Below are positions 1 to 64,000 of a stretch of 64,000 nucleotides of DNA, in pieces. A program made the position numbers and the translations under genes. Numbering within the stretch: position 1 is the first letter of the stretch; each line of letters opens with the position of its first letter. The stretch spans positions 3,156,040 through 3,220,039 of the forward strand of contig NZ_CP017415.1 in assembly GCF_001753245.1 (NCBI RefSeq). Direction: 5' to 3'. The stretch is from Acidihalobacter yilgarnensis (GTDB lineage Bacteria > Pseudomonadota > Gammaproteobacteria > DSM-5130 > Acidihalobacteraceae). A model generated the notes under the pieces. That model made no database searches. It worked only from the letters and a program-made list of their open reading frames with translations, and was not told the origin of the DNA.

Positions 1-237
1 GAATGGGAAGCCGGGCAACACCTGCTCAATCACTGTATGTGGGGTGGCTCCAGAGTAGGTCACTTCGTTCTTGCCACTCACCTTACCGGTGTCCGCCTTC
101 ATCAGCTTGACGACACCAGGCTTGCCGACGGTCGTCACGCCGGCTTGGGCAATACCCACGGCCAGCAACGCACTCACGCCAGCGACGCCGGCAATCATCT
201 TGACGATGCGGTTTTTCACGAACTTATCCTTCTTCAT
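1..237 (-). CDS. rus: rusticyanin, N-terminal part (cut by window edge)
   Basis: Blue-copper periplasmic electron carrier of acidophilic Fe(II) oxidation, passing electrons from the outer-membrane cytochrome towards the aa3 oxidase. Only 79 codons lie in the window. They begin with a basic signal peptide (MKKDKFVKNR, then a hydrophobic stretch ending AQA) and continue with DTGKVSG...VTYSGATPH and VLPGFPF, which match the N-terminal domain of known rusticyanins. The copper ligands lie beyond the edge. The ATG at 237 is preceded by a strong AGGAGG with 5-nt spacing. It is the last gene of the cluster seen here, after ctaB and a small membrane gene, as rus closes the operon in Acidithiobacillus ferrooxidans. 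The 80-bp gap before it could hold its own promoter; none was identified. Confidence 0.93.
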   Translation of the reverse strand, partial: MKKDKFVKNRIVKMIAGVAGVSALLAVGIAQAGVTTVGKPGVVKLMKADTGKVSGKNEVTYSGATPHTVIEQVLPGFPF

Positions 238-318
238 ACTTTCCTCCTCAGACAAAATTGTGCATCTATCGCTGCACAGCCATCGTCACAACCCCATCGC
301 GAGCACCTGATGACGTGC

Positions 319-519
319 TTACCGCCAATTTGGGCATGACATACCTTTCCTCAAAATAACGCACCCACTCTCGATCTCATGTTTTTCTAATCTAATGCCA
401 AAAGATGTACTCGATAAAAAAATACAGCCCCCGAGCACAGCCACGGCCCATATTGCACTGATCAGCAGTATTTGCCTGCCGCCAACCGAATCTCGCTCAC
501 GCTGTTGGTTCCTTGGCAT
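319..519 (-). CDS. small single-pass membrane protein between ctaB and rus
   Basis: A 66-residue protein that I do not recognise. It has a short charged N-terminus (MPRNQQRERDS), one hydrophobic segment at about residues 16-36 and a C-terminal part with two Cys. A GGAG lies 7 nt before the ATG at 519, and the gene begins 32 bp after the ctaB stop in the same direction, so it is likely cotranscribed with the oxidase and haem A genes. Its place suggests a small assembly or accessory subunit of the aa3 oxidase, but nothing in the sequence proves that. It could also be a spurious ORF; the good ribosome binding site and clear transmembrane segment argue against that. Confidence 0.6.
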   Translation of the reverse strand: MPRNQQRERDSVGGRQILLISAIWAVAVLGGCIFLSSTSFGIRLEKHEIESGCVILRKGMSCPNWR

Positions 520-551
520 GACTAACTCCGGTCACCTCCGGTTCACACGCT

Positions 552-1532
552 TCACGACAGCACACTACGCAGGATGGTGATGTAGTGGTCGATCAGTAAG
601 GCGCTAAAAATCCCCATCAGATAAACGATCGAGAACGTGAACATCCTGATTGCAGTATTCGCCTTCCGCCTGAACTTCAGCTTAACGGCATATCCCAGGA
701 AGCCCAGATTGAACACCACCGCACCGGTGAGATAAAGCCAGCCCGCAGTACCCATAATGAAGGGCAGCAGGGTCACGAGCACCAGAATCACGGTATAAAT
801 CAGGATCTGCGTGCGCGTGTGCTCCTCGCCATGTGTCACCGGTAGCATGGGAATTTTTGCCTTCGCGTAGTCATCCTTGTAATGCAACGCCAACGCCCAG
901 AAATGTGGCGGCGTCCAGAAAAAAATAATCGAGAAAAGCACAATCGACTCATAAGTCACATGTCCGGTCACGGCGCACCAGCCCAATACCGGCGGTACCG
1001 CGCCGGCCGCTCCGCCCCAAACGATGTTCTGCGGGGTACGGCGCTTGAGGAAGCCGGTATAGATGATGGCGTATCCGATCATCGCCGACAGCGTCAACAC
1101 CGCCGTTTCGACGTTGACCCACTCAACCAACACAATCATCGAAAGCGCAGCCAATAACGCCGCGAAACCCAGCCCTTGGAAGGTGCCGAGGCCTCCGGTG
1201 GCAATCGGGCGCCAGGCGGTACGTGACATCTTGGCGTCCATGTGTTGATCGATCACATGATTGACCGCAGCGGCGGAAGCCGAGCCCAGTCCAATACCAA
1301 TGGTGCCAAAGAGCAAGGTACCGATCGGGATGATGCCCGGCGTTGCCAACAACATGCCGACAATCGCGGTAAACAGGATCAAGGCCACTACACGCGGCTT
1401 GGTTAAGGCGTAGTAGGCCTGCATCTGACGCCAAACGTAGGCCCAACTCAAACCGGCCATCCCGTTCGTCGCCACACTCACGACGGGCAGCTCGGGTTCC
1501 CCGGCCAGGCTACGCTCCTCATCTTGACGCAT
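552..1532 (-). CDS. ctaB: protoheme IX farnesyltransferase (haem O synthase)
   Basis: Converts protohaem IX and farnesyl diphosphate to haem O, the first step to the haem A of aa3-type oxidases; integral inner-membrane protein of the UbiA superfamily. The 326-residue length is normal once an N-terminal extension of about 35 residues is allowed for. The prenyl-diphosphate motif NHVIDQHMDAKMSRT, which carries the N-x3-D-x3-D signature and the following R-T-x2-R-P, is intact. It lies 45 bp downstream of ctaA and upstream of the small gene and rus, so the haem A pathway is embedded in the iron-oxidation cluster and should be made together with the oxidase. Confidence 0.95.
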   Translation of the reverse strand: MRQDEERSLAGEPELPVVSVATNGMAGLSWAYVWRQMQAYYALTKPRVVALILFTAIVGMLLATPGIIPIGTLLFGTIGIGLGSASAAAVNHVIDQHMDAKMSRTAWRPIATGGLGTFQGLGFAALLAALSMIVLVEWVNVETAVLTLSAMIGYAIIYTGFLKRRTPQNIVWGGAAGAVPPVLGWCAVTGHVTYESIVLFSIIFFWTPPHFWALALHYKDDYAKAKIPMLPVTHGEEHTRTQILIYTVILVLVTLLPFIMGTAGWLYLTGAVVFNLGFLGYAVKLKFRRKANTAIRMFTFSIVYLMGIFSALLIDHYITILRSVLS

Positions 1533-1577
1533 ATCAACTCTCCTCGAGATGTACTGTTGTTATAGGATCGGCAACGC

Positions 1578-2684
1578 TCATACTTGGCCGTAGACCACCG
1601 ATCCAACGCGGCCATGCACATAGGCATATCCCGTCGACCACAGCAAAAAATTCACCGAAATAACCGCAGACAGTAGCAGCGCCGCGCCTGGCGTATGCGC
1701 CCATTCGATATAAAACGGCAGACCGAAACTCACCATGGAAATACCCAATGCGAGTTGCAACGCCAGACTGGCAAGCAAACAAACGCCCAGAATCCGTAGC
1801 TTACCGACCTTCGTGGTCAGCACTAGGTATAAACCCAGCCCGCCGACGACCAGCGTGGTGACCATCGCACCGATACGGTGCACCACCTGAATGGCCACAC
1901 GTGCGCCGCCACCCAATACACCGCCCTGATAATCGATACCCAAGCGATGCCAGAATACGAACGCCTTGTCGAAATCCATGCCCTCCGGCCACCAATGACC
2001 ATTACAGGTTGGAAAGCCATAGCACGCCCACGCGGCATAATTCGTACTGGTCCATGCACCGAGAAATATCTGCGTGCATACCACCAGTAGTGCCAGACCG
2101 GCCCACAGCCTCAACCCACCCATCAGTGCCACCCGGCCCAGTTCCGTCGGCCCAAGTCTCATCAGGCGGCTGCTTCTGAATACCAGCCATAACAGGGTTC
2201 CCAGCATCACCATCCCTCCAATCAGGTGGCCGGTAACAATCAGCGGGTCGAGCAACAGGGTTACTGTAACCATGCCGAGCAACGCCTGCACGATGACCCA
2301 CAACGAGATAAAAGCGGTCAGTTTTACAGGTTGCCCCATCTGCTTGCGATTACGGATTGAGACCAGTAACAAAGCGAATATGGTCATGCCGAGTGTACCC
2401 GCGACATAACGGTGGATCATTTCCTTCCATTCTCGTGCGGCCGTATCACCGACTGCCGTCGTGGCATGCGCGATATCGCTTGCCTGCGGCACACCTGGTG
2501 GCGTGACGTGCCCATAGCACAGTGGCCAACTCGGGCAGCTCAAACCGGCCTTCGAGAGACGCACATACGAGCCGAGAACAATCATCACGAAAGTCAGCAA
2601 CAAGGCCACGACGGCGAGCCGGCGCGTCCAGCGCATCGGGTCGTTCATCATTTCATGGCGCCGCTGTTCCATCGTGAACTCCAA
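1578..2684 (-). CDS. ctaA: haem A synthase (COX15/CtaA family)
   Basis: Oxidises the C8 methyl of haem O to the formyl group of haem A; inner-membrane haem protein. The 368 residues form about eight transmembrane segments in two similar halves. The four conserved histidines are visible in EMIHRY, GHLIGG, HRIGA and HTPGA. The cysteine pair SCPSWPLC in the first external loop and a second Cys pair (ACYGFPTC) in the second half are present. The start could be residue 1, 5 or 12/13 (several Met). A hairpin at 2721-2747 separates it from coxD. Coexpression with coxBACD and ctaB would supply haem A to the terminal oxidase. Confidence 0.94.
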   Translation of the reverse strand: MEFTMEQRRHEMMNDPMRWTRRLAVVALLLTFVMIVLGSYVRLSKAGLSCPSWPLCYGHVTPPGVPQASDIAHATTAVGDTAAREWKEMIHRYVAGTLGMTIFALLLVSIRNRKQMGQPVKLTAFISLWVIVQALLGMVTVTLLLDPLIVTGHLIGGMVMLGTLLWLVFRSSRLMRLGPTELGRVALMGGLRLWAGLALLVVCTQIFLGAWTSTNYAAWACYGFPTCNGHWWPEGMDFDKAFVFWHRLGIDYQGGVLGGGARVAIQVVHRIGAMVTTLVVGGLGLYLVLTTKVGKLRILGVCLLASLALQLALGISMVSFGLPFYIEWAHTPGAALLLSAVISVNFLLWSTGYAYVHGRVGSVVYGQV

Positions 2685-2720
2685 AATCCCTTGGGTTAAA
2701 TCCCTAATACCTCAGGCGGA

Positions 2721-2747
2721 CCTGACGCCGGCATTACCGGCGTCAGG
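2721..2747 (-). terminator. intercistronic hairpin between coxD and ctaA
   Basis: Perfect 11-bp inverted repeat (CCTGACGCCGG / CCGGCGTCAGG) with a 5-nt loop, in the gap between the coxD stop and the ctaA start. No T-run follows on the minus strand, so it is more likely a weak attenuator or an RNA-stability element than a full terminator. Confidence 0.45.
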
Positions 2748-2757
2748 TATTAACGCC

Positions 2758-2976
2758 TTAACTCAATACTTCTTCAATCTTCTGAATACGCAGTTCTTCT
2801 TCCTTACGCGCATTCCGGTAAAACCAAAGCAGGAATACGGTAAAACACGTCCAGGGGACCAGCATGAATGTTCCCGTCCACCACCACGCCGGTAAACCAA
2901 CGGTGTGAGGGATGATGAAATGCAATGCCGGAATATGCATATGCGGTAATGCATGCGAATGTGCTGGGATAGCCAT
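2758..2976 (-). CDS. coxD: cytochrome c oxidase small subunit (CoxD-like)
   Basis: A 72-residue, His-rich (HSHALPHMHIP) small membrane protein with one transmembrane segment at about residues 30-52 and a charged C-terminus, in the position of coxD in the At. ferrooxidans rus operon. I chose the ATG at 2976 because a GGAGGT sits 7 nt before it; the ATG at 2991 would contain that Shine-Dalgarno within the coding sequence. The gene starts about 20 bp after the coxC stop. Assignment is mainly by position, because such subunits diverge strongly; the function within the oxidase is unknown. Confidence 0.75.
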   Translation of the reverse strand: MAIPAHSHALPHMHIPALHFIIPHTVGLPAWWWTGTFMLVPWTCFTVFLLWFYRNARKEEELRIQKIEEVLS

Positions 2977-2995
2977 CTCGTTGACCTCCACGCGA

Positions 2996-3565
2996 TCAGA
3001 TAATGAAATAAATCACATAGAACAGGACCCACATGACGACCAGCAGGCGCCAGAAATCCACCGCGTTATGGATTTTCCAGGCCTGTGCGGCGCGGATCTT
3101 GCCCTTCGAGCTCGCCGACACGTAAGCCATGAAGGCAAAGTGCGCGAGGGACATCATGATCACAAAAGCGACCGTGTCGGTGTACAGGTTCTCACCGTAA
3201 CGGCTATCGATCGGGATCGTGCCGGTGAACCATTGATAAATGATCCCGATGGCCACGAGCGTGATCATCAGCAGTGCGATCGAAAGATTGCGCGCGATGC
3301 CACTATTTTCGCCCTGGTAGGCCGCCTTGACCGCACCCGAGGTCGGGAACAGGCTTGCGATCATGATCAGGGTGAGTACCGTCCAAAAGACGTAGTTGAT
3401 GCCCGCGGGCTTGTCCGCGTAGGCCCACAAAAAGCGCGCGGCAAACAGCGGGATGAAAAAGATCGTCGACGACAACAGGATCAGCCCGAACGCGCCACGC
3501 TTGGCGCGCGCTGGGGCAGGATCGAGAATCCCGTTCACGTAGGCCTTTGCTTCGTCTAGTTCCAT
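2996..3565 (-). CDS. coxC: cytochrome c oxidase subunit III
   Basis: A 189-residue membrane protein with five hydrophobic segments, matching the short bacterial subunit III type. It carries no redox centre; in this family it stabilises the oxidase and its proton entry. The gene lies between coxA (52 bp upstream) and coxD in the order B-A-C-D typical of the rusticyanin-linked aa3 oxidase. The C-terminal helix segment WKIHNAVDFWRLLVVMWVL, with a conserved HxxDxxW pattern, supports the call. Confidence 0.92.
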   Translation of the reverse strand: MELDEAKAYVNGILDPAPARAKRGAFGLILLSSTIFFIPLFAARFLWAYADKPAGINYVFWTVLTLIMIASLFPTSGAVKAAYQGENSGIARNLSIALLMITLVAIGIIYQWFTGTIPIDSRYGENLYTDTVAFVIMMSLAHFAFMAYVSASSKGKIRAAQAWKIHNAVDFWRLLVVMWVLFYVIYFII

Positions 3566-3617
3566 TGCCTTATTTCCTCAACAGGTATTTGGTCGTGTCG
3601 CGGACCAGCAAGGCGCC

Positions 3618-5492
3618 TTAGGCGCCCTGCTTGGTCTCCACCCAGATCACCGGATCCGGTGCGTTTTCCTCGTAGTTGTAGAAATCGCCCACCACCACGG
3701 GGTCCTTGCCGAACGGGAAGTTCTCGTAAGGCGGCGGCGTCGGCATCTGCCAATCCAGGGTCTTGGAACCCCAGGGATTGTCGCTGGCGATCGGGCCACG
3801 GTAGTAGCTGTAGACCAGGTTCACCAACGGAATCAGGAAGCCCGCGCCGAGCAGGAACGCATTGATCGAGATCCACTCGTTCAGCGACTGCAGGTACGGC
3901 AGATAGGTCGCGACACGGCGATTCATGCCGTCGAGACCCACGATGAACATCGCGAAGAAGGTGAGATTGAAGAAGGTGAAGAACCACCAAGCGTGAAACT
4001 TCGCCCAGAACTCGTTCACCATGCGCCCCGTAACCTTCGGGAAGTAGTAATACAGCGCGGCGATCCAGGTGAACAACATCCCGCCCAGAATCGTGTAATG
4101 GAAATGCCCGATGACGAAGAAGGTGTTGTGGATCTGGAAGTTCGCCGGAACGTCAGAGTTGAACACGCCCGTCAAACCGCCGATCAGGAAGTTCACCATC
4201 GACATCAGCACGAGCAACATCGGCGAGGTCATTCGAATACGACCGCCCCAGAGGGTGCCGATCGCCGCCAGATAGAAGAAGCCCGTCGGCACGGACACCA
4301 TCTCGGTCACGCCCATGATGATGGGCAAGCGCACGTCGCTGACCTGGGTGAAGAAGTGATGCACGCCCACCGCGCCGGAAATCGCCACGATACCGACAAA
4401 ACCTGCGATCGCCCAACCGCGGCCGAACAGGCTGCGACGCGTGAACACCACGATCATTTCAAGCCACAGGGCCCATGCAGGCAGCACGAACACGTAGACC
4501 TCGGGATGGAACAGCCACCAGAACATATCCTGGTAGGCCAGCGTGATGCCACCCTTGAGCGCGAAGAATTTCGTCCCCACGATCATGTCGAACAGGTTGA
4601 ACAGGAAGGCGCTTGCCGTATAGGGCACGAAAATAATCAGCAGCACGGCGGCTGAGGCAATGCCCCAAACGAACATCGGCACCCGAGACAGGGTCATGCC
4701 TCTGGCGCGCATGAACACCAAGGTTGCAACGAAGTTGATGGAACCGGCCCAAGAGGAGAGCAGCAGAGTAGCACCACCCATGAAGTAGAAAATGATGCCG
4801 GTGCCGCCGAGCTGCGCCAGCGGCGGGAAACCCATCCAGCCGCTCTCGTAACCGCCCACCATCGGGCTCATCGCAACCGCAACCACCGCCGGCGGCACGA
4901 ACCACGAGCTGATACCCATCAGCTTCGGATACACCACCTGACGCGCGCCGATCATCGGCGGCAATATATAGTTGCCGATACCGCCAAGGATCGCCAAGGC
5001 CGCTACCGCGAGCAGCATCAACGTGCCGTGGATACTGAAGGCCTCGTTGTATTGCTGCTTGTTCGCGAAGAACATGCCATGCGGCGACAGCAGGTCGATA
5101 CGGATGGCCATCGCCAGCATGCCGGCGATGAAGAAGGTCGCGATCGCGAAGATCGTGTAGCGGGTCGCGGTGGCCTTGGCCTCGGTGCCGAAGCGGAAGT
5201 AACGCCCCACGCCCTTGTTGATCCAGGTCTCCTCGCCGCCGAAGGAGGGCTTGACCCAGCCTTCCCACACGCCAATGCCCATGAACCAGCCGATCAGGCC
5301 AAAAATGTAGCCCGCCGTCAGTTCGCGCGGCGAAGCCAGCGAACCATGCTCGATTAAGGCCACGATCAGCGTGCCGATCATATAGCCGATGCCGGCCCAC
5401 AGCACTCCGCGGGCTAGCGGCCACCAGTCTGCGAAGGTGATCCCTCGCGGGCTGCCGGCCCTATTCTGACTTGATGAAATTACCGATGACAT
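3618..5492 (-). CDS. coxA: cytochrome c oxidase subunit I (aa3 type)
   Basis: Catalytic subunit that reduces O2 at the haem a3-CuB site in the inner membrane; the terminal electron acceptor step for Fe(II) oxidation. The 624 residues begin with an N-terminal extension containing two extra transmembrane segments before the core. Visible ligands are the haem a His in SIHGTLML, the CuB His and cross-linked Tyr in WLFHPEVYVFVLP, the CuB pair in GVHHFFT, and the haem a3 / haem a histidines in GHFHYTILGG. It follows coxB by 45 bp. The oxidase of this cluster works with periplasmic acid-stable carriers (AcoP, rusticyanin) rather than a standard cytochrome c. Confidence 0.97.
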   Translation of the reverse strand: MSSVISSSQNRAGSPRGITFADWWPLARGVLWAGIGYMIGTLIVALIEHGSLASPRELTAGYIFGLIGWFMGIGVWEGWVKPSFGGEETWINKGVGRYFRFGTEAKATATRYTIFAIATFFIAGMLAMAIRIDLLSPHGMFFANKQQYNEAFSIHGTLMLLAVAALAILGGIGNYILPPMIGARQVVYPKLMGISSWFVPPAVVAVAMSPMVGGYESGWMGFPPLAQLGGTGIIFYFMGGATLLLSSWAGSINFVATLVFMRARGMTLSRVPMFVWGIASAAVLLIIFVPYTASAFLFNLFDMIVGTKFFALKGGITLAYQDMFWWLFHPEVYVFVLPAWALWLEMIVVFTRRSLFGRGWAIAGFVGIVAISGAVGVHHFFTQVSDVRLPIIMGVTEMVSVPTGFFYLAAIGTLWGGRIRMTSPMLLVLMSMVNFLIGGLTGVFNSDVPANFQIHNTFFVIGHFHYTILGGMLFTWIAALYYYFPKVTGRMVNEFWAKFHAWWFFTFFNLTFFAMFIVGLDGMNRRVATYLPYLQSLNEWISINAFLLGAGFLIPLVNLVYSYYRGPIASDNPWGSKTLDWQMPTPPPYENFPFGKDPVVVGDFYNYEENAPDPVIWVETKQGA

Positions 5493-5537
5493 TTCATTTA
5501 CCTCTTGTCATAACTGAGTCGTTCGGAGGGACGATGC

Positions 5538-6293
5538 TTAGAAGCTCTGGTTGGCAACCCATGCCTTGAATTCCTTGTCCGACACCACCTTCACCACGGC
5601 GCGCATCTGCGCGTGGCCCAGTCCGCAGTCCCAGCTGCACTGCACGCGAGCCAGCGGGTTCTGATCGGTGGTGACTTCCTCGGTCGGCGTGATCACGATC
5701 GAGCGGGTTTCGCCAGGCACCAGTGCCTGCTTGATTCCCCAGATGGGCACCCAGAAGGAGTGCATGACGTCATCGGTCTTGACGATGAACTTGATCGGCT
5801 GATCAACCGGCACCTCCAGAACGCGCGAGTTCATCACGCCCTGCTTGGGATAGCTGAACGACCACTGCCACTGCTGACCGGTCACGTCGACGACCAGCGG
5901 GTCCTTGGCGTCGGCTGCGATATTCCACAGCTGCTCCAGACCAACCATGCCCGGATACACGAACACGACCGTGTTGATCATGATCGAAATCCCCAACCAG
6001 GCCAGCGTGAACGGGCCGAACGCGTGGCGGTGAATCTGTGCACTCTGCTTGTCGTCCAGCGGCACCCGATGCACGATCGCGGCATACACGAAGGGCACGG
6101 TCACCAGAATGAACACCACCACCGTCACGTGGTAAATAAAGGTGATCGCGTCCTTGGTGATCTCTCCCTGCAGACTCGCCACTGCCGGCCATAAATGATC
6201 GACAGACCAGAATACAAAGGTCTGCGCGATCGGTATCAATATCGCCCAGATAATGACGACGTTGATGAAGTCTCTCCAAAGATTTCTTTTCAT
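5538..6293 (-). CDS. coxB: cytochrome c oxidase subunit II (CuA)
   Basis: Periplasm-facing subunit that accepts electrons at the binuclear CuA centre and passes them to haem a. Two N-terminal transmembrane segments (about residues 12-32 and 48-70) are followed by the cupredoxin domain. The CuA motif is complete: the His of MHSFWVP, then CSWDCGLGHAQM giving C-x3-C-x3-H-x2-M. The W/Q-rich electron-entry segment QQWQWSFSYP is present. The gene lies between the acoP-like cupredoxin and coxA, and the ATG at 6293 is the first in the frame. Confidence 0.97.
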   Translation of the reverse strand: MKRNLWRDFINVVIIWAILIPIAQTFVFWSVDHLWPAVASLQGEITKDAITFIYHVTVVVFILVTVPFVYAAIVHRVPLDDKQSAQIHRHAFGPFTLAWLGISIMINTVVFVYPGMVGLEQLWNIAADAKDPLVVDVTGQQWQWSFSYPKQGVMNSRVLEVPVDQPIKFIVKTDDVMHSFWVPIWGIKQALVPGETRSIVITPTEEVTTDQNPLARVQCSWDCGLGHAQMRAVVKVVSDKEFKAWVANQSF

Positions 6294-6371
6294 GCGCTGA
6301 ATACCTCAATCAAGGCAAATTCGGGGTCATGCCCGCACTCAATATGTGTTTGTTTCGTGCACGGAGCGCAT

Positions 6372-6944
6372 TTAGTTGCCGCTAGCCGGCACTACGTCGA
6401 CCACACCCTTCATGCCATCCAGAAAATGCTGACCGTTCTGGAGGAAACAGCCATACGTCCACTTGCCGGGCTTGTTCGGCACGATGAACTTGAAGGTGAA
6501 ATGTTGTCCCGGCGTCAGGCTGACCGAAAAATCTTTTTGGATTTTTTCCACACCAGACTTGGTGTTGATGGTCACGCCCGCAAAGAAATTGGTCTTCCAA
6601 CCTGTCGGTTCGCGGTGTTCCACGAAACCCGTCGCATCCGATGCCAAACCGCGACCCATGTTCCATTGATGGTTCTGACCGGGTTTCGCATGATTTTTAT
6701 TGACCAATGTCACTTCTACCTTTTCACCGACATGCCATGTCAAATGGCCCGGTTCATAGTAAAAATCATGCTCGTCAATCGTGTAATGATGATACCCATC
6801 GGCCAACATATTGCCGCCCGACGTCGGCTGTGTCGTCCTGGTCCAATACCATCCTGCTACAAATAAAATCACGAAGATGATCAGCGCGACGAGCACCTGA
6901 CCACCCCCCTTTGGTGCGACCCCGGGTGTGCTTGACTGAGCCAT
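6372..6944 (-). CDS. acoP: AcoP-like membrane-anchored cupredoxin
   Basis: Membrane-anchored mononuclear copper protein. In At. ferrooxidans AcoP is purified with, and stabilises, the cytochrome oxidase of the same operon. The 190 residues have one N-terminal transmembrane segment (about residues 15-37) and a periplasmic cupredoxin domain. Candidate type-1 copper ligands are a His in the KPGQNHQW region and the C-terminal GCFLQNGQHFLDGMKG, giving C-x6-H-x4-M. I chose the ATG at 6944 because GGAGAG lies 7-8 nt upstream; the longer frame needs a TTG without a ribosome binding site. The gene sits between cyc2 and coxB where cyc1 plus acoP would be expected; only acoP is present. Confidence 0.85.
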   Translation of the reverse strand: MAQSSTPGVAPKGGGQVLVALIIFVILFVAGWYWTRTTQPTSGGNMLADGYHHYTIDEHDFYYEPGHLTWHVGEKVEVTLVNKNHAKPGQNHQWNMGRGLASDATGFVEHREPTGWKTNFFAGVTINTKSGVEKIQKDFSVSLTPGQHFTFKFIVPNKPGKWTYGCFLQNGQHFLDGMKGVVDVVPASGN

Positions 6945-7006
6945 TATCAATCTCTCCAATGAGCGCTGGTTGTCTAAAATTTTGGAAGGTCTTGGGTTCC
7001 GACAGA

Positions 7007-7044
7007 AACCGCCCCGGCGCAGGCCACTCTGCGCCGGGGCGGTT
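7007..7044 (-). terminator. strong hairpin between cyc2 and acoP
   Basis: Perfect 16-bp inverted repeat (7007-7022 with 7029-7044) and a 6-nt loop, GC-rich, lying just after the cyc2 stop codon. On the minus strand the stem is followed by TTTCTGTC, a weak U-tract. It probably acts as a partial terminator or a 3'-end stabiliser, so that cyc2 transcript exceeds that of the downstream oxidase genes. Confidence 0.7.
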
Positions 7045-7051
7045 GTTTAGA

Positions 7052-8389
7052 TCACATCATGATCCACATAAACACCGAGAACGTGTTGTTGTCCGACGCG
7101 TTCTTGGCAGCGCCATCGAACTTGTTGAACGCCACGTACTGCATACCGAACTTGGTGTTGATCCAGGGCAGATAGTTGAGCTGCAGGATCTCGCCGGCGG
7201 TGTCCGGGCTGCCGGTGGTGCTGGCGACGTCGCTGGTCAGCAGCGGCGTGGTAGCGCCGGTGTTGGTCGGGCCACCCCAGAGCTTGTCGCTCTTGGTGCC
7301 GCTGGTACCGAAGTACTGACCGACCACGCCATACTTGCGGTGCCAGTAGTACTGGCCGTTGACCTGATACTGGTTCACAGTCGGATTGCCCGAAACCGTG
7401 GGGACGGTCAGCTTCTCGTGAATGTAGGAAGCACGAATCGTATAGCTGTAGTTCGTAGCTACATGCTCGTACTGGCCATCGACTGCGGTATCAAGATAGC
7501 CGACTTCCGGGCCACCCGTCGCACCACTCTGATAGGCCTTCGCATCGATACCGAAGGTGCCGACTTCCCACGAATTCACGCCGCCTTCGTGCGAATAGGC
7601 CAAACGCCAGTAAGGCGCGGTGTTGGCCAGCGTGCCCTGCAACGTATTGACCGTGCTGCCCGGGTTCATGCCACGATAGAACATGACCTGTGCATACCAG
7701 GTGTTGTTGTACCAAACATAACCACCGGCGCCGGCCGAGGTCTGCTGCAACACGACATTACCCAACAAGGTGCCGTCGGCTGCGCCGCCCGTACCCTGCA
7801 CAGGCGAGTAGAACGGGAAGCCCCAGATCGGGGTGTCCTGCCACAAATCGCCCACACCCGGCGCGTTGTTGGCGTCCAGACCCCAGACGAGGTTGCCGCC
7901 ACCCACCTGCGATTCCTTGGCGTAACGCACGTCGGTATTGTCGATGCCGACGGAATTGGTCGTCGGATCCCACGTCAACTGCGAGAACACGCCCAGATCG
8001 GTGCCTGCACGGCCGGCGTAGAACAGGCTGTACTGACCGGGGAAATCGGCCGACGGATTCGGGGTCGATGCGCCCTTGTTCTGCCAGCTCTGATCCGCGA
8101 TCAACATCAAGGCGATCGGCGGAATCTTGTCGATCGCAAGGCGCTTCTGATTGTCCTGCTCGTATCCGATGGTGTTGCCGCTACCGGAGTTGAAGGTGTA
8201 GGCCAGCGACTTGAACTGACGGCCAAACGAGGTCAGCTGCGGTTCGACCGTATGACAGGCCGCGCAGGACACGCCCAGCTGCCTTGCAAACGATGGAACG
8301 GCATGCGCTTCCTGCGCACCCACCATCGCGGCACCGCCAACGACCAGCGCCGTGGCAAGCTTGCCAGCTGAAAATTTCATTCGATTCAT
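7052..8389 (-). CDS. cyc2: Cyc2 outer-membrane cytochrome-porin fusion, iron oxidase
   Basis: Primary Fe(II)-oxidising protein: a monohaem cytochrome fused to an outer-membrane beta-barrel that takes electrons from ferrous iron outside the cell. The 445-residue protein has a signal peptide (cleavage after about AHA, residue 30), a single haem motif CAACH at about residues 41-45, and then a long barrel region rich in alternating aromatic and polar residues ending in FSVFMWIMM. The size and one-haem architecture fit Cyc2. The ATG at 8389 has GGAGGAG with 5-nt spacing. A large hairpin follows its stop. The 247-bp upstream gap probably carries the operon promoter, though no clear -35/-10 could be fixed. 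Confidence 0.94.
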   Translation of the reverse strand: MNRMKFSAGKLATALVVGGAAMVGAQEAHAVPSFARQLGVSCAACHTVEPQLTSFGRQFKSLAYTFNSGSGNTIGYEQDNQKRLAIDKIPPIALMLIADQSWQNKGASTPNPSADFPGQYSLFYAGRAGTDLGVFSQLTWDPTTNSVGIDNTDVRYAKESQVGGGNLVWGLDANNAPGVGDLWQDTPIWGFPFYSPVQGTGGAADGTLLGNVVLQQTSAGAGGYVWYNNTWYAQVMFYRGMNPGSTVNTLQGTLANTAPYWRLAYSHEGGVNSWEVGTFGIDAKAYQSGATGGPEVGYLDTAVDGQYEHVATNYSYTIRASYIHEKLTVPTVSGNPTVNQYQVNGQYYWHRKYGVVGQYFGTSGTKSDKLWGGPTNTGATTPLLTSDVASTTGSPDTAGEILQLNYLPWINTKFGMQYVAFNKFDGAAKNASDNNTFSVFMWIMM

Positions 8390-8636
8390 ACTCTCCTCCC
8401 AAATTGAACAAGGTCACACGATCAAGCAATCACCGGCGACGGACCACCGATTCGAAACACACACCTCAGGCATTCGGTTTCTTCGACACTCCGTCTCGAT
8501 ACGACGGATACGCCCAACCGATTTGCACAGCTTTTGAATCAAAAAATTCGGGCTTGGAACGGGATATCTGAACTACAGACAGACGCGGTCGACTGGCATC
8601 TCTTAAGGTGCCAGCTACGCGTCATGAGAAGGGGTA

Positions 8637-9068
8637 CTAAATACGGAGGCGGAGGGTCGCCAGGTAAAGCGGTGAATGCTTGCTGCCTAAGTCGCTTTCT
8701 ATCGGATCGCGAAGGCGGCGACCCATGAGCGCGCTCAACGACGCAGCCAGCAGAATCAACAAAGCAAAGCAGAGGAAACCAAAACTCACGACACTATAGG
8801 GACTCTTGGGCTCAGTGAACTCGAACAACGCACGGTTATCTTCCATGACCGCGCGGTCAACCGCACTGGCGCGCGTATGTTCTCCATGAGATGTCACGCG
8901 ATCACGGCGCAGCGCGTTTGCATGTACGTGAGCGGAAGGTGGCGCGCCATTCTGGGCGATCGCGGCCAAGGACGCCAAGGCAGGCTTCACAAGCACGAAA
9001 AACAGCAAGACGATGAAAACCGCCCCACCGAGTCTCAGCCACCTGTATTGATCGAAACCTGTAATCAT
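8637..9068 (-). CDS. hypothetical membrane protein upstream of cyc2
   Basis: A 143-residue protein I do not recognise. It has a hydrophobic N-terminal segment (about residues 12-38, possibly an uncleaved signal), a polar central stretch with several His, and a second hydrophobic segment (about residues 93-117) followed by a basic tail. It points the same way as the iron-oxidation operon and lies 247 bp before cyc2. No Shine-Dalgarno precedes the ATG, so the start, and even the gene, is uncertain. The two clear transmembrane segments and an AT-rich upstream region support a real gene. Confidence 0.5.
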   Translation of the reverse strand: MITGFDQYRWLRLGGAVFIVLLFFVLVKPALASLAAIAQNGAPPSAHVHANALRRDRVTSHGEHTRASAVDRAVMEDNRALFEFTEPKSPYSVVSFGFLCFALLILLAASLSALMGRRLRDPIESDLGSKHSPLYLATLRLRI

Positions 9069-9377
9069 GGGTTTTTATGCTAAAGAAACGCCGAATGGCT
9101 TTACTGCCTCGGTCGCGTCCTTGCGTCTCTCCTGACTTTGGTTATCGACTGCCTGGAACCCTTTCGCTCCAGACAACGTGTTTGTAATGTTGCCTGTTTA
9201 CCGTGGTGGCTTTTATATCCCAATAATCTTGCCGATCAAAATCAAAGTTTATGATAAGACCTATCAGTTCATATTATTCTCTGATATATGAATATTATAT
9301 AATTCTCATATAGATACGCGACATCGGCACACCTACGGTACGAGCCGTGTGCGCCGCTTGTTGATAAGTTATTGTTA
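9069..9377. other. AT-rich intergenic region
   Basis: No coding sequence seen. The stretch 9200-9310 is markedly AT-rich (TATATGAATATTATATAATT type) compared with the GC-rich surroundings and is a good place for a promoter serving the minus-strand genes below it. A 7-bp inverted repeat TTGATAA/TTATCAA (9361-9381) overlaps the end of the response-regulator gene. Confidence 0.5.
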
Positions 9378-10574
9378 TCAATATGATTTCAGACGTTCGC
9401 GCATGCGCGACAGGCCATCGTCCAGCCCGAGGTCTAATTGACGATTGCCGAACACCAGCAAAGGGTAAAGCCTGATCATGAGCCGCTTGAGCTGAACACC
9501 GACCTTCGCGGTTTCACCCGCACGCACCAGCACCAAGGCCTCATCGAGTGTTAGCGACTCCTCTTGCGGGAGCATCATGGGCCCCGAATCGGACTCCTGC
9601 TCGAAGATCAGTTGGTCGCCACCTTCCCGCATGCCTCGCTGTAGACGCGATTCCGCGACTTTCAGCACCTCCTCGAATCGCAAGGATTCCGTCAGCGCGG
9701 GGGCGACCAACCCTTCACTGACTGTCATGCGGAACCGGGTTTGTCCGCTTCTATAGCCGGTCTTACGCATGATCTGGTGGATTTTTTCGGCTGTCGCTCG
9801 CGCCGATGCCACGCCTGCACCCAACATCAGCACCGCAAAATCCGCGCGACCGATACGGGCGACCGTGTCCTCGCTTCGCACACAGGAAGCAATGATACGT
9901 GCGATATTGACCATTACCTTCTCGGCAACGCCCTCGCCTTTTTTCTGTTCGAGCACATTGAATCGGTCAATATTAATGCGCAGCAACGATATCGGTGTCG
10001 CATGGCGGATCGCGAATGACAGCAGCTCAGGCCCGTGCTTCATCAGATATTGACGATTGGCCAAGCCCGTCAGGGTGTCGATGGTCGATTCGAGCTCAAG
10101 CGCCTTCGTCGCACGCTGGAGTTTGCGTGTCGTTTGATCGAGGTGCGCATACGAACGCGCGCGGGCGCGTAGCTGGAGGGAATCGAAGGGCTTGGTAATG
10201 AAGTCGGTCGCGCCCAGGTGCATCGCGCGGCGCTGCATGCGCTCATCATCCGTATGCCCGGTGATGATAATCACCGGCAGCTGATTGATGCGGGGGTGAA
10301 CCGATTCGCGAATCAAACGCAGCAGCTGAAAACCGTTCATCGCCGGCATCATCAGGTCGGTGAACACCACCTGAATACTCGCGTCGCTGCTGATGATATC
10401 CCAGGCAGCATCGCCATCGTTGGCCTCGACCACCTCGAAATCGCCGGCCAGCAGGCGGCTCATCGCCAAGCACATCGTCGGAGAGTCGTCGACGATCAGG
10501 ATACGTGGCCGCTGCAATGCCACGTCATCGGGGACGCCGGCCGTGGGGCGCCTCAACGGTACTGCTTGCGACAT
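9378..10574 (-). CDS. response regulator with degenerate GGDEF domain
   Basis: PleD-like protein of 398 residues: a receiver domain (about residues 20-140) with the acidic pair in ILIVDDSPTM, the phospho-acceptor Asp in FTDLMMP and the conserved Lys in TKPFD; a short helical linker; and a GGDEF-fold domain starting at STIDTLTGLANR. The catalytic signature is IGRADFAVL instead of GGDEF, so cyclic-di-GMP synthesis is unlikely, and the domain may instead bind nucleotide or partner proteins. I chose the ATG at 10574 because GGGAGG lies 5 nt upstream; a second in-frame ATG exists at 10589. It stands alone, 54 bp after typA in the same direction, with no adjacent histidine kinase. Confidence 0.88.
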   Translation of the reverse strand: MSQAVPLRRPTAGVPDDVALQRPRILIVDDSPTMCLAMSRLLAGDFEVVEANDGDAAWDIISSDASIQVVFTDLMMPAMNGFQLLRLIRESVHPRINQLPVIIITGHTDDERMQRRAMHLGATDFITKPFDSLQLRARARSYAHLDQTTRKLQRATKALELESTIDTLTGLANRQYLMKHGPELLSFAIRHATPISLLRINIDRFNVLEQKKGEGVAEKVMVNIARIIASCVRSEDTVARIGRADFAVLMLGAGVASARATAEKIHQIMRKTGYRSGQTRFRMTVSEGLVAPALTESLRFEEVLKVAESRLQRGMREGGDQLIFEQESDSGPMMLPQEESLTLDEALVLVRAGETAKVGVQLKRLMIRLYPLLVFGNRQLDLGLDDGLSRMRERLKSY

Positions 10575-10628
10575 GCATACCTCCCGCAAACCTTGTGGGG
10601 ATTACGGGGAGGCCGGATCAGACTACGA

Positions 10629-12446
10629 TCAGGCCGTCGCCCGTGCCGACCGCTTGCGCTCGTGTTCCAACAGGAACTTCTTGCGCATGCGAATATGATG
10701 CGGCGTCACTTCGACCAACTCGTCGTCGTCGATGAATTCCAGTGCCTGCTCCAGCGTCATGCGGATAGGCGGTGTCAACAGGATGTTCTCGTCGGTACCT
10801 GCGGCGCGGATGTTCGTCAGCTGCTTGGCCTTGAGCGGGTTTACCACGAGATCGTTCTCGCGGGAATGGATACCCACGATCATACCTTCATAGACTTCTT
10901 CGCCGGGACCGATAAACAAGCGTCCACGCTCCTGCAGGCTGAACAGTGCGTAACCGAGTGCCTTACCCGCACCATTGGCGATCAATACGCCATTGATACG
11001 CTGACCGAACTCACCGCGCTTGATCGGTGCGTAATGATCGAACACGTTATATAGCAGACCCGTACCCTGAGTTGCGGTCAGAAATTCGGTACGGAAACCG
11101 ATCAAGCCACGCGCTGGAATCAGGTAGTCGAGGCGTACACGTCCCTGACCGTCTGGGACCATATTCTTGAGATCGCCACCACGCTCACCGAGTTTCTGCA
11201 TCACGGTGCCCTGGTGATCATCCTCGACGTCGACGGTCAATTGCTCATAAGGCTCTTCGCGGACACCATCAACCTCGCGCACGATGACCTCTGGGCGCGA
11301 AACGCCGACTTCGTAGCCCTCTCGACGCATATTTTCGATGAGCACGGATAGATGCAACTCGCCACGCCCGGAAACCTTGAATTTATCCGGATCATCCGCT
11401 TCCTCAACGCGTAGCGCGACGTTATGTACGAGCTCGCGCGTCAAACGCTCACGGATCTGGCGGCTGGTCACGTACTTGCCATCGCGGCCAGCGAACGGTG
11501 AGGTATTCACCTGGAAGGTCATGCTTACCGTGGGCTCGTCCACGGTCAACGGCGGCAACGCCTCGGCATGGCCAGGCGCACACAAGGTATCCGAAATATT
11601 GAGCGGATCGAGCCCGGTGAAGGCGATAATGTCGCCGGCCTCGGCCTCGGGCACCTCGACGCGCTCAAGTCCATGAAAACCGAGTACCTGCAACACGCGG
11701 CCATTGCGCCGATTACCTTCGCGATCCACCACCACCACCGTGGTGTTGGTCTTGATGCGACCGCGCGCAATCCGCGCAATACCGATCACGCCGACGTAGC
11801 TGTTGTAGTCCAACGAGCTAACCTGCAGCTGCAGCGGTCCTTCCGGGTCGACCTCGGGCGGCTGTACATGCTCGACAATCGCCTGGAACAGCGGGTCCAT
11901 ATTGCCCTCGCGCACATCCGCACTCATGCCCGCATAACCATGCAGCGCCGAAGCGAAGAGGACCGGGAAGTCGAGTTGCTCGTCGGTCGCGCCGAGACGA
12001 TCGAACAAATCGAAGGTCTGGTCGACCACCCAGTCCGGGCGGGCGCCAGGCCGATCGACCTTATTGATCACCACGATCGGGCGCAGGCCCTGCGCCAGCG
12101 CCTTCTGAGTCACGAAACGCGTCTGCGGCATCGGCCCATCCACGGCGTCGACCAACAGCAATACGGAATCGACCATCGACATCACGCGCTCGACTTCGCC
12201 GCCGAAATCGGCGTGGCCGGGTGTATCGACGATGTTGATGTGATATCCCTGCCAATCGATGGCGGTATTCTTGGCGAGGATGGTGATCCCTCGCTCTTTT
12301 TCCAGGTCGTTGGAGTCCATGATCCGCTCCACGAGCTCCGCACGGGCGTCGAATGTGCCGGACTGCCGCAACAGCTTGTCCACCAGGGTGGTCTTGCCGT
12401 GGTCGACGTGAGCGATGATCGCGATATTACGAATAGAGCGGGTCAT
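10629..12446 (-). CDS. typA: ribosome-associated GTPase TypA/BipA
   Basis: Translational GTPase that binds the 70S/50S ribosome and supports 50S assembly and stress or low-temperature growth. The 605-residue protein starts with the G1 motif [10 protein letters not shown], has switch I/G2 in ERGITI, G3 in DTPGH, G4 in NKVDRP and G5 in FASAL, followed by the EF-G-like domains II, III and V and the TypA-specific C-terminal domain. Length is normal. No clear Shine-Dalgarno precedes the ATG at 12446. It is divergent from the truncated haemoglobin gene. Confidence 0.97.
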
Positions 12447-12553
12447 AGTGCTTGTATGGTACGGTTATCCAAGGGCCCGCAATTGTATCTGGAAACCTTG
12501 CGCGGCGCATGCAAATCCTCAACTTTCGATCCGCACAAGCCAAATTCGCCGTC

Positions 12554-12955
12554 ATGTCCCAATCCAATCTCCCTATCGCATCTCCCTACGAGCGCCTGGG
12601 TGGCGAGGCTGCCCTGCGCCGGCTGGTGAATCGTTTCTACACCCTGATGGACACGCTGCCGGAGGCGCAAGAGATCCGTGGGCTGCACCCACAGAGACTT
12701 GCCGATTCGGAGGAAAAGTTGTTCAAGTTCCTGTCAGGCTGGCTCGGCGGCCCGCCGCTCTACGTCGAGGAATACGGCCATCCCATGTTGCGGCGGCGCC
12801 ATCTGCCCTTCGCCATCGGCCGCCGCGAACGCGATCAGTGGATGCTGTGCATGGACCGCGCACTCGCCGAACAGGGACTGGAGCACGCGCTCGTTATTTC
12901 GCTGCGAGAAGCGCTAATGCGCACCGCCGACCATATGCGCAACCAATCCGACTGA
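12554..12955 (+). CDS. truncated haemoglobin (group II type)
   Basis: Small haem protein of 133 residues with the YERLGGEAALRRLVNRFYTLMD start, the W/G-rich central LSGWLGGPPLYVEEYGHP and the proximal-His segment RRRHLPFAIG, as in group II (trHbO/YjbI-like) globins. These bind O2 or NO and often work in oxidative or nitrosative stress or assist oxidases. I prefer the ATG at 12554 because the globin homology begins only about 10 residues later; the open frame extends upstream to 12452 but there overlaps the typA start region. Divergent from typA, convergent with the hemerythrin gene. Confidence 0.9.
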   Translation: MSQSNLPIASPYERLGGEAALRRLVNRFYTLMDTLPEAQEIRGLHPQRLADSEEKLFKFLSGWLGGPPLYVEEYGHPMLRRRHLPFAIGRRERDQWMLCMDRALAEQGLEHALVISLREALMRTADHMRNQSD

Positions 12956-12970
12956 TCGCGAATCCAGTAC

Positions 12971-13702
12971 TCAGGCAATGCCGACCGAGGCCGCCGCCTC
13001 GTCGCCCGCGGTCACCAGCGCCTGCGCCCGCGGGAACAGTTCGTCGGCAATCGCAGGCTCATGACGCAGCGCCCGCATCCAGTGCGGGAACAAATTGGTC
13101 TCTTCTCGCCACTCGTGCTTGGCCAGTTGCCCGGAAATGATGGCGAAAAAGGGGGCGAGCATACCGGCATCGTCCAGGCCTTCATCGAGCATCTCCTCGA
13201 TCATGACCGTGTGCTCGATAATCGCTTCATGTTCATGCAGCATGATGGACGTCGGATCGTCGCCACGCGGCGAGCGTGGCAGCGACAGCGCGGGCACCAC
13301 GATCTCGTTTTCTGTCTCCACGTGGCGCCTAAGACAGGCTGCAAACACCCGGAAACTCGGCAATGCGGCAGCCATATCTCCTGCATTGCTGCGGTGTAAC
13401 GCCGTCGCGAACAGATGATCTACACGCACGTGATCGCGGGTCAACAAATCTACGAGATCGCTCGCGGCCACGTCTTCGCGGCGTCGGACCCGCACGCGCC
13501 ACGCCGGTGGGCCGGCCTCGGTAACGTCCCAGTAAATGCCGTTACGCAGTTCCAATGTCAGGGCATCGAGCAAAATACGCGGGTCGTCGTAGGTCACCAC
13601 GACCGCCGCGTCGCCACGGGCGAGACCGCGCAGCTGCCCCAGCAGATAATGATGTTCGGTCTGCCCACCGCGCGCGGCGAGGTCGATCAGTTGCATGTTC
13701 AT
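12971..13702 (-). CDS. DUF2249-like plus hemerythrin HHE-domain protein
   Basis: Two-part protein of 243 residues. The N-terminal about 75 residues resemble the DUF2249/TusA-like module often joined to hemerythrins. The rest is a four-helix HHE cation-binding domain with the di-iron ligand pattern DHVRVDHLF, RRHVETENE, HEHEAIIEHT and KHEWREETNLFPHW. Such proteins bind O2 or NO, or repair iron-sulfur clusters. The ATG at 13702 has AGGAGG 5 nt upstream, so the much longer upstream open frame is not used. It is followed by the SirB2-like gene on its 5' side, same strand. Confidence 0.87.
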   Translation of the reverse strand: MNMQLIDLAARGGQTEHHYLLGQLRGLARGDAAVVVTYDDPRILLDALTLELRNGIYWDVTEAGPPAWRVRVRRREDVAASDLVDLLTRDHVRVDHLFATALHRSNAGDMAAALPSFRVFAACLRRHVETENEIVVPALSLPRSPRGDDPTSIMLHEHEAIIEHTVMIEEMLDEGLDDAGMLAPFFAIISGQLAKHEWREETNLFPHWMRALRHEPAIADELFPRAQALVTAGDEAAASVGIA

Positions 13703-13710
13703 GCTGCCTC

Positions 13711-14091
13711 CTATCCAGGTAGGAAGGGCATGGGCCGATGAGTCAGCGCCACGCTCAATATATATATGAATACCCCCAACGCACCGCACCAAGCCATCGT
13801 GCGGACGGTACGCGTCCGCCCATAACGCAGCGCTACCGCACCCAGGCCGATGTAAGCCAACACACCGCTCAACTTGGCCGCAAACCAAGCATGCTGCAAC
13901 GGCGACAGACGCAGGCGGAATGCCAGCCACAAACCGCTGAGCAGCAACACGGTATCAATCACGTGTGGTAGCACGCGCGTCAGGGGCGCACGCAGTTTCG
14001 GCGAGCTGCGGATCATCCACACGCCGCGCGCGATGAAACCCGTCAGCGACAGCATCGCGCTAGTGAGGTGTACCTTCAACAACCAGTCCAC
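13711..14091 (-). CDS. SirB2-family membrane protein
   Basis: About 126 residues with four transmembrane segments and the family start pattern DWLLKVHLTSAMLSLTGF. SirB2 proteins are inner-membrane proteins of unclear function, often near redox or assembly genes. I chose the GTG at 14091, since GGAGG precedes it and the family begins at the DWLLK segment; another GTG lies at 14097. It lies between ureG (44 bp upstream) and the hemerythrin gene (8 bp downstream) and may be cotranscribed with both. Confidence 0.8.
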   Translation of the reverse strand: MDWLLKVHLTSAMLSLTGFIARGVWMIRSSPKLRAPLTRVLPHVIDTVLLLSGLWLAFRLRLSPLQHAWFAAKLSGVLAYIGLGAVALRYGRTRTVRTMAWCGALGVFIYILSVALTHRPMPFLPG

Positions 14092-14134
14092 GGTCACGCT
14101 CTCCTCCCATGAAGTCTGCACGCGCATCAATGGC

Positions 14135-14749
14135 TCAAGCCAACATGCCACGCGTCTCGATGAAATCGGCGATCGCTGCCACGCCCTCACCGGCCCGGAT
14201 ATTGGTGAATACGAATGGGCGCTCGCCACGCATCCGACGCGCGTCGCGATCCATTACCTCCAGCGAAGCCCCGACGTGCGGTGCGAGATCGATCTTGTTG
14301 ATCACCAGCAGGTCAGATTTGGTGATACCGGGCCCGCCCTTGCGCGGAATCTTGTCGCCGGCGGATACGTCAATCACATAGATCGTCAGGTCCGAAAGTT
14401 CGGGGCTGAAGGTCGCACTGAGATTGTCGCCACCGCTCTCAACAAATACCACATCAAGCCCCGCGATGCGTCCGACCAGATCACGCACGGCGGCAAGATT
14501 CATCGAAGCATCCTCACGAATGGCCGTATGCGGGCACCCGCCCGTCTCCACGCCGACGATGCGCTCGACCGGCAAGGCGTCGTGACGGATGAGAAATTCG
14601 GCATCCTCGCGGGTATAAATATCGTTGGTGACCACCGCCAGTTCGTAGCGGTCGCGCAGGTGCTTGCACAAGGCTTCGACCAGTGCCGTCTTGCCCGAGC
14701 CGACCGGGCCGCCGATACCCACACGCAATACCGCCGAATCCGTTTTCAC
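14135..14749 (-). CDS. ureG: urease accessory GTPase UreG
   Basis: SIMIBI-class GTPase that powers nickel delivery to urease. The 204 residues contain the P-loop GGPVGSGKT (about residues 13-21), the nickel-binding CPH motif in GGCPHTAIR, switch region VESGGDNL, and the base-recognition NKIDL. Length and motifs are complete. The order ureE-ureF-ureG is the usual one, but no ureA, ureB, ureC or ureD is in the window. The partner enzyme could be a urease encoded elsewhere or another nickel enzyme such as the guanidine hydrolase at 54-55 kb. Confidence 0.96.
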
Positions 14750-14767
14750 TCCAATGTCCTCACCAAT

Positions 14768-15454
14768 TCATGACCGGAACAGACGTGAATATTGACGCGC
14801 ATGTGCCGTACTGGCGAGCGCGTAACCAGGGGCCGAGCGACCCAGCGCTTCGTCGGGCAGGGACAGGGCAAGGTCTATGTGGCCCGACAGGCCCACGATC
14901 ACACCGCTCAACATTCGCTGGCCGGCAGATTGCCCCAACGGCACCAGTTTAATTGCCGCCGCGACCTGATTTTCAGCCCAAGTCCACGCATAGCCTAACA
15001 CCGCCTGACGCGCCGGAATCCGCCAATGCGATGCTGCCAACGCAAACAGCGTCGCAAAGGCGACCGGGCGGCGTTTCAGCCATTCATCGGCCTCGGAAAC
15101 GCCAAGCCCGACGAGCACGTGCGCCAACGCGCCGCCGAGCTGACAGTCTTCCTCGCGCAGCTCGGCAGTTTCGCGCAAGGCATACAACACATCCGTCCAG
15201 CGGGATACCGACGCGACGTCGCCCGCCGCCCAAGCAGCCTGAAGCCGGGCCAACAGGGGCAGGTCGGCATGGGCCATGCCATGCGCGAGCACGCCATCGA
15301 TCCACTGGGCAGCAGTCGCCTCATCATGCACCCAGCCCGCCTCTACGGCAGCCTCCAGGCCTTGCGAATAGGCGTAGGCACCGACTGGCAGCGCCGGACT
15401 CACCAGTTGCATCAACCGCAGCAGGGCAAGATCGCCCATGCCTTCAGCGTTCAT
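14768..15454 (-). CDS. ureF: urease accessory protein UreF
   Basis: All-helical GTPase-regulating protein that joins UreG with UreD/UreH on apo-urease. The start of homology, [26 protein letters not shown], and the C-terminal [37 protein letters not shown] match the family. The start is uncertain: ATGs lie at 15454 and 15439, both at or over the end of ureE, suggesting translational coupling; an upstream in-frame extension to 15553 overlaps ureE and is probably not used. No ureD was found beside it, although UreF normally acts with UreD. Confidence 0.93.
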
Positions 15455-15938
15455 GCGCTTGATCGTGGGCATGCGCATGATCATGGTCATGACCATGCGC
15501 AGGTCCGCCCCCGTAGGCTCCCGCCTCCGGTTCGAAGGGGGACTGTTCGACATTCACCACGAGTCCCAGTCCGCGCACCATGTCGTCAAGAACGTAATCG
15601 TGCGCATACCGCAGCCAGTCGGTCGCGATCTGGAGCGGCACATGACGATTGCCAAGATGATACGCCGCGCGTAGTAGATCCAGGGCATCGCTCGCATGCA
15701 CGGTGGACACCGTCTCCGGCGAGGCGCGCACCTCGATCACGCGGCCATCGGCCGTGCGCAGACAGTCACCGTGGCGCAGTACCCGCCCGCGCGGCAAAAA
15801 CAGGCCGACCTCCTCGCCATCGTCAAGCCGGGCACGTAAACGGCTACGCTGACGCAGCTCGAAGGGCAGTGTCAGGCTGGCATCCGGCACGGCACCGGCC
15901 GCGGCCATGGACTCGATTCGGATCAGTTCCGCAGACAT
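15444..15938 (-). CDS. ureE: urease nickel metallochaperone UreE
   Basis: Nickel-binding dimer that hands Ni(II) to UreG. About 164 residues: an N-terminal peptide-binding-like domain, a central metal-binding domain with [13 protein letters not shown] holding the interface His, and a C-terminal His/Asp tail ([15 protein letters not shown]) typical of nickel-storing UreE proteins. The ATG at 15938 has GGAG 6 nt upstream; longer in-frame starts lack support. It is the first gene of the ureEFG group and is divergent from a decayed hydantoinase gene where urease structural genes would normally stand. Confidence 0.95.
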
Positions 15939-16363
15939 CGCGCACTCCATAGGACACCGGGCGTGACAGCTTATCGGAGGCTCGCACGAATGTGTACGGC
16001 TTCCCCGTGGTGGTGCGCTCTGTGCACGCCACGCCTGTCCCCGGCCGGCCAACAAGTCCCCGCCAAAGTCCTCGGGCTATAAGGCGACATATCCAAGACA
16101 ACGCGGAAGCCGCCGTGCGCGCGCTGCACAAACGCCTGCCAGAAGGCCGGCGCGCACATCGCCGTAGCCGTCTCCATCGACCATTCACGGGGTGAGACGA
16201 CTGCCGATTCACCAGCAACTCGTCGCCGCGCGAGTACAACTTCAACACCCCATGACCGCCGCCAGCGCCGCCATACTCTGCATTAGCTGCGCACCCTGAT
16301 CGAACAAGATATTCCATTCAATGACGGCGGCCGCAAATCGATTCACCTCATCGTGCCGCACAG

Positions 16364-16384
16364 CTCCCTGCTCCCTGCTCCCTG
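16364..16384 (+). repeat. 7-bp tandem repeat (CTCCCTG x3) inside the HyuB remnant
   Basis: Three perfect head-to-tail copies of CTCCCTG. They fall exactly where the HyuB reading frame breaks between the IVPHSSLL and PASPAAV segments, as expected from slipped-strand expansion in an unconstrained gene. Confidence 0.9.
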
Positions 16385-16519
16385 CTCGCGCCCGCGTCAC
16401 CCGCTGCGGTCGCCGCCGGCAACGTCAAGATCAGTCGAGTCGTACGCCGCCTGCGCCTGCTCTCCAACCGCCGCAATACCGAGCCCTTTGGGCTGGCAGG
16501 CGGCGCACCATGTCAACCC

Positions 16520-16564
16520 GGCATCACCGGCATCACCGGCATCACCGGCATCACCGGCATCAAT
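16520..16564 (+). repeat. 9-bp tandem repeat (GGCATCACC x4 plus GGCATCAAT)
   Basis: Four perfect copies of GGCATCACC and a fifth diverged copy. In the HyuB frame they encode repeated Gly-Ile-Thr after the LAGGAPCQPG segment, where the family has a short loop. The unit length is a multiple of three, so it does not itself break the frame. Confidence 0.92.
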
Positions 16565-16934
16565 CATCTGATCCGCGCCAACGGTCGCGAGGAAGATCTA
16601 GACGCCTACAGCCAGCGCGAAACCATGGCTGGCAACCTGTTGATTGTCGAGACTCCCGGTGGCGGAGGTTACGACGCCTCCTGAGGGTGAAGCCGGGTCG
16701 CGGGATGCACCGGGGCGAGGCGCCTCACCGAACATACGCCCCGCAGCGAGGCACTCTCCGCGTCATAACGACGTTGTCACCAACCTCGCGGACACAACCT
16801 ATCCACATGAAATAAAAAGGATAAGTTGAAAAAATTCGGGGCCAATCAACTTCTGGCACCAATTGTGCTCAATCACCCAAAATCGAAACACCGGGAATCG
16901 ACACACGAATTTTTATCTGAAAACACGGATTTAA

Positions 16935-17060
16935 AGGCGACTAGGGTTCCGCCCGAAAACTGGGGTCTGGACCGAGAGTCACCGGCTCCGGCTGCGGAGC
17001 TACACGGCGGGATAAAAGCCCGGGAGAGCGAATACGGTTGTATTCCTCCCCGGGCTTTTT
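16935..17060 (+). ncRNA. guanidine-I (ykkC) riboswitch with terminator
   Basis: Shows the conserved ykkC core in order: GCGACTAGGGTTCCG, CTGGACCGAGAG, then TACACGGCGGGATAAAAGCCCGGGAGA. The 3' part overlaps an intrinsic terminator: AGCCCGGGAG from 17017 pairs with CTCCCCGGGCT, followed by TTTTTG near 17060. Guanidine binding should hold the aptamer and prevent the terminator, so the operon is switched on by guanidine. It lies 36 bp before the binding-protein gene. A second copy of the same architecture stands at 51119-51250. Class assignment is by consensus recall, not a covariance search. Confidence 0.9.
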
Positions 17061-17095
17061 GTTTTTTGGCTGCGCCAATACTCAGGAGAACGGGC

Positions 17096-18097
17096 ATGAA
17101 CCGGAAATTTACGATCAAACTCATCGTCAGCCTTCTATTCACCGGCGCCACGCTGGGCGCGAACGTCGCCAGCGCGATGCCCACGATCAGCATCGGTACC
17201 GTGGTCTGGATCGGCTACGCACCACTCTATGTCGCCGAGCATATTCACGCCTTCGAGAAACACGGCGTAAAGGTCAAATTCACCAATTTTTCGGACAACG
17301 CCACCATGCCTGCCGCCGTTGAGGGCGGTGCGATCGACGGCGCCACCCTCACCTACGATCAGGTGTTGCCGGGCGCAACCAAGGGCTGGGATCTGCAGGT
17401 CGCGCTACCCATCGACTACTCCAGCGGCGCCGACGCCATAGTCTCCACCGATGACATCACCCGGATTTCACAGATCAAGGGCAAGGCGATCGCCTACAAC
17501 GCCATGTCGCCCTCGGCCTTTCTGCTCGCCTACGCACTGCAGAAAAACGGCATGAGCCTCAAGGATGTGCACTCGGTCAACATGGACCCCGGCGCCGTCC
17601 CCGCCGCGCTGATTGGTGGCAACGTCAAGATCGGCGTCACGTACCAACCCAGCGTCTCCTCGATCATCAAGGCCGACGGCGGCAAGCGTTTCCACGTCCT
17701 CTTTTCCAGCCGCGAGGCACCCGGCTTGATCACCGACGTCCTGGTGTTCAAACATCGCTACATCGTCAGCCACAAGGCCGAAGTCAAAGGCATCGTCGAG
17801 GGTTACTACGACGGCCTTGCCTACATGAAATCCCACCCGAAACAAGCTGCCGCCTACATCGCCGAAGCCATGGGCATCAAAGCGGACGAGGTACCGGGTC
17901 AGCTCGATGGCATCCATAACCCGACACCCAAGCAGGCTTGGGAGAATTTCAAACGCTCGAAGAAAATCGACTCCTTCTACACCAGTGGCCAAGTGATCGG
18001 CGGTATTTTGATGGCCAACGGGTCCATCAAGAAAATGCCCGATCTCCACGAGACGCTTTATCCGTACTTCGTCGACGCCATCGCTGCTGGCCACTAA
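17096..18097 (+). CDS. ABC transporter periplasmic binding protein (NMT1/SsuA-like)
   Basis: Periplasmic substrate-binding protein of 333 residues with a signal peptide (about residues 1-24, ending ASA) and an NMT1/TauA-like fold beginning TISIGTVVWIGYAPLYVAEH. Such proteins bind small nitrogen or sulfur compounds for import. It is the first gene after the guanidine riboswitch, with AGGAG 8 nt before the ATG at 17096. The open frame runs upstream through the riboswitch, so the longer start is rejected. No permease or ATPase is encoded in this operon; it may share those of the second guanidine-riboswitch operon (52.3-54.1 kb) or other cell components. The ligand is unknown. Confidence 0.9.
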   Translation: MNRKFTIKLIVSLLFTGATLGANVASAMPTISIGTVVWIGYAPLYVAEHIHAFEKHGVKVKFTNFSDNATMPAAVEGGAIDGATLTYDQVLPGATKGWDLQVALPIDYSSGADAIVSTDDITRISQIKGKAIAYNAMSPSAFLLAYALQKNGMSLKDVHSVNMDPGAVPAALIGGNVKIGVTYQPSVSSIIKADGGKRFHVLFSSREAPGLITDVLVFKHRYIVSHKAEVKGIVEGYYDGLAYMKSHPKQAAAYIAEAMGIKADEVPGQLDGIHNPTPKQAWENFKRSKKIDSFYTSGQVIGGILMANGSIKKMPDLHETLYPYFVDAIAAGH

Positions 18098-18132
18098 TCG
18101 GCAATGTGCAGCCATGCAAGGGAGGCATCCTC

Positions 18133-19164
18133 ATGACTTCATTGACACCGAGGTTTGCGGCCTTCGCGCCGCGCGAGCCCGGAGGCACAGCGGTGACCTG
18201 GGCGGCCCTCGCCTACGCAACCCTCGGCTATGCCTTCGGCGTGTGGCTGCTCACCCGACACAACCCCGCGCTCAACGCCATCGGCATCCTACTGACGGCA
18301 CATACGCTGGTGATCGCCGCCTATTTCATCCACGAATTCGCGCACCTGACGATCTTCCGCCAACGTACGATGAACGACCGTTTCGGCACCATGATGACCT
18401 GGATCACGGGCGCCTGCTACGCGCCCTTCGACAACCTGCGGCGCAAGCACCTGCGCCACCACGCCGACCGCGCCGACGTTATTACCTTCGACTACCGTGC
18501 CTTCCTGTTGCGTCTGCCGACACCCTTGCGCCGCATCGTGTTTGCCCTTGAATGGCTACACATACCCGCGGTGGAGCTGATCATGCACGGCTTCGTCGTC
18601 GCCATGCCCTTCATCTCGCCCGAACAGCGCACCAGACGCGGTCGCGTACTCACCATCCTGGCGATACGCCTTACGTTGTTCGCAGCCCTTGGCGGATACG
18701 CTCCTCGGGCGCTGTGGCTCTACGCCATCGCCTATCTGCTGTTTCTCACGGTATTGCGCTTCGCCGACGCCTTCCAGCACACCTACGAAGCCTACCCGCT
18801 GCTCGCCAGCGGCAAGCCGCCAGACATGCCCCCGCGCGACCGCGAATACGAATACCGCAACACATACTCCAATCTGGTATCGGTACACCATCCCTGGCTC
18901 AACCTGCTGACACTGAACTTCGTCTACCACAACGCACATCATGCCCGCGCCAGCGTGCCCTGGTTCCGTTTGCCGATGCTGCATCGCGAGCTTTACGGCG
19001 AACACAACCCTCAGGTATTGCCCATGCGCGAATTGATGCGCAGTTATCACCGCAACCGCCTCGCGCGCCTGCTCGGTGATGGCTATGGGGAAGTCACTGA
19101 GGGGCCGGGACGGGCCGACGGATTCATCGGCGCCGTCGGCGTTTCCTTTCTCACGGCGGTCTGA
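18133..19164 (+). CDS. fatty-acid-desaturase-fold membrane di-iron enzyme
   Basis: Integral membrane protein of 343 residues with four or more hydrophobic segments and the three histidine boxes of the desaturase/hydroxylase superfamily: HEFAH (HxxxH), HLRHH and HNAHH (both HxxHH). The family uses O2 and a di-iron centre to desaturate or hydroxylate substrates. GGAGG lies 7 nt before the ATG at 18133. It lies in a guanidine-controlled operon with hydrolases of nitrogen compounds, so I infer that it may oxidise a guanidino- or amide-containing compound, perhaps an alkyl side chain, rather than a lipid. The actual substrate is unknown. Confidence 0.85.
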   Translation: MTSLTPRFAAFAPREPGGTAVTWAALAYATLGYAFGVWLLTRHNPALNAIGILLTAHTLVIAAYFIHEFAHLTIFRQRTMNDRFGTMMTWITGACYAPFDNLRRKHLRHHADRADVITFDYRAFLLRLPTPLRRIVFALEWLHIPAVELIMHGFVVAMPFISPEQRTRRGRVLTILAIRLTLFAALGGYAPRALWLYAIAYLLFLTVLRFADAFQHTYEAYPLLASGKPPDMPPRDREYEYRNTYSNLVSVHHPWLNLLTLNFVYHNAHHARASVPWFRLPMLHRELYGEHNPQVLPMRELMRSYHRNRLARLLGDGYGEVTEGPGRADGFIGAVGVSFLTAV

Positions 19165-19166
19165 GT

Positions 19167-19919
19167 ATGCAGATCGATCTGAGTGGCAAGACCGTACTGG
19201 TCACCGGCGCTGCCAGCGGTATCGGCCGCGCCACTGCGCTGGCCTTCGGCGAGGCCGGCGCACGGGTCGCCGTCAATCACCTCGGTCGGCGTAGGGAGGC
19301 TGAAGCGGTCGTCGCCTACCTGCGCGAGCGCGGGGTCCGCGCGATCGCTTGCAAGGCAGACGTCACCGACCGGAGACAGATCGATGCCATGATCGACGCC
19401 GCCACAGCCGCGCTCGACGGCATCGACATGCTGATCAACAATGCCGGCATCGTGCTCGAACGCCCGTTTCTCGATATGCGCGAAGACGAATGGGATCGCG
19501 TGATCAATACCGATCTCAAGGGTGTATTCCTATGCTGCCAGGCCGTACTACCCGCGATGGTCGCGCGCGGACACGGTTGCATCATCAACATCGCGTCCGA
19601 GCTGGGTTACCTCGGACGCGCAGGTTATACCGCCTACACCAGCGCCAAGGCCGGCGTGATCGCCCTGACCCGCTCGCTGGCGCGCGAATTCGCGCCGGCA
19701 ATCCGCATCAACGCCATCGCCCCCGGACCGGTGGCTACCGAAATGCTTGACCCCGCGCTGATGAGCCCAGCCGTCATCGCCCACGAGGTCGACATTCCCA
19801 TGGGACGACTGGGACGCCCCGAGGAAATCGCCACTACGGCCGTCTTTCTCGCCTCGACGCACGCAGCTTTTTACTGCGGTCAAACCCTCGGCCCCAATGG
19901 CGGCGCCTTGATGACCTGA
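19167..19919 (+). CDS. short-chain dehydrogenase/reductase
   Basis: Classical NAD(P)-dependent SDR of 250 residues: cofactor motif TGAASGIG near residue 12, NNAG at about residues 91-94, catalytic Ser in NIASELG, and YTSAK supplying Tyr and Lys. The C-terminus FYCGQTLGPNGGALMT matches the family. The ATG follows the desaturase stop by 2 nt, so the pair is translationally linked. It could oxidise an alcohol made by the di-iron enzyme. Neither substrate nor cofactor preference can be read with certainty. Confidence 0.93.
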   Translation: MQIDLSGKTVLVTGAASGIGRATALAFGEAGARVAVNHLGRRREAEAVVAYLRERGVRAIACKADVTDRRQIDAMIDAATAALDGIDMLINNAGIVLERPFLDMREDEWDRVINTDLKGVFLCCQAVLPAMVARGHGCIINIASELGYLGRAGYTAYTSAKAGVIALTRSLAREFAPAIRINAIAPGPVATEMLDPALMSPAVIAHEVDIPMGRLGRPEEIATTAVFLASTHAAFYCGQTLGPNGGALMT

Positions 19920-19942
19920 GCCCGTCCCACCAGGAGACACGC

Positions 19943-20713
19943 ATGACCGAAGTCCGCATGGAACGCATGAGCTGGGTGGAATACCGCCGCCGGATCGACG
20001 CCGCGGAACCGGTCGTGTTCCTACCCTGCGGCTCGCTCGAACAGCACGGCCCACACCTCCCGCTGGGTGTCGACGCACTACTGTCGACCGCCGTGGCCTG
20101 CGAAGCCGCACGACGCACCGGCGGCATCGTCGCGCCAGCACTTTCTTACGGCTACAAGTCCCAGCCGCGCTGCGGCGGCGGCCAACACTTCCCCGGCACC
20201 ACCAGCCTTGACGGTGACCATTTGAGCCAGCTCGCGCGCGACGTGATCCGCGAGTTCGCGCGGCACGGCGTGCGCAAACTCGCGCTGATCGACGGTCACT
20301 ACGAAAACCAATGGTTCCTGATCGAAGGCATCGACCTCGCCCTGCGCGACCTTGGACATGACTGCGGCCTGCGCGTGCTGCGCACCGAATACTGGGACTT
20401 CTGTACGGAAGACGTGCTCCGCGAGGTCTCCCCCGATGGCTTCCCCGGCTTCGCCCTGGAGCACGCCGCGGTGATCGAAACCTCGCTGATGCTCCACTTC
20501 CATCCCGAGCTGGTCCGACCGGACCTCATCCCCGACGACGACGCGGCGAACTTCCCGCCCTACGACCTCTATCCGCCAGAAACCGAACGTGTACCGGCCT
20601 CGGGCGTACTTTCGTCTGCCCGAGGTGCAACGGCTGCCAAGGGCGAGCATCTGGCCGAAGTGGTTTGTAGCGGCCTTGCCGACGCCGTACGTGTGGCCTT
20701 TGACCCGCCATGA
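19943..20713 (+). CDS. creatininase (creatinine amidohydrolase family)
   Basis: Family enzymes hydrolyse cyclic or linear amides; the type enzyme opens creatinine to creatine. The 256 residues align by eye along their whole length with Pseudomonas creatininase: metal ligands in GSLEQHG (Glu33, His35) and GVD (Asp44), then YGYKSQ, GGGQHFPGTTSLDG, GHYEN (His119, Glu121), YWDF and ETSLML. This likeness covers substrate-site segments as well as metal ligands, so a cyclic guanidino compound is a reasonable substrate guess. The gene lies 23 bp after the SDR and overlaps the next gene by ATGA. No creatinase or sarcosine oxidase gene is nearby. Confidence 0.9.
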   Translation: MTEVRMERMSWVEYRRRIDAAEPVVFLPCGSLEQHGPHLPLGVDALLSTAVACEAARRTGGIVAPALSYGYKSQPRCGGGQHFPGTTSLDGDHLSQLARDVIREFARHGVRKLALIDGHYENQWFLIEGIDLALRDLGHDCGLRVLRTEYWDFCTEDVLREVSPDGFPGFALEHAAVIETSLMLHFHPELVRPDLIPDDDAANFPPYDLYPPETERVPASGVLSSARGATAAKGEHLAEVVCSGLADAVRVAFDPP

Positions 20714-21378
20714 CGGCACCCCCCGCACCGCTGCACGGCACCGCCCTGCTGGTGATCGACATGCAGCGCGACTTCTGCGAACCCGAGGGTTACGCCGCGC
20801 ACGTCGGCCTGGACATCGCACGCCTACGTCAGCCGATCCAGAATATTGCACGGCTACTGGCAGCGGCACGCAGACAGGGGCTGACCCGGGTATACACACG
20901 AGAGGGCCATCGCCCCGATCTTGCCGATCTGACAGCCGCCAAACGCGAGCGCTGCGCGATGGCGGGTGCACCGATCGGCAGTCCTGGTCCACTCGGCCGA
21001 CTGCTGATCCGCGGCGAATACGGTCACGGCATTATCGACGCACTCGCACCGCTGACGGGCGAGGCGGTGGTCGACAAGCCCGGCTACGATGCCTTCCACG
21101 CGACCGGGCTCGCACGGTTGCTGGATGACGCCGGTATCCGTCATCTCATTCTCACCGGCGTCACCATGGACGTCTGCGTGCATTCCACGCTACGCGCGGC
21201 CGTAGATCGGGGCTACCGTTGCACCACGGTCGCCGACGCCTGCGCCGCGACCGACCCCACGCTGCATGCCGCCGCGCTTGCCATGATCGGCGGCGAGGGC
21301 GGTATCTTCGGCACCGTAATCGACACCGACGCCCTGCTACGCATCTGGCAGATGCCCTCACCGGGAGAAACCGCATGA
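20710..21378 (+). CDS. isochorismatase-fold cysteine amidohydrolase
   Basis: Cysteine hydrolase of 222 residues with the complete Asp-Lys-Cys triad: Asp in LVIDMQRDF, Lys in VVDKPGYDAF and Cys in TGVTMDVCVHSTLR. Relatives with this triad include N-carbamoylsarcosine amidase, biuret hydrolase and ureidoacrylate hydrolase, all of which cleave C-N bonds of carbamoyl compounds. The start overlaps the creatininase stop (ATGA), and the stop overlaps the next start, so the three hydrolases are translated as a coupled set. A carbamoyl or guanylated amine is therefore a plausible substrate. Confidence 0.92.
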   Translation: MTAPPAPLHGTALLVIDMQRDFCEPEGYAAHVGLDIARLRQPIQNIARLLAAARRQGLTRVYTREGHRPDLADLTAAKRERCAMAGAPIGSPGPLGRLLIRGEYGHGIIDALAPLTGEAVVDKPGYDAFHATGLARLLDDAGIRHLILTGVTMDVCVHSTLRAAVDRGYRCTTVADACAATDPTLHAAALAMIGGEGGIFGTVIDTDALLRIWQMPSPGETA

Positions 21379-22157
21379 CTCAGGCCACCCGCCTCATCCC
21401 CCTGCTCACCGGCATCCACCGCTATGAAAAAACCCTGTCCACGCGTCATCGAGGACACGGAGAATTCATCGAGGCACCGATTCTCGCCTATCTCATCGAG
21501 ACCGCGCAGGGCCGCATTCTTTACGACGTCGGCTGCGATTACGCCAAGCTCAGCGAGCCGGCCCTACGCGCGCGGCACTACGACGACGCTGCCTTCCCCT
21601 TCGGCCCACCGGTGATGCGCGAGGAGGATCGTCTACCCAATCGCCTCGCCCGCCTCGGCCTGGCCCCCGAGGACATCGACCTCGTGTTCGTCGGGCACCT
21701 GCACTTCGACCACGCCGGTGGCCTGTGCGAGGTCTGCGGTGCGGAGATTCACGTACACCGGCGTGAATGGGAGGCCGCGCGTGCACAAGCCGATGAGGCC
21801 TATTTTCAGGACGATTTCGCCGGTGACTACCGCTGGCGCTACGCGGAAGGTGAATACGAGCTGGTCCCCGGTGTTCGCGCGATCGAGAGTCCCGGCCACA
21901 CCGCAGGACACATGTCACTCTACGTCGAACTACCCAAGGGCGCGCCGATCATCCTTGCCGGCGATGCAGCGGACCTGACCGAAAATCTGGAACAGGAAAT
22001 CGCCCCTGGCCTGTGCTGGCAGGAGCGCGAGGATATGGCGTTGGCGAGCATCCGTAAGCTCAAACGCACGGCACGTGAAACCGGTGCCGTACTATGGCCC
22101 AATCACGACATGGCCTTCTGGCGCAGCCGCAAGCCATTTCCCGCGTTTTATGAATAA
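21375..22157 (+). CDS. metallo-beta-lactamase-fold hydrolase (lactonase-like)
   Basis: A 260-residue metallo-hydrolase with the di-metal motif HLHFDHAGG, a following His in SPGHTAGH and an Asp in LAGDAADL, most like N-acyl-homoserine-lactonase-type enzymes. The start ATG at 21375 overlaps the preceding stop (ATGA). In this operon it may open a lactone or lactam ring or hydrolyse an ester intermediate; the family also includes quorum-quenching enzymes, which would make less sense here. It is the last gene of the riboswitch operon; the next gene is on the opposite strand, ending at 22190. Confidence 0.88.
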   Translation: MTQATRLIPLLTGIHRYEKTLSTRHRGHGEFIEAPILAYLIETAQGRILYDVGCDYAKLSEPALRARHYDDAAFPFGPPVMREEDRLPNRLARLGLAPEDIDLVFVGHLHFDHAGGLCEVCGAEIHVHRREWEAARAQADEAYFQDDFAGDYRWRYAEGEYELVPGVRAIESPGHTAGHMSLYVELPKGAPIILAGDAADLTENLEQEIAPGLCWQEREDMALASIRKLKRTARETGAVLWPNHDMAFWRSRKPFPAFYE

Positions 22158-22189
22158 ATCCGGCAGGAGCCCACAACCAGCCGATGCCT

Positions 22190-24292
22190 TCAGGCTTCCA
22201 CAGACTTTAAATTGCGTGAGCGGCTACGCAGAACTTCCAGGCCATAGGCAAGGTTCGCGCTCAGCTCGTCGAGCAACACCAGCTCCTGTTCATCAAATTT
22301 ACCCGGTTTTTCGCTGTAAAGCGTGATCGCACCAAGCACCCCGTTTTCACCGATCAATGGCAAGGCGGCGAGGGACGCGAAGCCACGTTCAAGCACACGT
22401 TGTGCCCACGCCTCGGTACCGCCCATCTCAAGTAAATCATCCACCACGCATACCCGCCGCTCGCGCATCGCATGATTATGGGGAAGCCGATCCTGCGCCG
22501 GCTCGCTGCTTGATGCGGCCAACGCGACGAAGGTGCTATCCGCGCCAAGATAAGCGGCAACACGCACCGGCTCATCCGGCCGCTCGGGGTCGATCAGACC
22601 GATCCAGGCACAGGCATATCGATCTCCCTCAACTAGCCCTTCACAGATACCGTGCACCCATTCGGATTCGCTGGTCGCACGCGCCAACAAGCGGTCGTGA
22701 CTGTGCAGAAGGTTCAGTGCGCGAGTGGCGCGTGCCAGTTGCGCCTCGTGCTGCTTGCGCTCCGTGATATCGGTCATCAGACCATGCAGCGCCACGATTT
22801 GGCCTGTTCCGTCGCGCTCCCAACTACCGCGATCCTCGATCCAAACGACCGTTTGGCCGTCGCGATGCAGCGCACGATAATTCACGACGAAATCCTTACC
22901 GGCCTTCTTCGCGTCACCGATCTCCCCGATGATTCGCTCACGATCCTCATCCAGAATCAGCTTCCCGCGCAACCCCGGATCGGCGGCAAAATCCTCGGCA
23001 ATAAAGCCCAGCAAGGGCTCCGCGGCCGGGCTGACATAAGTCAGGCGCAGTCCTTGCGACGAAGCCGAATAAAGAATGCCGGGCACCGTATCGACGATAC
23101 TCTGGATGCGATTTTTTGCAGAAAGCAGCTGCGCCTCGTGTGCTTGCAGATGCACGGCCATCGCATTGAAACTGGCGGCGAGCTTGCCTACCTCGTCGCG
23201 ACCACCGTAGTGCAGCCGCTCGCGAAAATCACCGCGCCCAATGTGTTCGGCCATGCGTGCCAGACGAGCCAGCGGTCGCGTCAGTCGATACCCGAACATC
23301 GCCAAGGTCAACGCCAGGATGGCCAGTACTCCGGTCACGATCATGACGGTCCGCCACGCCAGCCGCCGCGCGGGTGCAAAAATAGCGGTCTCCGGTTGCT
23401 CGATCACCAGCCCCCAGCCCAAGCTCGGGAAGCGACCATCCGCCAATACCATGTGCGTTGATAACATAGCCCGGCCATCGGCATCCTGGGTACGCACCAC
23501 CTCATTTCGACCGACACCCGCTATCTGCTGCATGATGTCGTGCCGCTCAAAGTCGGCACTGTGCGCATCGCTCATCACCCCGCCTTTCGCGGCGATGGCA
23601 TGCCCCGCCGCATCGAGCAGATAAATCCCCCCATCCGGCGGTGCTGCACGTTCGACGAGACTCGCGATCGTGGACCAGCGATACTGCGCCAGTATCACGC
23701 CGATGACCAATCCCTCGTCCTGCTCGCCACGAGCCTCGCCGCCTTCGTCCCGCTCGCCTCCGGGCGGCTCACCCTCGCGCTCACGTATCGGCATTGCGAA
23801 AATCAACGTCCGCTCCCCGCCCGGCTGCGCCTCGATCAAGCCGGAGTTGTAGAAACGTCCGCTCAAGGCCACTCTGAACGCGTCGGCAATCATGGGGTTG
23901 TTCAGGCTGCGAATCGCCGTGTAGGGATCCGTCGTCAACAGGAATGTCCCCTTGCGATCGAACACCGTCAAGCCATGCCAGGGCCCCGTATATTCGGCAC
24001 GCTCGCGCAGCTCGTTCTGCAGGAGCTGGGTATTCTGCGCCGTACGATAGGCTGGCGAAGCGACGTAGACCTTGAGAAATTCACTCCCGGCCAAGATACG
24101 CATATCGCGCCGCGCATAGCTCAATGCATCATCGATCTTGGCAAGAACGCCATGCGACGTGGTCAGCTGAACCTCGACCACGTCGTGCTCCAGCAGCGTG
24201 CTGACCTGACGGTAGGTCAACACGCCGAGAATACCCGCGGTCATCACGGTCGCGATCCCCACCATCAGGCCGAATTTGGCACCCAGTCTCAT
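22190..24292 (-). CDS. membrane sensor: Cache-HAMP-PAS-GAF without output domain
   Basis: Protein of 700 residues: transmembrane segment near residues 8-28, a periplasmic Cache-like sensing domain with an odd Gly/Glu-rich insert (about residues 170-195), a second transmembrane segment near 310-335, HAMP (RLTRPLARLARMAEHIGRGDF), PAS with PAC (about 385-520, ending DITERKQ), and a GAF domain that ends at the C-terminus (DEQELVLLDELSANLAYGLE). No kinase, GGDEF, EAL or methyl-accepting domain follows, so it lacks an obvious output. Its 3' end faces the riboswitch operon. It may signal through protein contact, or it may have lost its C-terminal module. Confidence 0.85.
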   Translation of the reverse strand: MRLGAKFGLMVGIATVMTAGILGVLTYRQVSTLLEHDVVEVQLTTSHGVLAKIDDALSYARRDMRILAGSEFLKVYVASPAYRTAQNTQLLQNELRERAEYTGPWHGLTVFDRKGTFLLTTDPYTAIRSLNNPMIADAFRVALSGRFYNSGLIEAQPGGERTLIFAMPIREREGEPPGGERDEGGEARGEQDEGLVIGVILAQYRWSTIASLVERAAPPDGGIYLLDAAGHAIAAKGGVMSDAHSADFERHDIMQQIAGVGRNEVVRTQDADGRAMLSTHMVLADGRFPSLGWGLVIEQPETAIFAPARRLAWRTVMIVTGVLAILALTLAMFGYRLTRPLARLARMAEHIGRGDFRERLHYGGRDEVGKLAASFNAMAVHLQAHEAQLLSAKNRIQSIVDTVPGILYSASSQGLRLTYVSPAAEPLLGFIAEDFAADPGLRGKLILDEDRERIIGEIGDAKKAGKDFVVNYRALHRDGQTVVWIEDRGSWERDGTGQIVALHGLMTDITERKQHEAQLARATRALNLLHSHDRLLARATSESEWVHGICEGLVEGDRYACAWIGLIDPERPDEPVRVAAYLGADSTFVALAASSSEPAQDRLPHNHAMRERRVCVVDDLLEMGGTEAWAQRVLERGFASLAALPLIGENGVLGAITLYSEKPGKFDEQELVLLDELSANLAYGLEVLRSRSRNLKSVEA

Positions 24293-24448
24293 GACTCATT
24301 CCCCAGCTACCGTGCGATGCCGTGTACACAAACCGTCTGGCAAGCGTCATTCGAATGATTGATTGGTCAGACTGAGCCTAATACCCCGCAGGCCAACTTG
24401 CCACCGACCGGACGCTCCGGCGGCGACAATATGGACGAACAAACGTTA

Positions 24449-24841
24449 TCAACGTGTGCCCGATACCCGCGTTGCGGTAATTTCCACCTCGACGAGCATT
24501 TCCGGGTCAAGAAAGGGCAGCACATGCAGCAGCGTCAGCGCGGGGCGGATCTCGCCAAACACTTCGCCATGCGCCCGACCCGCCTCCTGCCATTGGGCGA
24601 TATCGGTCACGTAGAGCCGGCTCTGCACCACGTCCTCGAAGCCGAACCCAGCCTCGGCCAATACCTTGCCCAGCTTCTGCAGGATGTACTGTGTCTGCGC
24701 GTACAGATCGCCGCCGACGATCTTGCCGTCCGGTCCACTCGCCGCCGTGGCCGACACATACAGTGTTTCGCCGACCTGTACTGCGCGCGAATAACCAATG
24801 GATTGTTCCCAACTCGAACCCGACGTATACAGCTTGCGCAT
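24449..24841 (-). CDS. RidA/YjgF-family protein
   Basis: About 130 residues of the Rid family, small trimeric proteins that hydrolyse reactive enamine/imine intermediates of amino-acid metabolism. The family start (KLYTSGSSWEQSIGYSRAV), the conserved Arg in the IRPALTLLHVLPF region and the ending LVEVEITATR are present. The ATG at 24841 has GGAG about 9 nt upstream. The gene is divergent from the GNAT gene. Whether it belongs to the core RidA group or to another Rid subgroup cannot be decided by eye. Confidence 0.88.
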   Translation of the reverse strand: MRKLYTSGSSWEQSIGYSRAVQVGETLYVSATAASGPDGKIVGGDLYAQTQYILQKLGKVLAEAGFGFEDVVQSRLYVTDIAQWQEAGRAHGEVFGEIRPALTLLHVLPFLDPEMLVEVEITATRVSGTR

Positions 24842-25001
24842 ATTGCCAATCTCCCATGATGAATTGCCTCGACCCGGCTGCGCCATCGGCGACCGAACTC
24901 ACCAGTGTAATACCTGCGACCTGCGATTTGCCTTGGTGCACGCATGTCATATACGCACGGATATACTCGGCACACACCTCGACATCTTGCGGAGAACGGG
25001 C

Positions 25002-25562
25002 ATGCCGGACCCGACGCTGCTGACCACGCGCCTCTTGCTGCGCGCCTTTAACCATGCGGATGCGCCAGACGTGCAACGTCTGGCGGGCGACCGCGCCATC
25101 GCCGACACCACCCTGAACGTACCCCATCCCTATGAAGTGGGCATGGCCGAGGCCTGGATCGCCGGCCACGATGCCGCCCTCAAATCGGGCCATCTACAGA
25201 ATTTCGCCATCACCCTGCGCGAGGGCGGCACACTGATCGGCGCCATCGGCCTGACCATAGAGCCACGCTTCGAGCGCGCCGAATTAGGTTACTGGATCGG
25301 CCGACCGTATTGGGGGCGAGGTTATTGTACCGAGGCCGGCAAGGCCGTGTTGCGCCATGGCTTTATCGAACGGGGTTTAAACCGCATCCACGCCTCTCAC
25401 TTCGTCCGCAATCCCGCATCCGGCCGGATGTTGGACAAGCTCGGCCTGCAACCGGAGGGCATGCTGCGCCAGCACGCCCGGCGCTGGGAAGACTATGAAG
25501 ATCTCATCTTATACGGCCTGCTACGTCAGGACTGGTCTGCTGCGCTCGACACAGCACGCTAA
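25002..25562 (+). CDS. GNAT-family N-acetyltransferase (RimJ/RimL-like)
   Basis: Acetyl-CoA-dependent N-acetyltransferase of 186 residues. The sequence begins TRLLLRAF and has the acetyl-CoA-binding region ELGYWIGRPYWGRGYCTEA, followed by GLNRIHASHFVRNPASGRMLDKLG, which is typical of RimJ/RimL-type enzymes acting on ribosomal proteins or small molecules. The ATG at 25002 is preceded by GGAG with 7-nt spacing; the open frame upstream overlaps the divergent RidA gene and is rejected. The substrate is unknown. Confidence 0.9.
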   Translation: MPDPTLLTTRLLLRAFNHADAPDVQRLAGDRAIADTTLNVPHPYEVGMAEAWIAGHDAALKSGHLQNFAITLREGGTLIGAIGLTIEPRFERAELGYWIGRPYWGRGYCTEAGKAVLRHGFIERGLNRIHASHFVRNPASGRMLDKLGLQPEGMLRQHARRWEDYEDLILYGLLRQDWSAALDTAR

Positions 25563-25733
25563 ACGCCTCGCGCGCTTCAGTATGAGAATTGCCGGCCGAT
25601 AACCGCTATATATTCATTATGGTCGCCGGACCCATCGTGCCAAGATGCCCGACAACCGTATCGGGCCCAACAGAACAATTCCGGTTCCGGACTGCAGCGC
25701 AGGCGAATGGCTTGGACGAGCTGCGGAGAGGGT

Positions 25734-28355
25734 ATGCGTCAGGACAGAACCATACGACTACATGGCCGCCCGACCCTGGCCAGAACTCGCGGGCACCTCG
25801 GCCATCGGACCATCTGGCTGGTACTCTGCCTGCTGGGGATGATCGGCACCAGCGCCGTGGCAAGCCCACGCACCGTTCGCGTCGGCGTCTACCAAAATCC
25901 ACCCAAGATATTTTTCGCTCGCGGCAGGATTTCGGGCATCTTCGGCGATCTGCTCTACGCCATCGCGGATCGCGAGGGCTGGACCATCGAGCCGGTCGTT
26001 TGTTCCTGGCGCCAATGCCTGGAAAAATTGCAGGCCGGGCAGATCGATCTGATGCCCGACGTCGCCTTCAATAAGCCACGCGCCCAGCTCATGGATTTCG
26101 GCAAGACACCCACGCTCTACAGTTGGTCCGAGCTGTACCGAAATCCAAACGTCCGCCTGATGTCCATCCGCGATCTGAGCGACAAGCGCGTTGCCGTCCT
26201 CTCCGGCTCCATTCAAGAGACCTACCTAAGCGAAATGGCCCGCAATTACGGCATCCGCGGCGTGGTTTTCATGCCCACCGAGAACCTTAACGCTGCCTTC
26301 GAATTGGCCGCCAGCGGCAAGGCCGATGCCGTGGCTACGAATTATTTTTTCGGCGACGCCGAAGCGCGGCAATATCACCTGGATAGCACGCCGATCATTT
26401 TCCAGCCTTCTCAACTGTTCTTCGCTGCACCCAAGGGACGGGGCCAGGCGCTGCTCAATGCCATCGACTTTTATCTCGAACAATGGGAAACCACCCCCCA
26501 ATCGCCTTACTACCGCATCCTCGATCACTGGAAAACCACCGCGCGCGAGACCCATATTCCAGTGCTGTTCTGGTGGGGGCTGGGCGCGCTCGGTGGCTTA
26601 CTGTCACTTGCGTTGCTGGCGATGTGGGTGCAACGCCGACAGGTACTTGCGCAAGACCGTCATCTGAGGATCACCGAGGACAAACTCGCCCTCATTCTCG
26701 ACAGCGTCGACGCCTGCATTTACATCAAAGACACCGAGCTACGCTACCAATACGTCAACCATCGACAGGCGGAGCTGGTCGGCCTGCCTGCAAAAAAAAT
26801 CCTCGGGCAAACCGACGATGTGTTGTACACCCCGGAGGTCGCGATTCGAATGCGCGTCGACGACCGCCGCGTACTCGAACACGGCGAGCGCCTGACCGTC
26901 GAAGAGGAAAACCGCTCCGCGAACGGCGTTCTACGACGCACCTATCTGACCGTCAAACAACCCCTGCGAGACGACGACGGTGAGATTTATGCGTTATGCG
27001 GCATTGCCACCGACTTCACGGAGCACAAGCGCAATCAGCAGAAAATCCACCAGCTGGCCTTCTACGATCCATTGACCGGCCTGCCCAACCGAAGCCTGCT
27101 GCTGGACCGAGCCAAACACGCACTCGACAACTACGTGCGCAGCCAGTCGGTTGGCGCCCTGCTGTTCATCGATCTGGACAACTTCAAAATACTCAACGAC
27201 ACCCTTGGCCATGGGCAGGGCGATATTTTGCTGGGGCAGGCCGCCACCCGCCTCGGCGCCCAAGTGCGTCACAACGACACGCTCGCCCGACTCGGCGGCG
27301 ATGAATTTGTACTGCTGATGGAAAACTTGGGCGAAACACTCGACACGGCGATTTCCGACGTGGAAAACATCGCGCGTAAACTGCTGCAGGCCTTCACCGA
27401 ACCGTTCCAGCTCGACAACGGCATCTACAACATCACGGCCAGTATCGGCGTGGCGCTGTTTTCCGAAGCCGATCATCGCGTCGAGGAGCTGCTCAAGCGC
27501 GCCGACATGGCCATGTACGAAGCCAAGGCCAGCGGACGCGATCAAGTCAAGTTCTTCAACCCCATGATGCAAGCCTCGCTGTCGGCGCGTGCGGCCGTGG
27601 AAACCGAACTGCATGAGGCCCTCAAGCACGAACAGTTCATCCTGCTCTACCAGCCCCAGGTCGGTTGCGAAGGGCGCTTGCTCGGCGCAGAGGCACTGGT
27701 CCGCTGGCAACACCCGAGGGATGGCCTGGTCTCTCCCGCCGTGTTCATCCCCGTGGCCGAATCCACTGGCCAGATCCTGATGCTCGGCCGCTGGATACTG
27801 CATACCGCCTGCCTACAGCTCGTGGCCTGGCAAGGTAAGCCCGAATACGCCGGGTTGGTTCTTTCGGTCAACGTCAGCGCGCGTCAGTTTCACCACCCGG
27901 ACTTCGTCTCCGAAGTCCTGCGGACTCTCGACGAAACCGGCGCAGATCCGACACATCTGGGGCTAGAGCTAACCGAGACCCTGCTGGCCGACGACATCGA
28001 CAACCTGATCGCGAAGATGAAGGCACTCAAGGCACGCGGCGTACGCTTCTCGCTGGACGATTTCGGCACCGGCTACTCCTCGCTGAGTTACCTCAAGCGC
28101 CTGCCGCTGGATCAGCTCAAGATCGACCAATCGTTCGTCCGCGATCTGCTCGTCGACCCCAACGACACGGCCATCGTCCGCACCATCCTCGCGCTCGGCG
28201 AAAGCCTGGATCTCGAAGTCATGGCCGAAGGCGTGGAAACGATTGAGCAGCGCGATGCCCTGCTCAACCTCGGCTGTCGCCGGCAGCAGGGCTATTTCTT
28301 CGGTTATCCTGGCCCGCCCGAGGCCCTGCTGGATGGACGCGCAAACGCACGCTGA
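25734..28355 (+). CDS. periplasmic-binding-domain sensor with PAS-GGDEF-EAL
   Basis: Cyclic-di-GMP signalling protein of about 873 residues. After a signal/anchor segment comes a family-3 solute-binding domain (VRVGVYQNPPKIFF to about residue 265), a transmembrane helix (about 275-300), a PAS/PAC domain (about 310-435), GGDEF with intact RLGGDEF, and EAL with AEALVRW, LELTETLL, LDDFGTGYSSLSYL and EGVET. Both cyclase and phosphodiesterase motifs look intact, so either activity is possible. I prefer the ATG at 25734, preceded by GGAG at 5 nt. The binding domain suggests direct sensing of an amino acid or other small ligand. Confidence 0.92.
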   Translation: MRQDRTIRLHGRPTLARTRGHLGHRTIWLVLCLLGMIGTSAVASPRTVRVGVYQNPPKIFFARGRISGIFGDLLYAIADREGWTIEPVVCSWRQCLEKLQAGQIDLMPDVAFNKPRAQLMDFGKTPTLYSWSELYRNPNVRLMSIRDLSDKRVAVLSGSIQETYLSEMARNYGIRGVVFMPTENLNAAFELAASGKADAVATNYFFGDAEARQYHLDSTPIIFQPSQLFFAAPKGRGQALLNAIDFYLEQWETTPQSPYYRILDHWKTTARETHIPVLFWWGLGALGGLLSLALLAMWVQRRQVLAQDRHLRITEDKLALILDSVDACIYIKDTELRYQYVNHRQAELVGLPAKKILGQTDDVLYTPEVAIRMRVDDRRVLEHGERLTVEEENRSANGVLRRTYLTVKQPLRDDDGEIYALCGIATDFTEHKRNQQKIHQLAFYDPLTGLPNRSLLLDRAKHALDNYVRSQSVGALLFIDLDNFKILNDTLGHGQGDILLGQAATRLGAQVRHNDTLARLGGDEFVLLMENLGETLDTAISDVENIARKLLQAFTEPFQLDNGIYNITASIGVALFSEADHRVEELLKRADMAMYEAKASGRDQVKFFNPMMQASLSARAAVETELHEALKHEQFILLYQPQVGCEGRLLGAEALVRWQHPRDGLVSPAVFIPVAESTGQILMLGRWILHTACLQLVAWQGKPEYAGLVLSVNVSARQFHHPDFVSEVLRTLDETGADPTHLGLELTETLLADDIDNLIAKMKALKARGVRFSLDDFGTGYSSLSYLKRLPLDQLKIDQSFVRDLLVDPNDTAIVRTILALGESLDLEVMAEGVETIEQRDALLNLGCRRQQGYFFGYPGPPEALLDGRANAR

Positions 28356-28500
28356 CCCCGGCGTAACCCACCTCGGGGAACCCCACCCGCAGCGCACGGT
28401 CTGATTTCCACAATGCCACTCAGGTCAACCGGTGGCGACGCCACGGTTGCAAACAGGGGCACTGGGGCGCCTCATCCGACACCCGACGGGGGAATTGACC

Positions 28501-29514
28501 TTGGATCCAAGACGACTGGGCAAGACTGGACCACAGACCGCCACACTCGGACTCGGCTGCATGAGCATGTCAGGCATGTATGGCCCGACCGACCGCGCGG
28601 CCGCCATTCGGACCATCCACGCCGCACTGGAAGCCGGCATCACCCTGCTCGATACCGGCGACTTCTACGGCATGGGGCACAACGAACTGCTCATTGCCGA
28701 GGCGCTCAAGGGTCAACCGCGTGAAGCCGCCCTGCTCAGCGTGAAATTCGGCGCCCTGCGCGACCCCGCCGGTGGCTGGTCGGGCTTCGACGCCCGCCCC
28801 GCCGCACTGAAGAATTTCATCGCCTACTCGCTGCAGCGACTCGGTGTCGATCACATCGACATCTATCGCCCCGCGCGCCTCGACCCGCAGGTGCCCATCG
28901 AAGACACCATTGGCGCCATCGCCGACCTGGTGCAGGCCGGTTACGTACGCCACATCGGCCTCTCCGAGGTCGGCCCGGAAACCCTGCGACGCGCCGCCAC
29001 CGTACACCCCATCTGCGACCTGCAGATCGAATATTCTCTGATCTCGCGCGGCATCGAACACGGCATCCTGCGAACCTGCCGCGAACTCGGCATCGGCATC
29101 ACCGCCTATGGCGTGCTCTCGCGCGGCTTGCTCGGCGGACACTGGCGGCCCGGTGCCGCGACGACGGGCGACGGCCGCGCGCGATTCCCGCGATTCCAGT
29201 CCGGCAACGTGGAACGCAACCTCGCAGTCGTCGAAACGCTTGAGCGCATCGCTGCCATCAAGGGCGCCACCGTCGCCCAACTCGCTATTGCCTGGGTCGC
29301 AGCGCAGGGCGTCGACATCGTGCCCCTGATCGGTGCACGCCGCCCCGAACAGCTTGCCGAGGCACTCGGCGCGCTCGACCTGACCCTCGATGCGGCCGAC
29401 CTCATAACCCTCGAACGCGCTACCCCGGAAGATGCCGTCGCCGGCAGCCGCTATCCGGCGCCCCAAATGAACTCGCTGGACAGCGAGCGAGGTGCCGGCG
29501 CCCCACCGGCATAA
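28501..29514 (+). CDS. aldo/keto reductase
   Basis: NADPH-dependent oxidoreductase, TIM-barrel, about 337 residues: RRLGKTGPQTATLGLGCMSMSG, Asp and Tyr in LLDTGDFYG, Lys in LLSVKFG. Where most relatives have the catalytic His (YYQHR-type), this protein reads DIYRPARLDP, which removes the His; I believe this variant occurs in a subgroup. The homology begins right after a TTG at 28501 with GGGGGA upstream; an ATG-type frame continues up to 28432. Stand-alone gene 146 bp after the sensor protein. Substrate unknown. Confidence 0.9.
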   Translation: MDPRRLGKTGPQTATLGLGCMSMSGMYGPTDRAAAIRTIHAALEAGITLLDTGDFYGMGHNELLIAEALKGQPREAALLSVKFGALRDPAGGWSGFDARPAALKNFIAYSLQRLGVDHIDIYRPARLDPQVPIEDTIGAIADLVQAGYVRHIGLSEVGPETLRRAATVHPICDLQIEYSLISRGIEHGILRTCRELGIGITAYGVLSRGLLGGHWRPGAATTGDGRARFPRFQSGNVERNLAVVETLERIAAIKGATVAQLAIAWVAAQGVDIVPLIGARRPEQLAEALGALDLTLDAADLITLERATPEDAVAGSRYPAPQMNSLDSERGAGAPPA

Positions 29515-29645
29515 ACGCACGCGTGTGCCCCGGAACCACTACTCCGGCATTCCACCCACGGCCAGACAATATCAACCTGCAGACCCAGTCATTGAAAATA
29601 ACTATTTAGAACTTAGGAATAATTTATTTTATTAATTGCTCATGA

Positions 29646-31883
<2,238 letters not shown>

Positions 31884-32072
31884 TCGCGTCAATGGTTGCC
31901 CGCACGCCGGGCGGCGTCCCGACCTCGGACGTCGCCCCTTTATTCGTCACCACGTGGGAAACCAGCGTATCGTCGGCAGTTCGTCGGCAGTCGAATATCC
32001 AACGTCGATCCAGTGAAAAACCCGGGTCGATTCCATCCGCATGACCCAACCGAACACGTGAGGCACAACGAC

Positions 32073-32315
32073 ATGAGCGAACAACCCAAGATAGCCCGCA
32101 AGGGACCGTACGCCGTCGCCGTGGAGGCGAACAAATCCTACTTCTGGTGCGCCTGCGGATACAGCCGCAAACAGCCCTTCTGCGACGGCGCGCACACCCC
32201 CACCGGATTCACCCCGCTCCAGTTCACCGCTGAACGCACGGAAACCGTCCACCTCTGCGGCTGCAAGCGTACCGGCAACCCGCCCTTCTGCGACGGGACG
32301 CACGAGACGCTGTAA
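32073..32315 (+). CDS. twin CDGSH iron-sulfur domain protein
   Basis: An 80-residue protein with two CDGSH-type [2Fe-2S] motifs in tandem, CACGYSRKQPFCDGAH and CGCKRTGNPPFCDGTH, each C-x-C-x8-C-x3-H. Such proteins are redox or cluster-transfer proteins, cytosolic in bacteria. The ATG at 32073 has GAGG at about 9 nt, and the upstream open frame lacks homology. It lies 190 bp after katG, so a role in oxidative-stress iron-sulfur handling is plausible but unproven. Confidence 0.92.
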   Translation: MSEQPKIARKGPYAVAVEANKSYFWCACGYSRKQPFCDGAHTPTGFTPLQFTAERTETVHLCGCKRTGNPPFCDGTHETL

Positions 32316-32410
32316 CTTCCCCGCGGAAAACCGCTCCAGGCTGTTGGCCGACGCGGCCCGCTCGGCTACGCTAGACGACTCGGTTCATTTCACTGGACGG
32401 GGACAATCAG

Positions 32411-33460
32411 GTGGACACCCAATCGGGCATACGTAACCCGGGCGTCATGGCCGCGCTGGCCGCGGCCCTGCTGTTCGGCGCCGGAACGCCGCTGGCCAAG
32501 GCACTGCTGAACGACGTCGGACCGTGGCTACTCGCCGGTCTGCTCTACCTCGGCTCGGGCATTGGACTGATGGCGTACCGCATCGCCACGCGAGCCCCGC
32601 GCGTGTCCATTTCCCGCACCGAAACCCTCTGGTTCGCCGGCGCCGTGGCGGCCGGCGGCATCGTCGGGCCGGTCCTGCTGATGTTCGGTCTGACCCGCAT
32701 GCCGGCCACCGGGGCGTCGTTACTGCTCAATGCCGAGAGCGTGTTCACCGCGCTGCTGGCCTGGTTCGCCTTCAAGGAAAATTTCGACCGGCGCATCGCG
32801 CTGGGCATGGCCGCCATCGTACTGGGCGCGGTGGTGATCAGCTGGCCGGGCGAAGCCCGCTTCGCCGGATGGTGGCCCTCGCTGGCGATCCTGGGCGCCT
32901 GCTTCGCCTGGGGCATCGACAACAACCTGACACGCAAGGTCTCGCTCAGCGACGCCACCTGGATCGCCGGCATCAAGGGGCTCGTCGCGGGCATCGTCAA
33001 CCTGGGATTGGCATTGGCGCTGGGCGCCACCTTGCCGAGTCCGTCCGCGATCACCGGAGCGATGCTCCTCGGCCTGATGGCCTACGGCGTCAGCCTAACG
33101 CTGTTCGTCGCCGGGCTGCGCCATCTCGGCACGGCCCGCACCGGCGCGTATTTTTCGGCGGCACCGTTTTTCGGCGCCGCCCTCGCGGTACTGATGGGCG
33201 AGCCCTTCACCCTGAAGCTGCTGGTCGCAGGCATGTTGATGGCCTTGGGTACCTGGCTGCACCTGACCGAGCATCACGCACACCGGCATACACACGAGGC
33301 GCTGCTGCACGAGCACATGCACATCCACGACGAACACCACCAACACACACACCCGTTTCCAGTCGCCCCCGGCACCCGCCACAGCCATGCCCACCGACAC
33401 GAACCGCAGACGCACACCCATGCGCACTTTCCCGACGCACATCACCGTCATGGCCACTGA
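32411..33460 (+). CDS. EamA-family permease with His-rich C-terminal tail
   Basis: Drug/metabolite transporter superfamily protein of 349 residues with ten predicted transmembrane segments in two EamA halves (about residues 10-140 and 155-290), followed by a cytosolic tail of about 60 residues in which more than a third are His (for example HHAHRHTHEALLHEHMHIH). The tail suggests binding of Ni, Zn or Co, so the permease may move or sense a metal or metal complex. The frame begins with GTG at 32411; an ATG at residue 13 is an alternative. Single gene after the CDGSH gene. Confidence 0.86.
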   Translation: MDTQSGIRNPGVMAALAAALLFGAGTPLAKALLNDVGPWLLAGLLYLGSGIGLMAYRIATRAPRVSISRTETLWFAGAVAAGGIVGPVLLMFGLTRMPATGASLLLNAESVFTALLAWFAFKENFDRRIALGMAAIVLGAVVISWPGEARFAGWWPSLAILGACFAWGIDNNLTRKVSLSDATWIAGIKGLVAGIVNLGLALALGATLPSPSAITGAMLLGLMAYGVSLTLFVAGLRHLGTARTGAYFSAAPFFGAALAVLMGEPFTLKLLVAGMLMALGTWLHLTEHHAHRHTHEALLHEHMHIHDEHHQHTHPFPVAPGTRHSHAHRHEPQTHTHAHFPDAHHRHGH

Positions 33461-33518
33461 CTGCAGCGCCATAGGCGAAGTGACTGCGCATGCCCTCGCG
33501 CACCAGACAACTTGAACC

Positions 33519-33935
33519 ATGAATGCCAGCTCGCGCCCACCGACCCGACGCATACCGATTCAGAACCCCGAGTGGGACGTGATCGCCACCGACGTCAAAA
33601 GGGTGATGCGCCTGACTACGGAACTGAACCGACTCGGCTTCGAGGGCGATGTGACAATCGGAGCGCTGGCCAGCGAATTGACCGGCCACTCGGTCGATGA
33701 GACCTTCACGCTGAACCCGCCGCTCTACACGGAGGGCGGGCGCAACATCCGCACGGGCGCAAGGCCATCATCAACCAGGGCTGCTCCGTCTACGACATGA
33801 GGGGGCTGGAGATCGCCGATTGGGTGATGATCGGACCGAACGTGAACCGGATCACCGCGAGCCACCCGCTCAACCCGACCAAGCAGCGAATTAATGGAAT
33901 CGATTTCCGGCGACAGGCCGAGGGTGCCGATGTGC
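33519..33935 (+). pseudogene. hexapeptide sugar acetyltransferase remnant
   Basis: Reads like a LacA/Maa-type O-acetyltransferase, but the frame breaks near 33760. First part: VMRLTTELNRLGFEG... and LNPPLYTEGGRNIRTG; second part, shifted frame: AIINQGCSVYDM, LEIADWVMIGPNVNRITASH. The C-terminal left-handed-helix repeats are missing because the sequence runs into the opposite-strand amidase remnant at about 33.93 kb. Frameshift plus truncation means no active enzyme is expected. Confidence 0.7.
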
Positions 33936-33937
33936 GG

Positions 33938-34345
33938 TCAGTAGCGCCGGGTGTTGCGCCCGCTCCAGTAGATGTTTTCGTCGTCGAGCGGAATGCGGCG
34001 AACCTTCTCCGGCAGCGGGTCATTCAGCATCGCGGTATATTCCGTGCCTGTGAGCGCACCGAATTCTGGAATCCTGCAGCAGGTGCCCATGGGATTTTCA
34101 CCGCGCGGCTTCATGCTCTCGTTATACACCGCTACCACATCGCCCAGCTCCGCCCCGCGAATCATGATCGGCCCGTTTTGCGGGTTTAGAAAAGGACACG
34201 CAGCACCTTAGACGGCAGATCCTACTCGGTGTGGATATGGCCATCGAAGGCGTCATGCGTCTCCACCACCACGACATCATTTTCGTAGCTAGATATATCC
34301 CATCCGTCTTCCAAATCAAAACTCGTGATATCTAATTCGGCTGGA
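33938..34345 (-). pseudogene. acetamidase/formamidase remnant
   Basis: Minus-strand segments resemble the FmdA/AmdA family: DVVVVETHDAFDGHIHTE, then an in-frame TAG and a frameshift, then LNPQNGPIMIRGAELGDVVAV, matching the family pattern VETxDA...NPVTGPxYVxGAEPGD. The last 75 codons to the stop at 33938 are open but have little further family likeness, so only the N-terminal third of an amidase seems to be left. It would have released ammonia from short amides. I rate the family call as probable, not certain. Confidence 0.5.
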
Positions 34346-35331
34346 TGAAGATTACAGCCCACCACCGCTATCAACTTGTATTTGCAATTGATATAACAGC
34401 GGATACGGGCGCTCGAATGTCACTTCTATGTGTAAATAACCGCATCACAATCGACTCTCTGCACATCGATGGCTCATTGAGTCTCGCCTAGGTTCCGGAA
34501 TAGGGTGCAATGAGCGCAGATACGATCCGAGTGGTTGCCCACCACAAACAGAAACACCCGAAAACATCCAGATTCAGAAACATCAGATTAAATTTCATGT
34601 GGATACAAATTCATGCGTGAGAGCAATGAATTAAAATCAACAACCAAAACAATCAGCTATTTTGCAAAACCTTTAACTCACGTTTATCAATCAAGTTGCA
34701 TCGTAATACATTGCATATTCAACATCGAATGCCCTGGACGAAATCCCATCAGGATGGACCTCCACATGCAGATCAGCGACGTAGAATCACTTCGCCATTG
34801 AAGAACAATTTTTCCGTGATCCGAGACGATACTTACCGAAGGCGCTGCGGCGGGCGCCCCAACGGATGTTTCGTAATTCGGCCACTCTGGCAGGAGTCTT
34901 ATTGAATTTCAGCCAGAGCGACAATCAATCAAGCCATTGGAGTGGCCCGTGCCACCCCTCCCAGCACCGCTGCGGTTTCGATCAATAACAATCTAACCCG
35001 GCACGCGGGGCCACGCGCTAACGCATGGATCTACGCTTTACAAAAGCCCGGAATCAGTCGATGCTTGGCGAATGGGGATCGCCACTCGTGGATACCCTTG
35101 CATATACATGTACCAACTGACACACGACAGGTATCGAAGCGTTCCGAAAGAAGCGACGCCTGCTGCCCACCGCCCTTGAGACGCCGTTACACTTCAAGAG
35201 GCATGAGCGCCAACCTAAATTGTGCACACAACGACCGGGCGGCATTGCTCGACAAACAAGCCGGATCCATCAATCGGCACTGCGAGCACGACGGCCCTCT
35301 GAATTCGATTGACAACGACAGGACAAATCAT
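34346..35331. other. about 1 kb without a recognisable gene
   Basis: Low coding signal on both strands, mixed base composition (AT-rich around 34.4-34.75 kb, GC-rich later) and only short unsupported ORFs. Together with the flanking pseudogenes it looks like decayed DNA. I see no RNA gene or repeat in it. Confidence 0.5.
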
Positions 35332-35442
35332 ATGAGCAAGGGCATGGATTCAAAACGAAGCGAAAAAAAGAAACCTGAAAAAACGCTCAAAGAGAAAAAG
35401 GCTCAAAAACTGGAAAAGAAAAAAATAAAACAACGAGATTGA
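35332..35442 (+). CDS. small lysine-rich protein
   Basis: A 36-residue protein starting MSKGMDSKRSEKKK and continuing as an alternating Lys/Glu/Ala helix-like tail; almost half of the residues are Lys or Arg. I recall many proteobacterial genomes encoding very similar short proteins of the MSKGxDxKKxxKKxPxKTLKEKxA type, function unknown. AGGA lies about 9-10 nt before the ATG. It stands alone within a decayed region, and a strong hairpin 70 bp downstream could be its terminator. It could bind nucleic acid because of its charge, but this is a guess. Confidence 0.6.
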   Translation: MSKGMDSKRSEKKKPEKTLKEKKAQKLEKKKIKQRD

Positions 35443-35514
35443 TGCTTGTTTTCCCACATCGTTCCATGCGCACACCGGAACGCATGACGGCCACTCGTAC
35501 ACATGGGGCCGATA

Positions 35515-35560
35515 CCGCCGTGTTCATGCCCGCGCGTCAGCGCAGGCATGAACACGGCGG
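35515..35560 (+). terminator. perfect 16-bp hairpin
   Basis: CCGCCGTGTTCATGCC (35515-35530) and its exact reverse complement (35545-35560) with a 14-nt loop that can itself pair in part. No long T-run follows on the plus strand. It may terminate the small lysine-rich gene, or it may be a palindromic repeat element; single copy in this window. Confidence 0.6.
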
Positions 35561-35652
35561 AATTTCGCATATAGCCGCCACACCAGAAAATATCTGAAAC
35601 CTCATCGATTCATTTTACAGCAGATTCATTTTCCTGCCTTGGCTAAAGCGGC

Positions 35653-36515
35653 ATGACCAAAATCGGCGAAATCAAAGAAATATGGCGCTACCCAGTCAAG
35701 GGCATGGCCGGCGAACCACTGATATCCGGCAGGCTCGGCGAGCAGGGACTGGATGGCGACCGCATTTGGGCATTACGCGACCTTGCCCGCAAAGAAATTC
35801 AAAGCTGAAAATTTCGGCCAGAGCTGCTTCGTTGCACCGCTCGAAGCAGGAATATGGAGCCCGATAGCGCGGATGAGCAGGTCGACATCACCTTTCCCGA
35901 CGGGTCCGTTTCCGGCAGTGATCACGCGGATATCCATGCCCGCCTATCCGCACTGGTCGGTCATGCCTCCACGCTGGAACCGCTCCGCCCAATTTCGGAT
36001 CTCGATTTTTACCGTCGTCACAAATTGGACGATCACACTTGGCTCGATGAACTAAAGGCCACCTTCGACCGCGAACCCGATGAACCGCTACCCGATTTCA
36101 GCCAGCTGCCACAATCGATGGTCGACTACGTCTCGGTTCCTGGAACATTTTTTTAGTGGCGCCTTTTCATCTGATCACGACCGCAACACTCGCCCACTTG
36201 AAACAACAGCATCCCCAGTCGGATTGGGATGTGCGGCGTTTTCGTCCCAATATCGTCATCGACACGCTCCCCGATGCGACGGGATTGCTCGAACAGGCAT
36301 GGCTAGGCAAGCGCCTGAACCTCGGGCAAGCCACGATCGATTGCAGCGCGACCACACCGAGATGCGGTGCGGTCACCCGGCCTCAACCGGGTGTCGTCGC
36401 CGATCCTTCGATTCTCCGCACCATCGTCAAGGCTGCGGATCAAAACCTGGGTATTTATGGCGCGACCGTCGAAGGCGGTGATTTTCAGATTGGCGATTGC
36501 GTGTACCTCGTATAA
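35653..36515 (+). pseudogene. MOSC-domain (YcbX-like) protein, interrupted
   Basis: Starts normally (MTKIGEIKEIWRYPVKGMAGEPL, a MOSC N-terminal beta-barrel), then has an in-frame TGA at 35806-35808. The frame continues open to a TAG after a T7 run near 36154, where one base is missing; the next frame supplies the MOSC domain: RFRPNIVID, LEQAWLGKRLNLG, TPRCGAVTRPQPGV and DQNLGIYG, with the conserved Cys that would bind the Mo-cofactor sulfur. If intact it would be about 286 residues and would act in molybdenum-cofactor-dependent reduction. Two lesions in one gene favour a real pseudogene over sequencing error. Confidence 0.8.
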
Positions 36516-36569
36516 TCCTGCGTCGATTTCTGCGCCGATGTTCCCTGGCAATCCAGCGCCGCGAAGTTT

Positions 36570-36658
36570 TGCTTCACAGTCTGTGAAGCATGGCTTCACT
36601 CCGGATGCGATTGATATTACTAATAATTCCGCTCGCGCGGGCCGTTTACGAGTGAAGC
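36570..36658 (+). promoter_or_regulatory. enhancer half-sites (GCTTCAC/GTGAAGC) for the sigma-54 activator
   Basis: A 21-bp near-perfect palindrome TGCTTCACAG-T-CTGTGAAGCA (36570-36590) is followed by another GCTTCAC (36593-36599), which makes a second overlapping inverted pair, and an isolated GTGAAGC at 36652-36658. The main palindrome is about 150 bp upstream of the -12 element, the usual distance for a sigma-54 activator site. The likely binder is the Fis-type activator encoded at 37751. Confidence 0.72.
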
Positions 36659-36719
36659 CACACTGCGCGCCGGAACGATCAACTCAATTAAAATCAATCA
36701 GTTACAAAAATTTCTCGAC

Positions 36720-36735
36720 TGGCTCGTCTCTTGCT
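36720..36735 (+). promoter_or_regulatory. sigma-54 promoter (-24/-12)
   Basis: TGGCTCGTCTCTTGCT matches the consensus TGGCACG-N4-TTGCW at all defined positions but one, with exact GG-to-GC spacing. It lies about 60 bp before the ATG of the carbonic-anhydrase-like gene and 150 bp downstream of the palindromic enhancer sites. Confidence 0.8.
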
Positions 36736-36796
36736 ATGTCTGTGTCTGCTACCTGCAGCCATACCAAAACACAGCATCAGCAAAGGAGTCACGACC

Positions 36797-37396
36797 ATGT
36801 CACTCAAACAGCAGCTCGAAGCCGATTTCGAAAGCCGCAAACAGTGGGCACTCCGCCGCCAGATGGGCATCCCCAACAACCGCAGACTCTGGGTCTGCGC
36901 CTGCATGGACGAACGCCTGCCGGTGGACGAAGCGCTGGGTATTCGCGGCGACCGCGGCGATGCGCACGTCTTCCGCAACGCGGGCGGACTGATCACCGAC
37001 GACGCCATCCGTTCGGCCATGCTCACCTGCAACTTCTTCGGCACACAGGAGATTGTGATCATCAATCACACCGAGTGCGGCATGATGTCGGCGCACACGG
37101 AAACACTCGTCAACGCGCTCAAGGAAAAGGGCATCGATGTTGACAACGTGCAGCTCGACCCGGACCTTCCAGAAATGACCCTCAAGGCCGGTGCCTTCGG
37201 CAAGTGGATCAAGATGTACAGCGATGTGGACGAAGTCTGCGCCAAGCAGATCGAATACGTCCGTAAACACTCGCTGATTCCCGATCACGTGACGGTGAGC
37301 GGCTGGATCTGGGAAGTCGAAACCGGACATCTACGCCCGCCGCACGTCCGTGTGGGTGAGAAGGTGAATACCGACAAGGCAATGGGCGCCAAATAG
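36797..37396 (+). CDS. beta-carbonic-anhydrase-like carbonyl sulfide hydrolase
   Basis: Zinc enzyme of 199 residues. The zinc ligands are Cys in VCACMDERLPVDE and His/Cys in INHTECGMM, with the Asp-Arg pair (MDER) of the beta-CA fold. The short size and the local sequences resemble the class that includes carbonyl sulfide hydrolase of Thiobacillus thioparus (COS + H2O to H2S + CO2) rather than plant-type carbonic anhydrase. For a sulfur oxidiser COS is an intermediate of thiocyanate breakdown. It has AGGAG before the ATG and a sigma-54 promoter about 60 bp upstream. CO2 hydration or CS2 hydrolysis are the alternatives. Confidence 0.82.
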   Translation: MSLKQQLEADFESRKQWALRRQMGIPNNRRLWVCACMDERLPVDEALGIRGDRGDAHVFRNAGGLITDDAIRSAMLTCNFFGTQEIVIINHTECGMMSAHTETLVNALKEKGIDVDNVQLDPDLPEMTLKAGAFGKWIKMYSDVDEVCAKQIEYVRKHSLIPDHVTVSGWIWEVETGHLRPPHVRVGEKVNTDKAMGAK

Positions 37397-37444
37397 CCTA
37401 CCGGCTGCAGGTAGCGTACGCCCGTTCACCCGAAGGAGATCGCC

Positions 37445-37684
37445 ATGCCGATTTACGACTTTGCCTGCCACGATTGCGGCCACCGCTTCGAGGCGTCCTG
37501 CGCCTACCAGGCAGACAATCCCCCCTGCCCGGCCTGCCACGCGAAGACCGCGCGCCTGCCCGGCGCACCCGCTCTGCACGGGGCGTTCACGCGAGGGCGG
37601 GAAGCGGCCATGCGCAGCCTGAGCACCGGCACCGCAAGCTGCCCCGCCTGTGCGGCTGGACGACCGCACAGCCATGCGAAGTAA
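37445..37684 (+). CDS. FmdB-family zinc-ribbon protein
   Basis: A 79-residue protein with the typical start MPIYDFACHDCGHRFE and a second Cys pair CPACH, forming a four-Cys zinc ribbon, plus a further CPAC near the C-terminus. FmdB proteins are found near amide and C1-nitrogen genes and were named for regulation of formamidase, but the molecular role is unclear. AAGGAG precedes the ATG. It lies 48 bp after the carbonic-anhydrase-like gene and before the activator, probably in one sigma-54-driven transcript. Confidence 0.88.
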   Translation: MPIYDFACHDCGHRFEASCAYQADNPPCPACHAKTARLPGAPALHGAFTRGREAAMRSLSTGTASCPACAAGRPHSHAK

Positions 37685-37750
37685 GGCTTCAGCAGTCATC
37701 TGCTGCGCGGCCTAGACTTGTCGCCTGACTGAACGCCGTCGAGGTCGAAC

Positions 37751-39346
<1,596 letters not shown>

Positions 39347-40647
39347 CAGGCTGTTGAAAAACTCCCCAGATTGTCGAAGATGGGGTCTCGGATAAATAAG
39401 GACGATAGCGAAGATGCGAGGAGCTGATATTCAGCAGGACGGGCTGTTCAGCACGGTGAGTCCGGAGCAACGAGTGCCGAAGGATCACCCACTTCGGCCG
39501 ATCCGGCAGATGGCCGATGAGGCGCTTGCGGCATTGGATGGCGACTTCGATGCGCTTTACGCAGGACTGGGGCGCGACTCGATCCCACCGGAGAAGCTGC
39601 TGCGGGCCCAGCTGCTGATGGTGCTGTACTCGATTCGAAGCGAACGCCAGCTGATGGAGCAGCTCGACTACAACCTGCTATTTCGCTGGTTCGTGGGCTT
39701 TTCGATGGATGACAAGGTCTGGCACCACTCGACGTTCACCAAGAACCGCGATCGGTTGCTTGAGGGCGAAGTGGCGCACCGCTTTTTTGCCCAGGTGCTC
39801 AAGCAGGCCCGGGGTGCGGATCTGCTGTCCAGGGAGCATTTCAGCGTCGACGGCACCCTGATCGAGGCCCTGGCTTCGCTCAAGAGCTATCGGCCGAAGG
39901 ATGAAGACGAACCGCCGACGCAGGGCGGCGGCCGCAACCCCTCGGTGGACTTCCGCGGTGAGCGCCGCACGCGCGACACCCATGCCTCGAAGACCGACCC
40001 GCAGGCCTTTCTCTTTCGCAAGAGCCAAGGCACGACCGCCAAGCTCAGCTACATGGGCCATCTGCTGATGGAGAACCGCCACGGCCTGGTGGTCGATGCG
40101 CGGGTCAGTCAGGCGACGGGCCGGGCCGAACGGGAGGTGGGTGCCGAGATGGTCGAAGCGCTCACAGGCACGCATCGGGTGACCGTGGGCGCGGACAAGA
40201 ACTACGACACACGGGGCTTCGTGCGGCGGCTTCGCGAGGCGAACGCCACGCCACACGTTGCGCAGAACGACACCCGGCGTACGTCGGCGATCGATGGACG
40301 TACCACGGCACATCCTGGCTACCGCAGCAGCCAGACGATCCGCAAGCGGATCGAGGAATGCTTTGGGTGGGCGAAGACGATCGGTGGGCTGCGCAAGAGC
40401 CGGTTTGTAGGTCCCGAGAAGCTCGACTTTCAGTTCGTGCTGACGATGGCCGCCTACAACCTGGTTCGGATGCGCAATCTGGGGGTGGCGGCATGTTGAG
40501 GGCTGTCATTCGAGGGATTACTGCGTCCGAAACACCGATTTCCAGAACCATTGACCCAACAATTGGCGTAATTCATCCGTATCGGCATTTGCAGACGATC
40601 TTTCGCGCCCAAAATGCCGAGAAATCGCGGCCAATTTCAACAGCCTG
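39347..40647 (+). mobile_element. IS5-family insertion sequence, complete
   Basis: A 1301-bp element. Both ends begin CAGGCTGTTGAAA reading inward, giving terminal inverted repeats of at least 13 bp, and it is flanked by the direct repeat CTAA (39343-39346 and 40648-40651), which fits the YTAR target of IS5 elements. It carries one transposase gene. It inserted exactly into the stop codon of the sigma-54 activator; the target duplication restores TAA, so the activator stays intact. Confidence 0.93.
39414..40499 (+). CDS. IS5-family DDE transposase
   Basis: Transposase of 361 residues, apparently full length. The start (GLFSTVSPEQRVPKDHPLRPIR) and an N-terminal DUF772-like DNA-binding region are followed by the DDE catalytic domain with the first Asp in HFSVDGTLIEA, the second Asp in TVGADKNYDT, and the Glu in RKRIEECFGWAKT, which carries the Y/R-x2-E type signature. 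No frameshift is seen, so the element may still be active. The ATG lies 67 bp inside the left end. Confidence 0.94.
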   Translation: MRGADIQQDGLFSTVSPEQRVPKDHPLRPIRQMADEALAALDGDFDALYAGLGRDSIPPEKLLRAQLLMVLYSIRSERQLMEQLDYNLLFRWFVGFSMDDKVWHHSTFTKNRDRLLEGEVAHRFFAQVLKQARGADLLSREHFSVDGTLIEALASLKSYRPKDEDEPPTQGGGRNPSVDFRGERRTRDTHASKTDPQAFLFRKSQGTTAKLSYMGHLLMENRHGLVVDARVSQATGRAEREVGAEMVEALTGTHRVTVGADKNYDTRGFVRRLREANATPHVAQNDTRRTSAIDGRTTAHPGYRSSQTIRKRIEECFGWAKTIGGLRKSRFVGPEKLDFQFVLTMAAYNLVRMRNLGVAAC

Positions 40648-40820
40648 CTAATCGGGGAAAAGCGCGAGCGGTGAGGTGGAAGATAGAAGATGATCATGCA
40701 GGCGCTCGATCTACAGTCGAGCCCATTCGATGACATGGCTGACGGCGCGGCCTATGGCCACATCATGCGCATATCTGTTTCTGGACAAAAGACGTTACGG
40801 CTTTCAGCCAGAATCGGGCA
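40648..40820 (+). repeat. diverged direct repeat, copy A (after the IS)
   Basis: Continues the sequence downstream of the activator beyond the IS. It matches the stretch from about 44.00 kb in the same order: AAAGCG-GAG, GGAAGATAGAA, CAGTCGAG, TCATGCGAATATCTGTTTCTGGA (here CATGCGCATATCTGTTTCTGGAC). The match is around three quarters by eye. It marks one border of the segment with the TonB receptor. Confidence 0.7.
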
Positions 40821-40885
40821 GTCAAGAGCAATATCCGCGCGATTGCTTGTGTCCGGCAAACCCAGTGTTTCAGCCTGTCTGAATT

Positions 40886-40918
40886 GGGCACCGAGCATTG
40901 ATTGAATGCTCGGTGCCC
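40886..40918 (-). terminator. hairpin downstream of the TonB receptor
   Basis: GGGCACCGAGCATT (40886-40899) pairs with AATGCTCGGTGCCC (40905-40918): a perfect 14-bp stem, 20 bp beyond the receptor stop on the minus strand. A T-run is missing, so termination strength is uncertain. Confidence 0.65.
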
Positions 40919-40937
40919 AGGGTACTCATCTAAGAAT

Positions 40938-43343
40938 TTAGAATTTCGCAGTAATCGACAAGTATGCGCTTCTCGGTGCGCCCGGGTTGGCGATGATATA
41001 CCCAGACGAAGTGGTGCCGAAATAGCCGCCGCTTGAAATGTACTCCGTGGAATTGTATTTCTTGTCCAGGATATTCAAGACCCTCAGGGAAATGGTCGCA
41101 TACTTGAGTCCGGGAATTATCTGATTGAAAACCCGGGTGTCATCTGAAATTGACAGATTGACAAGATTGTAAGCGGGCGTTTTCTGATTCGTAGGCGCCC
41201 CATTGTTGTTGTCCCATAAATAGCTATGGCCTACGTACTGATCCCACAGCGTGGTGGTGATAGCTGAGGTCGAAAGATACCACTTGTAATTTGCGCCAGC
41301 ATTGAAAGTAGTCGAGGGTGAGTTAGAAACTGGGTACCCATTGTAGTAGGTGTTATTCGTTGTCGATAAATACGAATCCCAGTTGCTCTTGAGCCAGCCA
41401 AAATTGGCAAAACCAGACCAATGCGTATCGAGTGTTCCGGCAAACTGGGCATCCACACCCTGCATGGTCGCCGCACCATATCCAAAAGTGGTGACGGGGC
41501 TGCCGGCGATGTTACGCGGAATCGTCTGATGATCCATCTTGGTGTGGAAGTACTCGATCGATGCTGTCATCTTCTTGAACCCGAGAACATGACGCCCCAG
41601 GAAGCGCCACCCCAGATCATATGTGGCGGCCCTAACAGGCTGCAGAGTACTGATGTTTATAGGGTAATTATCATAATTACCGGCGGTGGGGTTCTGGTAA
41701 GCGATGCCGTAATTGGCGAACACCGACATCGACTTTTCGAGTTTCCAATTAATGCCGACAGAAGGTTCGGTTTTGAGAAAGTTGCTGGAAACATTAGGGT
41801 TGGTATCGTAGCTGTAGTTGGGATCAGTGGGCACCCCGGCTGGATACAAATGGAGCGTCTCTGAGCGACTATTGTTCACCCAGTCCGTCTGAAAGCCGTT
41901 TATGCTAATGCCGGGTACGATGGTGAGCGCAGGCGTGAGTTTAATGGTGTCCTGTAAAAACGCGGCCGAATAGGTGCTATACGTCGTGTTGAAGTAAACA
42001 GCGCTGGGATTGTAATTGTTATAACCCAGCGTCGGTGCATAACCCAGGTAATTGCTTCTGGCCTTGGACATGATCAACCAGCCACCGAAACTGACCAGGT
42101 TTGCATCGCCGATCGCTTGATCGAAGACAAGCTTGTCACCAAGATTGTAAGAATGCTCGTGATAGTTTTCGACATTCGTCGTCGACCCGGCGTCATAACC
42201 CGAGTTCACTCGATAATGGTAAATATTCCCATTTCTGAACCAGAGACTGTTCGATAACTTGAGGCTGGATGATAGATCCAGATGCAGATGCGACCACGCC
42301 ATGTAGTCCTTCACGTAGTTGTGCTTGAACCATACTGACTTCGGCAGCGCCGAATAGAATCCAGATGTCTGTTGGCTGTACAAAGGCCCAGTCCCATTCA
42401 GCCCATTGACATGAATCTCGCTATTGGGCACGACAGGGATCATGTTTGGGCGGAACTCGTCATTGTTGATCGCATACGCGCCCGCGCTGAATGATCCACC
42501 TGCAAACGACTTCTTGGTCTTCACATAAAACTGATAGGTATTGGATGGCCAGGTATCCGATGTATTTCTGATGGAATGACTCCCCGCGTGGGCCAGCCCG
42601 ATGACCGTCGACCATCCATCAATTTCTCCCGTGTCATGCACCGCAGAAATCACATTGGTGCCAAAACTTCCGCCCGATAGACTGATGCTGGTATTAGCAC
42701 TCGAAGTTGGCTGAATGGGGATGAAATTGATGGTGCCGCCAAGACTGTCATACCACCGATTGTCGGGATTTCCGGGGCCTTGTATCACGTTGGTGCCGGA
42801 CATTAATCCGCCGACGGGTACTTCAGGAGAGTGCCAGCCCGTGCCTTGACTCAAACTGTTCAATGGGATGCCATCGAGTTCTGCGGTAATGCCATTCGTT
42901 TCCAGATCGCCGGGTATGCTGTTGTACCCAACTTTTACCCCACGCATCGAAATGGTGGCGCGAGAAGAAACGCTACTTGCGTTATAACTGCTGATCAAAA
43001 CGTTGGGGAGAATACTGAGTGCCTGCATGCCACCAGCATCCGGGCCAAACAATAAAATATTGTTCTTGGATACCGTTTTTATCGTCTGTGTTGATGTCAG
43101 TTTTTTTTGATCACTGAGAACCGTGCTGTCTGAATGACCTGCTTGATGGCTTTTCTTGACATTAGCGTCAACGGTTCCAAGACTCATGACGTCGGCTGCA
43201 TGCACAACCATTGGGCAACCCAATACAGATACAATCGCAGCAGCGACTGCACTTCGCTTAAACAGATACACGGTATTCTCCTGGAGTTTTTGTGATTTAT
43301 TGCATGAAGACAAGGCCGCACGAGAATTTGAAGCAATCTTCAT
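40938..43343 (-). CDS. TonB-dependent outer-membrane receptor
   Basis: Outer-membrane active-transport protein of 801 residues: signal peptide ending VVHAAD (about residue 50, after an unusually long N-terminus), plug domain (about 80-230, with SMRGVKVG, ITAELDGIPLN and LGGTINF) and a 22-strand barrel ending in Phe (YLSITAKF). Related to siderophore or other metal-complex receptors; the ligand cannot be read. The start might be the second in-frame Met/Leu near residue 26, which would give a usual-length signal. Base composition is clearly lower in GC than the flanking genes, and the gene lies between two diverged direct repeats, so it was probably acquired. No TonB or ABC partner is adjacent. 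Confidence 0.92.
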   Translation of the reverse strand: MKIASNSRAALSSCNKSQKLQENTVYLFKRSAVAAAIVSVLGCPMVVHAADVMSLGTVDANVKKSHQAGHSDSTVLSDQKKLTSTQTIKTVSKNNILLFGPDAGGMQALSILPNVLISSYNASSVSSRATISMRGVKVGYNSIPGDLETNGITAELDGIPLNSLSQGTGWHSPEVPVGGLMSGTNVIQGPGNPDNRWYDSLGGTINFIPIQPTSSANTSISLSGGSFGTNVISAVHDTGEIDGWSTVIGLAHAGSHSIRNTSDTWPSNTYQFYVKTKKSFAGGSFSAGAYAINNDEFRPNMIPVVPNSEIHVNGLNGTGPLYSQQTSGFYSALPKSVWFKHNYVKDYMAWSHLHLDLSSSLKLSNSLWFRNGNIYHYRVNSGYDAGSTTNVENYHEHSYNLGDKLVFDQAIGDANLVSFGGWLIMSKARSNYLGYAPTLGYNNYNPSAVYFNTTYSTYSAAFLQDTIKLTPALTIVPGISINGFQTDWVNNSRSETLHLYPAGVPTDPNYSYDTNPNVSSNFLKTEPSVGINWKLEKSMSVFANYGIAYQNPTAGNYDNYPINISTLQPVRAATYDLGWRFLGRHVLGFKKMTASIEYFHTKMDHQTIPRNIAGSPVTTFGYGAATMQGVDAQFAGTLDTHWSGFANFGWLKSNWDSYLSTTNNTYYNGYPVSNSPSTTFNAGANYKWYLSTSAITTTLWDQYVGHSYLWDNNNGAPTNQKTPAYNLVNLSISDDTRVFNQIIPGLKYATISLRVLNILDKKYNSTEYISSGGYFGTTSSGYIIANPGAPRSAYLSITAKF

Positions 43344-43932
43344 GTGTGCATCTTGAAATATCAGAGGATGCTCAATTATGTTGAACTGGAAACCGTGAAT
43401 GATTGGTAACAGCAGAATGAACTAATTATTTTTTGAACATTAACATCTGGTAATTATAAGCATTGGTTATCGACTGGCGTACGAGCGCGCTCAAAAACTC
43501 AGATCAGGAGATATAAAAATAAGTTATCGTTTTCTGCGGATCACCAATTCAATCACCTTGGTCTCCAGATCGTGCCACGCGAGCGGGCACTAATCCGCGA
43601 TACTGAATCCCGAGACAAGATTCGATCCTAGATTCATCGAGTGACATTCCGATCCTGAATATTGAGGTGGGTATTTGGGGGCATAATGAAACGTTTTATC
43701 GAGGACAATAAGCGACAGTAAACCACGTCGCTCTCAAAAGACTCGACGATTTCGTTGCCAAACAACACGGTTCGCGTCGTTGATGTATTTGACTTGGATG
43801 CATTGGGTTTCAAGGTTAATCCCAAGGCCACAGACCACCCTGGCCACCCTGGCCATCCTCCGGGGACGATGATCAAGCAATTCATCTACGGCCATCTCAA
43901 CCGGGTACAGTCAACGCCCTCGTATCGCCATA
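43344..43932. other. AT-rich intergenic region upstream of the TonB receptor
   Basis: Likely promoter region for the receptor (minus strand), AT-rich at 43.40-43.52 kb. A Fur-box-like stretch around 43450-43470 is too weak to call. Around 43835-43865 a short run of CACCCTGGC-type units encodes Gly-His-Pro repeats in an unsupported ORF. No convincing gene seen. Confidence 0.45.
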
Positions 43933-44165
43933 CTCCCACACACCAGAAACTCAAATCGCACGGCGTCAAGCCCGCCGAACACCGAAACCCCAGGGCACTA
44001 ACCAGGTGAAAGCGAGAGGAGGAAGATAGAAAATGCTGATGGAAGCGCGCGATCTTCAGTCGAGGCCATCGGCGACGATGGCGGACGGATGCATCCTATG
44101 GCAGTATCATGCGAATATCTGTTTCTGGATAAGAAACATCGGCGGCATTCGGCCAACTGCACCCT
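43933..44165 (+). repeat. diverged direct repeat, copy B, with activator 3'-end fragment
   Basis: Begins with a second copy of the last codons of the sigma-54 activator (HQKLKSHGVKPAEHR against HQKLKSHGIKPAEYR at the end of the gene at 37751), then continues through the same downstream DNA as copy A at 40648. The rest of the activator is absent, so this is a 3'-end fragment, not a gene. Copies A and B bracket the TonB receptor segment. Confidence 0.78.
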
Positions 44166-44311
44166 CCTTGTTTACCACATTTGACCGTCAGCCTTCTCCC
44201 ATGAACGGACATCAACCTTATCTGTCTGATGTATGTACAGGACAACGATTAAAGGGCAGTTGTATGGTGTCTGGAAAACTGGTGACGATTCAATCTGATG
44301 TTGCTAGGTGA

Positions 44312-44390
44312 GACTAAATAATTTAGGGGGCTGGGACGACCTCTCCGCTGCTTCGCAGTTCCGAGTCTGCCCCTAAGCCGGGCGTTAAAT
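44312..44390 (+). other. attC-like integron recombination site, upstream of the RT gene
   Basis: Imperfect palindrome ending GCCCCTAAGCCGGGCGTTAAAT, with the R' box GTTAAAT (44384-44390) matching GTTRRRY 14 bp before the RT start. Internal arms TTAGGGG (44323) and CCCCTAA (44370) pair, and CTGCTTCGCAG forms a small apical hairpin. The distal R'' box is poorly conserved, so the call is tentative. Confidence 0.5.
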
Positions 44391-44403
44391 CGCGCGAGAA
44401 ATT

Positions 44404-45987
44404 ATGAACAGAAATGATGCGGTAGAACTCGCAGTTGAGAGCATCCTCAGGGACGGATGCAGTGATATTACGTCCGAGTCACTAGAGCTAGGTCTGATCG
44501 AGCAATTTCGGGCTGACTTCGAATCCGATGTGAAGGCAAAGCTGAAGCGTGGCAATGTCTTTGAGATGGAGTTTCGGCCTTTACAATACATTTTGACGCC
44601 AAAAAATAGGTACATTTTCGATTATAGGAAGGCGGCAATCATAAGTCCCAGTTGCCTAGCAAAATTCTTGGCCATTGTTTTTCAATATGCCGAGGTTGTT
44701 GAGAACGCCCGTATTCCGTCATCAGAGAATATTGTCTATTCTTGCCGATTCTCGCCGAATCCTGACGGCATCTTTGACAAAAACATCGGTTATTCAAACT
44801 GGCGCGAAAATACGAGAGAACGTGCAGAGTCTGAAGATTGTGAGTTTGTTGTGTCTTGCGACATCGCTGCGTTTTACGATCGCGTCAATATCCATCGCAT
44901 CGAATCTACGCTTTTAAGTATTGGCGTCGATCCAGCGCTCGTCAGATACACAAACGATTTACTCCTCTTTTGGTCACGAAAGGATAGCTACGGGATTCCA
45001 GTAGGTAACGTAGCTAGTCGTATTCTTGCAGAGGCCGCACTTATCGACATTGATCAATATTTGCTGGCCGAGGAAATTAAGTTTACCCGCTACGTCGATG
45101 ATTACAGGATTTTTGCTCCGAGTTTGCTTGTGGCTCAGGAGTGGATGAACAAACTGACCACTCGATTATTTCGTGATGGGTTGATGTTGAACACAGGGAA
45201 GACGCAGATCAGTAAGGCCAAGAAAAAAGGTCAGGAAGATGAGTCTGAGCAGCATGACGAGGAGCAGGCGGCGGAAACGGTTCTTAAGGTGATTACAAAG
45301 CTAACTGGTGGCTACAACAGAATCGCCAGAAAATTTGTTATGCCTTCTGAGGACAAGCATGAATCCTTCAAGGGTATCGATTTGGATAAGGAGCTTACGC
45401 TCTTGTCGAAGCAGACCATTGTCGATTTTTCTGGGATTCAGAAAGTGGTAATAGCAGCGTTGGTGCAAAAGAGGTTCGACCTTTTGATGCAGATTGCCAC
45501 CGTTTGCAGTCGATACCTATACGGACTCGATTACTTCATCGATATGTTACTTAAAAATTCAAAGTTCATTCCGGAAGCTGAGCGTAATCGACTAGCAGAT
45601 ATGTACGCAACACTGATTGATACGGGAGAGCTTTATTCGTTTGAGTGGCATTGCGCTTCCGTAGCCAGATTATTGAGCTCATCAGTATACTTTCGAAAGA
45701 ATGCACTTATTCAGCTATACAAAACGCCTGCAAAGGACGTTTCCACATACGCTTCGATGATCGCGCTCGAGGGATTGAAAGGGAGACTTACACGATCAGA
45801 ATTTCTCACAATTCGTGAATATTTCGACAGGTCAGATGAGTGGGAAAGGCGCCGACTGCTCGCATTGTCTGATGCGCTCCCTGACGAGGAACGGAAGGCC
45901 TGGGGCAAAGCCGTCAAATCAACTCTGACAAACGATGTTCTTGGGACAAAACTTTGTGAGCAGGTAATTCGTGGCGGTGCGATCTAA
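44404..45987 (+). CDS. reverse transcriptase, defence-type (UG/Abi-like), cassette-borne
   Basis: RNA-directed DNA polymerase-type protein of 527 residues. Palm motifs are clear: VVSCDIAAFYDRVN (first catalytic Asp), YGIPVGNVASRILAEAAL and FTRYVDDYRIF (YVDD box), at about residues 145-265. The C-terminal about 240 residues are alpha-helical without known motifs, as in phage-defence reverse transcriptases of the Abi/unknown groups rather than retroviral or group II intron enzymes (no maturase or endonuclease domain). GC content is far lower than the genome. The gene starts 14 bp after an attC-like end, and its stop lies inside the next attC-like R'' box, the layout of an integron gene cassette. 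Family membership beyond RT is not resolved. Confidence 0.88.
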   Translation: MNRNDAVELAVESILRDGCSDITSESLELGLIEQFRADFESDVKAKLKRGNVFEMEFRPLQYILTPKNRYIFDYRKAAIISPSCLAKFLAIVFQYAEVVENARIPSSENIVYSCRFSPNPDGIFDKNIGYSNWRENTRERAESEDCEFVVSCDIAAFYDRVNIHRIESTLLSIGVDPALVRYTNDLLLFWSRKDSYGIPVGNVASRILAEAALIDIDQYLLAEEIKFTRYVDDYRIFAPSLLVAQEWMNKLTTRLFRDGLMLNTGKTQISKAKKKGQEDESEQHDEEQAAETVLKVITKLTGGYNRIARKFVMPSEDKHESFKGIDLDKELTLLSKQTIVDFSGIQKVVIAALVQKRFDLLMQIATVCSRYLYGLDYFIDMLLKNSKFIPEAERNRLADMYATLIDTGELYSFEWHCASVARLLSSSVYFRKNALIQLYKTPAKDVSTYASMIALEGLKGRLTRSEFLTIREYFDRSDEWERRRLLALSDALPDEERKAWGKAVKSTLTNDVLGTKLCEQVIRGGAI

Positions 45988-46080
45988 CAAATCGCTGCAG
46001 GTGACGATTGACCCGCTACGTACTGTTGCCATCACAAAAGCACGTATCGCCTCAAGCGCACCCGAGCTCAGGCGTTGAAG
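45982..46080 (+). other. attC-like integron recombination site, downstream of the RT gene
   Basis: Starts with R'' ATCTAAC (matches RYYYAAC, contains the RT stop TAA) and ends GAGCTCAGGCGTTGAAG with R' GTTGAAG (GTTRRRY except the last base). Inner arms GCTGCAGGTG and CACCCGAGC pair with one bulge. Length 99 bp, normal for attC. It is the better of the two sites. Confidence 0.66.
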
Positions 46081-46297
46081 GACCGCTGTGTCGGGTCTGG
46101 GGCAAACAGCGGCGTGCCGATATACGACCGGCAGCAGTGGGTCGACTTCAGACAAAGCGGAGGATACGGTTCTGAGCTCAGCCACTAGCAGCCTGGTTTC
46201 AATCATCATCAAGAGTCTGTTTTTTTACCCAAGAAAGTGCATTCTGCGTTGTAGGTAGAGCAGAATTATTTCACTATCCAAGAAGGATTGTTACGTC
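46081..46297. other. non-coding gap between the cassette and the next ORF
   Basis: No gene seen. With the attC-like site before it, the non-coding stretch after the RT gene is about 310 bp. A run of T (46217-46224) and AAGAAGGATTG just before 46298 could supply a terminator tract and the ribosome binding site of the next gene. Confidence 0.4.
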
Positions 46298-47155
46298 ATG
46301 AATGTACTTGCTATTTGGAAAAACCGCTTTTACGAAGGCGACTATAATGAGGTCCACGCAGTCGTTCCTATGCCGGTGTTGAGTACAGTCAAATGTGAAT
46401 TTATTAAAGAGCCTACAACGCCTGGAGACCAAGTGGTATTCCGCGAGGATGACTTTGATCCTGTCACTCGGATTAGGCGTGGCCGGCTATATATAGGAGG
46501 GCCTACGCATCTTGATTTCGGCCAAGTAATTGTTAATGGGTTAAACCAACATAATTGGCTTACTATGCCCCCGTCAGTTTCTTATACTCCGTGGAATACG
46601 CCAAGTACACAAAACGATATTTTAGGTCAGCACATCCGTATTGGCAGCGACGGTTTCGAAACCTTATGGCGTATAATCGGAGTAGAGAAACTAACCATAG
46701 GTCATATCTTACTGACCCTTCGAGCCACTTCACTTCTGGGGACTATCCCTGACCTAGCTGACCAAATATGTGACTTGGCGCGCACTGCTGTCAATCGGTC
46801 TTTAGTAATAAGGCAGCTTGATGCATTAGTTGACACCTCACGGCGTCAACAGGAGATAGCAACGGTCGACGCAGCGAGAGAAACCGCTAGGGTAGTGTTA
46901 GCCGCATGGATCGGAGAGTGCGTTTCTGGAAAAGATCTAAAGGATGTAATTACCAATATTCCCGACGGAAGGGAGGTAATCCGAAGTGCTGCCTTCATCA
47001 TTAACAGATTGCATCCACGCGGAAAATCCGCTGAACACGAATCGCGAGCAGCTGATGGCTCAATAGTACGCACTGTAGATCCTGAGGATGCAGAAACAAG
47101 TGTGCATCTTGTTGGTATGATTTTGCGTGAAATCGGCTGGACTTCACCAAATTAA
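46298..47155 (+). CDS. hypothetical protein downstream of the RT cassette
   Basis: A 285-residue soluble protein I do not recognise. The N-terminal half (about 1-130) looks beta-rich with many aromatic residues (WKNRFYEGDYNEVHAVVP, FREDDFDPVTRIRRGRLYIGG); the C-terminal half is helical with a charged stretch RRQQEIATVDAARETARVV. There is no signal peptide or transmembrane segment. AAGGA lies 9 nt before the ATG. Base composition is as low in GC as the RT gene, and it lies in the same direction, so it may belong to the same acquired segment. No clear attC follows it. Confidence 0.65.
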   Translation: MNVLAIWKNRFYEGDYNEVHAVVPMPVLSTVKCEFIKEPTTPGDQVVFREDDFDPVTRIRRGRLYIGGPTHLDFGQVIVNGLNQHNWLTMPPSVSYTPWNTPSTQNDILGQHIRIGSDGFETLWRIIGVEKLTIGHILLTLRATSLLGTIPDLADQICDLARTAVNRSLVIRQLDALVDTSRRQQEIATVDAARETARVVLAAWIGECVSGKDLKDVITNIPDGREVIRSAAFIINRLHPRGKSAEHESRAADGSIVRTVDPEDAETSVHLVGMILREIGWTSPN

Positions 47156-47484
47156 CCCTGCGTAAATGGGTATCAGGTGAATCACCTCCAGATTTTTGGG
47201 CCCTTCGTAGTCGTTCTTCCAATGTCCGCAAAGCGCGAGATTGCCGACGGCATCGGGGAATCATGCAAATGACTGATTAGGGCCTAATTCTACCGTTCAT
47301 GACTCACATCCTGGTCACATCCAACTTTATTGATCGACATCGATCAGTTCTTAACGGCAGCCGGCCAACTGATTGACTGTTTCCAATGATTCATGCCGCC
47401 ATACCCCGGCATTAAAAATGCCCAATCACACTCAATAATGTTGCGATTCGAACAAACTGCAATTAGCGCTTCTCTGTAAATCCA
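47156..47484. other. intergenic region, convergent gene ends
   Basis: Lies between the ends of two convergent genes. It contains a 13-bp palindrome AGGTGAATCACCT near 47176 and otherwise only short unsupported ORFs. The end of the low-GC island is somewhere here. Confidence 0.4.
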
Positions 47485-48414
47485 TCATTTGTTTACGGCA
47501 TTAAAACCCGGTAGTTCTGGAAGGCGTCGACAGAGAAATTGGATGAGTGCCATCGCTCGCTGCGGAAGATAGCGCCTGGATGGGTAAACCAAGTATAGAG
47601 GCTGTGAATCCAGCGTCCACTCTGGCAATAAATGAACGAGCGAGCCATCGTCAATCAAATCTTGCACCAACCAGGCGGGAGCCGTGCCCAAGCCCACCCC
47701 TGCCAGAAAACATTGCTTAAGCGCCAACGAACTATTGATCCGATAGCGGCCCACTGGCGTAACAACAACGATCTTATCGCCGCTGACAAACTCAAGCTGA
47801 CTTAGCGATGCAATGCCGCCAAATCGGATATACGAATGCCTACTAAGCGCTTCGGGGTCGTCAAGAGGAGGGGCGGTTTCAAGATATGAGCTATGGGCTA
47901 CTAAGAGACGGGGAGATGAAGCAAGTTTTCTAGCGATGACATTGGGAGGGAGATCCGCGCTTAACCGGATCGCCAAGTCAACGCCTTCCTCAACCAAATC
48001 CACGATTCGATCACTCAGAACGAGCTCTAGCTCAATTTCTGGGTAGTCAGTTAGAAATTCTATCGCAAGGCTATTGAGCCGTAATTCACCAAGCCCGACA
48101 GGAGCCGCGACGACGAGTTTGCCAACCGCCTGCGTTGTCTGACCGCGAACCTCGGCAACTGTGTCGGTATATTCTTCGAGCAAACCCTTGGTTCGATCAT
48201 AGAGTCGACGGCCTTCGTCCGTGAGGACGAGGGCCGTCGTACTCCGCTTGATTAAGCGGACCCCTAACTCATGCTCTAACTTGGAAATTATTTTACTCAT
48301 GGTGGGCTGGGTAACATCAGCTTCATGCGCTGCGGCTGTAAATGAACCTAGCTCAACGACACGAATAAAATTTTGCAGTGCCTGCAATGTGTCCACGTCA
48401 TTCCTTTTGGGCAT
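47485..48414 (-). CDS. LysR-family transcriptional regulator
   Basis: A 309-residue regulator with an N-terminal winged HTH (LQNFIRVVELGSFTAAAHEADVTQPTMSKIISKLEHELG split across residues 8-50) and a C-terminal periplasmic-binding-like effector domain (about 95-300). It is divergently transcribed from the SDR at 48497, the common layout for a LysR regulator and its target. The start is uncertain: ATG at 48414 (chosen, as the HTH begins soon after) or 48438; neither has a clear ribosome binding site. The effector is unknown. Confidence 0.92.
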   Translation of the reverse strand: MPKRNDVDTLQALQNFIRVVELGSFTAAAHEADVTQPTMSKIISKLEHELGVRLIKRSTTALVLTDEGRRLYDRTKGLLEEYTDTVAEVRGQTTQAVGKLVVAAPVGLGELRLNSLAIEFLTDYPEIELELVLSDRIVDLVEEGVDLAIRLSADLPPNVIARKLASSPRLLVAHSSYLETAPPLDDPEALSRHSYIRFGGIASLSQLEFVSGDKIVVVTPVGRYRINSSLALKQCFLAGVGLGTAPAWLVQDLIDDGSLVHLLPEWTLDSQPLYLVYPSRRYLPQRAMALIQFLCRRLPELPGFNAVNK

Positions 48415-48496
48415 GATGCATATGCCATTCATACACATTACTTAGAAAAAAGGAATGACTTAATGTCCTGGTTCCCAAATCCAGGAAAACCAGACA

Positions 48497-49231
48497 ATGA
48501 ACTCATGCTTGACGCAACCCCTTACTGACACCCATATCGTCATAGTCGGCGGTAGTGCAGGTATCGGCTTAGCGACCGCTGCTACCGCCAAAGCGAGGGG
48601 CGCCTCTGCGACGCTCATCGGTCGCAATGCCGAGCGACTGGAACTGGCATCGAAGGACATCGGAGGCGCAAGAACAGGCGTTGCCGATATCAGCGACCGC
48701 ACTCAGATTGAGACGGTTTTCGCAAACATGTCGCCGATAGACCATCTGGTCATCACTGCCGGTAGCCTTCAGGCAGGGCTTGTCGCTGAGTCAGATCCGG
48801 ATCGTCTGTTACGGGCAGTCGACGAGCGTATCGCGGGAGCGCTTTACGTTATCAAGGCAGCCTTGCCGCTGATGTCGTTTCAAGGATCAATCGTGTTAAC
48901 GGGTGGACAATATTCGGATCGCCCCACAGGTCAAGGAACAGCACTCACCGCGATGGCAGTACGCGGCATCGAAGCACTAGCGCAGTCGCTTGCACTCGAA
49001 CTGAGTCCTATCAGGGTCAATGTTATTGCCCCTGGTCTGATTGACACCGCCTTATTCGATAGTCTTGGAGCTGACATCCGAGCCGGGATTTTTCGAGCGG
49101 CAACGAAGTCTTTACCTGTCGGTCGCGTCGGAACTCCGGAAGAGGTCGCTGACGCGATCATATTTCTGCTTACCAATGGCTACATGAATGGCGAGGTCTT
49201 ACATATCGACGGTGGCGGTCGGCTTGTCTGA
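48497..49231 (+). CDS. atypical SDR-family protein lacking Tyr-Lys pair
   Basis: SDR-fold protein of 244 residues. The cofactor motif VGGSAGIG and the C-terminal VLHIDGGGRLV are typical, and the Ser/Thr region LTGGQY is kept. The YxxxK catalytic pair is replaced: where Y-x3-K is expected the sequence reads GQGTALTAMAVRGIEAL. Either another residue serves or it acts as a non-catalytic binding protein. It is divergent from the LysR gene, which probably controls it. Confidence 0.85.
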   Translation: MNSCLTQPLTDTHIVIVGGSAGIGLATAATAKARGASATLIGRNAERLELASKDIGGARTGVADISDRTQIETVFANMSPIDHLVITAGSLQAGLVAESDPDRLLRAVDERIAGALYVIKAALPLMSFQGSIVLTGGQYSDRPTGQGTALTAMAVRGIEALAQSLALELSPIRVNVIAPGLIDTALFDSLGADIRAGIFRAATKSLPVGRVGTPEEVADAIIFLLTNGYMNGEVLHIDGGGRLV

Positions 49232-49431
49232 TGCAATACGTTCTAGAGCCTCGATATTTCCAATACATTGGTGATGTGAATCGCCACGGGCTCTTAGGCG
49301 CTTTCAAGCCATGGTTAATGGCTTCACTACGGACACCGACCATCAACGCAGGACACAACTGGTTGCACAGCATCGACCGCAGACCCCGCAAATCACGCGG
49401 TGTCGTCATTCAGATTAATCTCCCAACACTT

Positions 49432-49463
49432 GCCGATTCCGGGCGCGAGGCTTCGGAATCGGC
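49432..49463. terminator. hairpin between convergent genes
   Basis: GCCGATTCCG and CGGAATCGGC form a 10-bp perfect stem with a 12-nt loop, between the ends of the SDR (plus strand) and the glutaredoxin-like gene (minus strand). It could serve as a shared terminator; no T-run is present. Confidence 0.45.
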
Positions 49464-49481
49464 GAGGCCCGAACGACCGCG

Positions 49482-49883
49482 TTAGGCTGCTTGGCTGGGC
49501 GCGAAGCGCCGGGTGAGATATTCGATGATGGCGTCCGATTCGTACATCCAGCGCACCTCGCCATCCGTCTCCTCGATGCGCAGGCAGGGCACCTTGATCT
49601 CGCCACCGCCACGATGCAGCGCTTCGCGGTTTTCGGGGTCGTGCTGGGTGTCGCGCAATTCGATGTTCAACGACATCCGCTTCATGGCGCGGCGGGTCTT
49701 GATGCAGAACGGGCAGGAGCGGAAGTGGTACAGCGTGAGCGCACGGGTTTCTTCGTCGATCTTCGCCTGCACGTCGGCCGGGCGGTCGATGCCCTTGGGG
49801 GTGGTCATGCGGTCGATGGTGATGACGAATGGCGTCAACACTAAACGGACGGTTCTGAAGAAGAATCGGATTAGGGGTCTCAT
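49482..49883 (-). CDS. glutaredoxin-like thioredoxin-fold protein
   Basis: A 133-residue protein: a hydrophobic/basic N-terminal stretch (about 1-25), then a glutaredoxin or GST N-terminal fold with the redox motif RSCPFCIKTRRAM (CPFC) and the glutathione-binding segment VPCLRI...YESDAIIEYL. The cis-Pro (VPCL) and the SDAI segment are as in this family, which reduces disulfides or glutathionylated proteins. The N-terminal stretch may anchor it to the membrane. Convergent with the SDR gene. Confidence 0.88.
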   Translation of the reverse strand: MRPLIRFFFRTVRLVLTPFVITIDRMTTPKGIDRPADVQAKIDEETRALTLYHFRSCPFCIKTRRAMKRMSLNIELRDTQHDPENREALHRGGGEIKVPCLRIEETDGEVRWMYESDAIIEYLTRRFAPSQAA

Positions 49884-50222
49884 GGGCCAGCTCTTGATGT
49901 AAAACGAGCCAGTTTACCGGGTCGGTCACGCAAGTCCACCACGGCCCCGGAGATCGGCGGCGACCCCGCTCAGCATCGGCGCAGCACGCAGATCAGGCGT
50001 GGGTCGAATTACCATTGCGCCGGCTGTCGGCGGATACAAAGCCGACCTTCAGTATCAGGCGTAGCCGCGCTTCCGTGTCGAGGGGCCGGTACGCGGCGCG
50101 CTGACGGTCTCGCACGGTGACGGCCAGGTATTTTGTCGAAGACGCCTTCGACATACCGCTGCGCGGACACGCTGCCGGCTGCACCCTCGGCCGGTTCTGT
50201 CGCGACAATCCTATTCGACCCA

Positions 50223-50846
50223 TCAGCTCGCGGGGCCGCGCCGGACGAGGCGGAAGTAACCGAAGCGCTGTGCCGCGCCGCCGGGGGTCTGGTGGGATTC
50301 TTCGCGCATTTCAATCAGATCGAAGTCGTCTCCGAACAGGGCGAGGACGCGGTCGACATCGTACTGCACCACCTCCAGCCCACTGCAGCGTTCGGGGCCG
50401 CCGACGGCGAAGGCGGCGAGGATCAAGTGGCCGCCGGGGCACAGCGCGCGCAACAACGTGTCGCGGTAGCGGCGGCGGTCGTCGGCCTCGGTGAGAAAGT
50501 GGAACACGGCGCGGTCGTGCCAGAGGTCGAAGGCGTGCGGCGGATCAAACGTGGTCACGTCGGCCTCGAACCATTCGACCGCGTCGGCGCACGCGCCGAG
50601 CCGGCGTCGGGCATGTTCAAGCGCGGCACCGGCAAGATCGAGCACGGCCGGATGCTGGTATCCCGCCTCAAGCAGGCGGTCGACCAGCACCGATGCGCCG
50701 CCGCCGACGTCGATGATCGCCGCATCGTGCGGGCAACCCGTGGCCTCAATCAACGCCAGCGACAGCGCTGGCTCGGCCTGATACCAGCTCACCTCCAGCG
50801 GTGACTTGTCACGGTAGACCTGTTCCCAATGCCTCTTGCGATCCAT
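50223..50846 (-). CDS. class I SAM-dependent methyltransferase
   Basis: A 207-residue methyltransferase starting DRKRHWEQVYRDKSPLEVSWYQ, with the SAM-binding loop IIDVGGGASVLVD, the second acidic residue at VLDLAG, and motif FDLWHDRAVFHFLTE. This start and these motifs match a widespread bacterial family that acts on small molecules such as thiols or metalloid compounds, substrate unresolved. An N-terminal ATG at 50846 with GGAGG upstream (AAGGAGGGCAGATGG) is well supported. It is divergent from the riboswitch operon, with a 272-bp gap that holds no other gene. Confidence 0.9.
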   Translation of the reverse strand: MDRKRHWEQVYRDKSPLEVSWYQAEPALSLALIEATGCPHDAAIIDVGGGASVLVDRLLEAGYQHPAVLDLAGAALEHARRRLGACADAVEWFEADVTTFDPPHAFDLWHDRAVFHFLTEADDRRRYRDTLLRALCPGGHLILAAFAVGGPERCSGLEVVQYDVDRVLALFGDDFDLIEMREESHQTPGGAAQRFGYFRLVRRGPAS

Positions 50847-51118
50847 CTGCCCTCCTTGTCCGTGCGTGTCGGGTGCGTCTAATTATGCCGCGTGCCCAGA
50901 CCGGCGTCGCGCACTGCTCGGGGGCGGATCGACCCGGCGTGCACCCCGATAAGGCATATCGGGCGCCCCGATTCCCGAATACGGCATACGAATACCGGCG
51001 ACAAAGCCGCGCTCATACAGCATGGCCGCATTGGCACCATTCATGCTTTACCGATGACAAGGCATTCAAGGCATACGGAGCCAGCCGCACAGACAAGCCA
51101 TAGACGACATAGCATTCA

Positions 51119-51250
51119 AGGCGACTAGGGTTCCGCCCGGACCACCGGGGACTGGACCGAGAGTGGCCGGCCCCGGATGCGGGGCTACACGGCGGGATAA
51201 AAGCCCGGGAGAGCGAATACGCACACGTATTCACTCCTCGGGCTTTTTTT
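51119..51250 (+). ncRNA. guanidine-I (ykkC) riboswitch with terminator
   Basis: Second copy of the element at 16935: GCGACTAGGGTTCCG, CTGGACCGAGAG, TACACGGCGGGATAAAAGCCCGGGAGA. The terminator hairpin uses AGCCCGGGAG...GCGAATACG with CGTATTC...CTCCTCGGGCT followed by TTTTTTT (51244-51250). The two copies share the core and the GCGAATACG terminator arm but differ in the P2 and loop sequences, with compensating changes, which supports a functional RNA. Located 70 bp before the binding-protein start. Confidence 0.93.
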
Positions 51251-51320
51251 CGCGCGGGTGTCGGCACGGGCACCCCGCTTCGGCACCCCCAGGGGTGCCC
51301 CAACACGGAGAGTGATTGTC

Positions 51321-52301
51321 ATGAAACGCAGCAAGAAACTGATCGCCACCTTGATGCTCGCCCTGCTCGCGCCGGTGATATTCATGTCCACCGCGCGCGC
51401 CGAAATCACGCTCGGCATCAGCGACTGGCCGGGCTGGGTGGCCTGGTACATCGCTCAGGAAAAGGGTTACTTCAAGAAGTACGACGCGCACGTGAAGCTG
51501 GTCTGGTTCCCGAACTACATCGACTCGGTCAACGCCCTGTCCGCCGGGCAGCTCGACGCCAACAGCCAGGCCCTCATCGATACGTTGGCCCCGCTGGAAA
51601 AAGGTCTGCCGCTCAAGACCATCCTGGTCACCGACAATTCGGCCGGCAACGACGCGCTGATGGTGAGCAACAGCATCAAGACTTTCGCCGACCTTAAGGG
51701 CAAGACCATCGGCCTCGAACAGTATTCGATCGAGAACTACCTGGCCGACACCGCGCTGCACCGTCACGGCATGACCCAGAAGGACGTGAAGATCGTCAAC
51801 ATGAGCACTGGCGACGCCGCCGCCGCGCTGATCTCCGGTCGCATCGACGGCGCCGGCGTGTGGAATCCCTGGATCAATCGCATCACGAACAGCCACAAGG
51901 GCCACCCCCTGTTCACCAGTAAGGACGCGCCCGGCCTGATCCCTGATCTCGTGGTTGCTCGCGAGGCGGCGATCAAGGCGCATCGCAAGGACTTCGAGGG
52001 CATGGTCAAGGCCTGGTTCGCGGTGGTCCGTTTCGTGCACGCGCACCCGGAGGCCGCGGCGAAGATCATGGCGCCGCACGTGGGCCTGCAGCCCAAGGAG
52101 TATGCCCTGTCGCTGGCGGGCACCCGCTTGTTTGGCGCCAAGCTGAACCGCGAAGCGATGAAGCCAGGGCACTCGCCGGTATCGCTGTACAACAGCACGC
52201 CCGACACGGCGAAGTTCCTGATCAAGGCCGGGGCCATCTCCAAGATGCCGGAGCCCGCGATGTTCATCGACCCGAGCCTGGTCGAACACGCGTCGAAGTG
52301 A
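51321..52301 (+). CDS. guanidine-operon ABC transporter periplasmic binding protein
   Basis: Periplasmic binding protein of 326 residues, NMT1/SsuA-like, with a signal peptide (residues 1-27, ending ARA) and mature start EITLGISDWPGWVAWYIAQEKGYF. The first gene after the guanidine riboswitch, with GGAG 10 nt before the ATG at 51321; the longer in-frame start lies inside the riboswitch terminator and is rejected. It shares fold and leader type with the protein at 17096 but is clearly a different sequence, so the two may bind different guanidino compounds. Together with the permease and ATPase it forms a complete importer. Confidence 0.93.
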   Translation: MKRSKKLIATLMLALLAPVIFMSTARAEITLGISDWPGWVAWYIAQEKGYFKKYDAHVKLVWFPNYIDSVNALSAGQLDANSQALIDTLAPLEKGLPLKTILVTDNSAGNDALMVSNSIKTFADLKGKTIGLEQYSIENYLADTALHRHGMTQKDVKIVNMSTGDAAAALISGRIDGAGVWNPWINRITNSHKGHPLFTSKDAPGLIPDLVVAREAAIKAHRKDFEGMVKAWFAVVRFVHAHPEAAAKIMAPHVGLQPKEYALSLAGTRLFGAKLNREAMKPGHSPVSLYNSTPDTAKFLIKAGAISKMPEPAMFIDPSLVEHASK

Positions 52302-52353
52302 GTCCGACCCCCTTCGCGGCCCCAGCGTCCCATTCTCCAAGCGAGGTATAGAC

Positions 52354-53235
52354 ATGAGCGCGATACGAGAAACCAGCCTGACGCCGACACCCGCCGCGCT
52401 GGCGACGGCACCGTCGGCCGGAAAGGCGACCCGTCCCGTCGCGAAGGGGGACGGCCTGTGGGCCGTCCGCGGCGACCTGCCGCGCTGGCAATATGTCTCC
52501 ATCGCCCTGTTCAGCTTTCTGCTGATGCTTGGCAGCTGGTGGGGATTGTCCGACAGCGGGTGGGTGCCACAACTCTTCCTGCCGTCGCCACCGCAGGTGG
52601 TTCACCGTCTGGCCCAGTGGTACGGGCAAGGCAACCTGATCAACGACACCCAGATCAGCATCTTCCGCGTCACCGCGGGCTTCGTGCTCTCGGCGGCGAT
52701 GGCCATCCCGCTCGGCCTGTACATCGGTAGCTTCAGGCCGGTGCAGGCCTTCTTCGAACCCATGGTCGAATTCGCACGCTACCTGCCCGCGGTGGCCTTC
52801 GTGCCGCTGGTCCTGCTGTGGGTGGGCATCGGCGAGGGTGCCAAGATCAGCATCATCTGGATCGGCACCTTCTTTCAGATGGTGCTGATGATTTCCGAGA
52901 ACGTGCGCCACGTGCCCGCCGCGCAGATCGAGGCAGCACAGACCATGGGCGCGAATCGCGGCGAAATCGTTTCGCGCGTGATCTTCCGCTCGGCCCTGCC
53001 CGACATCGTCGACACCCTGCGCGTGACCCTCGGCTGGGCCTGGACCTATCTGGTGGTGGCCGAAATGGTCGCCGCCAATTCCGGCCTGGGATACGCCATC
53101 CTGCAGGCGCAGCGCTTCCTGCAGACCGGCAAGATCTTCGGCGGCATTCTGCTGATCGGCACCATCGGTCTGATCATGGATCAGCTGTTCCGCCTACTGC
53201 ACCGCCGGGCTTTCCCCTGGCTGCACCGTGCCTGA
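52354..53235 (+). CDS. ABC transporter permease (SsuC/TauC-like)
   Basis: Inner-membrane permease of 293 residues with six transmembrane segments and the EAA loop EAAQTMGANRGEIVSRVIFRS (about residues 190-211) that contacts the ATPase. A polar N-terminal stretch of about 45 residues precedes the first helix. It lies 52 bp after the binding-protein gene and overlaps the ATPase frame slightly. Homodimeric permeases of this kind serve sulfonate, thiamine precursor or guanidine-type importers; the context favours guanidine or a derivative. Confidence 0.95.
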   Translation: MSAIRETSLTPTPAALATAPSAGKATRPVAKGDGLWAVRGDLPRWQYVSIALFSFLLMLGSWWGLSDSGWVPQLFLPSPPQVVHRLAQWYGQGNLINDTQISIFRVTAGFVLSAAMAIPLGLYIGSFRPVQAFFEPMVEFARYLPAVAFVPLVLLWVGIGEGAKISIIWIGTFFQMVLMISENVRHVPAAQIEAAQTMGANRGEIVSRVIFRSALPDIVDTLRVTLGWAWTYLVVAEMVAANSGLGYAILQAQRFLQTGKIFGGILLIGTIGLIMDQLFRLLHRRAFPWLHRA

Positions 53236-53245
53236 GGCGCCACAC

Positions 53246-54124
53246 ATGACACACGCGAGCACACCCAAGATCGCCGTGCGCGGCCTCGGCAAGCACTTCA
53301 TCACCCGCGAGCGCGCGTTTCATGCGCTCGATGCCATCGACCTCGACGTGCGCCCCAACGAGTTCCTCGCCCTGGTCGGCGCCTCCGGCTGCGGCAAATC
53401 GACCCTGCTGCGCATCATCGGCGGGCTGGAAACCCTCACCGAGGGCGAGATACGGATCGACGGTCAACCCATCCACGGCCCCGGCAAGGACCGCGTGATG
53501 GTGTTTCAGGACTACAGCCTCTATCCCTGGCTGACCGTGATCGAAAACATCCGCTTCTGTCGCCAGCTCGATGCGCACGTGCGCGACGCGAGCACGGCCG
53601 ACGCCGCCTCGGCGGTCGACCGATCCTATGCCCTGCTCGCGCTGATGGGTCTGGAGAAGGTCAAGAACAGCTACCCCAACGCGCTCTCCGGCGGCATGCG
53701 CCAGCGCGTGGCCATTGCCCGCGCACTGATGTCACGCCCGGAAGTCCTGCTGATGGACGAACCCTTCGGGGCGCTGGACGCGCAGACCCGCGAGGTTATG
53801 CACGACCTCATCCTGCACGTCTTCGAACTGGAGAAGACCACCATCGTATTCGTCACCCACGACGTCGACGAGGCGATCTATCTCGCCGACCGCGTGGTCG
53901 TGCTCGCCCCCAATCCCGGCCACGTCGATTCGATCTACGACATCGACCTGCCACCCCCGCTGGAGCGAAACCAGGATCTCAAGCTCGCGCCGGATTTCCT
54001 CGCGCAGAAAAAGACGATCCTCGATCGTATCCGGCAAACCACCGGCGTCCAGCGCGACCTGGAAATGCTCGAACGCATGACCCGGCACCTGCGCAATACC
54101 GCCCAAACGAACCAAGGAGACTGA
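53246..54124 (+). CDS. ABC transporter ATP-binding protein
   Basis: Cytoplasmic ATPase of about 292 residues: Walker A GASGCGKST, Q-loop VFQDYSLYPW, signature LSGGMRQRVA, Walker B VLLMDEPFGALD and the H-loop FVTHDVDEA are all intact. I chose the ATG at 53246 (GAGG about 8 nt upstream); an in-frame GTG at 53228 overlaps the permease end and is possible. It energises the riboswitch-controlled importer and stands 2 nt before the ureohydrolase gene. Confidence 0.96.
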   Translation: MTHASTPKIAVRGLGKHFITRERAFHALDAIDLDVRPNEFLALVGASGCGKSTLLRIIGGLETLTEGEIRIDGQPIHGPGKDRVMVFQDYSLYPWLTVIENIRFCRQLDAHVRDASTADAASAVDRSYALLALMGLEKVKNSYPNALSGGMRQRVAIARALMSRPEVLLMDEPFGALDAQTREVMHDLILHVFELEKTTIVFVTHDVDEAIYLADRVVVLAPNPGHVDSIYDIDLPPPLERNQDLKLAPDFLAQKKTILDRIRQTTGVQRDLEMLERMTRHLRNTAQTNQGD

Positions 54125-54126
54125 GC

Positions 54127-55317
54127 ATGTACGTCAAAAAACCCCGTCAACCTGGGTTCGCCCGTCCCGCTACGGGTCACCGTCACCACCCCTCGTTCGA
54201 CCGTTCCGGCCTGCAGGGCTGGAAGATGGCGCACCACGAAGCGGACCTTCCCGACGTGGCCTGGCAGGCCGAACAGGAACGCTGCCTACGCCTGGGTCTG
54301 CCCGGCGCCGAGAGCCTCGACGACAAAACGATCCCAACCTTCGCGCGCGGCGAGCTGCCGCACTTTGCGGGTATCAATACCTTCATGAAGGCGCCCTACG
54401 TGGAAGACGTGCGCGACGTGGGCAAGTACGACGCCGCGATCATCGGCGCTCCCTTCGACGGCGGCACCACCTACCGACCCGGCGCACGCTTCGGGCCGCA
54501 GGGCATTCGCCGCATCTCGGCGCTTTATACGCCTTACAACTACGAAATCGGCGTGGATCTGCGCGAACAGATGAACATGTGCGATGTCGGCGATATCTTC
54601 ACCATTCCCGCCAATATCGAAAAGACCTTCGACCAGATCAGCAACGCGGTCGGCCATGTGTTCGCCAGCGGTGCCATGCCGATCATCCTCGGTGGCGACC
54701 ACTCCATTGGCTTCGCCACCGTGCGCGGCATCGCCCGTCAGACCGACAAGCGCATCGGCATCATCCACTTCGACCGCCACGCCGACATCCAGGAAAAGGA
54801 TCTCGACGAGCGCATGCACACCACGCCGTGGTTCCACGCCACCAATCTGCCCAACGTACCGGCGACCAACCTGGTGCAGATCGGCATCGGCGGCTGGCAG
54901 GTCCCGCGCGAGGCGGTCAAGGAGGCGCGCAACCGCGAGACCACCATCATCACCATGCACGACGTGGAACGCCTTGGCCTCGACAAGGTCGCCGAGATTG
55001 CCCTGGAGTACGCCTGGAAGGATGCCGATGCGGTCTATCTGAGCTTCGACATCGACAGCGTCGACGCCGGCTTCGTGCCCGGCACCGGCTGGCCCGAACC
55101 GGGCGGCTTCCTGCCGCGCGAAATCCTCTATCTGCTCGGCGCGGTGGCCAAGGAGGGCATCTGCGGCATGGAGGTGGTCGAGGTCTCTCCGCCCTACGAC
55201 ATTTCCGACATCACCTCGCTGATGGCCACCCGCGCGATCGTCGACGTGCTCGGCACGCTGGTCGCGCACGGCAAGATGGGTAGCCACCGCCACATCATCC
55301 GCGGCTGGGGCGAATAG
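54127..55317 (+). CDS. gdmH: guanidine hydrolase (ureohydrolase family, Ni-dependent type)
   Basis: Agmatinase/arginase-fold hydrolase of 396 residues. The metal ligands are complete: GGDHSIG, HFDRHADIQ (D-x-H-x-D) and SFDIDSVD. The family segment PGTGTPEPGG reads PGTGWPEPGG here, and there is an N-terminal extension of about 90 residues before IIGAPFDGGTTYRPGARFGPQ. Both features fit my recollection of the nickel-dependent guanidine hydrolase group (GdmH, Synechocystis Sll1077), which cleaves guanidine to urea and ammonia. A guanidine riboswitch, a matching importer and a nickel permease in the same operon strongly support this over agmatinase. The Ni-maturation chaperones usually seen with GdmH are not adjacent. 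Confidence 0.88.
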   Translation: MYVKKPRQPGFARPATGHRHHPSFDRSGLQGWKMAHHEADLPDVAWQAEQERCLRLGLPGAESLDDKTIPTFARGELPHFAGINTFMKAPYVEDVRDVGKYDAAIIGAPFDGGTTYRPGARFGPQGIRRISALYTPYNYEIGVDLREQMNMCDVGDIFTIPANIEKTFDQISNAVGHVFASGAMPIILGGDHSIGFATVRGIARQTDKRIGIIHFDRHADIQEKDLDERMHTTPWFHATNLPNVPATNLVQIGIGGWQVPREAVKEARNRETTIITMHDVERLGLDKVAEIALEYAWKDADAVYLSFDIDSVDAGFVPGTGWPEPGGFLPREILYLLGAVAKEGICGMEVVEVSPPYDISDITSLMATRAIVDVLGTLVAHGKMGSHRHIIRGWGE

Positions 55318-55410
55318 CCTGACGCGAGATTGCGGTATAGGCTTGATCCGGTCACCCGCCCGGGCGCGGGTGGCCGGATCAACGAGCGGACCGGACACAA
55401 GGAGCACCAC

Positions 55411-56364
55411 ATGTCTGCCACGACGATGCCGCGCCCGGCGCGGCCATCCTGGATCATCGGCACGCTGCTGATCGCCCTCAATCTGCTGGCCTGGGGCCTG
55501 CTGGCCGGGCTCGCCACCACCGATGCGGCGCTGCTCGGCATCGGCGCGCTGGCCTATGGCTTCGGCCTGCGTCACGCCTTCGACGCCGATCACATCGCGG
55601 CCATCGACAACGTCACCCGCAAGCTGCGCCACGAGGGCCAGCGGCCGTTGGGCGTCGGCCTGTTCTTCTCCCTCGGCCACTCCACGGTGGTTTTCGGCCT
55701 GTCCGCGGCGCTGGTGCTGGCGGTGCGTGCCACGCAGGCGCAGCTACCGATGCTGCAACACTGGGGCGGACTGGTGGGTACGCTGGTCTCGGCCGCCTTT
55801 CTCACCCTGATCGGCCTGATTAATCTGTTCGTGTTTTCGCGCCTGTGGCGCGCCTTCCGCGCGCGCCGTCGCTGGGGCGAACCCGCGCCGAGCGACGCCG
55901 AACTGGAATCGCTGCTGCAGCGCCGAGGGCTGTTCGCGCGGCTGCTGCGCGGCGTCTACCGGCACATCGACCGCAGCTGGAAGATGTATCCCGTCGGCCT
56001 GCTGTTTGGCCTGGGCTTCGACACCGCCAGCGAGATCGCCATCCTTGGCATCTCGGCCGCCGCCGCGCAGAACGGCCACCTGCCGCTGTGGGGTGTGATG
56101 GTGTTCCCGTTGCTGTTCACCGCGGCGATGAGCCTGATGGATACCCTGGACGGTATCGTCATGCTGCGCGCCTACGACTGGGCGCTGGCCGATGCCGAAC
56201 GCAAGCTCTACTTCAACACGGCATTGACCGGGCTTTCCGTGCTGCTCGCGCTGACCATCGGATCGATCGAATGGCTGCAATTGCTGGCCCCGCGCTGGGG
56301 CTACACCACGGGCTGTGGGGTGCATTGGAGACGCTGGACTTCAGCCAAATCGGCATCGCCGTGA
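55411..56364 (+). CDS. NiCoT-family nickel/cobalt permease with 3' frameshift
   Basis: Inner-membrane high-affinity nickel transporter. The signature motifs RHAFDADHI, FSLGHSTVVF, LGFDTASEI and MSLMDTLDG are all present in about eight transmembrane segments. AGGAG precedes the ATG at 55411. Near 56288-56291 (a C4 run) one base seems to be missing: the family-like C-terminus LGLHHGLWGALETLDFSQIG and a final transmembrane helix continue in the -1 frame to the stop at 56436-56438, while the original frame ends early at 56364 with an unrelated tail. It is placed after the guanidine hydrolase, fitting nickel supply for that enzyme. Whether the truncated protein works is unknown. Confidence 0.9.
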   Translation: MSATTMPRPARPSWIIGTLLIALNLLAWGLLAGLATTDAALLGIGALAYGFGLRHAFDADHIAAIDNVTRKLRHEGQRPLGVGLFFSLGHSTVVFGLSAALVLAVRATQAQLPMLQHWGGLVGTLVSAAFLTLIGLINLFVFSRLWRAFRARRRWGEPAPSDAELESLLQRRGLFARLLRGVYRHIDRSWKMYPVGLLFGLGFDTASEIAILGISAAAAQNGHLPLWGVMVFPLLFTAAMSLMDTLDGIVMLRAYDWALADAERKLYFNTALTGLSVLLALTIGSIEWLQLLAPRWGYTTGCGVHWRRWTSAKSASP

Positions 56365-56434
56365 CGGTCATCATGCTGGCTGGCTGGGCGCTGGCCTTCG
56401 CCTATTACCGCCGCGCCCTGGCGACGGCACGCAT

Positions 56435-57634
56435 GTGAACCCGGCACCTGAGGTCAGTCGGCTGGCCAATGGCGTGCGCGTAGTCAGTCTGCACCAGCCT
56501 GGCCGCGCGAGCGCCGCGGCGGCCATCGCCTGGGGCGGCGGCGCGCATGCCGAGGGCGCTGGGGAAGCAGGGCTCGCGCACCTCGCGGAGCATCTGTTAT
56601 TCCCCGACGACCCGGACGATCTGGCCGCCTTCGACGCCATGGGCGGACGCGTCAATGCCTGGAGTAATCACGAATACAGCGTGTTTCACGCCCACACCTC
56701 GATGGCGCGACTATCCGAGGCCATCGGCCGATTGTCACGGCGTCTCGCGCTCGGCACAGACGTGGTCATTGAGGACGATTTTCAACGCGAGCGCGAGGCC
56801 ATCCGGCGCGAGCGCTTCGCCGAAGGCGATACGGCGCTGGAACAGGCCCACGCCCGCTGCCTCGGCAGACCGCCCCCCTGCCCTCCGGCCGACACGCTGG
56901 CGCACGCCACACCAGAGGCACTGCGCCGCTTCATCGCCCGCGAGCTGCGCGGCGACGCGTTGTGTGTGGGCGTGGCCGGCGATTTGACGCATGCCGAAGC
57001 CGTGGCCGCCTGCGCCGCCCTCGGCGAATTGCCCACATCCACAAACGCATCGACGGCAACCGATTCCGCTCTGCACTGGCGCAGCGGACTGCGCGAGGCA
57101 CTGGCCGACGGCGGCCCACCGGGGCTGCTCTGGCTGATGCCGGCTCCGCGGCGTGGGACGACGGAGGCAAGCGCACTCGCACTGGCCGAACGCGCCCTGT
57201 GCGGCGGGCTTTCCGCCCCCCTATTTCGCACCCTGCGCGCACGCGGGCTGGCCTATGGCCTTCACTCCATGCGTGACGAACGCGGCACGGGCGGTTATTG
57301 GGCCTTGCAGGTCGTTTGCCTCCCGGCGATGGCGACCGCCGTGGCCGGGATCGTGGAGACGACGCTGAACGCAGCCACGAGTGGGCTGGCACCCGATATG
57401 CTGGCTGCCGCCTGGTCCGCACTGGCCTGCGAATCGCTGCTCGCCGGCGACGACCCGGCTATGTGCGCGGAGCATCTGGCACTTAGCGGCCTGCTCGGCA
57501 CGCCGAGCGCTCCCGCACCACCGGCGCGCCCGGCACCCGACGCCGTACGCGCGGCGCTGGCCAACGCCTGGGCACGCCACGCGCGCTTCGTCACCGGCGC
57601 GGCGCCCGCCCTGTCGCGACAGGCGCCGACTTAA
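56435..57634 (+). CDS. M16-family (insulinase-like) zinc peptidase
   Basis: A 399-residue M16 protein with the inverted zinc motif HLAEH (HxxEH) near residue 48 and a downstream Glu in REREAIRRE. One pair of M16 halves is visible; the second half ends in a poorly conserved tail. It starts with GTG at 56435, overlapping the stop of the frameshift-corrected nickel permease (ATGTGA), so the two were probably coupled. M16 proteins process peptides or cofactors such as PQQ; a link to guanidine metabolism is not evident. The substrate is unknown. Confidence 0.83.
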   Translation: MNPAPEVSRLANGVRVVSLHQPGRASAAAAIAWGGGAHAEGAGEAGLAHLAEHLLFPDDPDDLAAFDAMGGRVNAWSNHEYSVFHAHTSMARLSEAIGRLSRRLALGTDVVIEDDFQREREAIRRERFAEGDTALEQAHARCLGRPPPCPPADTLAHATPEALRRFIARELRGDALCVGVAGDLTHAEAVAACAALGELPTSTNASTATDSALHWRSGLREALADGGPPGLLWLMPAPRRGTTEASALALAERALCGGLSAPLFRTLRARGLAYGLHSMRDERGTGGYWALQVVCLPAMATAVAGIVETTLNAATSGLAPDMLAAAWSALACESLLAGDDPAMCAEHLALSGLLGTPSAPAPPARPAPDAVRAALANAWARHARFVTGAAPALSRQAPT

Positions 57635-57641
57635 CGCTCAC

Positions 57642-58850
57642 TCAACCGGCACGCCCGCACCAAACACCCTCGCGCCGGCGCACCCAGAACGCGGCACTCA
57701 GACTCGACAAAATCAGCATGCCCAGCGCGAGATAAACCGTCTCCGCCCCGAAGCGCAAAAAAAGCTCGATGCCGACCATCGGTCCGAGGCTACCGCCGAT
57801 ATCGCCGAAAATCTGGTACATCCCCATCGCGCGCCCATAGGCAGCCGGCGGCGTCACATCGCCCAGCAGGGCCAGCAGCGGCAAGCTCACTCCATTAAAG
57901 GTGCCTCCAATCAGCAGCACGCCGACCAATAACATGTCGGTACCGTGCGCGAATGCGAGCACCATGAAGCCAGCCGCCAGCCCCGTCAGCGCAGGAATCA
58001 GCAGGCTACTGCGCAGGTGCAGGCGGTCGATGATCCGCCCGAGGGCCAATCCCGCGAGCGAGGCACCCCCCATCATCACACCCATGGCGAGTCCTGCACT
58101 GCCCTGGTTGGCCAGTCCGAACAACTCAATGTGCCGCGCCTGCACCAGCAGCACCAGGGTAGCCAGCATCACACCCTGCACACTCAGGAAGATCAGCAGG
58201 TTGAAACCCCAGGCGGTGGCCATGAACGGGAAAGCCGGCAGCGCGGCCAGCGCGCGCAGACGCGTCATCAGGCCCTCGTGCGACGCGGGCACCCGCACAC
58301 TGTGTGGCACCTGCGGGATCAGGCGTGCGGCAATCGCCGCCGCCACAAAGGTGCTCGCCGCGCCGACGAGAAAGGCGGTGTCGTTGGAATAGCGTTCGGC
58401 TAACAGTCCGCCGAGTGCCATGCCCATCGGCGCTCCCAAGCTCATGGCGATACGCACGCTGGCCATCTTGCGTCCACGATCCTGGCGCGTGGAAACGCCC
58501 AGCGCAGTGGCCTGGATGCCGACCATCAGCAGGGCCGAGCCGATTCCGAAGATGGCGCGACCGAACAACAGCCAACCAGCGGCCGGGCCCACGCGTAGCG
58601 CCAGACTGAAGCACAGAATGCCGATCCCCTCAATGAGCAAACCAAAGGTGATCGGCCCGCGGCCACCCAGTCGGTCGATGAGATGGCCTGCCGGGGCGTC
58701 GAAGGCGAGACGGGTGATGCGGTTGGCCGAGAGAATCAACCCGATCATGAAGCCGGAGATGCCGAGCTGCGGACCCAGCGCCGGCAGGATCGGGAACACC
58801 AGCCCGGCACCCAATCCACCCATCAAGGCAACCGGGGTCAGCCGCCACAA
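57642..58850 (-). CDS. MFS transporter
   Basis: Twelve-helix major facilitator of 402 residues. The first cytosolic loop carries the family pattern PAGHLIDRLGGRGP, and the second-half copy is at LGRIIDRLHLRS. It resembles drug or small-solute efflux proteins; the substrate is unknown. The gene begins 23 bp after the isochorismatase-like gene on the minus strand and may be cotranscribed with it. Convergent with the M16 peptidase. Confidence 0.9.
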   Translation of the reverse strand: MWRLTPVALMGGLGAGLVFPILPALGPQLGISGFMIGLILSANRITRLAFDAPAGHLIDRLGGRGPITFGLLIEGIGILCFSLALRVGPAAGWLLFGRAIFGIGSALLMVGIQATALGVSTRQDRGRKMASVRIAMSLGAPMGMALGGLLAERYSNDTAFLVGAASTFVAAAIAARLIPQVPHSVRVPASHEGLMTRLRALAALPAFPFMATAWGFNLLIFLSVQGVMLATLVLLVQARHIELFGLANQGSAGLAMGVMMGGASLAGLALGRIIDRLHLRSSLLIPALTGLAAGFMVLAFAHGTDMLLVGVLLIGGTFNGVSLPLLALLGDVTPPAAYGRAMGMYQIFGDIGGSLGPMVGIELFLRFGAETVYLALGMLILSSLSAAFWVRRREGVWCGRAG

Positions 58851-58873
58851 GGTACCGCGCGGCGTGTGCGCGC

Positions 58874-59461
58874 TCAGTGCGCGGTCGCCAGCGCGTCGAG
58901 CACGGTAGCCGTCTCACGCACCCGACCAATGCGCGGAAAAATGCGTCGCAAAGCGTTGTCGTGGCTCTCCTGCGTACGTCCCGTCATCGCGTCGGATACG
59001 AAGATCAGTCGATAACCGCGCTCATAGGCGTCGCGCGCGGTGCTTTCGACGCCAAATTCGGTGGCGATGCCGCAGAGGATCAGGGTGTCGATGCCGCGGC
59101 GACGCAACTGCAGATCGAGATCGGTGCCATAAAAGGCGCCCCACTGGCGCTTGAAGATCACCACATCACCAGCCTCGGGACCAACCTCGTGCACCAGATC
59201 GGAAAAACCCGCTGGCGGCGGGCCGGCCGGCATCGGCTGGTCGGCGTCGGGACTCAAGCGATCGCGTCCGTCGGCACCACCACCGACGTGGACCAACACG
59301 CGTGTGGCATCGGCTTCGCGCGCTGCTGCCAGCAGGCGCGCGCAGCGCTCGACGACCACCCCAGGTACGTGGGGCACGGTGTCCATCCCCACGATGCCGC
59401 GTTGCAGGTCGATGGCAATCACCGCGCTGCGTGCGGATTCCAGTTGCAGATCTTCGTTCAT
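58874..59461 (-). CDS. isochorismatase-fold protein without catalytic Cys
   Basis: A 195-residue isochorismatase-fold protein. The Asp (VIAIDLQRG) and Lys (VIFKRQW) of the family triad are present, but the Cys position reads GIATEFGVESTARDA with Gly instead of Cys. It therefore resembles the Cys-less isochorismatase branch rather than the amidohydrolases such as that at 20710. The ATG at 59461 has AGGAG 8 nt upstream; a longer in-frame start at 59497 is less likely. It lies in a minus-strand run with the MFS and EamA transporters. Confidence 0.87.
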   Translation of the reverse strand: MNEDLQLESARSAVIAIDLQRGIVGMDTVPHVPGVVVERCARLLAAAREADATRVLVHVGGGADGRDRLSPDADQPMPAGPPPAGFSDLVHEVGPEAGDVVIFKRQWGAFYGTDLDLQLRRRGIDTLILCGIATEFGVESTARDAYERGYRLIFVSDAMTGRTQESHDNALRRIFPRIGRVRETATVLDALATAH

Positions 59462-59536
59462 GACGTTCACTCCTGTCTTTGGCGCTCCAAGCCTCACTGC
59501 CGAGGACGCGTCGATACGTTTCTGGACGGTACGGAA

Positions 59537-60460
59537 TCAACAGCGGCGCATCTCACGACCCTGCCGATTGGCCATCACGATGCCAGCGACGATCAGGATC
59601 GCACTGACGGCGTCCGCGGCACTAATCGGCTCGTCGAGCAGCAGCCAGCCGCCGAGTCCACTGAACACCGGGATGGCGTAATAAACCACCGCCGCGCGCG
59701 AGGGGCCGATGCGCGCAATGGCCGCGTTCCAGGCCAAATAAGCGACCACCGAGGCAAACACGCCCACGTAGAGAATCGCCAGCAGCACCGGCGTATCCGG
59801 TATCCGGGCGGGCAAATCCCACGCGGACCAGAGGTAGATCGGCGTGAGAAACACAAGCCCGAGCACGAAGCTGCTCAACGCGAAGCTCTGCAACCGCACA
59901 CCCGCCGGCCGCTGCCGAACCAGCAGGGTATAGCCGGCGAAGCTCAGGGCTGCCCCCAGCATCACCAGATCGCCAGACCCCAGCGCCAGATGCAACAGGT
60001 GCTCCGGCTGGCCATCGGTGACCAGCCAGATCACGCCACCTAGGGATAGCGCCACGCCCGCGAGGCGGCCTGAGCCCAGAGGTTCGCGGTGGAACACCCG
60101 CGTCAGCAGGATCACAAACACCGGCGAACTGGCCGCGATGATCGACAGATCGACCGCCGCCACCGTGCGCCCGGCGACATAGATCGCGGTGTTGAAGACG
60201 CTCACCCCAAGCAGCGAAGTCAGCGCAAGATAGCGCCCGTGAGCGCGCAGCGCAGGCCAGTCCTCGCGCAGGCCCCGCCAGCTGAAGGGTGCCAGTACCG
60301 CGATCGCCACCACCCAGCGCCAGAAGGCGAGACTGACTGGCGATAGTGCATCCGAAAGACCGCGCACCACCAAAAAATTGCCCGACCACACCACTGTCGC
60401 GAGCAAGGCAAGCGCATAACCAGCGGTTGCCCGGCGGGTTCGCGTCGCCTCGTCTTCCAT
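59537..60460 (-). CDS. EamA-family transporter (DMT superfamily)
   Basis: A 307-residue membrane protein with ten transmembrane segments in two EamA repeats (about residues 10-140 and 155-290). The first repeat starts ATVVWSGNFLVVRG and the second repeat has SFAGYTLLVR, both usual for this family of amino-acid and metabolite exporters. It precedes the isochorismatase-like gene by about 75 bp in the same direction and is divergent from nothing close; the LysR gene upstream also runs on the minus strand. Substrate unknown. Confidence 0.93.
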   Translation of the reverse strand: MEDEATRTRRATAGYALALLATVVWSGNFLVVRGLSDALSPVSLAFWRWVVAIAVLAPFSWRGLREDWPALRAHGRYLALTSLLGVSVFNTAIYVAGRTVAAVDLSIIAASSPVFVILLTRVFHREPLGSGRLAGVALSLGGVIWLVTDGQPEHLLHLALGSGDLVMLGAALSFAGYTLLVRQRPAGVRLQSFALSSFVLGLVFLTPIYLWSAWDLPARIPDTPVLLAILYVGVFASVVAYLAWNAAIARIGPSRAAVVYYAIPVFSGLGGWLLLDEPISAADAVSAILIVAGIVMANRQGREMRRC

Positions 60461-60630
60461 GCGTCAATCTCCTATTCCGCCATCAGACAACAGGCGCGCC
60501 GCGGGGTTCTGCGCGCGGTTCAGACAGTCCACCCAACGTCTACCCATCCCGATCCTGAAGCTGGGTCAGCAGGTGGCGCTCGATGACCCGCCAGACGCCC
60601 ATCTCCCCACCACCGTACGCTCACGCACGG

Positions 60631-61605
60631 TCATACGGACCCGGGATTCGCCTGAGCATTCGTCCCGGCTGGCTCGGTCATGTCCAATGCCGGCTCGTGC
60701 TCCAGGCCCGCCGCCAGATGGTCGATGAATACCCGGAATTTGAGCGGCATGTAGCGGGTTGGCGTGTACAGCAGCCAGAGATCGCCGCAGTAGCCCGTGA
60801 TGAATTCCCATTCGGGCAGCACGCGCACGATTTCGCCACGGTGCAACGCGCGTCGTGCGGTAAAAAAAGGCAGGCTGCCAATGCCCAGATGCGCCTGCAC
60901 GCCTTCGAGGCGGACCTCCGTATGGTTGGCCCAATAGCGACCGCGTACGTTGACCGTTACCGCTTCGTCGCCACACTTGAACCGCCAGCGCGCGTCGCCG
61001 GGCATTTCACCCAGGCACAGACAGCTGTGCTCGACGAGGTCGCGCGGGTGCGTCGGCGTGCCGTGCTTGGCCAGATACTGCGGCGTCGCACAAATCGCGT
61101 GCTCGATCTTCGATAGACGTCGGCCGGCCAGCCCCGGCGGAGGCCGGTCCGTCACCCGCAACACCATGTCGACATCGCCGTCGATCAAATCCACATGGCG
61201 GTCATCCAGCACGAGGCGAACGTCGGCCTTGGTATAGGTGTCGAGAAAACGCAGGATGTGCGGGTGGATCAGCACCCGGCCGATCGCCTTCGGCGCGCTC
61301 ACCCGTATCGAACCACTGACCTCACGCCCGTACTCCTCGCTGATCGACACGATCGACCGAGCTGCGCTCATCATATCCAGACAGCGCTCGTGGATGGCCT
61401 GACCGCTCTCGCTCAGACGCAGGCGACGGGTCGTGCGCTGCAACAACTTCGTGCCCAGCGCGCGCTCAAGCCTTGAAATGCTGCGACTCACGGACGAGGT
61501 CGACATCCCGAGCTCGCGTGCCGCGCCCGTAAAACTGCCGCGTTCCACGACCCGGACGAAAATGGCCATTTCACCCAATAACGAAATCGGAAGATTATTG
61601 CTCAT
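60631..61605 (-). CDS. LysR-family transcriptional regulator
   Basis: A 324-residue regulator of the LysR class close to the DsdC/AaeR-like group: winged HTH with FTGAARELGMSTSSVSRSISRLERALG at about residues 20-47 and an effector domain with VRVSAPKAIGRVLIHPHI onward. The gene precedes the EamA exporter on the minus strand and is divergent from the AlaX gene, so it may control either. The effector is unknown. Confidence 0.94.
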   Translation of the reverse strand: MSNNLPISLLGEMAIFVRVVERGSFTGAARELGMSTSSVSRSISRLERALGTKLLQRTTRRLRLSESGQAIHERCLDMMSAARSIVSISEEYGREVSGSIRVSAPKAIGRVLIHPHILRFLDTYTKADVRLVLDDRHVDLIDGDVDMVLRVTDRPPPGLAGRRLSKIEHAICATPQYLAKHGTPTHPRDLVEHSCLCLGEMPGDARWRFKCGDEAVTVNVRGRYWANHTEVRLEGVQAHLGIGSLPFFTARRALHRGEIVRVLPEWEFITGYCGDLWLLYTPTRYMPLKFRVFIDHLAAGLEHEPALDMTEPAGTNAQANPGSV

Positions 61606-61688
61606 GGCGCAACAGTCATTTGAGAAATGGCCATGTTATCAGCTTAAGGAGCGGTCGATATACTCGTTGGCGCATCAACCGCGACCCG

Positions 61689-62327
61689 ATGGCCATGACC
61701 CTACGCAAATATTTCCTCAGTGACCAATCGGCCTCCAGCGCCCGCGTACTCTCCTGCAGCGGTAACGATGGCGCGTACCGGATCATCCTGCGCGAAACCC
61801 TATTTCACCCGCAGGGCGGCGGACAACCCGCCGACCAGGGGTGGATCGCCGATGCCCGGATACAGCACGTCACCCAGGAACAGGACGTAATCATCCACCA
61901 CGCGGAAACGCCTGTGACCCCAGGCAACGTCGAGACCCGGATCGACGAGGTACTCCGGCACCTACATTCTCGGCTGCACTCGGCGGGCCACCTCATCGGC
62001 AATCTCGGTGCCCTGCTCGGTTGGCGTCCAATCAAGGCCAATCATGCGCAGGACAAGGCCAGCGTGACCTTCAAGGCCGGCGACCACGCGCAGACGCTAG
62101 ACGAAACGGCCTTGCAGGAACGCCTGCACGGGTTGGTCCGCCAGAACCTCCCAAGACAAGTGGTGGTCGATGCGGACGGCTTCCGCACGATCGGCTTCGG
62201 TGGCCTGCAACCTTTCCCCTGCGGTGGCACGCATGTCACCTCGACCGGTGAAATCGGCGAGATCGTGCTGCGCGGCATCAAACACTCGAAGGGCAGCACC
62301 ACCATCGCATACGACGTGCGGGCATAA
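61689..62327 (+). CDS. AlaX-type alanyl-tRNA editing protein
   Basis: A 212-residue free-standing homologue of the AlaRS editing domain, which removes wrong amino acids (serine, glycine or others) from tRNA-Ala. The signature HPQGGGQPAD and the zinc ligands in HSAGH and PCGGTH (H-x3-H and C-x3-H) are complete. I used the ATG at 61689; another Met lies two codons later and there is no strong Shine-Dalgarno, so it might be a leaderless or weakly translated message. It is followed, 66 bp on, by the oxygenase gene. Confidence 0.9.
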   Translation: MAMTLRKYFLSDQSASSARVLSCSGNDGAYRIILRETLFHPQGGGQPADQGWIADARIQHVTQEQDVIIHHAETPVTPGNVETRIDEVLRHLHSRLHSAGHLIGNLGALLGWRPIKANHAQDKASVTFKAGDHAQTLDETALQERLHGLVRQNLPRQVVVDADGFRTIGFGGLQPFPCGGTHVTSTGEIGEIVLRGIKHSKGSTTIAYDVRA

Positions 62328-62393
62328 AAACAAGCACAGACAAAAAAACCGTCAGCCGCCGCGCTCAGATCCACACGATCCACCGGAGGCGCC

Positions 62394-63164
62394 ATGCTTA
62401 ACGAGAACAGCACACTCGATCTGCCCCTGCTTAAACGACTGGTCGACGGAACGGATACTGCAGCGGTCATCAGACAATACATCCCTCAAGAACTCGCCGT
62501 GCTGCTCGGCGAAAAAATTCTGGGCAAGGGTTTTTCCCGGTACATCAACGCGCCGAGCATTGGGCGCATCGGCATGGCCTTTTACGAAACGGAAAGAAAA
62601 CGCGGGCTCATGGAAAAATATTTCGATGATGCCGTGAGGGGTATTCACGAACTTCGCGAGAAATGCGCGCCCTATCTCTCACCCATGGACACGCTCCGCT
62701 GCATGCTCGACGAGCTATGGCCAGTCGGCGCAAATCTCGCCAGCCTGTACGGCAGGAAAATGCACGTCGGGCTCTCCAGGATCGTCGAGCCCGGCATCCA
62801 TTTCCTCGCCCACCACGACATCCTTGAAAAGGATGCGCCAGGCACCGAGGAGGCGCGGAGCCTGCGGGCGCAACTGGCCTGCAATATCTATCTGAAAATG
62901 CCCGATGAGGGCGGCGCCCTGCAAATCTGGGATCGATTTCTCACGCCCGACGAATTCGACGGAATCCGTGGCGATTGCTACGGCATACACCCGGACGTAC
63001 TCGGCCACCCTGACGTCGAGGTGCGGCCGGAACCCGGTGATCTGATCATTTTCGACTCGACAAGAATGCACGCCGTAACGCCTGGCCGGCACCAGTCGCG
63101 CCTGAGTTTATCGTGTTTTATCGGTTATCGCGGTCCGACGGCGCCGCTCGTCGTATGGAGCTGA
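62394..63164 (+). CDS. 2-oxoglutarate/Fe(II)-dependent oxygenase
   Basis: A 256-residue protein of the 2OG-Fe(II) fold. The likely iron ligands are His and Asp in LAHHDILEKD and a C-terminal His in STRMHAVTPG, with the 2OG-binding Arg in HQSRLSLSCF. Enzymes of this kind hydroxylate free amino acids, peptides or small metabolites. GGAGG stands a few nt before the ATG at 62394. The next gene, an amino-acid exporter, follows directly, and AlaX precedes it, which suggests a modified amino acid as product. The identity of the substrate is inference. Confidence 0.78.
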   Translation: MLNENSTLDLPLLKRLVDGTDTAAVIRQYIPQELAVLLGEKILGKGFSRYINAPSIGRIGMAFYETERKRGLMEKYFDDAVRGIHELREKCAPYLSPMDTLRCMLDELWPVGANLASLYGRKMHVGLSRIVEPGIHFLAHHDILEKDAPGTEEARSLRAQLACNIYLKMPDEGGALQIWDRFLTPDEFDGIRGDCYGIHPDVLGHPDVEVRPEPGDLIIFDSTRMHAVTPGRHQSRLSLSCFIGYRGPTAPLVVWS

Positions 63165-63166
63165 AC

Positions 63167-63820
63167 ATGCATATCAACTATCTGAATGAATTCATCACGC
63201 TGGCGACAATTCACTTCATGGCCGTCGTCATTCCCGGCCCCGATTTCGTGATCACCGTGCGCCAAAGCATACGCTTCGGACGGCTGGCCGGGATTGTCAC
63301 GGCCATCGGCATTGGTGCGGGTATTTCTTTGCACGTGCTGTATACCCTGATCGGCGTGGGCGCCCTCATTCACACCACGCCGTGGCTGCTGGGCACTGCC
63401 AAAATCGTCGGTGGGCTTTATATCGTGTATTTGGGTTTCAAAATGCTCCGGAGCCACGCCAGCCCGATCCAATCGATCCCCGAATTATCGGCTTCCGGCA
63501 CGGACATGACGCAGCACCCCGCGCAGAGCATCAAAAAAGCCTTTTGGATCGGATTTCTCACCAACGCCACCAACCCGAAGGCCACGCTATTTTTCCTCGC
63601 CATTTTCACGACGGTGATCAACCCCGGCACGCCCATGAAAATCCAGATCCTGTTCGGTCTCTGGATGTGCGCCGTCAATGCCCTGTGGTTCGTATTCGTC
63701 AGTATTTTCTTCACCCACCCGCGCACACGGCAGGTATTCGAGCGCATGGGCCCCTGGTTCGAACGCACCATGGGCGCCATCCTCATCGTCTTCGCCGGCA
63801 AACTAATGCTTTCGCTGTAG
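63167..63820 (+). CDS. LysE-family amino-acid exporter
   Basis: A 217-residue membrane protein with six transmembrane segments. The family start IPGPDFVITVRQSIRFGRLAGIV and the pattern NPKATLFFL (LTNATNPKATLFFLAIFTT) are typical of LysE/RhtB exporters, which expel amino acids. I chose the ATG at 63167 with GGAG 6 nt before it, 2 nt after the oxygenase stop; a longer frame overlaps the oxygenase. Coupling to the oxygenase suggests export of its product. Confidence 0.93.
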   Translation: MHINYLNEFITLATIHFMAVVIPGPDFVITVRQSIRFGRLAGIVTAIGIGAGISLHVLYTLIGVGALIHTTPWLLGTAKIVGGLYIVYLGFKMLRSHASPIQSIPELSASGTDMTQHPAQSIKKAFWIGFLTNATNPKATLFFLAIFTTVINPGTPMKIQILFGLWMCAVNALWFVFVSIFFTHPRTRQVFERMGPWFERTMGAILIVFAGKLMLSL

Positions 63821-63894
63821 GTGGGTCGTGGCGCGCAAAACCCGAGCCTCGCGGCGCCATCGTCAGAATGGCCCGTGCGGCTCACCTGCCGCAC

Positions 63895-64000
63895 TCACTC
63901 CCCCTCGCGGCGCCACTCGAAGTCCATCTGCCGCGCGGTTCTCAGCGCCAATGGCTCGCCGGCCAGCCGGGCGACGAGGTGCAGGCTCATATCGATCCCT
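63895..64000 (-). CDS. C-terminal end of a DJ-1/PfpI-family protein (cut by window edge)
   Basis: The minus strand reads IDMSLHLVARLAGEPLALRT, then RQMDFEWRREGE and a TGA at 63895-63897. This is the typical C-terminus of DJ-1/PfpI (glutamine-amidotransferase-like) proteins (GIDMALxLVARLxG). The rest of the gene, including the catalytic Cys, is beyond the window. It is convergent with the LysE gene. Confidence 0.68.
   Translation of the reverse strand, partial: GIDMSLHLVARLAGEPLALRTARQMDFEWRREGE

Follow-up and report, generated by a model that had tools for sequence, protein, structure and literature searches.

A guanidine-I riboswitch of Acidihalobacter yilgarnensis precedes a conserved operon headed by a membrane iron oxygenase not studied before

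The leader near 17 kb of the window, the 64,000-nucleotide stretch of Acidihalobacter yilgarnensis DNA analysed here, carries a riboswitch that represents a known class and is unremarkable as such; the interesting part is the operon behind the switch. What is new is a conserved gene set under this switch, headed by a so far unstudied iron oxygenase of the membrane (hereafter named DES). Judged by comparison, the 17-kb operon is probably (roughly 60%) an inducible catabolic operon that imports a guanidino compound, breaks it down oxidatively and releases guanidine, which would be assimilated by the guanidine hydrolase GdmH and urease. The riboswitch literature treats the natural origin of free guanidine as an open question (PMC7266159, PMC12508155), and through its two riboswitches the window connects a known operon for guanidine assimilation with an oxidative operon that is unstudied. 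Two unrelated riboswitch classes, together with adjoining catabolic genes, link DES to guanidine, and a specific gene, a specific inducer and a few substrates can thereby be named for testing. The features of both operons are collected in Table 1.

Table 1. Riboswitches, terminators and genes of the 17-kb and 51-kb operons in window coordinates
Feature	Position	Strand	Evidence and remarks
Guanidine-I riboswitch aptamer, first copy	16930..17028	+	RF00442 83.7 bits
Intrinsic terminator, first copy	17014..17067	+	Stem 17014-17059, then T-rich tract; 5' arm overlaps aptamer P3
SBP, NMT1/SsuA-type ABC substrate-binding protein, first operon gene	17096..18097	+	PF09084 6e-18; SsuA family below cut-off
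DES, membrane diiron oxygenase, fatty-acid-desaturase superfamily	18133..19164	+	PF00487 3e-33
SDR, short-chain dehydrogenase	19167..19919	+	PF13561 4.3e-63
CRN, creatininase-family amidohydrolase	19943..20713	+	TIGR04448 351.6 bits, cut-off 235
BIUH-like isochorismatase-superfamily cysteine hydrolase	20710..21378	+	PF00857 1.2e-43; PDB 6xjm 216 bits
MBL, AiiA-like metallo-beta-lactamase-fold hydrolase	21375..22157	+	PF00753 2.3e-17; AiiA model 144.7 bits, cut-off 375
Guanidine-I riboswitch aptamer, second copy	51114..51213	+	RF00442 87.8 bits, full 107-position model
Intrinsic terminator, second copy	51199..51250	+	-31.0 kcal/mol, z -8.4 (folding)
SBP2, ABC substrate-binding protein	51321..52301	+	29% identical to 17-kb SBP; start codon assigned here
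PERM, ABC permease	52354..53235	+	60-61% identical to permease of DES operons L148-L150, L034
ATP, ABC ATPase	53228..54124	+	60-64% identical to ATPase of DES operons L148-L150, L034
GdmH guanidine hydrolase, ureohydrolase superfamily	54127..55317	+	558 bits to Synechocystis guanidinase
NicO-type nickel transporter	55330..56364	+	PF03824 4.5e-83; TIGR00802 342 bits, cut-off 333

Gene content of the two operons

From DES onward, the genes of the 17-kb operon overlap or lie no more than 25 bases apart. CRN keeps the motifs EQHG..H......D and GHYEN, which presumably hold the metal-binding residues. Alignment to 1J2T places a Phe of CRN at the position of Trp174 in P. putida creatininase, and Phe is also present in the relatives that were read. 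The protein encoded next to CRN is close to the structures of biuret hydrolases but falls below the cut-off of the BiuH model (NF050097, 246.6 against 370 bits), and an assignment as BiuH was rejected; it shares the isochorismatase superfamily with guanylurea (PMC9800807), biuret and triuret hydrolases. MBL likewise scores below the cut-off of the AiiA model (Table 1). A Pfam search identified no creatinase in the operon. Urease accessory genes are located just upstream of it on the opposite strand.

The 51-kb operon resembles the GdmH operons of Synechocystis and Nitrospira in combining a riboswitch, a transporter, GdmH and a nickel supply, whereas the 17-kb operon lacks GdmH and holds an oxidative gene set instead. 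The best matches of GdmH are the Synechocystis guanidinase (7ESR/7OI1) and, with 553 bits, the Nitrospira enzyme (9FEK), the next family reaching 182 bits. It also keeps GTTYRPG and GTGWPEPGG with the Thr and Trp specificity residues named for guanidine hydrolases (PMC11410670), as assigned by motif and not by a numbered map. PERM and ATP belong to the subfamily of the DES operons, given their identity of about 60–64% to the counterparts there, and are probably shared by both binding proteins, SBP and SBP2. The gene for urease alpha lies about 14 kb past the end of the window (G000:C1:3234278-3235968) and is split between two overlapping frames that cover model positions 2-131 and 131-568, a sign of either a frameshift or an error in sequencing. 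The gene may be broken, and if the frameshift is real, urea from GdmH may escape hydrolysis by that enzyme.

DES as a member of the fatty-acid-desaturase superfamily

The Pfam match, the histidine boxes and the fold all place DES in the fatty-acid-desaturase superfamily. The boxes H67/H71, H106/H109/H110 and H266/H269/H270 are invariant in 33 DES relatives, and so are D115, E140, D212, E240, R179, R309 and R312. DES has an AlkB-like diiron fold: its AlphaFold2 model (pLDDT 91) matches AlkB with Z 11.5 and SCD1 more weakly with Z 5.6. Both were found by fold comparison only, and searching the PDB with a sequence profile gave zero matches for DES. The top fold matches of the model are subunits of the chloroplast FtsHi complex (Z 18), which we take to be desaturase-like.

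No curated family fits DES among the GntB, lipid desaturase and carotenoid models compared, and the scores against every curated lipid desaturase or carotenoid enzyme are far under the cut-offs. The arginine hydroxylase GntB belongs to the same superfamily and acts on a guanidino substrate, but DES reaches just 22.6 bits where the GntB model (NF041365) demands 380, which separates the two families. Eight of the 33 DES relatives match the GntB model at E 0.001, the best at 3e-8. No desaturase-family gene under guanidine riboswitches was found in the open literature, although an earlier listing among the genes of the class is still conceivable.

Association of DES with guanidine riboswitches

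The search for DES relatives covered 369 genomes sampled across the class, a named genome collection and, by profile, a phylum sample. In the class sample, a guanidine-I or guanidine-II riboswitch is present in 10 of the 12 DES genomes and in 31 of the 357 others (p = 5.5e-9); with the window's own genus set aside the count is 8 of 10 (p = 3.1e-7), and both p-values serve as a guide only, the genomes being phylogenetically non-independent. Among 40 DES genomes from three phyla, guanidine-I is present in 29 and guanidine-II alone in a further 4. The phylum-wide profile search returned DES from 7 of 398 genomes, all of the same class, and none from alpha- or betaproteobacteria.

The operon recurs behind guanidine-I in other gammaproteobacterial genera. 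The order guanidine-I, SBP, DES, SDR, SDR, EamA, creatininase and BIUH-like gene is found in L071, L148, L149 and L150 (one SDR listed in L150), with MBL and/or the permease and ATPase in addition, while the operon of the window's genus has one SDR fewer and is devoid of EamA. A shorter order, SBP-DES-permease-ATPase, occurs in L034. DES genes from the guanidine-I/SBP/DES arrangement form one group of the tree in 72% of bootstraps.

The earlier note regarded the riboswitch as the reason to link the downstream enzymes to guanidine, and this link is supported independently of the 17-kb element by DES relatives that immediately follow a riboswitch of the unrelated guanidine-II class or have guanidine catabolic genes as neighbours. 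In L072, L073 and L078, DES starts 8–16 nt after a guanidine-II riboswitch, and in L074 it begins 116 nt after a guanidine-I riboswitch (start codons assigned here). Genes for guanidine carboxylase together with CgdAB-type genes are included in the DES stretch of L036, L043, L058 and L078, and a CgdAB-type pair in that of L076. The companions of DES differ by lineage, comprising TIM barrel, glutamine-synthetase-like, SDR and other genes, and most cyanobacterial DES loci contain no guanidine switch within the stretch read.

Several further features of these loci were observed. A type III glutamine-synthetase-like gene and a second creatininase-family gene recur beside DES (L078:9465-11622, L075:11766-13947, L066:3725-6170); in L078 and L066 this stretch sits behind a guanidine-I riboswitch, and the pair may be a further guanidine-linked module. 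A conserved protein with the sequence YLGVWQRTLLTTTAG... is encoded between the hydrolase genes and the permease in the DES operons of three genomes (L149 ~13400-14200, L150 ~13100-13900, L148 ~2850-3600). In the cyanobacteria L039, L046, L048, L051, L055 and L059, DES and the gene for 6S RNA are separated by about 1 kb.

Proposed pathway

In the proposed pathway, SBP would import a guanidino compound, probably via PERM and ATP from the 51-kb operon, and DES would hydroxylate a carbon adjoining the guanidine nitrogen. SDR and the hydrolases would then process the product of DES, and free guanidine would be released as the inducer of both the 17-kb and the 51-kb operon. The co-induced GdmH would split guanidine into urea and ammonia, following which urease would continue the assimilation. 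A creatinine-like cyclic guanidine is one candidate substrate. The location of GdmH under the second switch, the presence of urease alpha in the genome and the weak match of DES to GntB speak for this pathway. Against it count the variation of the DES companions among lineages, given which one route may not fit all, the lack of a guanidine switch in the stretch read at most cyanobacterial DES loci, and the possibly broken urease alpha gene.

A direct precedent for oxidative guanidine release in such a regulon is provided by MgdH and MgdL, which free guanidine from methylguanidine within a guanidine-riboswitch operon (PMC12508155). This Vreelandella operon resembles the 17-kb operon in its guanidine riboswitch, its ABC importer, its oxygenase and its feeding of guanidine catabolism. 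However, MgdH is a 2-oxoglutarate dioxygenase and DES a membrane diiron protein of another superfamily, and the partner genes differ. It is conceivable, at somewhat under even odds, that DES represents a new family of diiron oxygenases of the membrane, spread over Gammaproteobacteria, Cyanobacteria and Bacillota, which serves guanidine metabolism by freeing guanidine from a larger guanidino compound within guanidine-riboswitch regulons. If so, guanidine would have a biological source that bears no relation to the 2-oxoglutarate dioxygenases known for this.

Three other roles were considered for these genes. DES might oxidise or detoxify guanidine itself, making the operon a third guanidine-consuming route instead of a guanidine-releasing one; guanidine is what the riboswitch senses, and DES occurs with EamA exporters and also directly behind guanidine-II. 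This role is unlikely, since the genomes already hold complete guanidine-consuming enzymes (GdmH; guanidine carboxylase), it is not obvious what the operon's amidohydrolases and SDR would do with free guanidine, and this molecule lacks the carbon-hydrogen bond that the superfamily's usual chemistry requires. The Pfam family FA_desaturase and the weak matches to lipid and carotenoid enzymes would agree with a lipid desaturase or hydroxylase induced for membrane adaptation to guanidine stress. The low scores against every lipid-enzyme model, the many invariant polar residues and the constant neighbours of DES (ABC importer, amidohydrolases, guanidine catabolic genes) render that improbable.

The oxidation of creatinine is known to yield creatol and methylguanidine (PMC3775425), and a hydroxylase, a dehydrogenase, a cyclic amidohydrolase and a further amidohydrolase would suit an operon degrading creatinine itself, in which the creatininase-family enzyme, well above the TIGR04448 cut-off, opens the ring after oxidation at C5. 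Such an operon is improbable as well: the subfamily members read have Phe in place of Trp174, the operon holds no identified creatinase, and the product would be methylguanidine, which a guanidine-I switch tested elsewhere does not bind (PMC12508155).

The riboswitch and its terminator

The Rfam scan, which the earlier note had named as a check, was run on the window and matched the aptamer fold in both copies. The first aptamer covers model positions 1-107 of 107 with E 1.8e-13 against a cut-off of 63 bits. The full scan returned exactly two RNA elements, both guanidine-I, a scan of the genome revealed no guanidine-I copies beyond these, and a lenient scan of the 261-base leader alone brought no other Rfam family near its cut-off. 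These results confirm the guanidine-I identity claimed for the first element; the location given for it, 16935-17060, holds as well, except that the aptamer starts at 16930 and not at 16935. No essential difference separates the leader from the guanidine-I class (ykkC subtype 1), with which it shares the full-length match and the ON architecture with terminator proposed for that class. Since ykkC RNAs comprise several classes with a near-identical consensus (PMC7266159), sensing of PRPP, ppGpp or a nucleoside diphosphate was weighed and is scarcely credible, given the full-length fit of the guanidine-I model without any other riboswitch model reported on the leader, the second copy preceding GdmH, and the guanidine-II riboswitches preceding relatives of the controlled genes.

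Folding revealed a hairpin at 17014-17059 with -31.1 kcal/mol (z -6.9), and 0 of 200 shuffles were as stable; the T-rich tract behind it reads T5-G-T6, counting from the pairing U's. A simple promoter and terminator scan of 16600-17200 gave zero sites though folding reveals this terminator, probably because of the interrupted stem. Bases 17014-17028 are common to the aptamer and the 5' arm of the terminator. The Rfam structure line assigns the CCC within AAAAGCCCGGG to the 3' strand of P3, and the same bases form the terminator arm, so that the two folds are mutually exclusive. Both the double use of the core strand and the direct competition between ligand binding and termination, as proposed earlier, are therefore supported.

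The three genus members keep the overlapping terminator in each of their six leaders, whereas the same simple criterion detected one in 3 of 43 leaders from other genomes, a set that excludes L141, the window's own leader. The overlap and its retention make the ON switch, predicted from anatomy, well founded. By analogy with the class, guanidine would stabilise P3 and keep CCCGGG out of the terminator, and transcription would proceed.

Two copies of the leader

Each of the three genus members has the arm GCGAATAC in its two leaders (window, L004, L005, L006, L009), in accordance with the earlier observation that the 17-kb and 51-kb copies share it, and it is absent from about 40 leaders inspected in other genomes. 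The six leaders of the genus are 82-92% identical. Attempts to sort them by copy gave no clusters in the identity matrix, which makes gene conversion an equally possible origin of their likeness. Duplication of the whole leader, as suggested previously, is plausible from this identity and the private terminator arm, and copying is supported by the sequences without being the sole explanation. In either case, the leader would have been copied or kept alike without its first gene, as the low identity of SBP and SBP2 (Table 1) indicates that the first gene downstream was not part of the copying.

Just upstream of the 17-kb leader, an open stretch at 16560-16684 (+) ends in ...ETPGGGGYDAS* and resembles what would remain of the C-terminal end of a HyuB/hydantoinase-B-type gene. 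A tandem repeat of about five GGCATCACC units lies at 16519-16562, inside this putative HyuB-type remnant.

Follow-up and report, generated by a model that had tools for sequence, protein, structure and literature searches.

A Predicted DRT8-Group Reverse Transcriptase Very Probably Carried as a Solitary Integron Cassette in Acidihalobacter yilgarnensis

The locus and its boundaries

The stretch of DNA analyzed here (the window; 64,000 nucleotides, C1:3156040–3220039 of the 3.57 Mb, single-contig genome of Acidihalobacter yilgarnensis) holds a reverse transcriptase (RT) gene whose product gives the only RVT_1 match in the whole genome. The features around it are, in window coordinates:

43474..47480, no strand: stretch missing at matching places in two congeners and containing the cassette; homologous blocks stop at 43473 and 47481
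43940..44292, no strand: insertion sequence remnants just 5′ of the cassette, matching 39283–39334, 40673–40810 and C1:2311239–2311388
44312..44390, + strand: degenerate attC-like palindrome upstream of the gene, with a good 3′ half at 44367–44390 (full model 3.5 bits, half-site 13.1 bits)
44385..46074, + strand: inferred cassette unit of ~1690 bp, from the G/TT of the upstream R′ box to that of its own R′ box; delimited by the R′ boxes, its own attC being called by covariance model and the 5′ boundary by a half-site only
44404..45987, + strand: RT of 527 aa, stand-alone, Drt8 type (PADLOC Drt8 393.5 bits, E 5e-118; RVT_1 47.9 bits)
44860..44862, + strand: codon of the motif A aspartate D153 (CDIAAFYD), invariant across six aligned relatives
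45091..45102, + strand: YVDD catalytic motif, residues 230–233, from translation and alignment
45982..46080, + strand: attC of the RT cassette (25.3 bits, E 6.8e-4), with R″ at 45982–45988 and R′ at 46074–46080
46081..46145, + strand: stretch past the RT's attC, shared with an AbiU/AIPR cassette locus at C1:3450.4 kb (69% identity over window 45978–46145)

The open reading frame is intact across its 527 codons and keeps every catalytic residue, both D153 and the YVDD motif being invariant in the alignment. A sequence-only reading of this DNA had described a low-GC RT with a YVDD motif and a long helical C-terminus, and each element of that description was recovered: motif A and YVDD are encoded in the frame, the GC content of the region is ~0.45 against 0.60–0.67 in the core regions around it, and the helical C-terminus appears in the predicted structure. 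A further frame behind the cassette (46298–47155, 285 aa) is also of low GC and matches nothing in Pfam, PADLOC or NCBIfam.

Searches with strict palindrome patterns (RYYYAAC with GTTRRRY) overlooked both the site behind the RT gene and the attCs of the integron resident in the same genome, the R′ boxes of which read GTTAGAG or GTTAGAA. A covariance model comprising the R and L helices was therefore built from 26 aligned attCs from integron arrays of other gammaproteobacteria, none of which came from the window, from the resident integron or from G290, the genome of a second gammaproteobacterium discussed below. The model works on unseen sites, because it recovers the three attCs of the resident integron (59.7, 32.5 and 28.3 bits) as well as the array of G290, held-out attCs being found at 28–60 bits. 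Over 38 attCs, covariation is seen in the paired columns: 86.8% of cells are paired, compared with 67.1% in shuffles and 24–43% in slid controls, in an alignment that was fitted to the model and leans towards it. By DNA folding energy alone, the sites could not be told apart from shuffles (z −1.8 to +0.5).

The best match to this model in the window is the site at the end of the RT gene, the second best scoring 12.1 bits, and the stop codon of the gene (TAA, 45985–45987) lies within its R″ box (ATCTAAC), just as had been noted from the letters alone. The site shows paired R″/R′ and L″/L′ boxes and is 82% identical to an attC in the congener G002, where the counterpart, one of nine attCs in an array, belongs to a methyltransferase cassette, scores 41.4 bits and likewise holds the stop codon in R″. 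Scanned genome-wide, the attC of the RT ranks 16th at E 0.04: it is a weak site, yet above background. On the 5′ side, the R′ box GTTAAAT (44384–44390) sits 13 nt ahead of the ATG, in keeping with the claim that the gene starts just after such a box. The claim that attC-like palindromes bound the gene on both sides stands for the downstream one, whereas the upstream palindrome, taken as a full attC, is not significant (E 0.55 over 251 nt) and has the degenerate R″ box GACTAAA. Its 3′ half, scored with weights from 29 array sites that themselves score 9–26, is the second best half-site of the window on both strands, and we read the upstream palindrome as a decayed attC. Because just one attC at the locus is secure, the locus is a solitary cassette and not the cassette cluster that had been proposed: a CALIN, in which attCs lie together without an integrase, usually has a minimum of two attCs (PMC12444791), and here one is significant. 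Clusters of the CALIN type do exist elsewhere in the same genome.

A DRT8 subclade with a member in an intact integron

PADLOC returns Drt8 as the top family, matching over residues 4–511, with UG21 second at 129.6 bits, whereas all NCBIfam scores are far under their cut-offs, Drt4, for instance, reaching 67.9 bits where 450 are required. By family, the enzyme is thus assigned to the defence-type RTs, as the first reading had it, and specifically to a divergent subclade of the DRT8 anti-phage group, itself one of the UG/Abi RTs; that it serves in phage defence is likely. It has in common with DRT8 a best family match by far, a single ORF, the YVDD motif and a (here predicted) helical C-terminus. 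It differs in falling into a sister subclade, with ~21–28% identity to more typical Drt8 members, and in riding, together with its G290 relative, as an integron cassette. The finding that the sequence-only reading had named as refuting it, no attC score above threshold together with an RT falling within group II introns or diversity-generating retroelements (DGRs), did not emerge: an attC is found, PADLOC and NCBIfam return DRT families, and no DGR-like long, near-identical repeat pair occurs in 43400–48500.

The close subclade consists of four proteins, namely the window RT and its relatives from a KSB1 metagenome-assembled genome (L010, 65% identity), from G290 (60%) and from a Caballeronia plasmid (58%), all four matching Drt8 at 387–407 bits. 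In the tree, these four and the more distant G561 protein (32%) form a clade sister to the remaining Drt8 members with 100/100 support, on long branches that leave the exact place unsure. No close relatives were found in viral contigs, which held just distant Drt8 members, and no subclade members in the phage collection; nor did the orders of the two cassette hosts yield further ones. Drt8 genes as such occur in ~1% of sampled genomes (4/369 and 4/398, with the host genome counted in both). Among the Drt8 genes encountered, one in a viral-collection contig (L080 3175–8975) lies between genes resembling type I restriction-modification subunits, and one (L022 2437–4920, minus strand) has an 827-aa frame whose C-terminus carries a long additional part, by appearance membrane-anchored and coiled-coil. 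A third (L021 5028–8187) has a REP-associated-type transposase gene close behind it, and a gene for a similar transposase also lies behind the resident integron's cassettes (L011 12633–13496).

The G290 gene (L023 6125–7714) is a cassette inside a real integron. The attCs on its two sides score 45.9 and 51.8 bits and belong to an array of ~10, an integron integrase (IntI, 404 bits) lies ~5 kb ahead of the first attC found, and the genes next to it give matches to GajA/OLD-like ATPases and to PD-Lambda-3_A (171 bits). The ATG of the G290 RT gene is preceded by 19 nt, and its stop codon falls within R″, as in the window. Since this relative sits in an intact integron among defence genes, the comparison suggests that RTs of the DRT8 group are able to travel as cassettes of a single gene. 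In the tree, at modest support, the window and G290 RTs do not come out as sisters. Candidate attCs beside the KSB1 and Caballeronia relatives, palindromic by eye, were rejected by the covariance model. With its 3′ attC, the 82%-identical attC in the G002 array and the independent RT cassette of G290, the integron-like cassette first proposed has held up, and we regard the window locus as very probably a real integron cassette.

The cassette in its host genome

The absence of an integrase, as originally asserted, applies to the window, in which no full integron integrase was found, and not to the organism: a full-length IntI (473 bits) lies at C1:22520–23458, followed by cassettes with attCs, and an integrase missing from the genome as a whole is thereby rejected. 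If the contig is circular, ~387 kb separate the RT locus from this IntI. A C-terminal IntI remnant (C1:855745–856050, L003 1501–1806, a 107-aa frame) was also seen, with an attC-like site of 30.3 bits nearby. The genome-wide scan gave 15 attC matches above that of the RT, at eight other places, to which local scans add a few more.

Genes next to these attCs include AbiU/AIPR, TIR, TIR-TM, HEC-07 and PDC-M34B genes, and the scattered cassettes look like a defence store, the genes having been picked by eye and the description being no statistical claim. The AbiU/AIPR gene (L072 4556–6241, minus strand, C1:3450.6–3452.2 kb; AIPR 106.5 bits) is flanked by an attC of 35.5 bits and an attC-like site of 17.6 bits, and it is this 17.6-bit site behind the gene, with the stretch beyond it, that resembles the end of the RT cassette and the DNA following it. 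Two TIR-domain genes, both on the minus strand, lie directly before attCs, one (L071 5507–6316, 3304–3305 kb) before a site of 56.2 bits and the other (L073 5568–6542, 1639 kb; PADLOC TIR-TM 207 bits) before one of 36.5 bits. At 454–459 kb (L069 3700–8260), six attCs cluster without an integrase, the cassettes there including HEC-07 and PDC-M34B (HEPN) candidates, and an E1-E2 gene near 3266 kb is close to another attC.

The cassette itself lies in a stretch (43474–47480) that is specific to the host among the genomes compared (congeners G001 and G002). The congeners G001, G002 and G003 have several attCs each and no Drt8 gene. We propose that an integron integrase probably captured the RT cassette, which would now lie outside the resident integron in this small species-specific stretch, its own attC still recognizable and the upstream one decayed.

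Whatever the RT does elsewhere, the cassette could in this genome be a relic, stranded, untranscribed and immobile, and we consider this a substantial possibility, albeit the lesser one; it is compatible with our best explanation of the protein. The upstream attC is degenerate, the insertion sequence remnants end at 44292, 20 bp short of it, the cassette's own attC is among the weakest of the genome, and no integrase is nearby. Because no promoter-like site was found just 5′ of the RT ATG, the cassette may be silent in its host. Against a relic stand the frame, intact throughout with all catalytic residues present, and a Drt8 score equal to that of the relatives.

Possible activity, further alternatives and meaning

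An AlphaFold model of the RT, computed from five sequences (mean pLDDT 66.5), comprises an RT domain followed by a helical C-terminus, with pLDDT mostly <60 at residues 275–450. The best Foldseek rows for this model are DRT6, UG15/DRT4, AbiK and AbiP2. When re-aligned, DRT6 (Z 15.8 over 407 residues), DRT4 (15.0 over 388) and AbiK (14.3 over 380) match nearly the whole model at an rmsd of ~7–8, whereas the group II, DGR, DRT2 and DRT9 rows mostly end by residue 300. The sequence profile likewise has UG15/DRT4 as the nearest solved relative. The window RT thus resembles DRT4 (UG15), DRT6 and AbiK, all of which are stand-alone single genes, by profile (UG15/DRT4) and predicted full-length fold; it is not a member of DRT4 by the NCBIfam score given above, and sequence similarity to the three is confined to the RT core. 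DRT4 makes random single-stranded DNA without a template, which a phage DNA-binding protein protects and so renders toxic (PMC13213688), and AbiK is reported, in work cited in PMC3710099, to produce untemplated DNA that is bound to AbiK itself.

From this likeness in fold and profile, and because there is no room for a separate ncRNA gene, we favour a DRT4/AbiK-like reaction, an assignment that we make tentatively and that is close to evenly balanced. The RT would act alone as a DNA polymerase, protein-primed and without a nucleic-acid template, as DRT4, DRT6 and AbiK do, and its DNA product would harm the infected cell or sequester phage DNA-binding proteins. It should need no linked ncRNA, because the ATG is preceded by 13 nt in the window and by 19 nt in G290, and only an attC follows the stop codon. 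Taken as a whole, a solitary cassette with an intact, stand-alone RT of the DRT8 group working as a DRT4/AbiK-like anti-phage polymerase is our best explanation, and on balance we find it probable.

Cassette and defence role would be the same if the RT were instead RNA-templated with an ncRNA, in the manner of DRT2, DRT3 and DRT9, several DRTs requiring one (PMC13213688), and if that RNA overlapped the ORF, formed the attC-bearing end of the transcript or came from elsewhere. We think this unlikely, though it deserves some weight: the transcript ends in an attC able to fold into a long hairpin, and the mechanism of DRT8 is not established (PMC13213688). The little space 5′ of the ATG in window and G290 alike speaks against it, as do the lack of DNA similarity outside the ORF to the KSB1, G290 and Caballeronia relatives and an Rfam search of the RT region at E up to 5, which gave no match to any RNA, be it intron RNA or msr-msd.

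It is very improbable that this is an ordinary defence RT gene and that the attC-like palindromes beside it are chance hairpins. Such a reading would fit the lack of significance of the upstream palindrome, the absence of an attC beside the KSB1 and Caballeronia relatives and the unremarkable folding energy. It is countered by the score of the downstream site, well clear of the runner-up in the window, by the identity of that site to an attC within a real array, by the stop codon held in R″ in both the window and G290, and by the G290 relative, a cassette beyond doubt. Still less probable, and in our view highly so, is that the RT uses the transcript of its own cassette, attC included, as a template, giving a cDNA that equals the attC bottom strand, the strand that integrases recombine. 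If true, this would make a self-copying “retro-cassette”, in which the RT helps to spread its own cassette besides or instead of defending against phage. Against this, attCs are scattered as well in congeners that lack a Drt8 gene, and scattering in general therefore does not depend on the RT. A fragment of an attC-inserting group IIC intron, or a retron, is rejected with near certainty, since, although group II introns have been described in association with integrons (PMC7923331) and the predicted RT domain fold resembles group II RTs, the Drt8 score stands against 53.9 bits for the group II maturase model (cut-off 300) and 30 bits for the retron St85 model (cut-off 235), Pfam gives RVT_1 and no maturase domain, no intron RNA is matched in the region, and just 13 nt separate R′ from the ATG.

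Our preferred reading, a solitary cassette encoding a DRT8-group anti-phage polymerase, touches on two bodies of work. Integron cassettes with defence genes are well documented, in 2025 studies cited by PMC12409362 and PMC12444791, and attC loci scattered away from the integrase have been described in Xanthomonas (PMC12444791). With the defence cassettes of Vibrio and Xanthomonas chromosomal integrons and CALINs, the window locus has in common a defence-like gene with its own attC, in or outside an array; it differs from them in its cargo, a DNA-making RT in 1.6 kb, and from CALINs in its one secure attC, under the usual two. Among the openly readable papers searched, we found no DRT described as an integron cassette. 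Defence cassettes and DRT8 are each known already; what our analysis supports as new is a DRT8 RT as an integron cassette, its novelty being unproven.

A cassette is one gene plus an attC, and the same RT subclade being cassette-borne in two gammaproteobacteria amounts to a natural minimality test: the cassette form predicts that a single ORF suffices, without a separate ncRNA. Integrons would thereby count DNA-making defence enzymes among the cargo they can store and shuffle.
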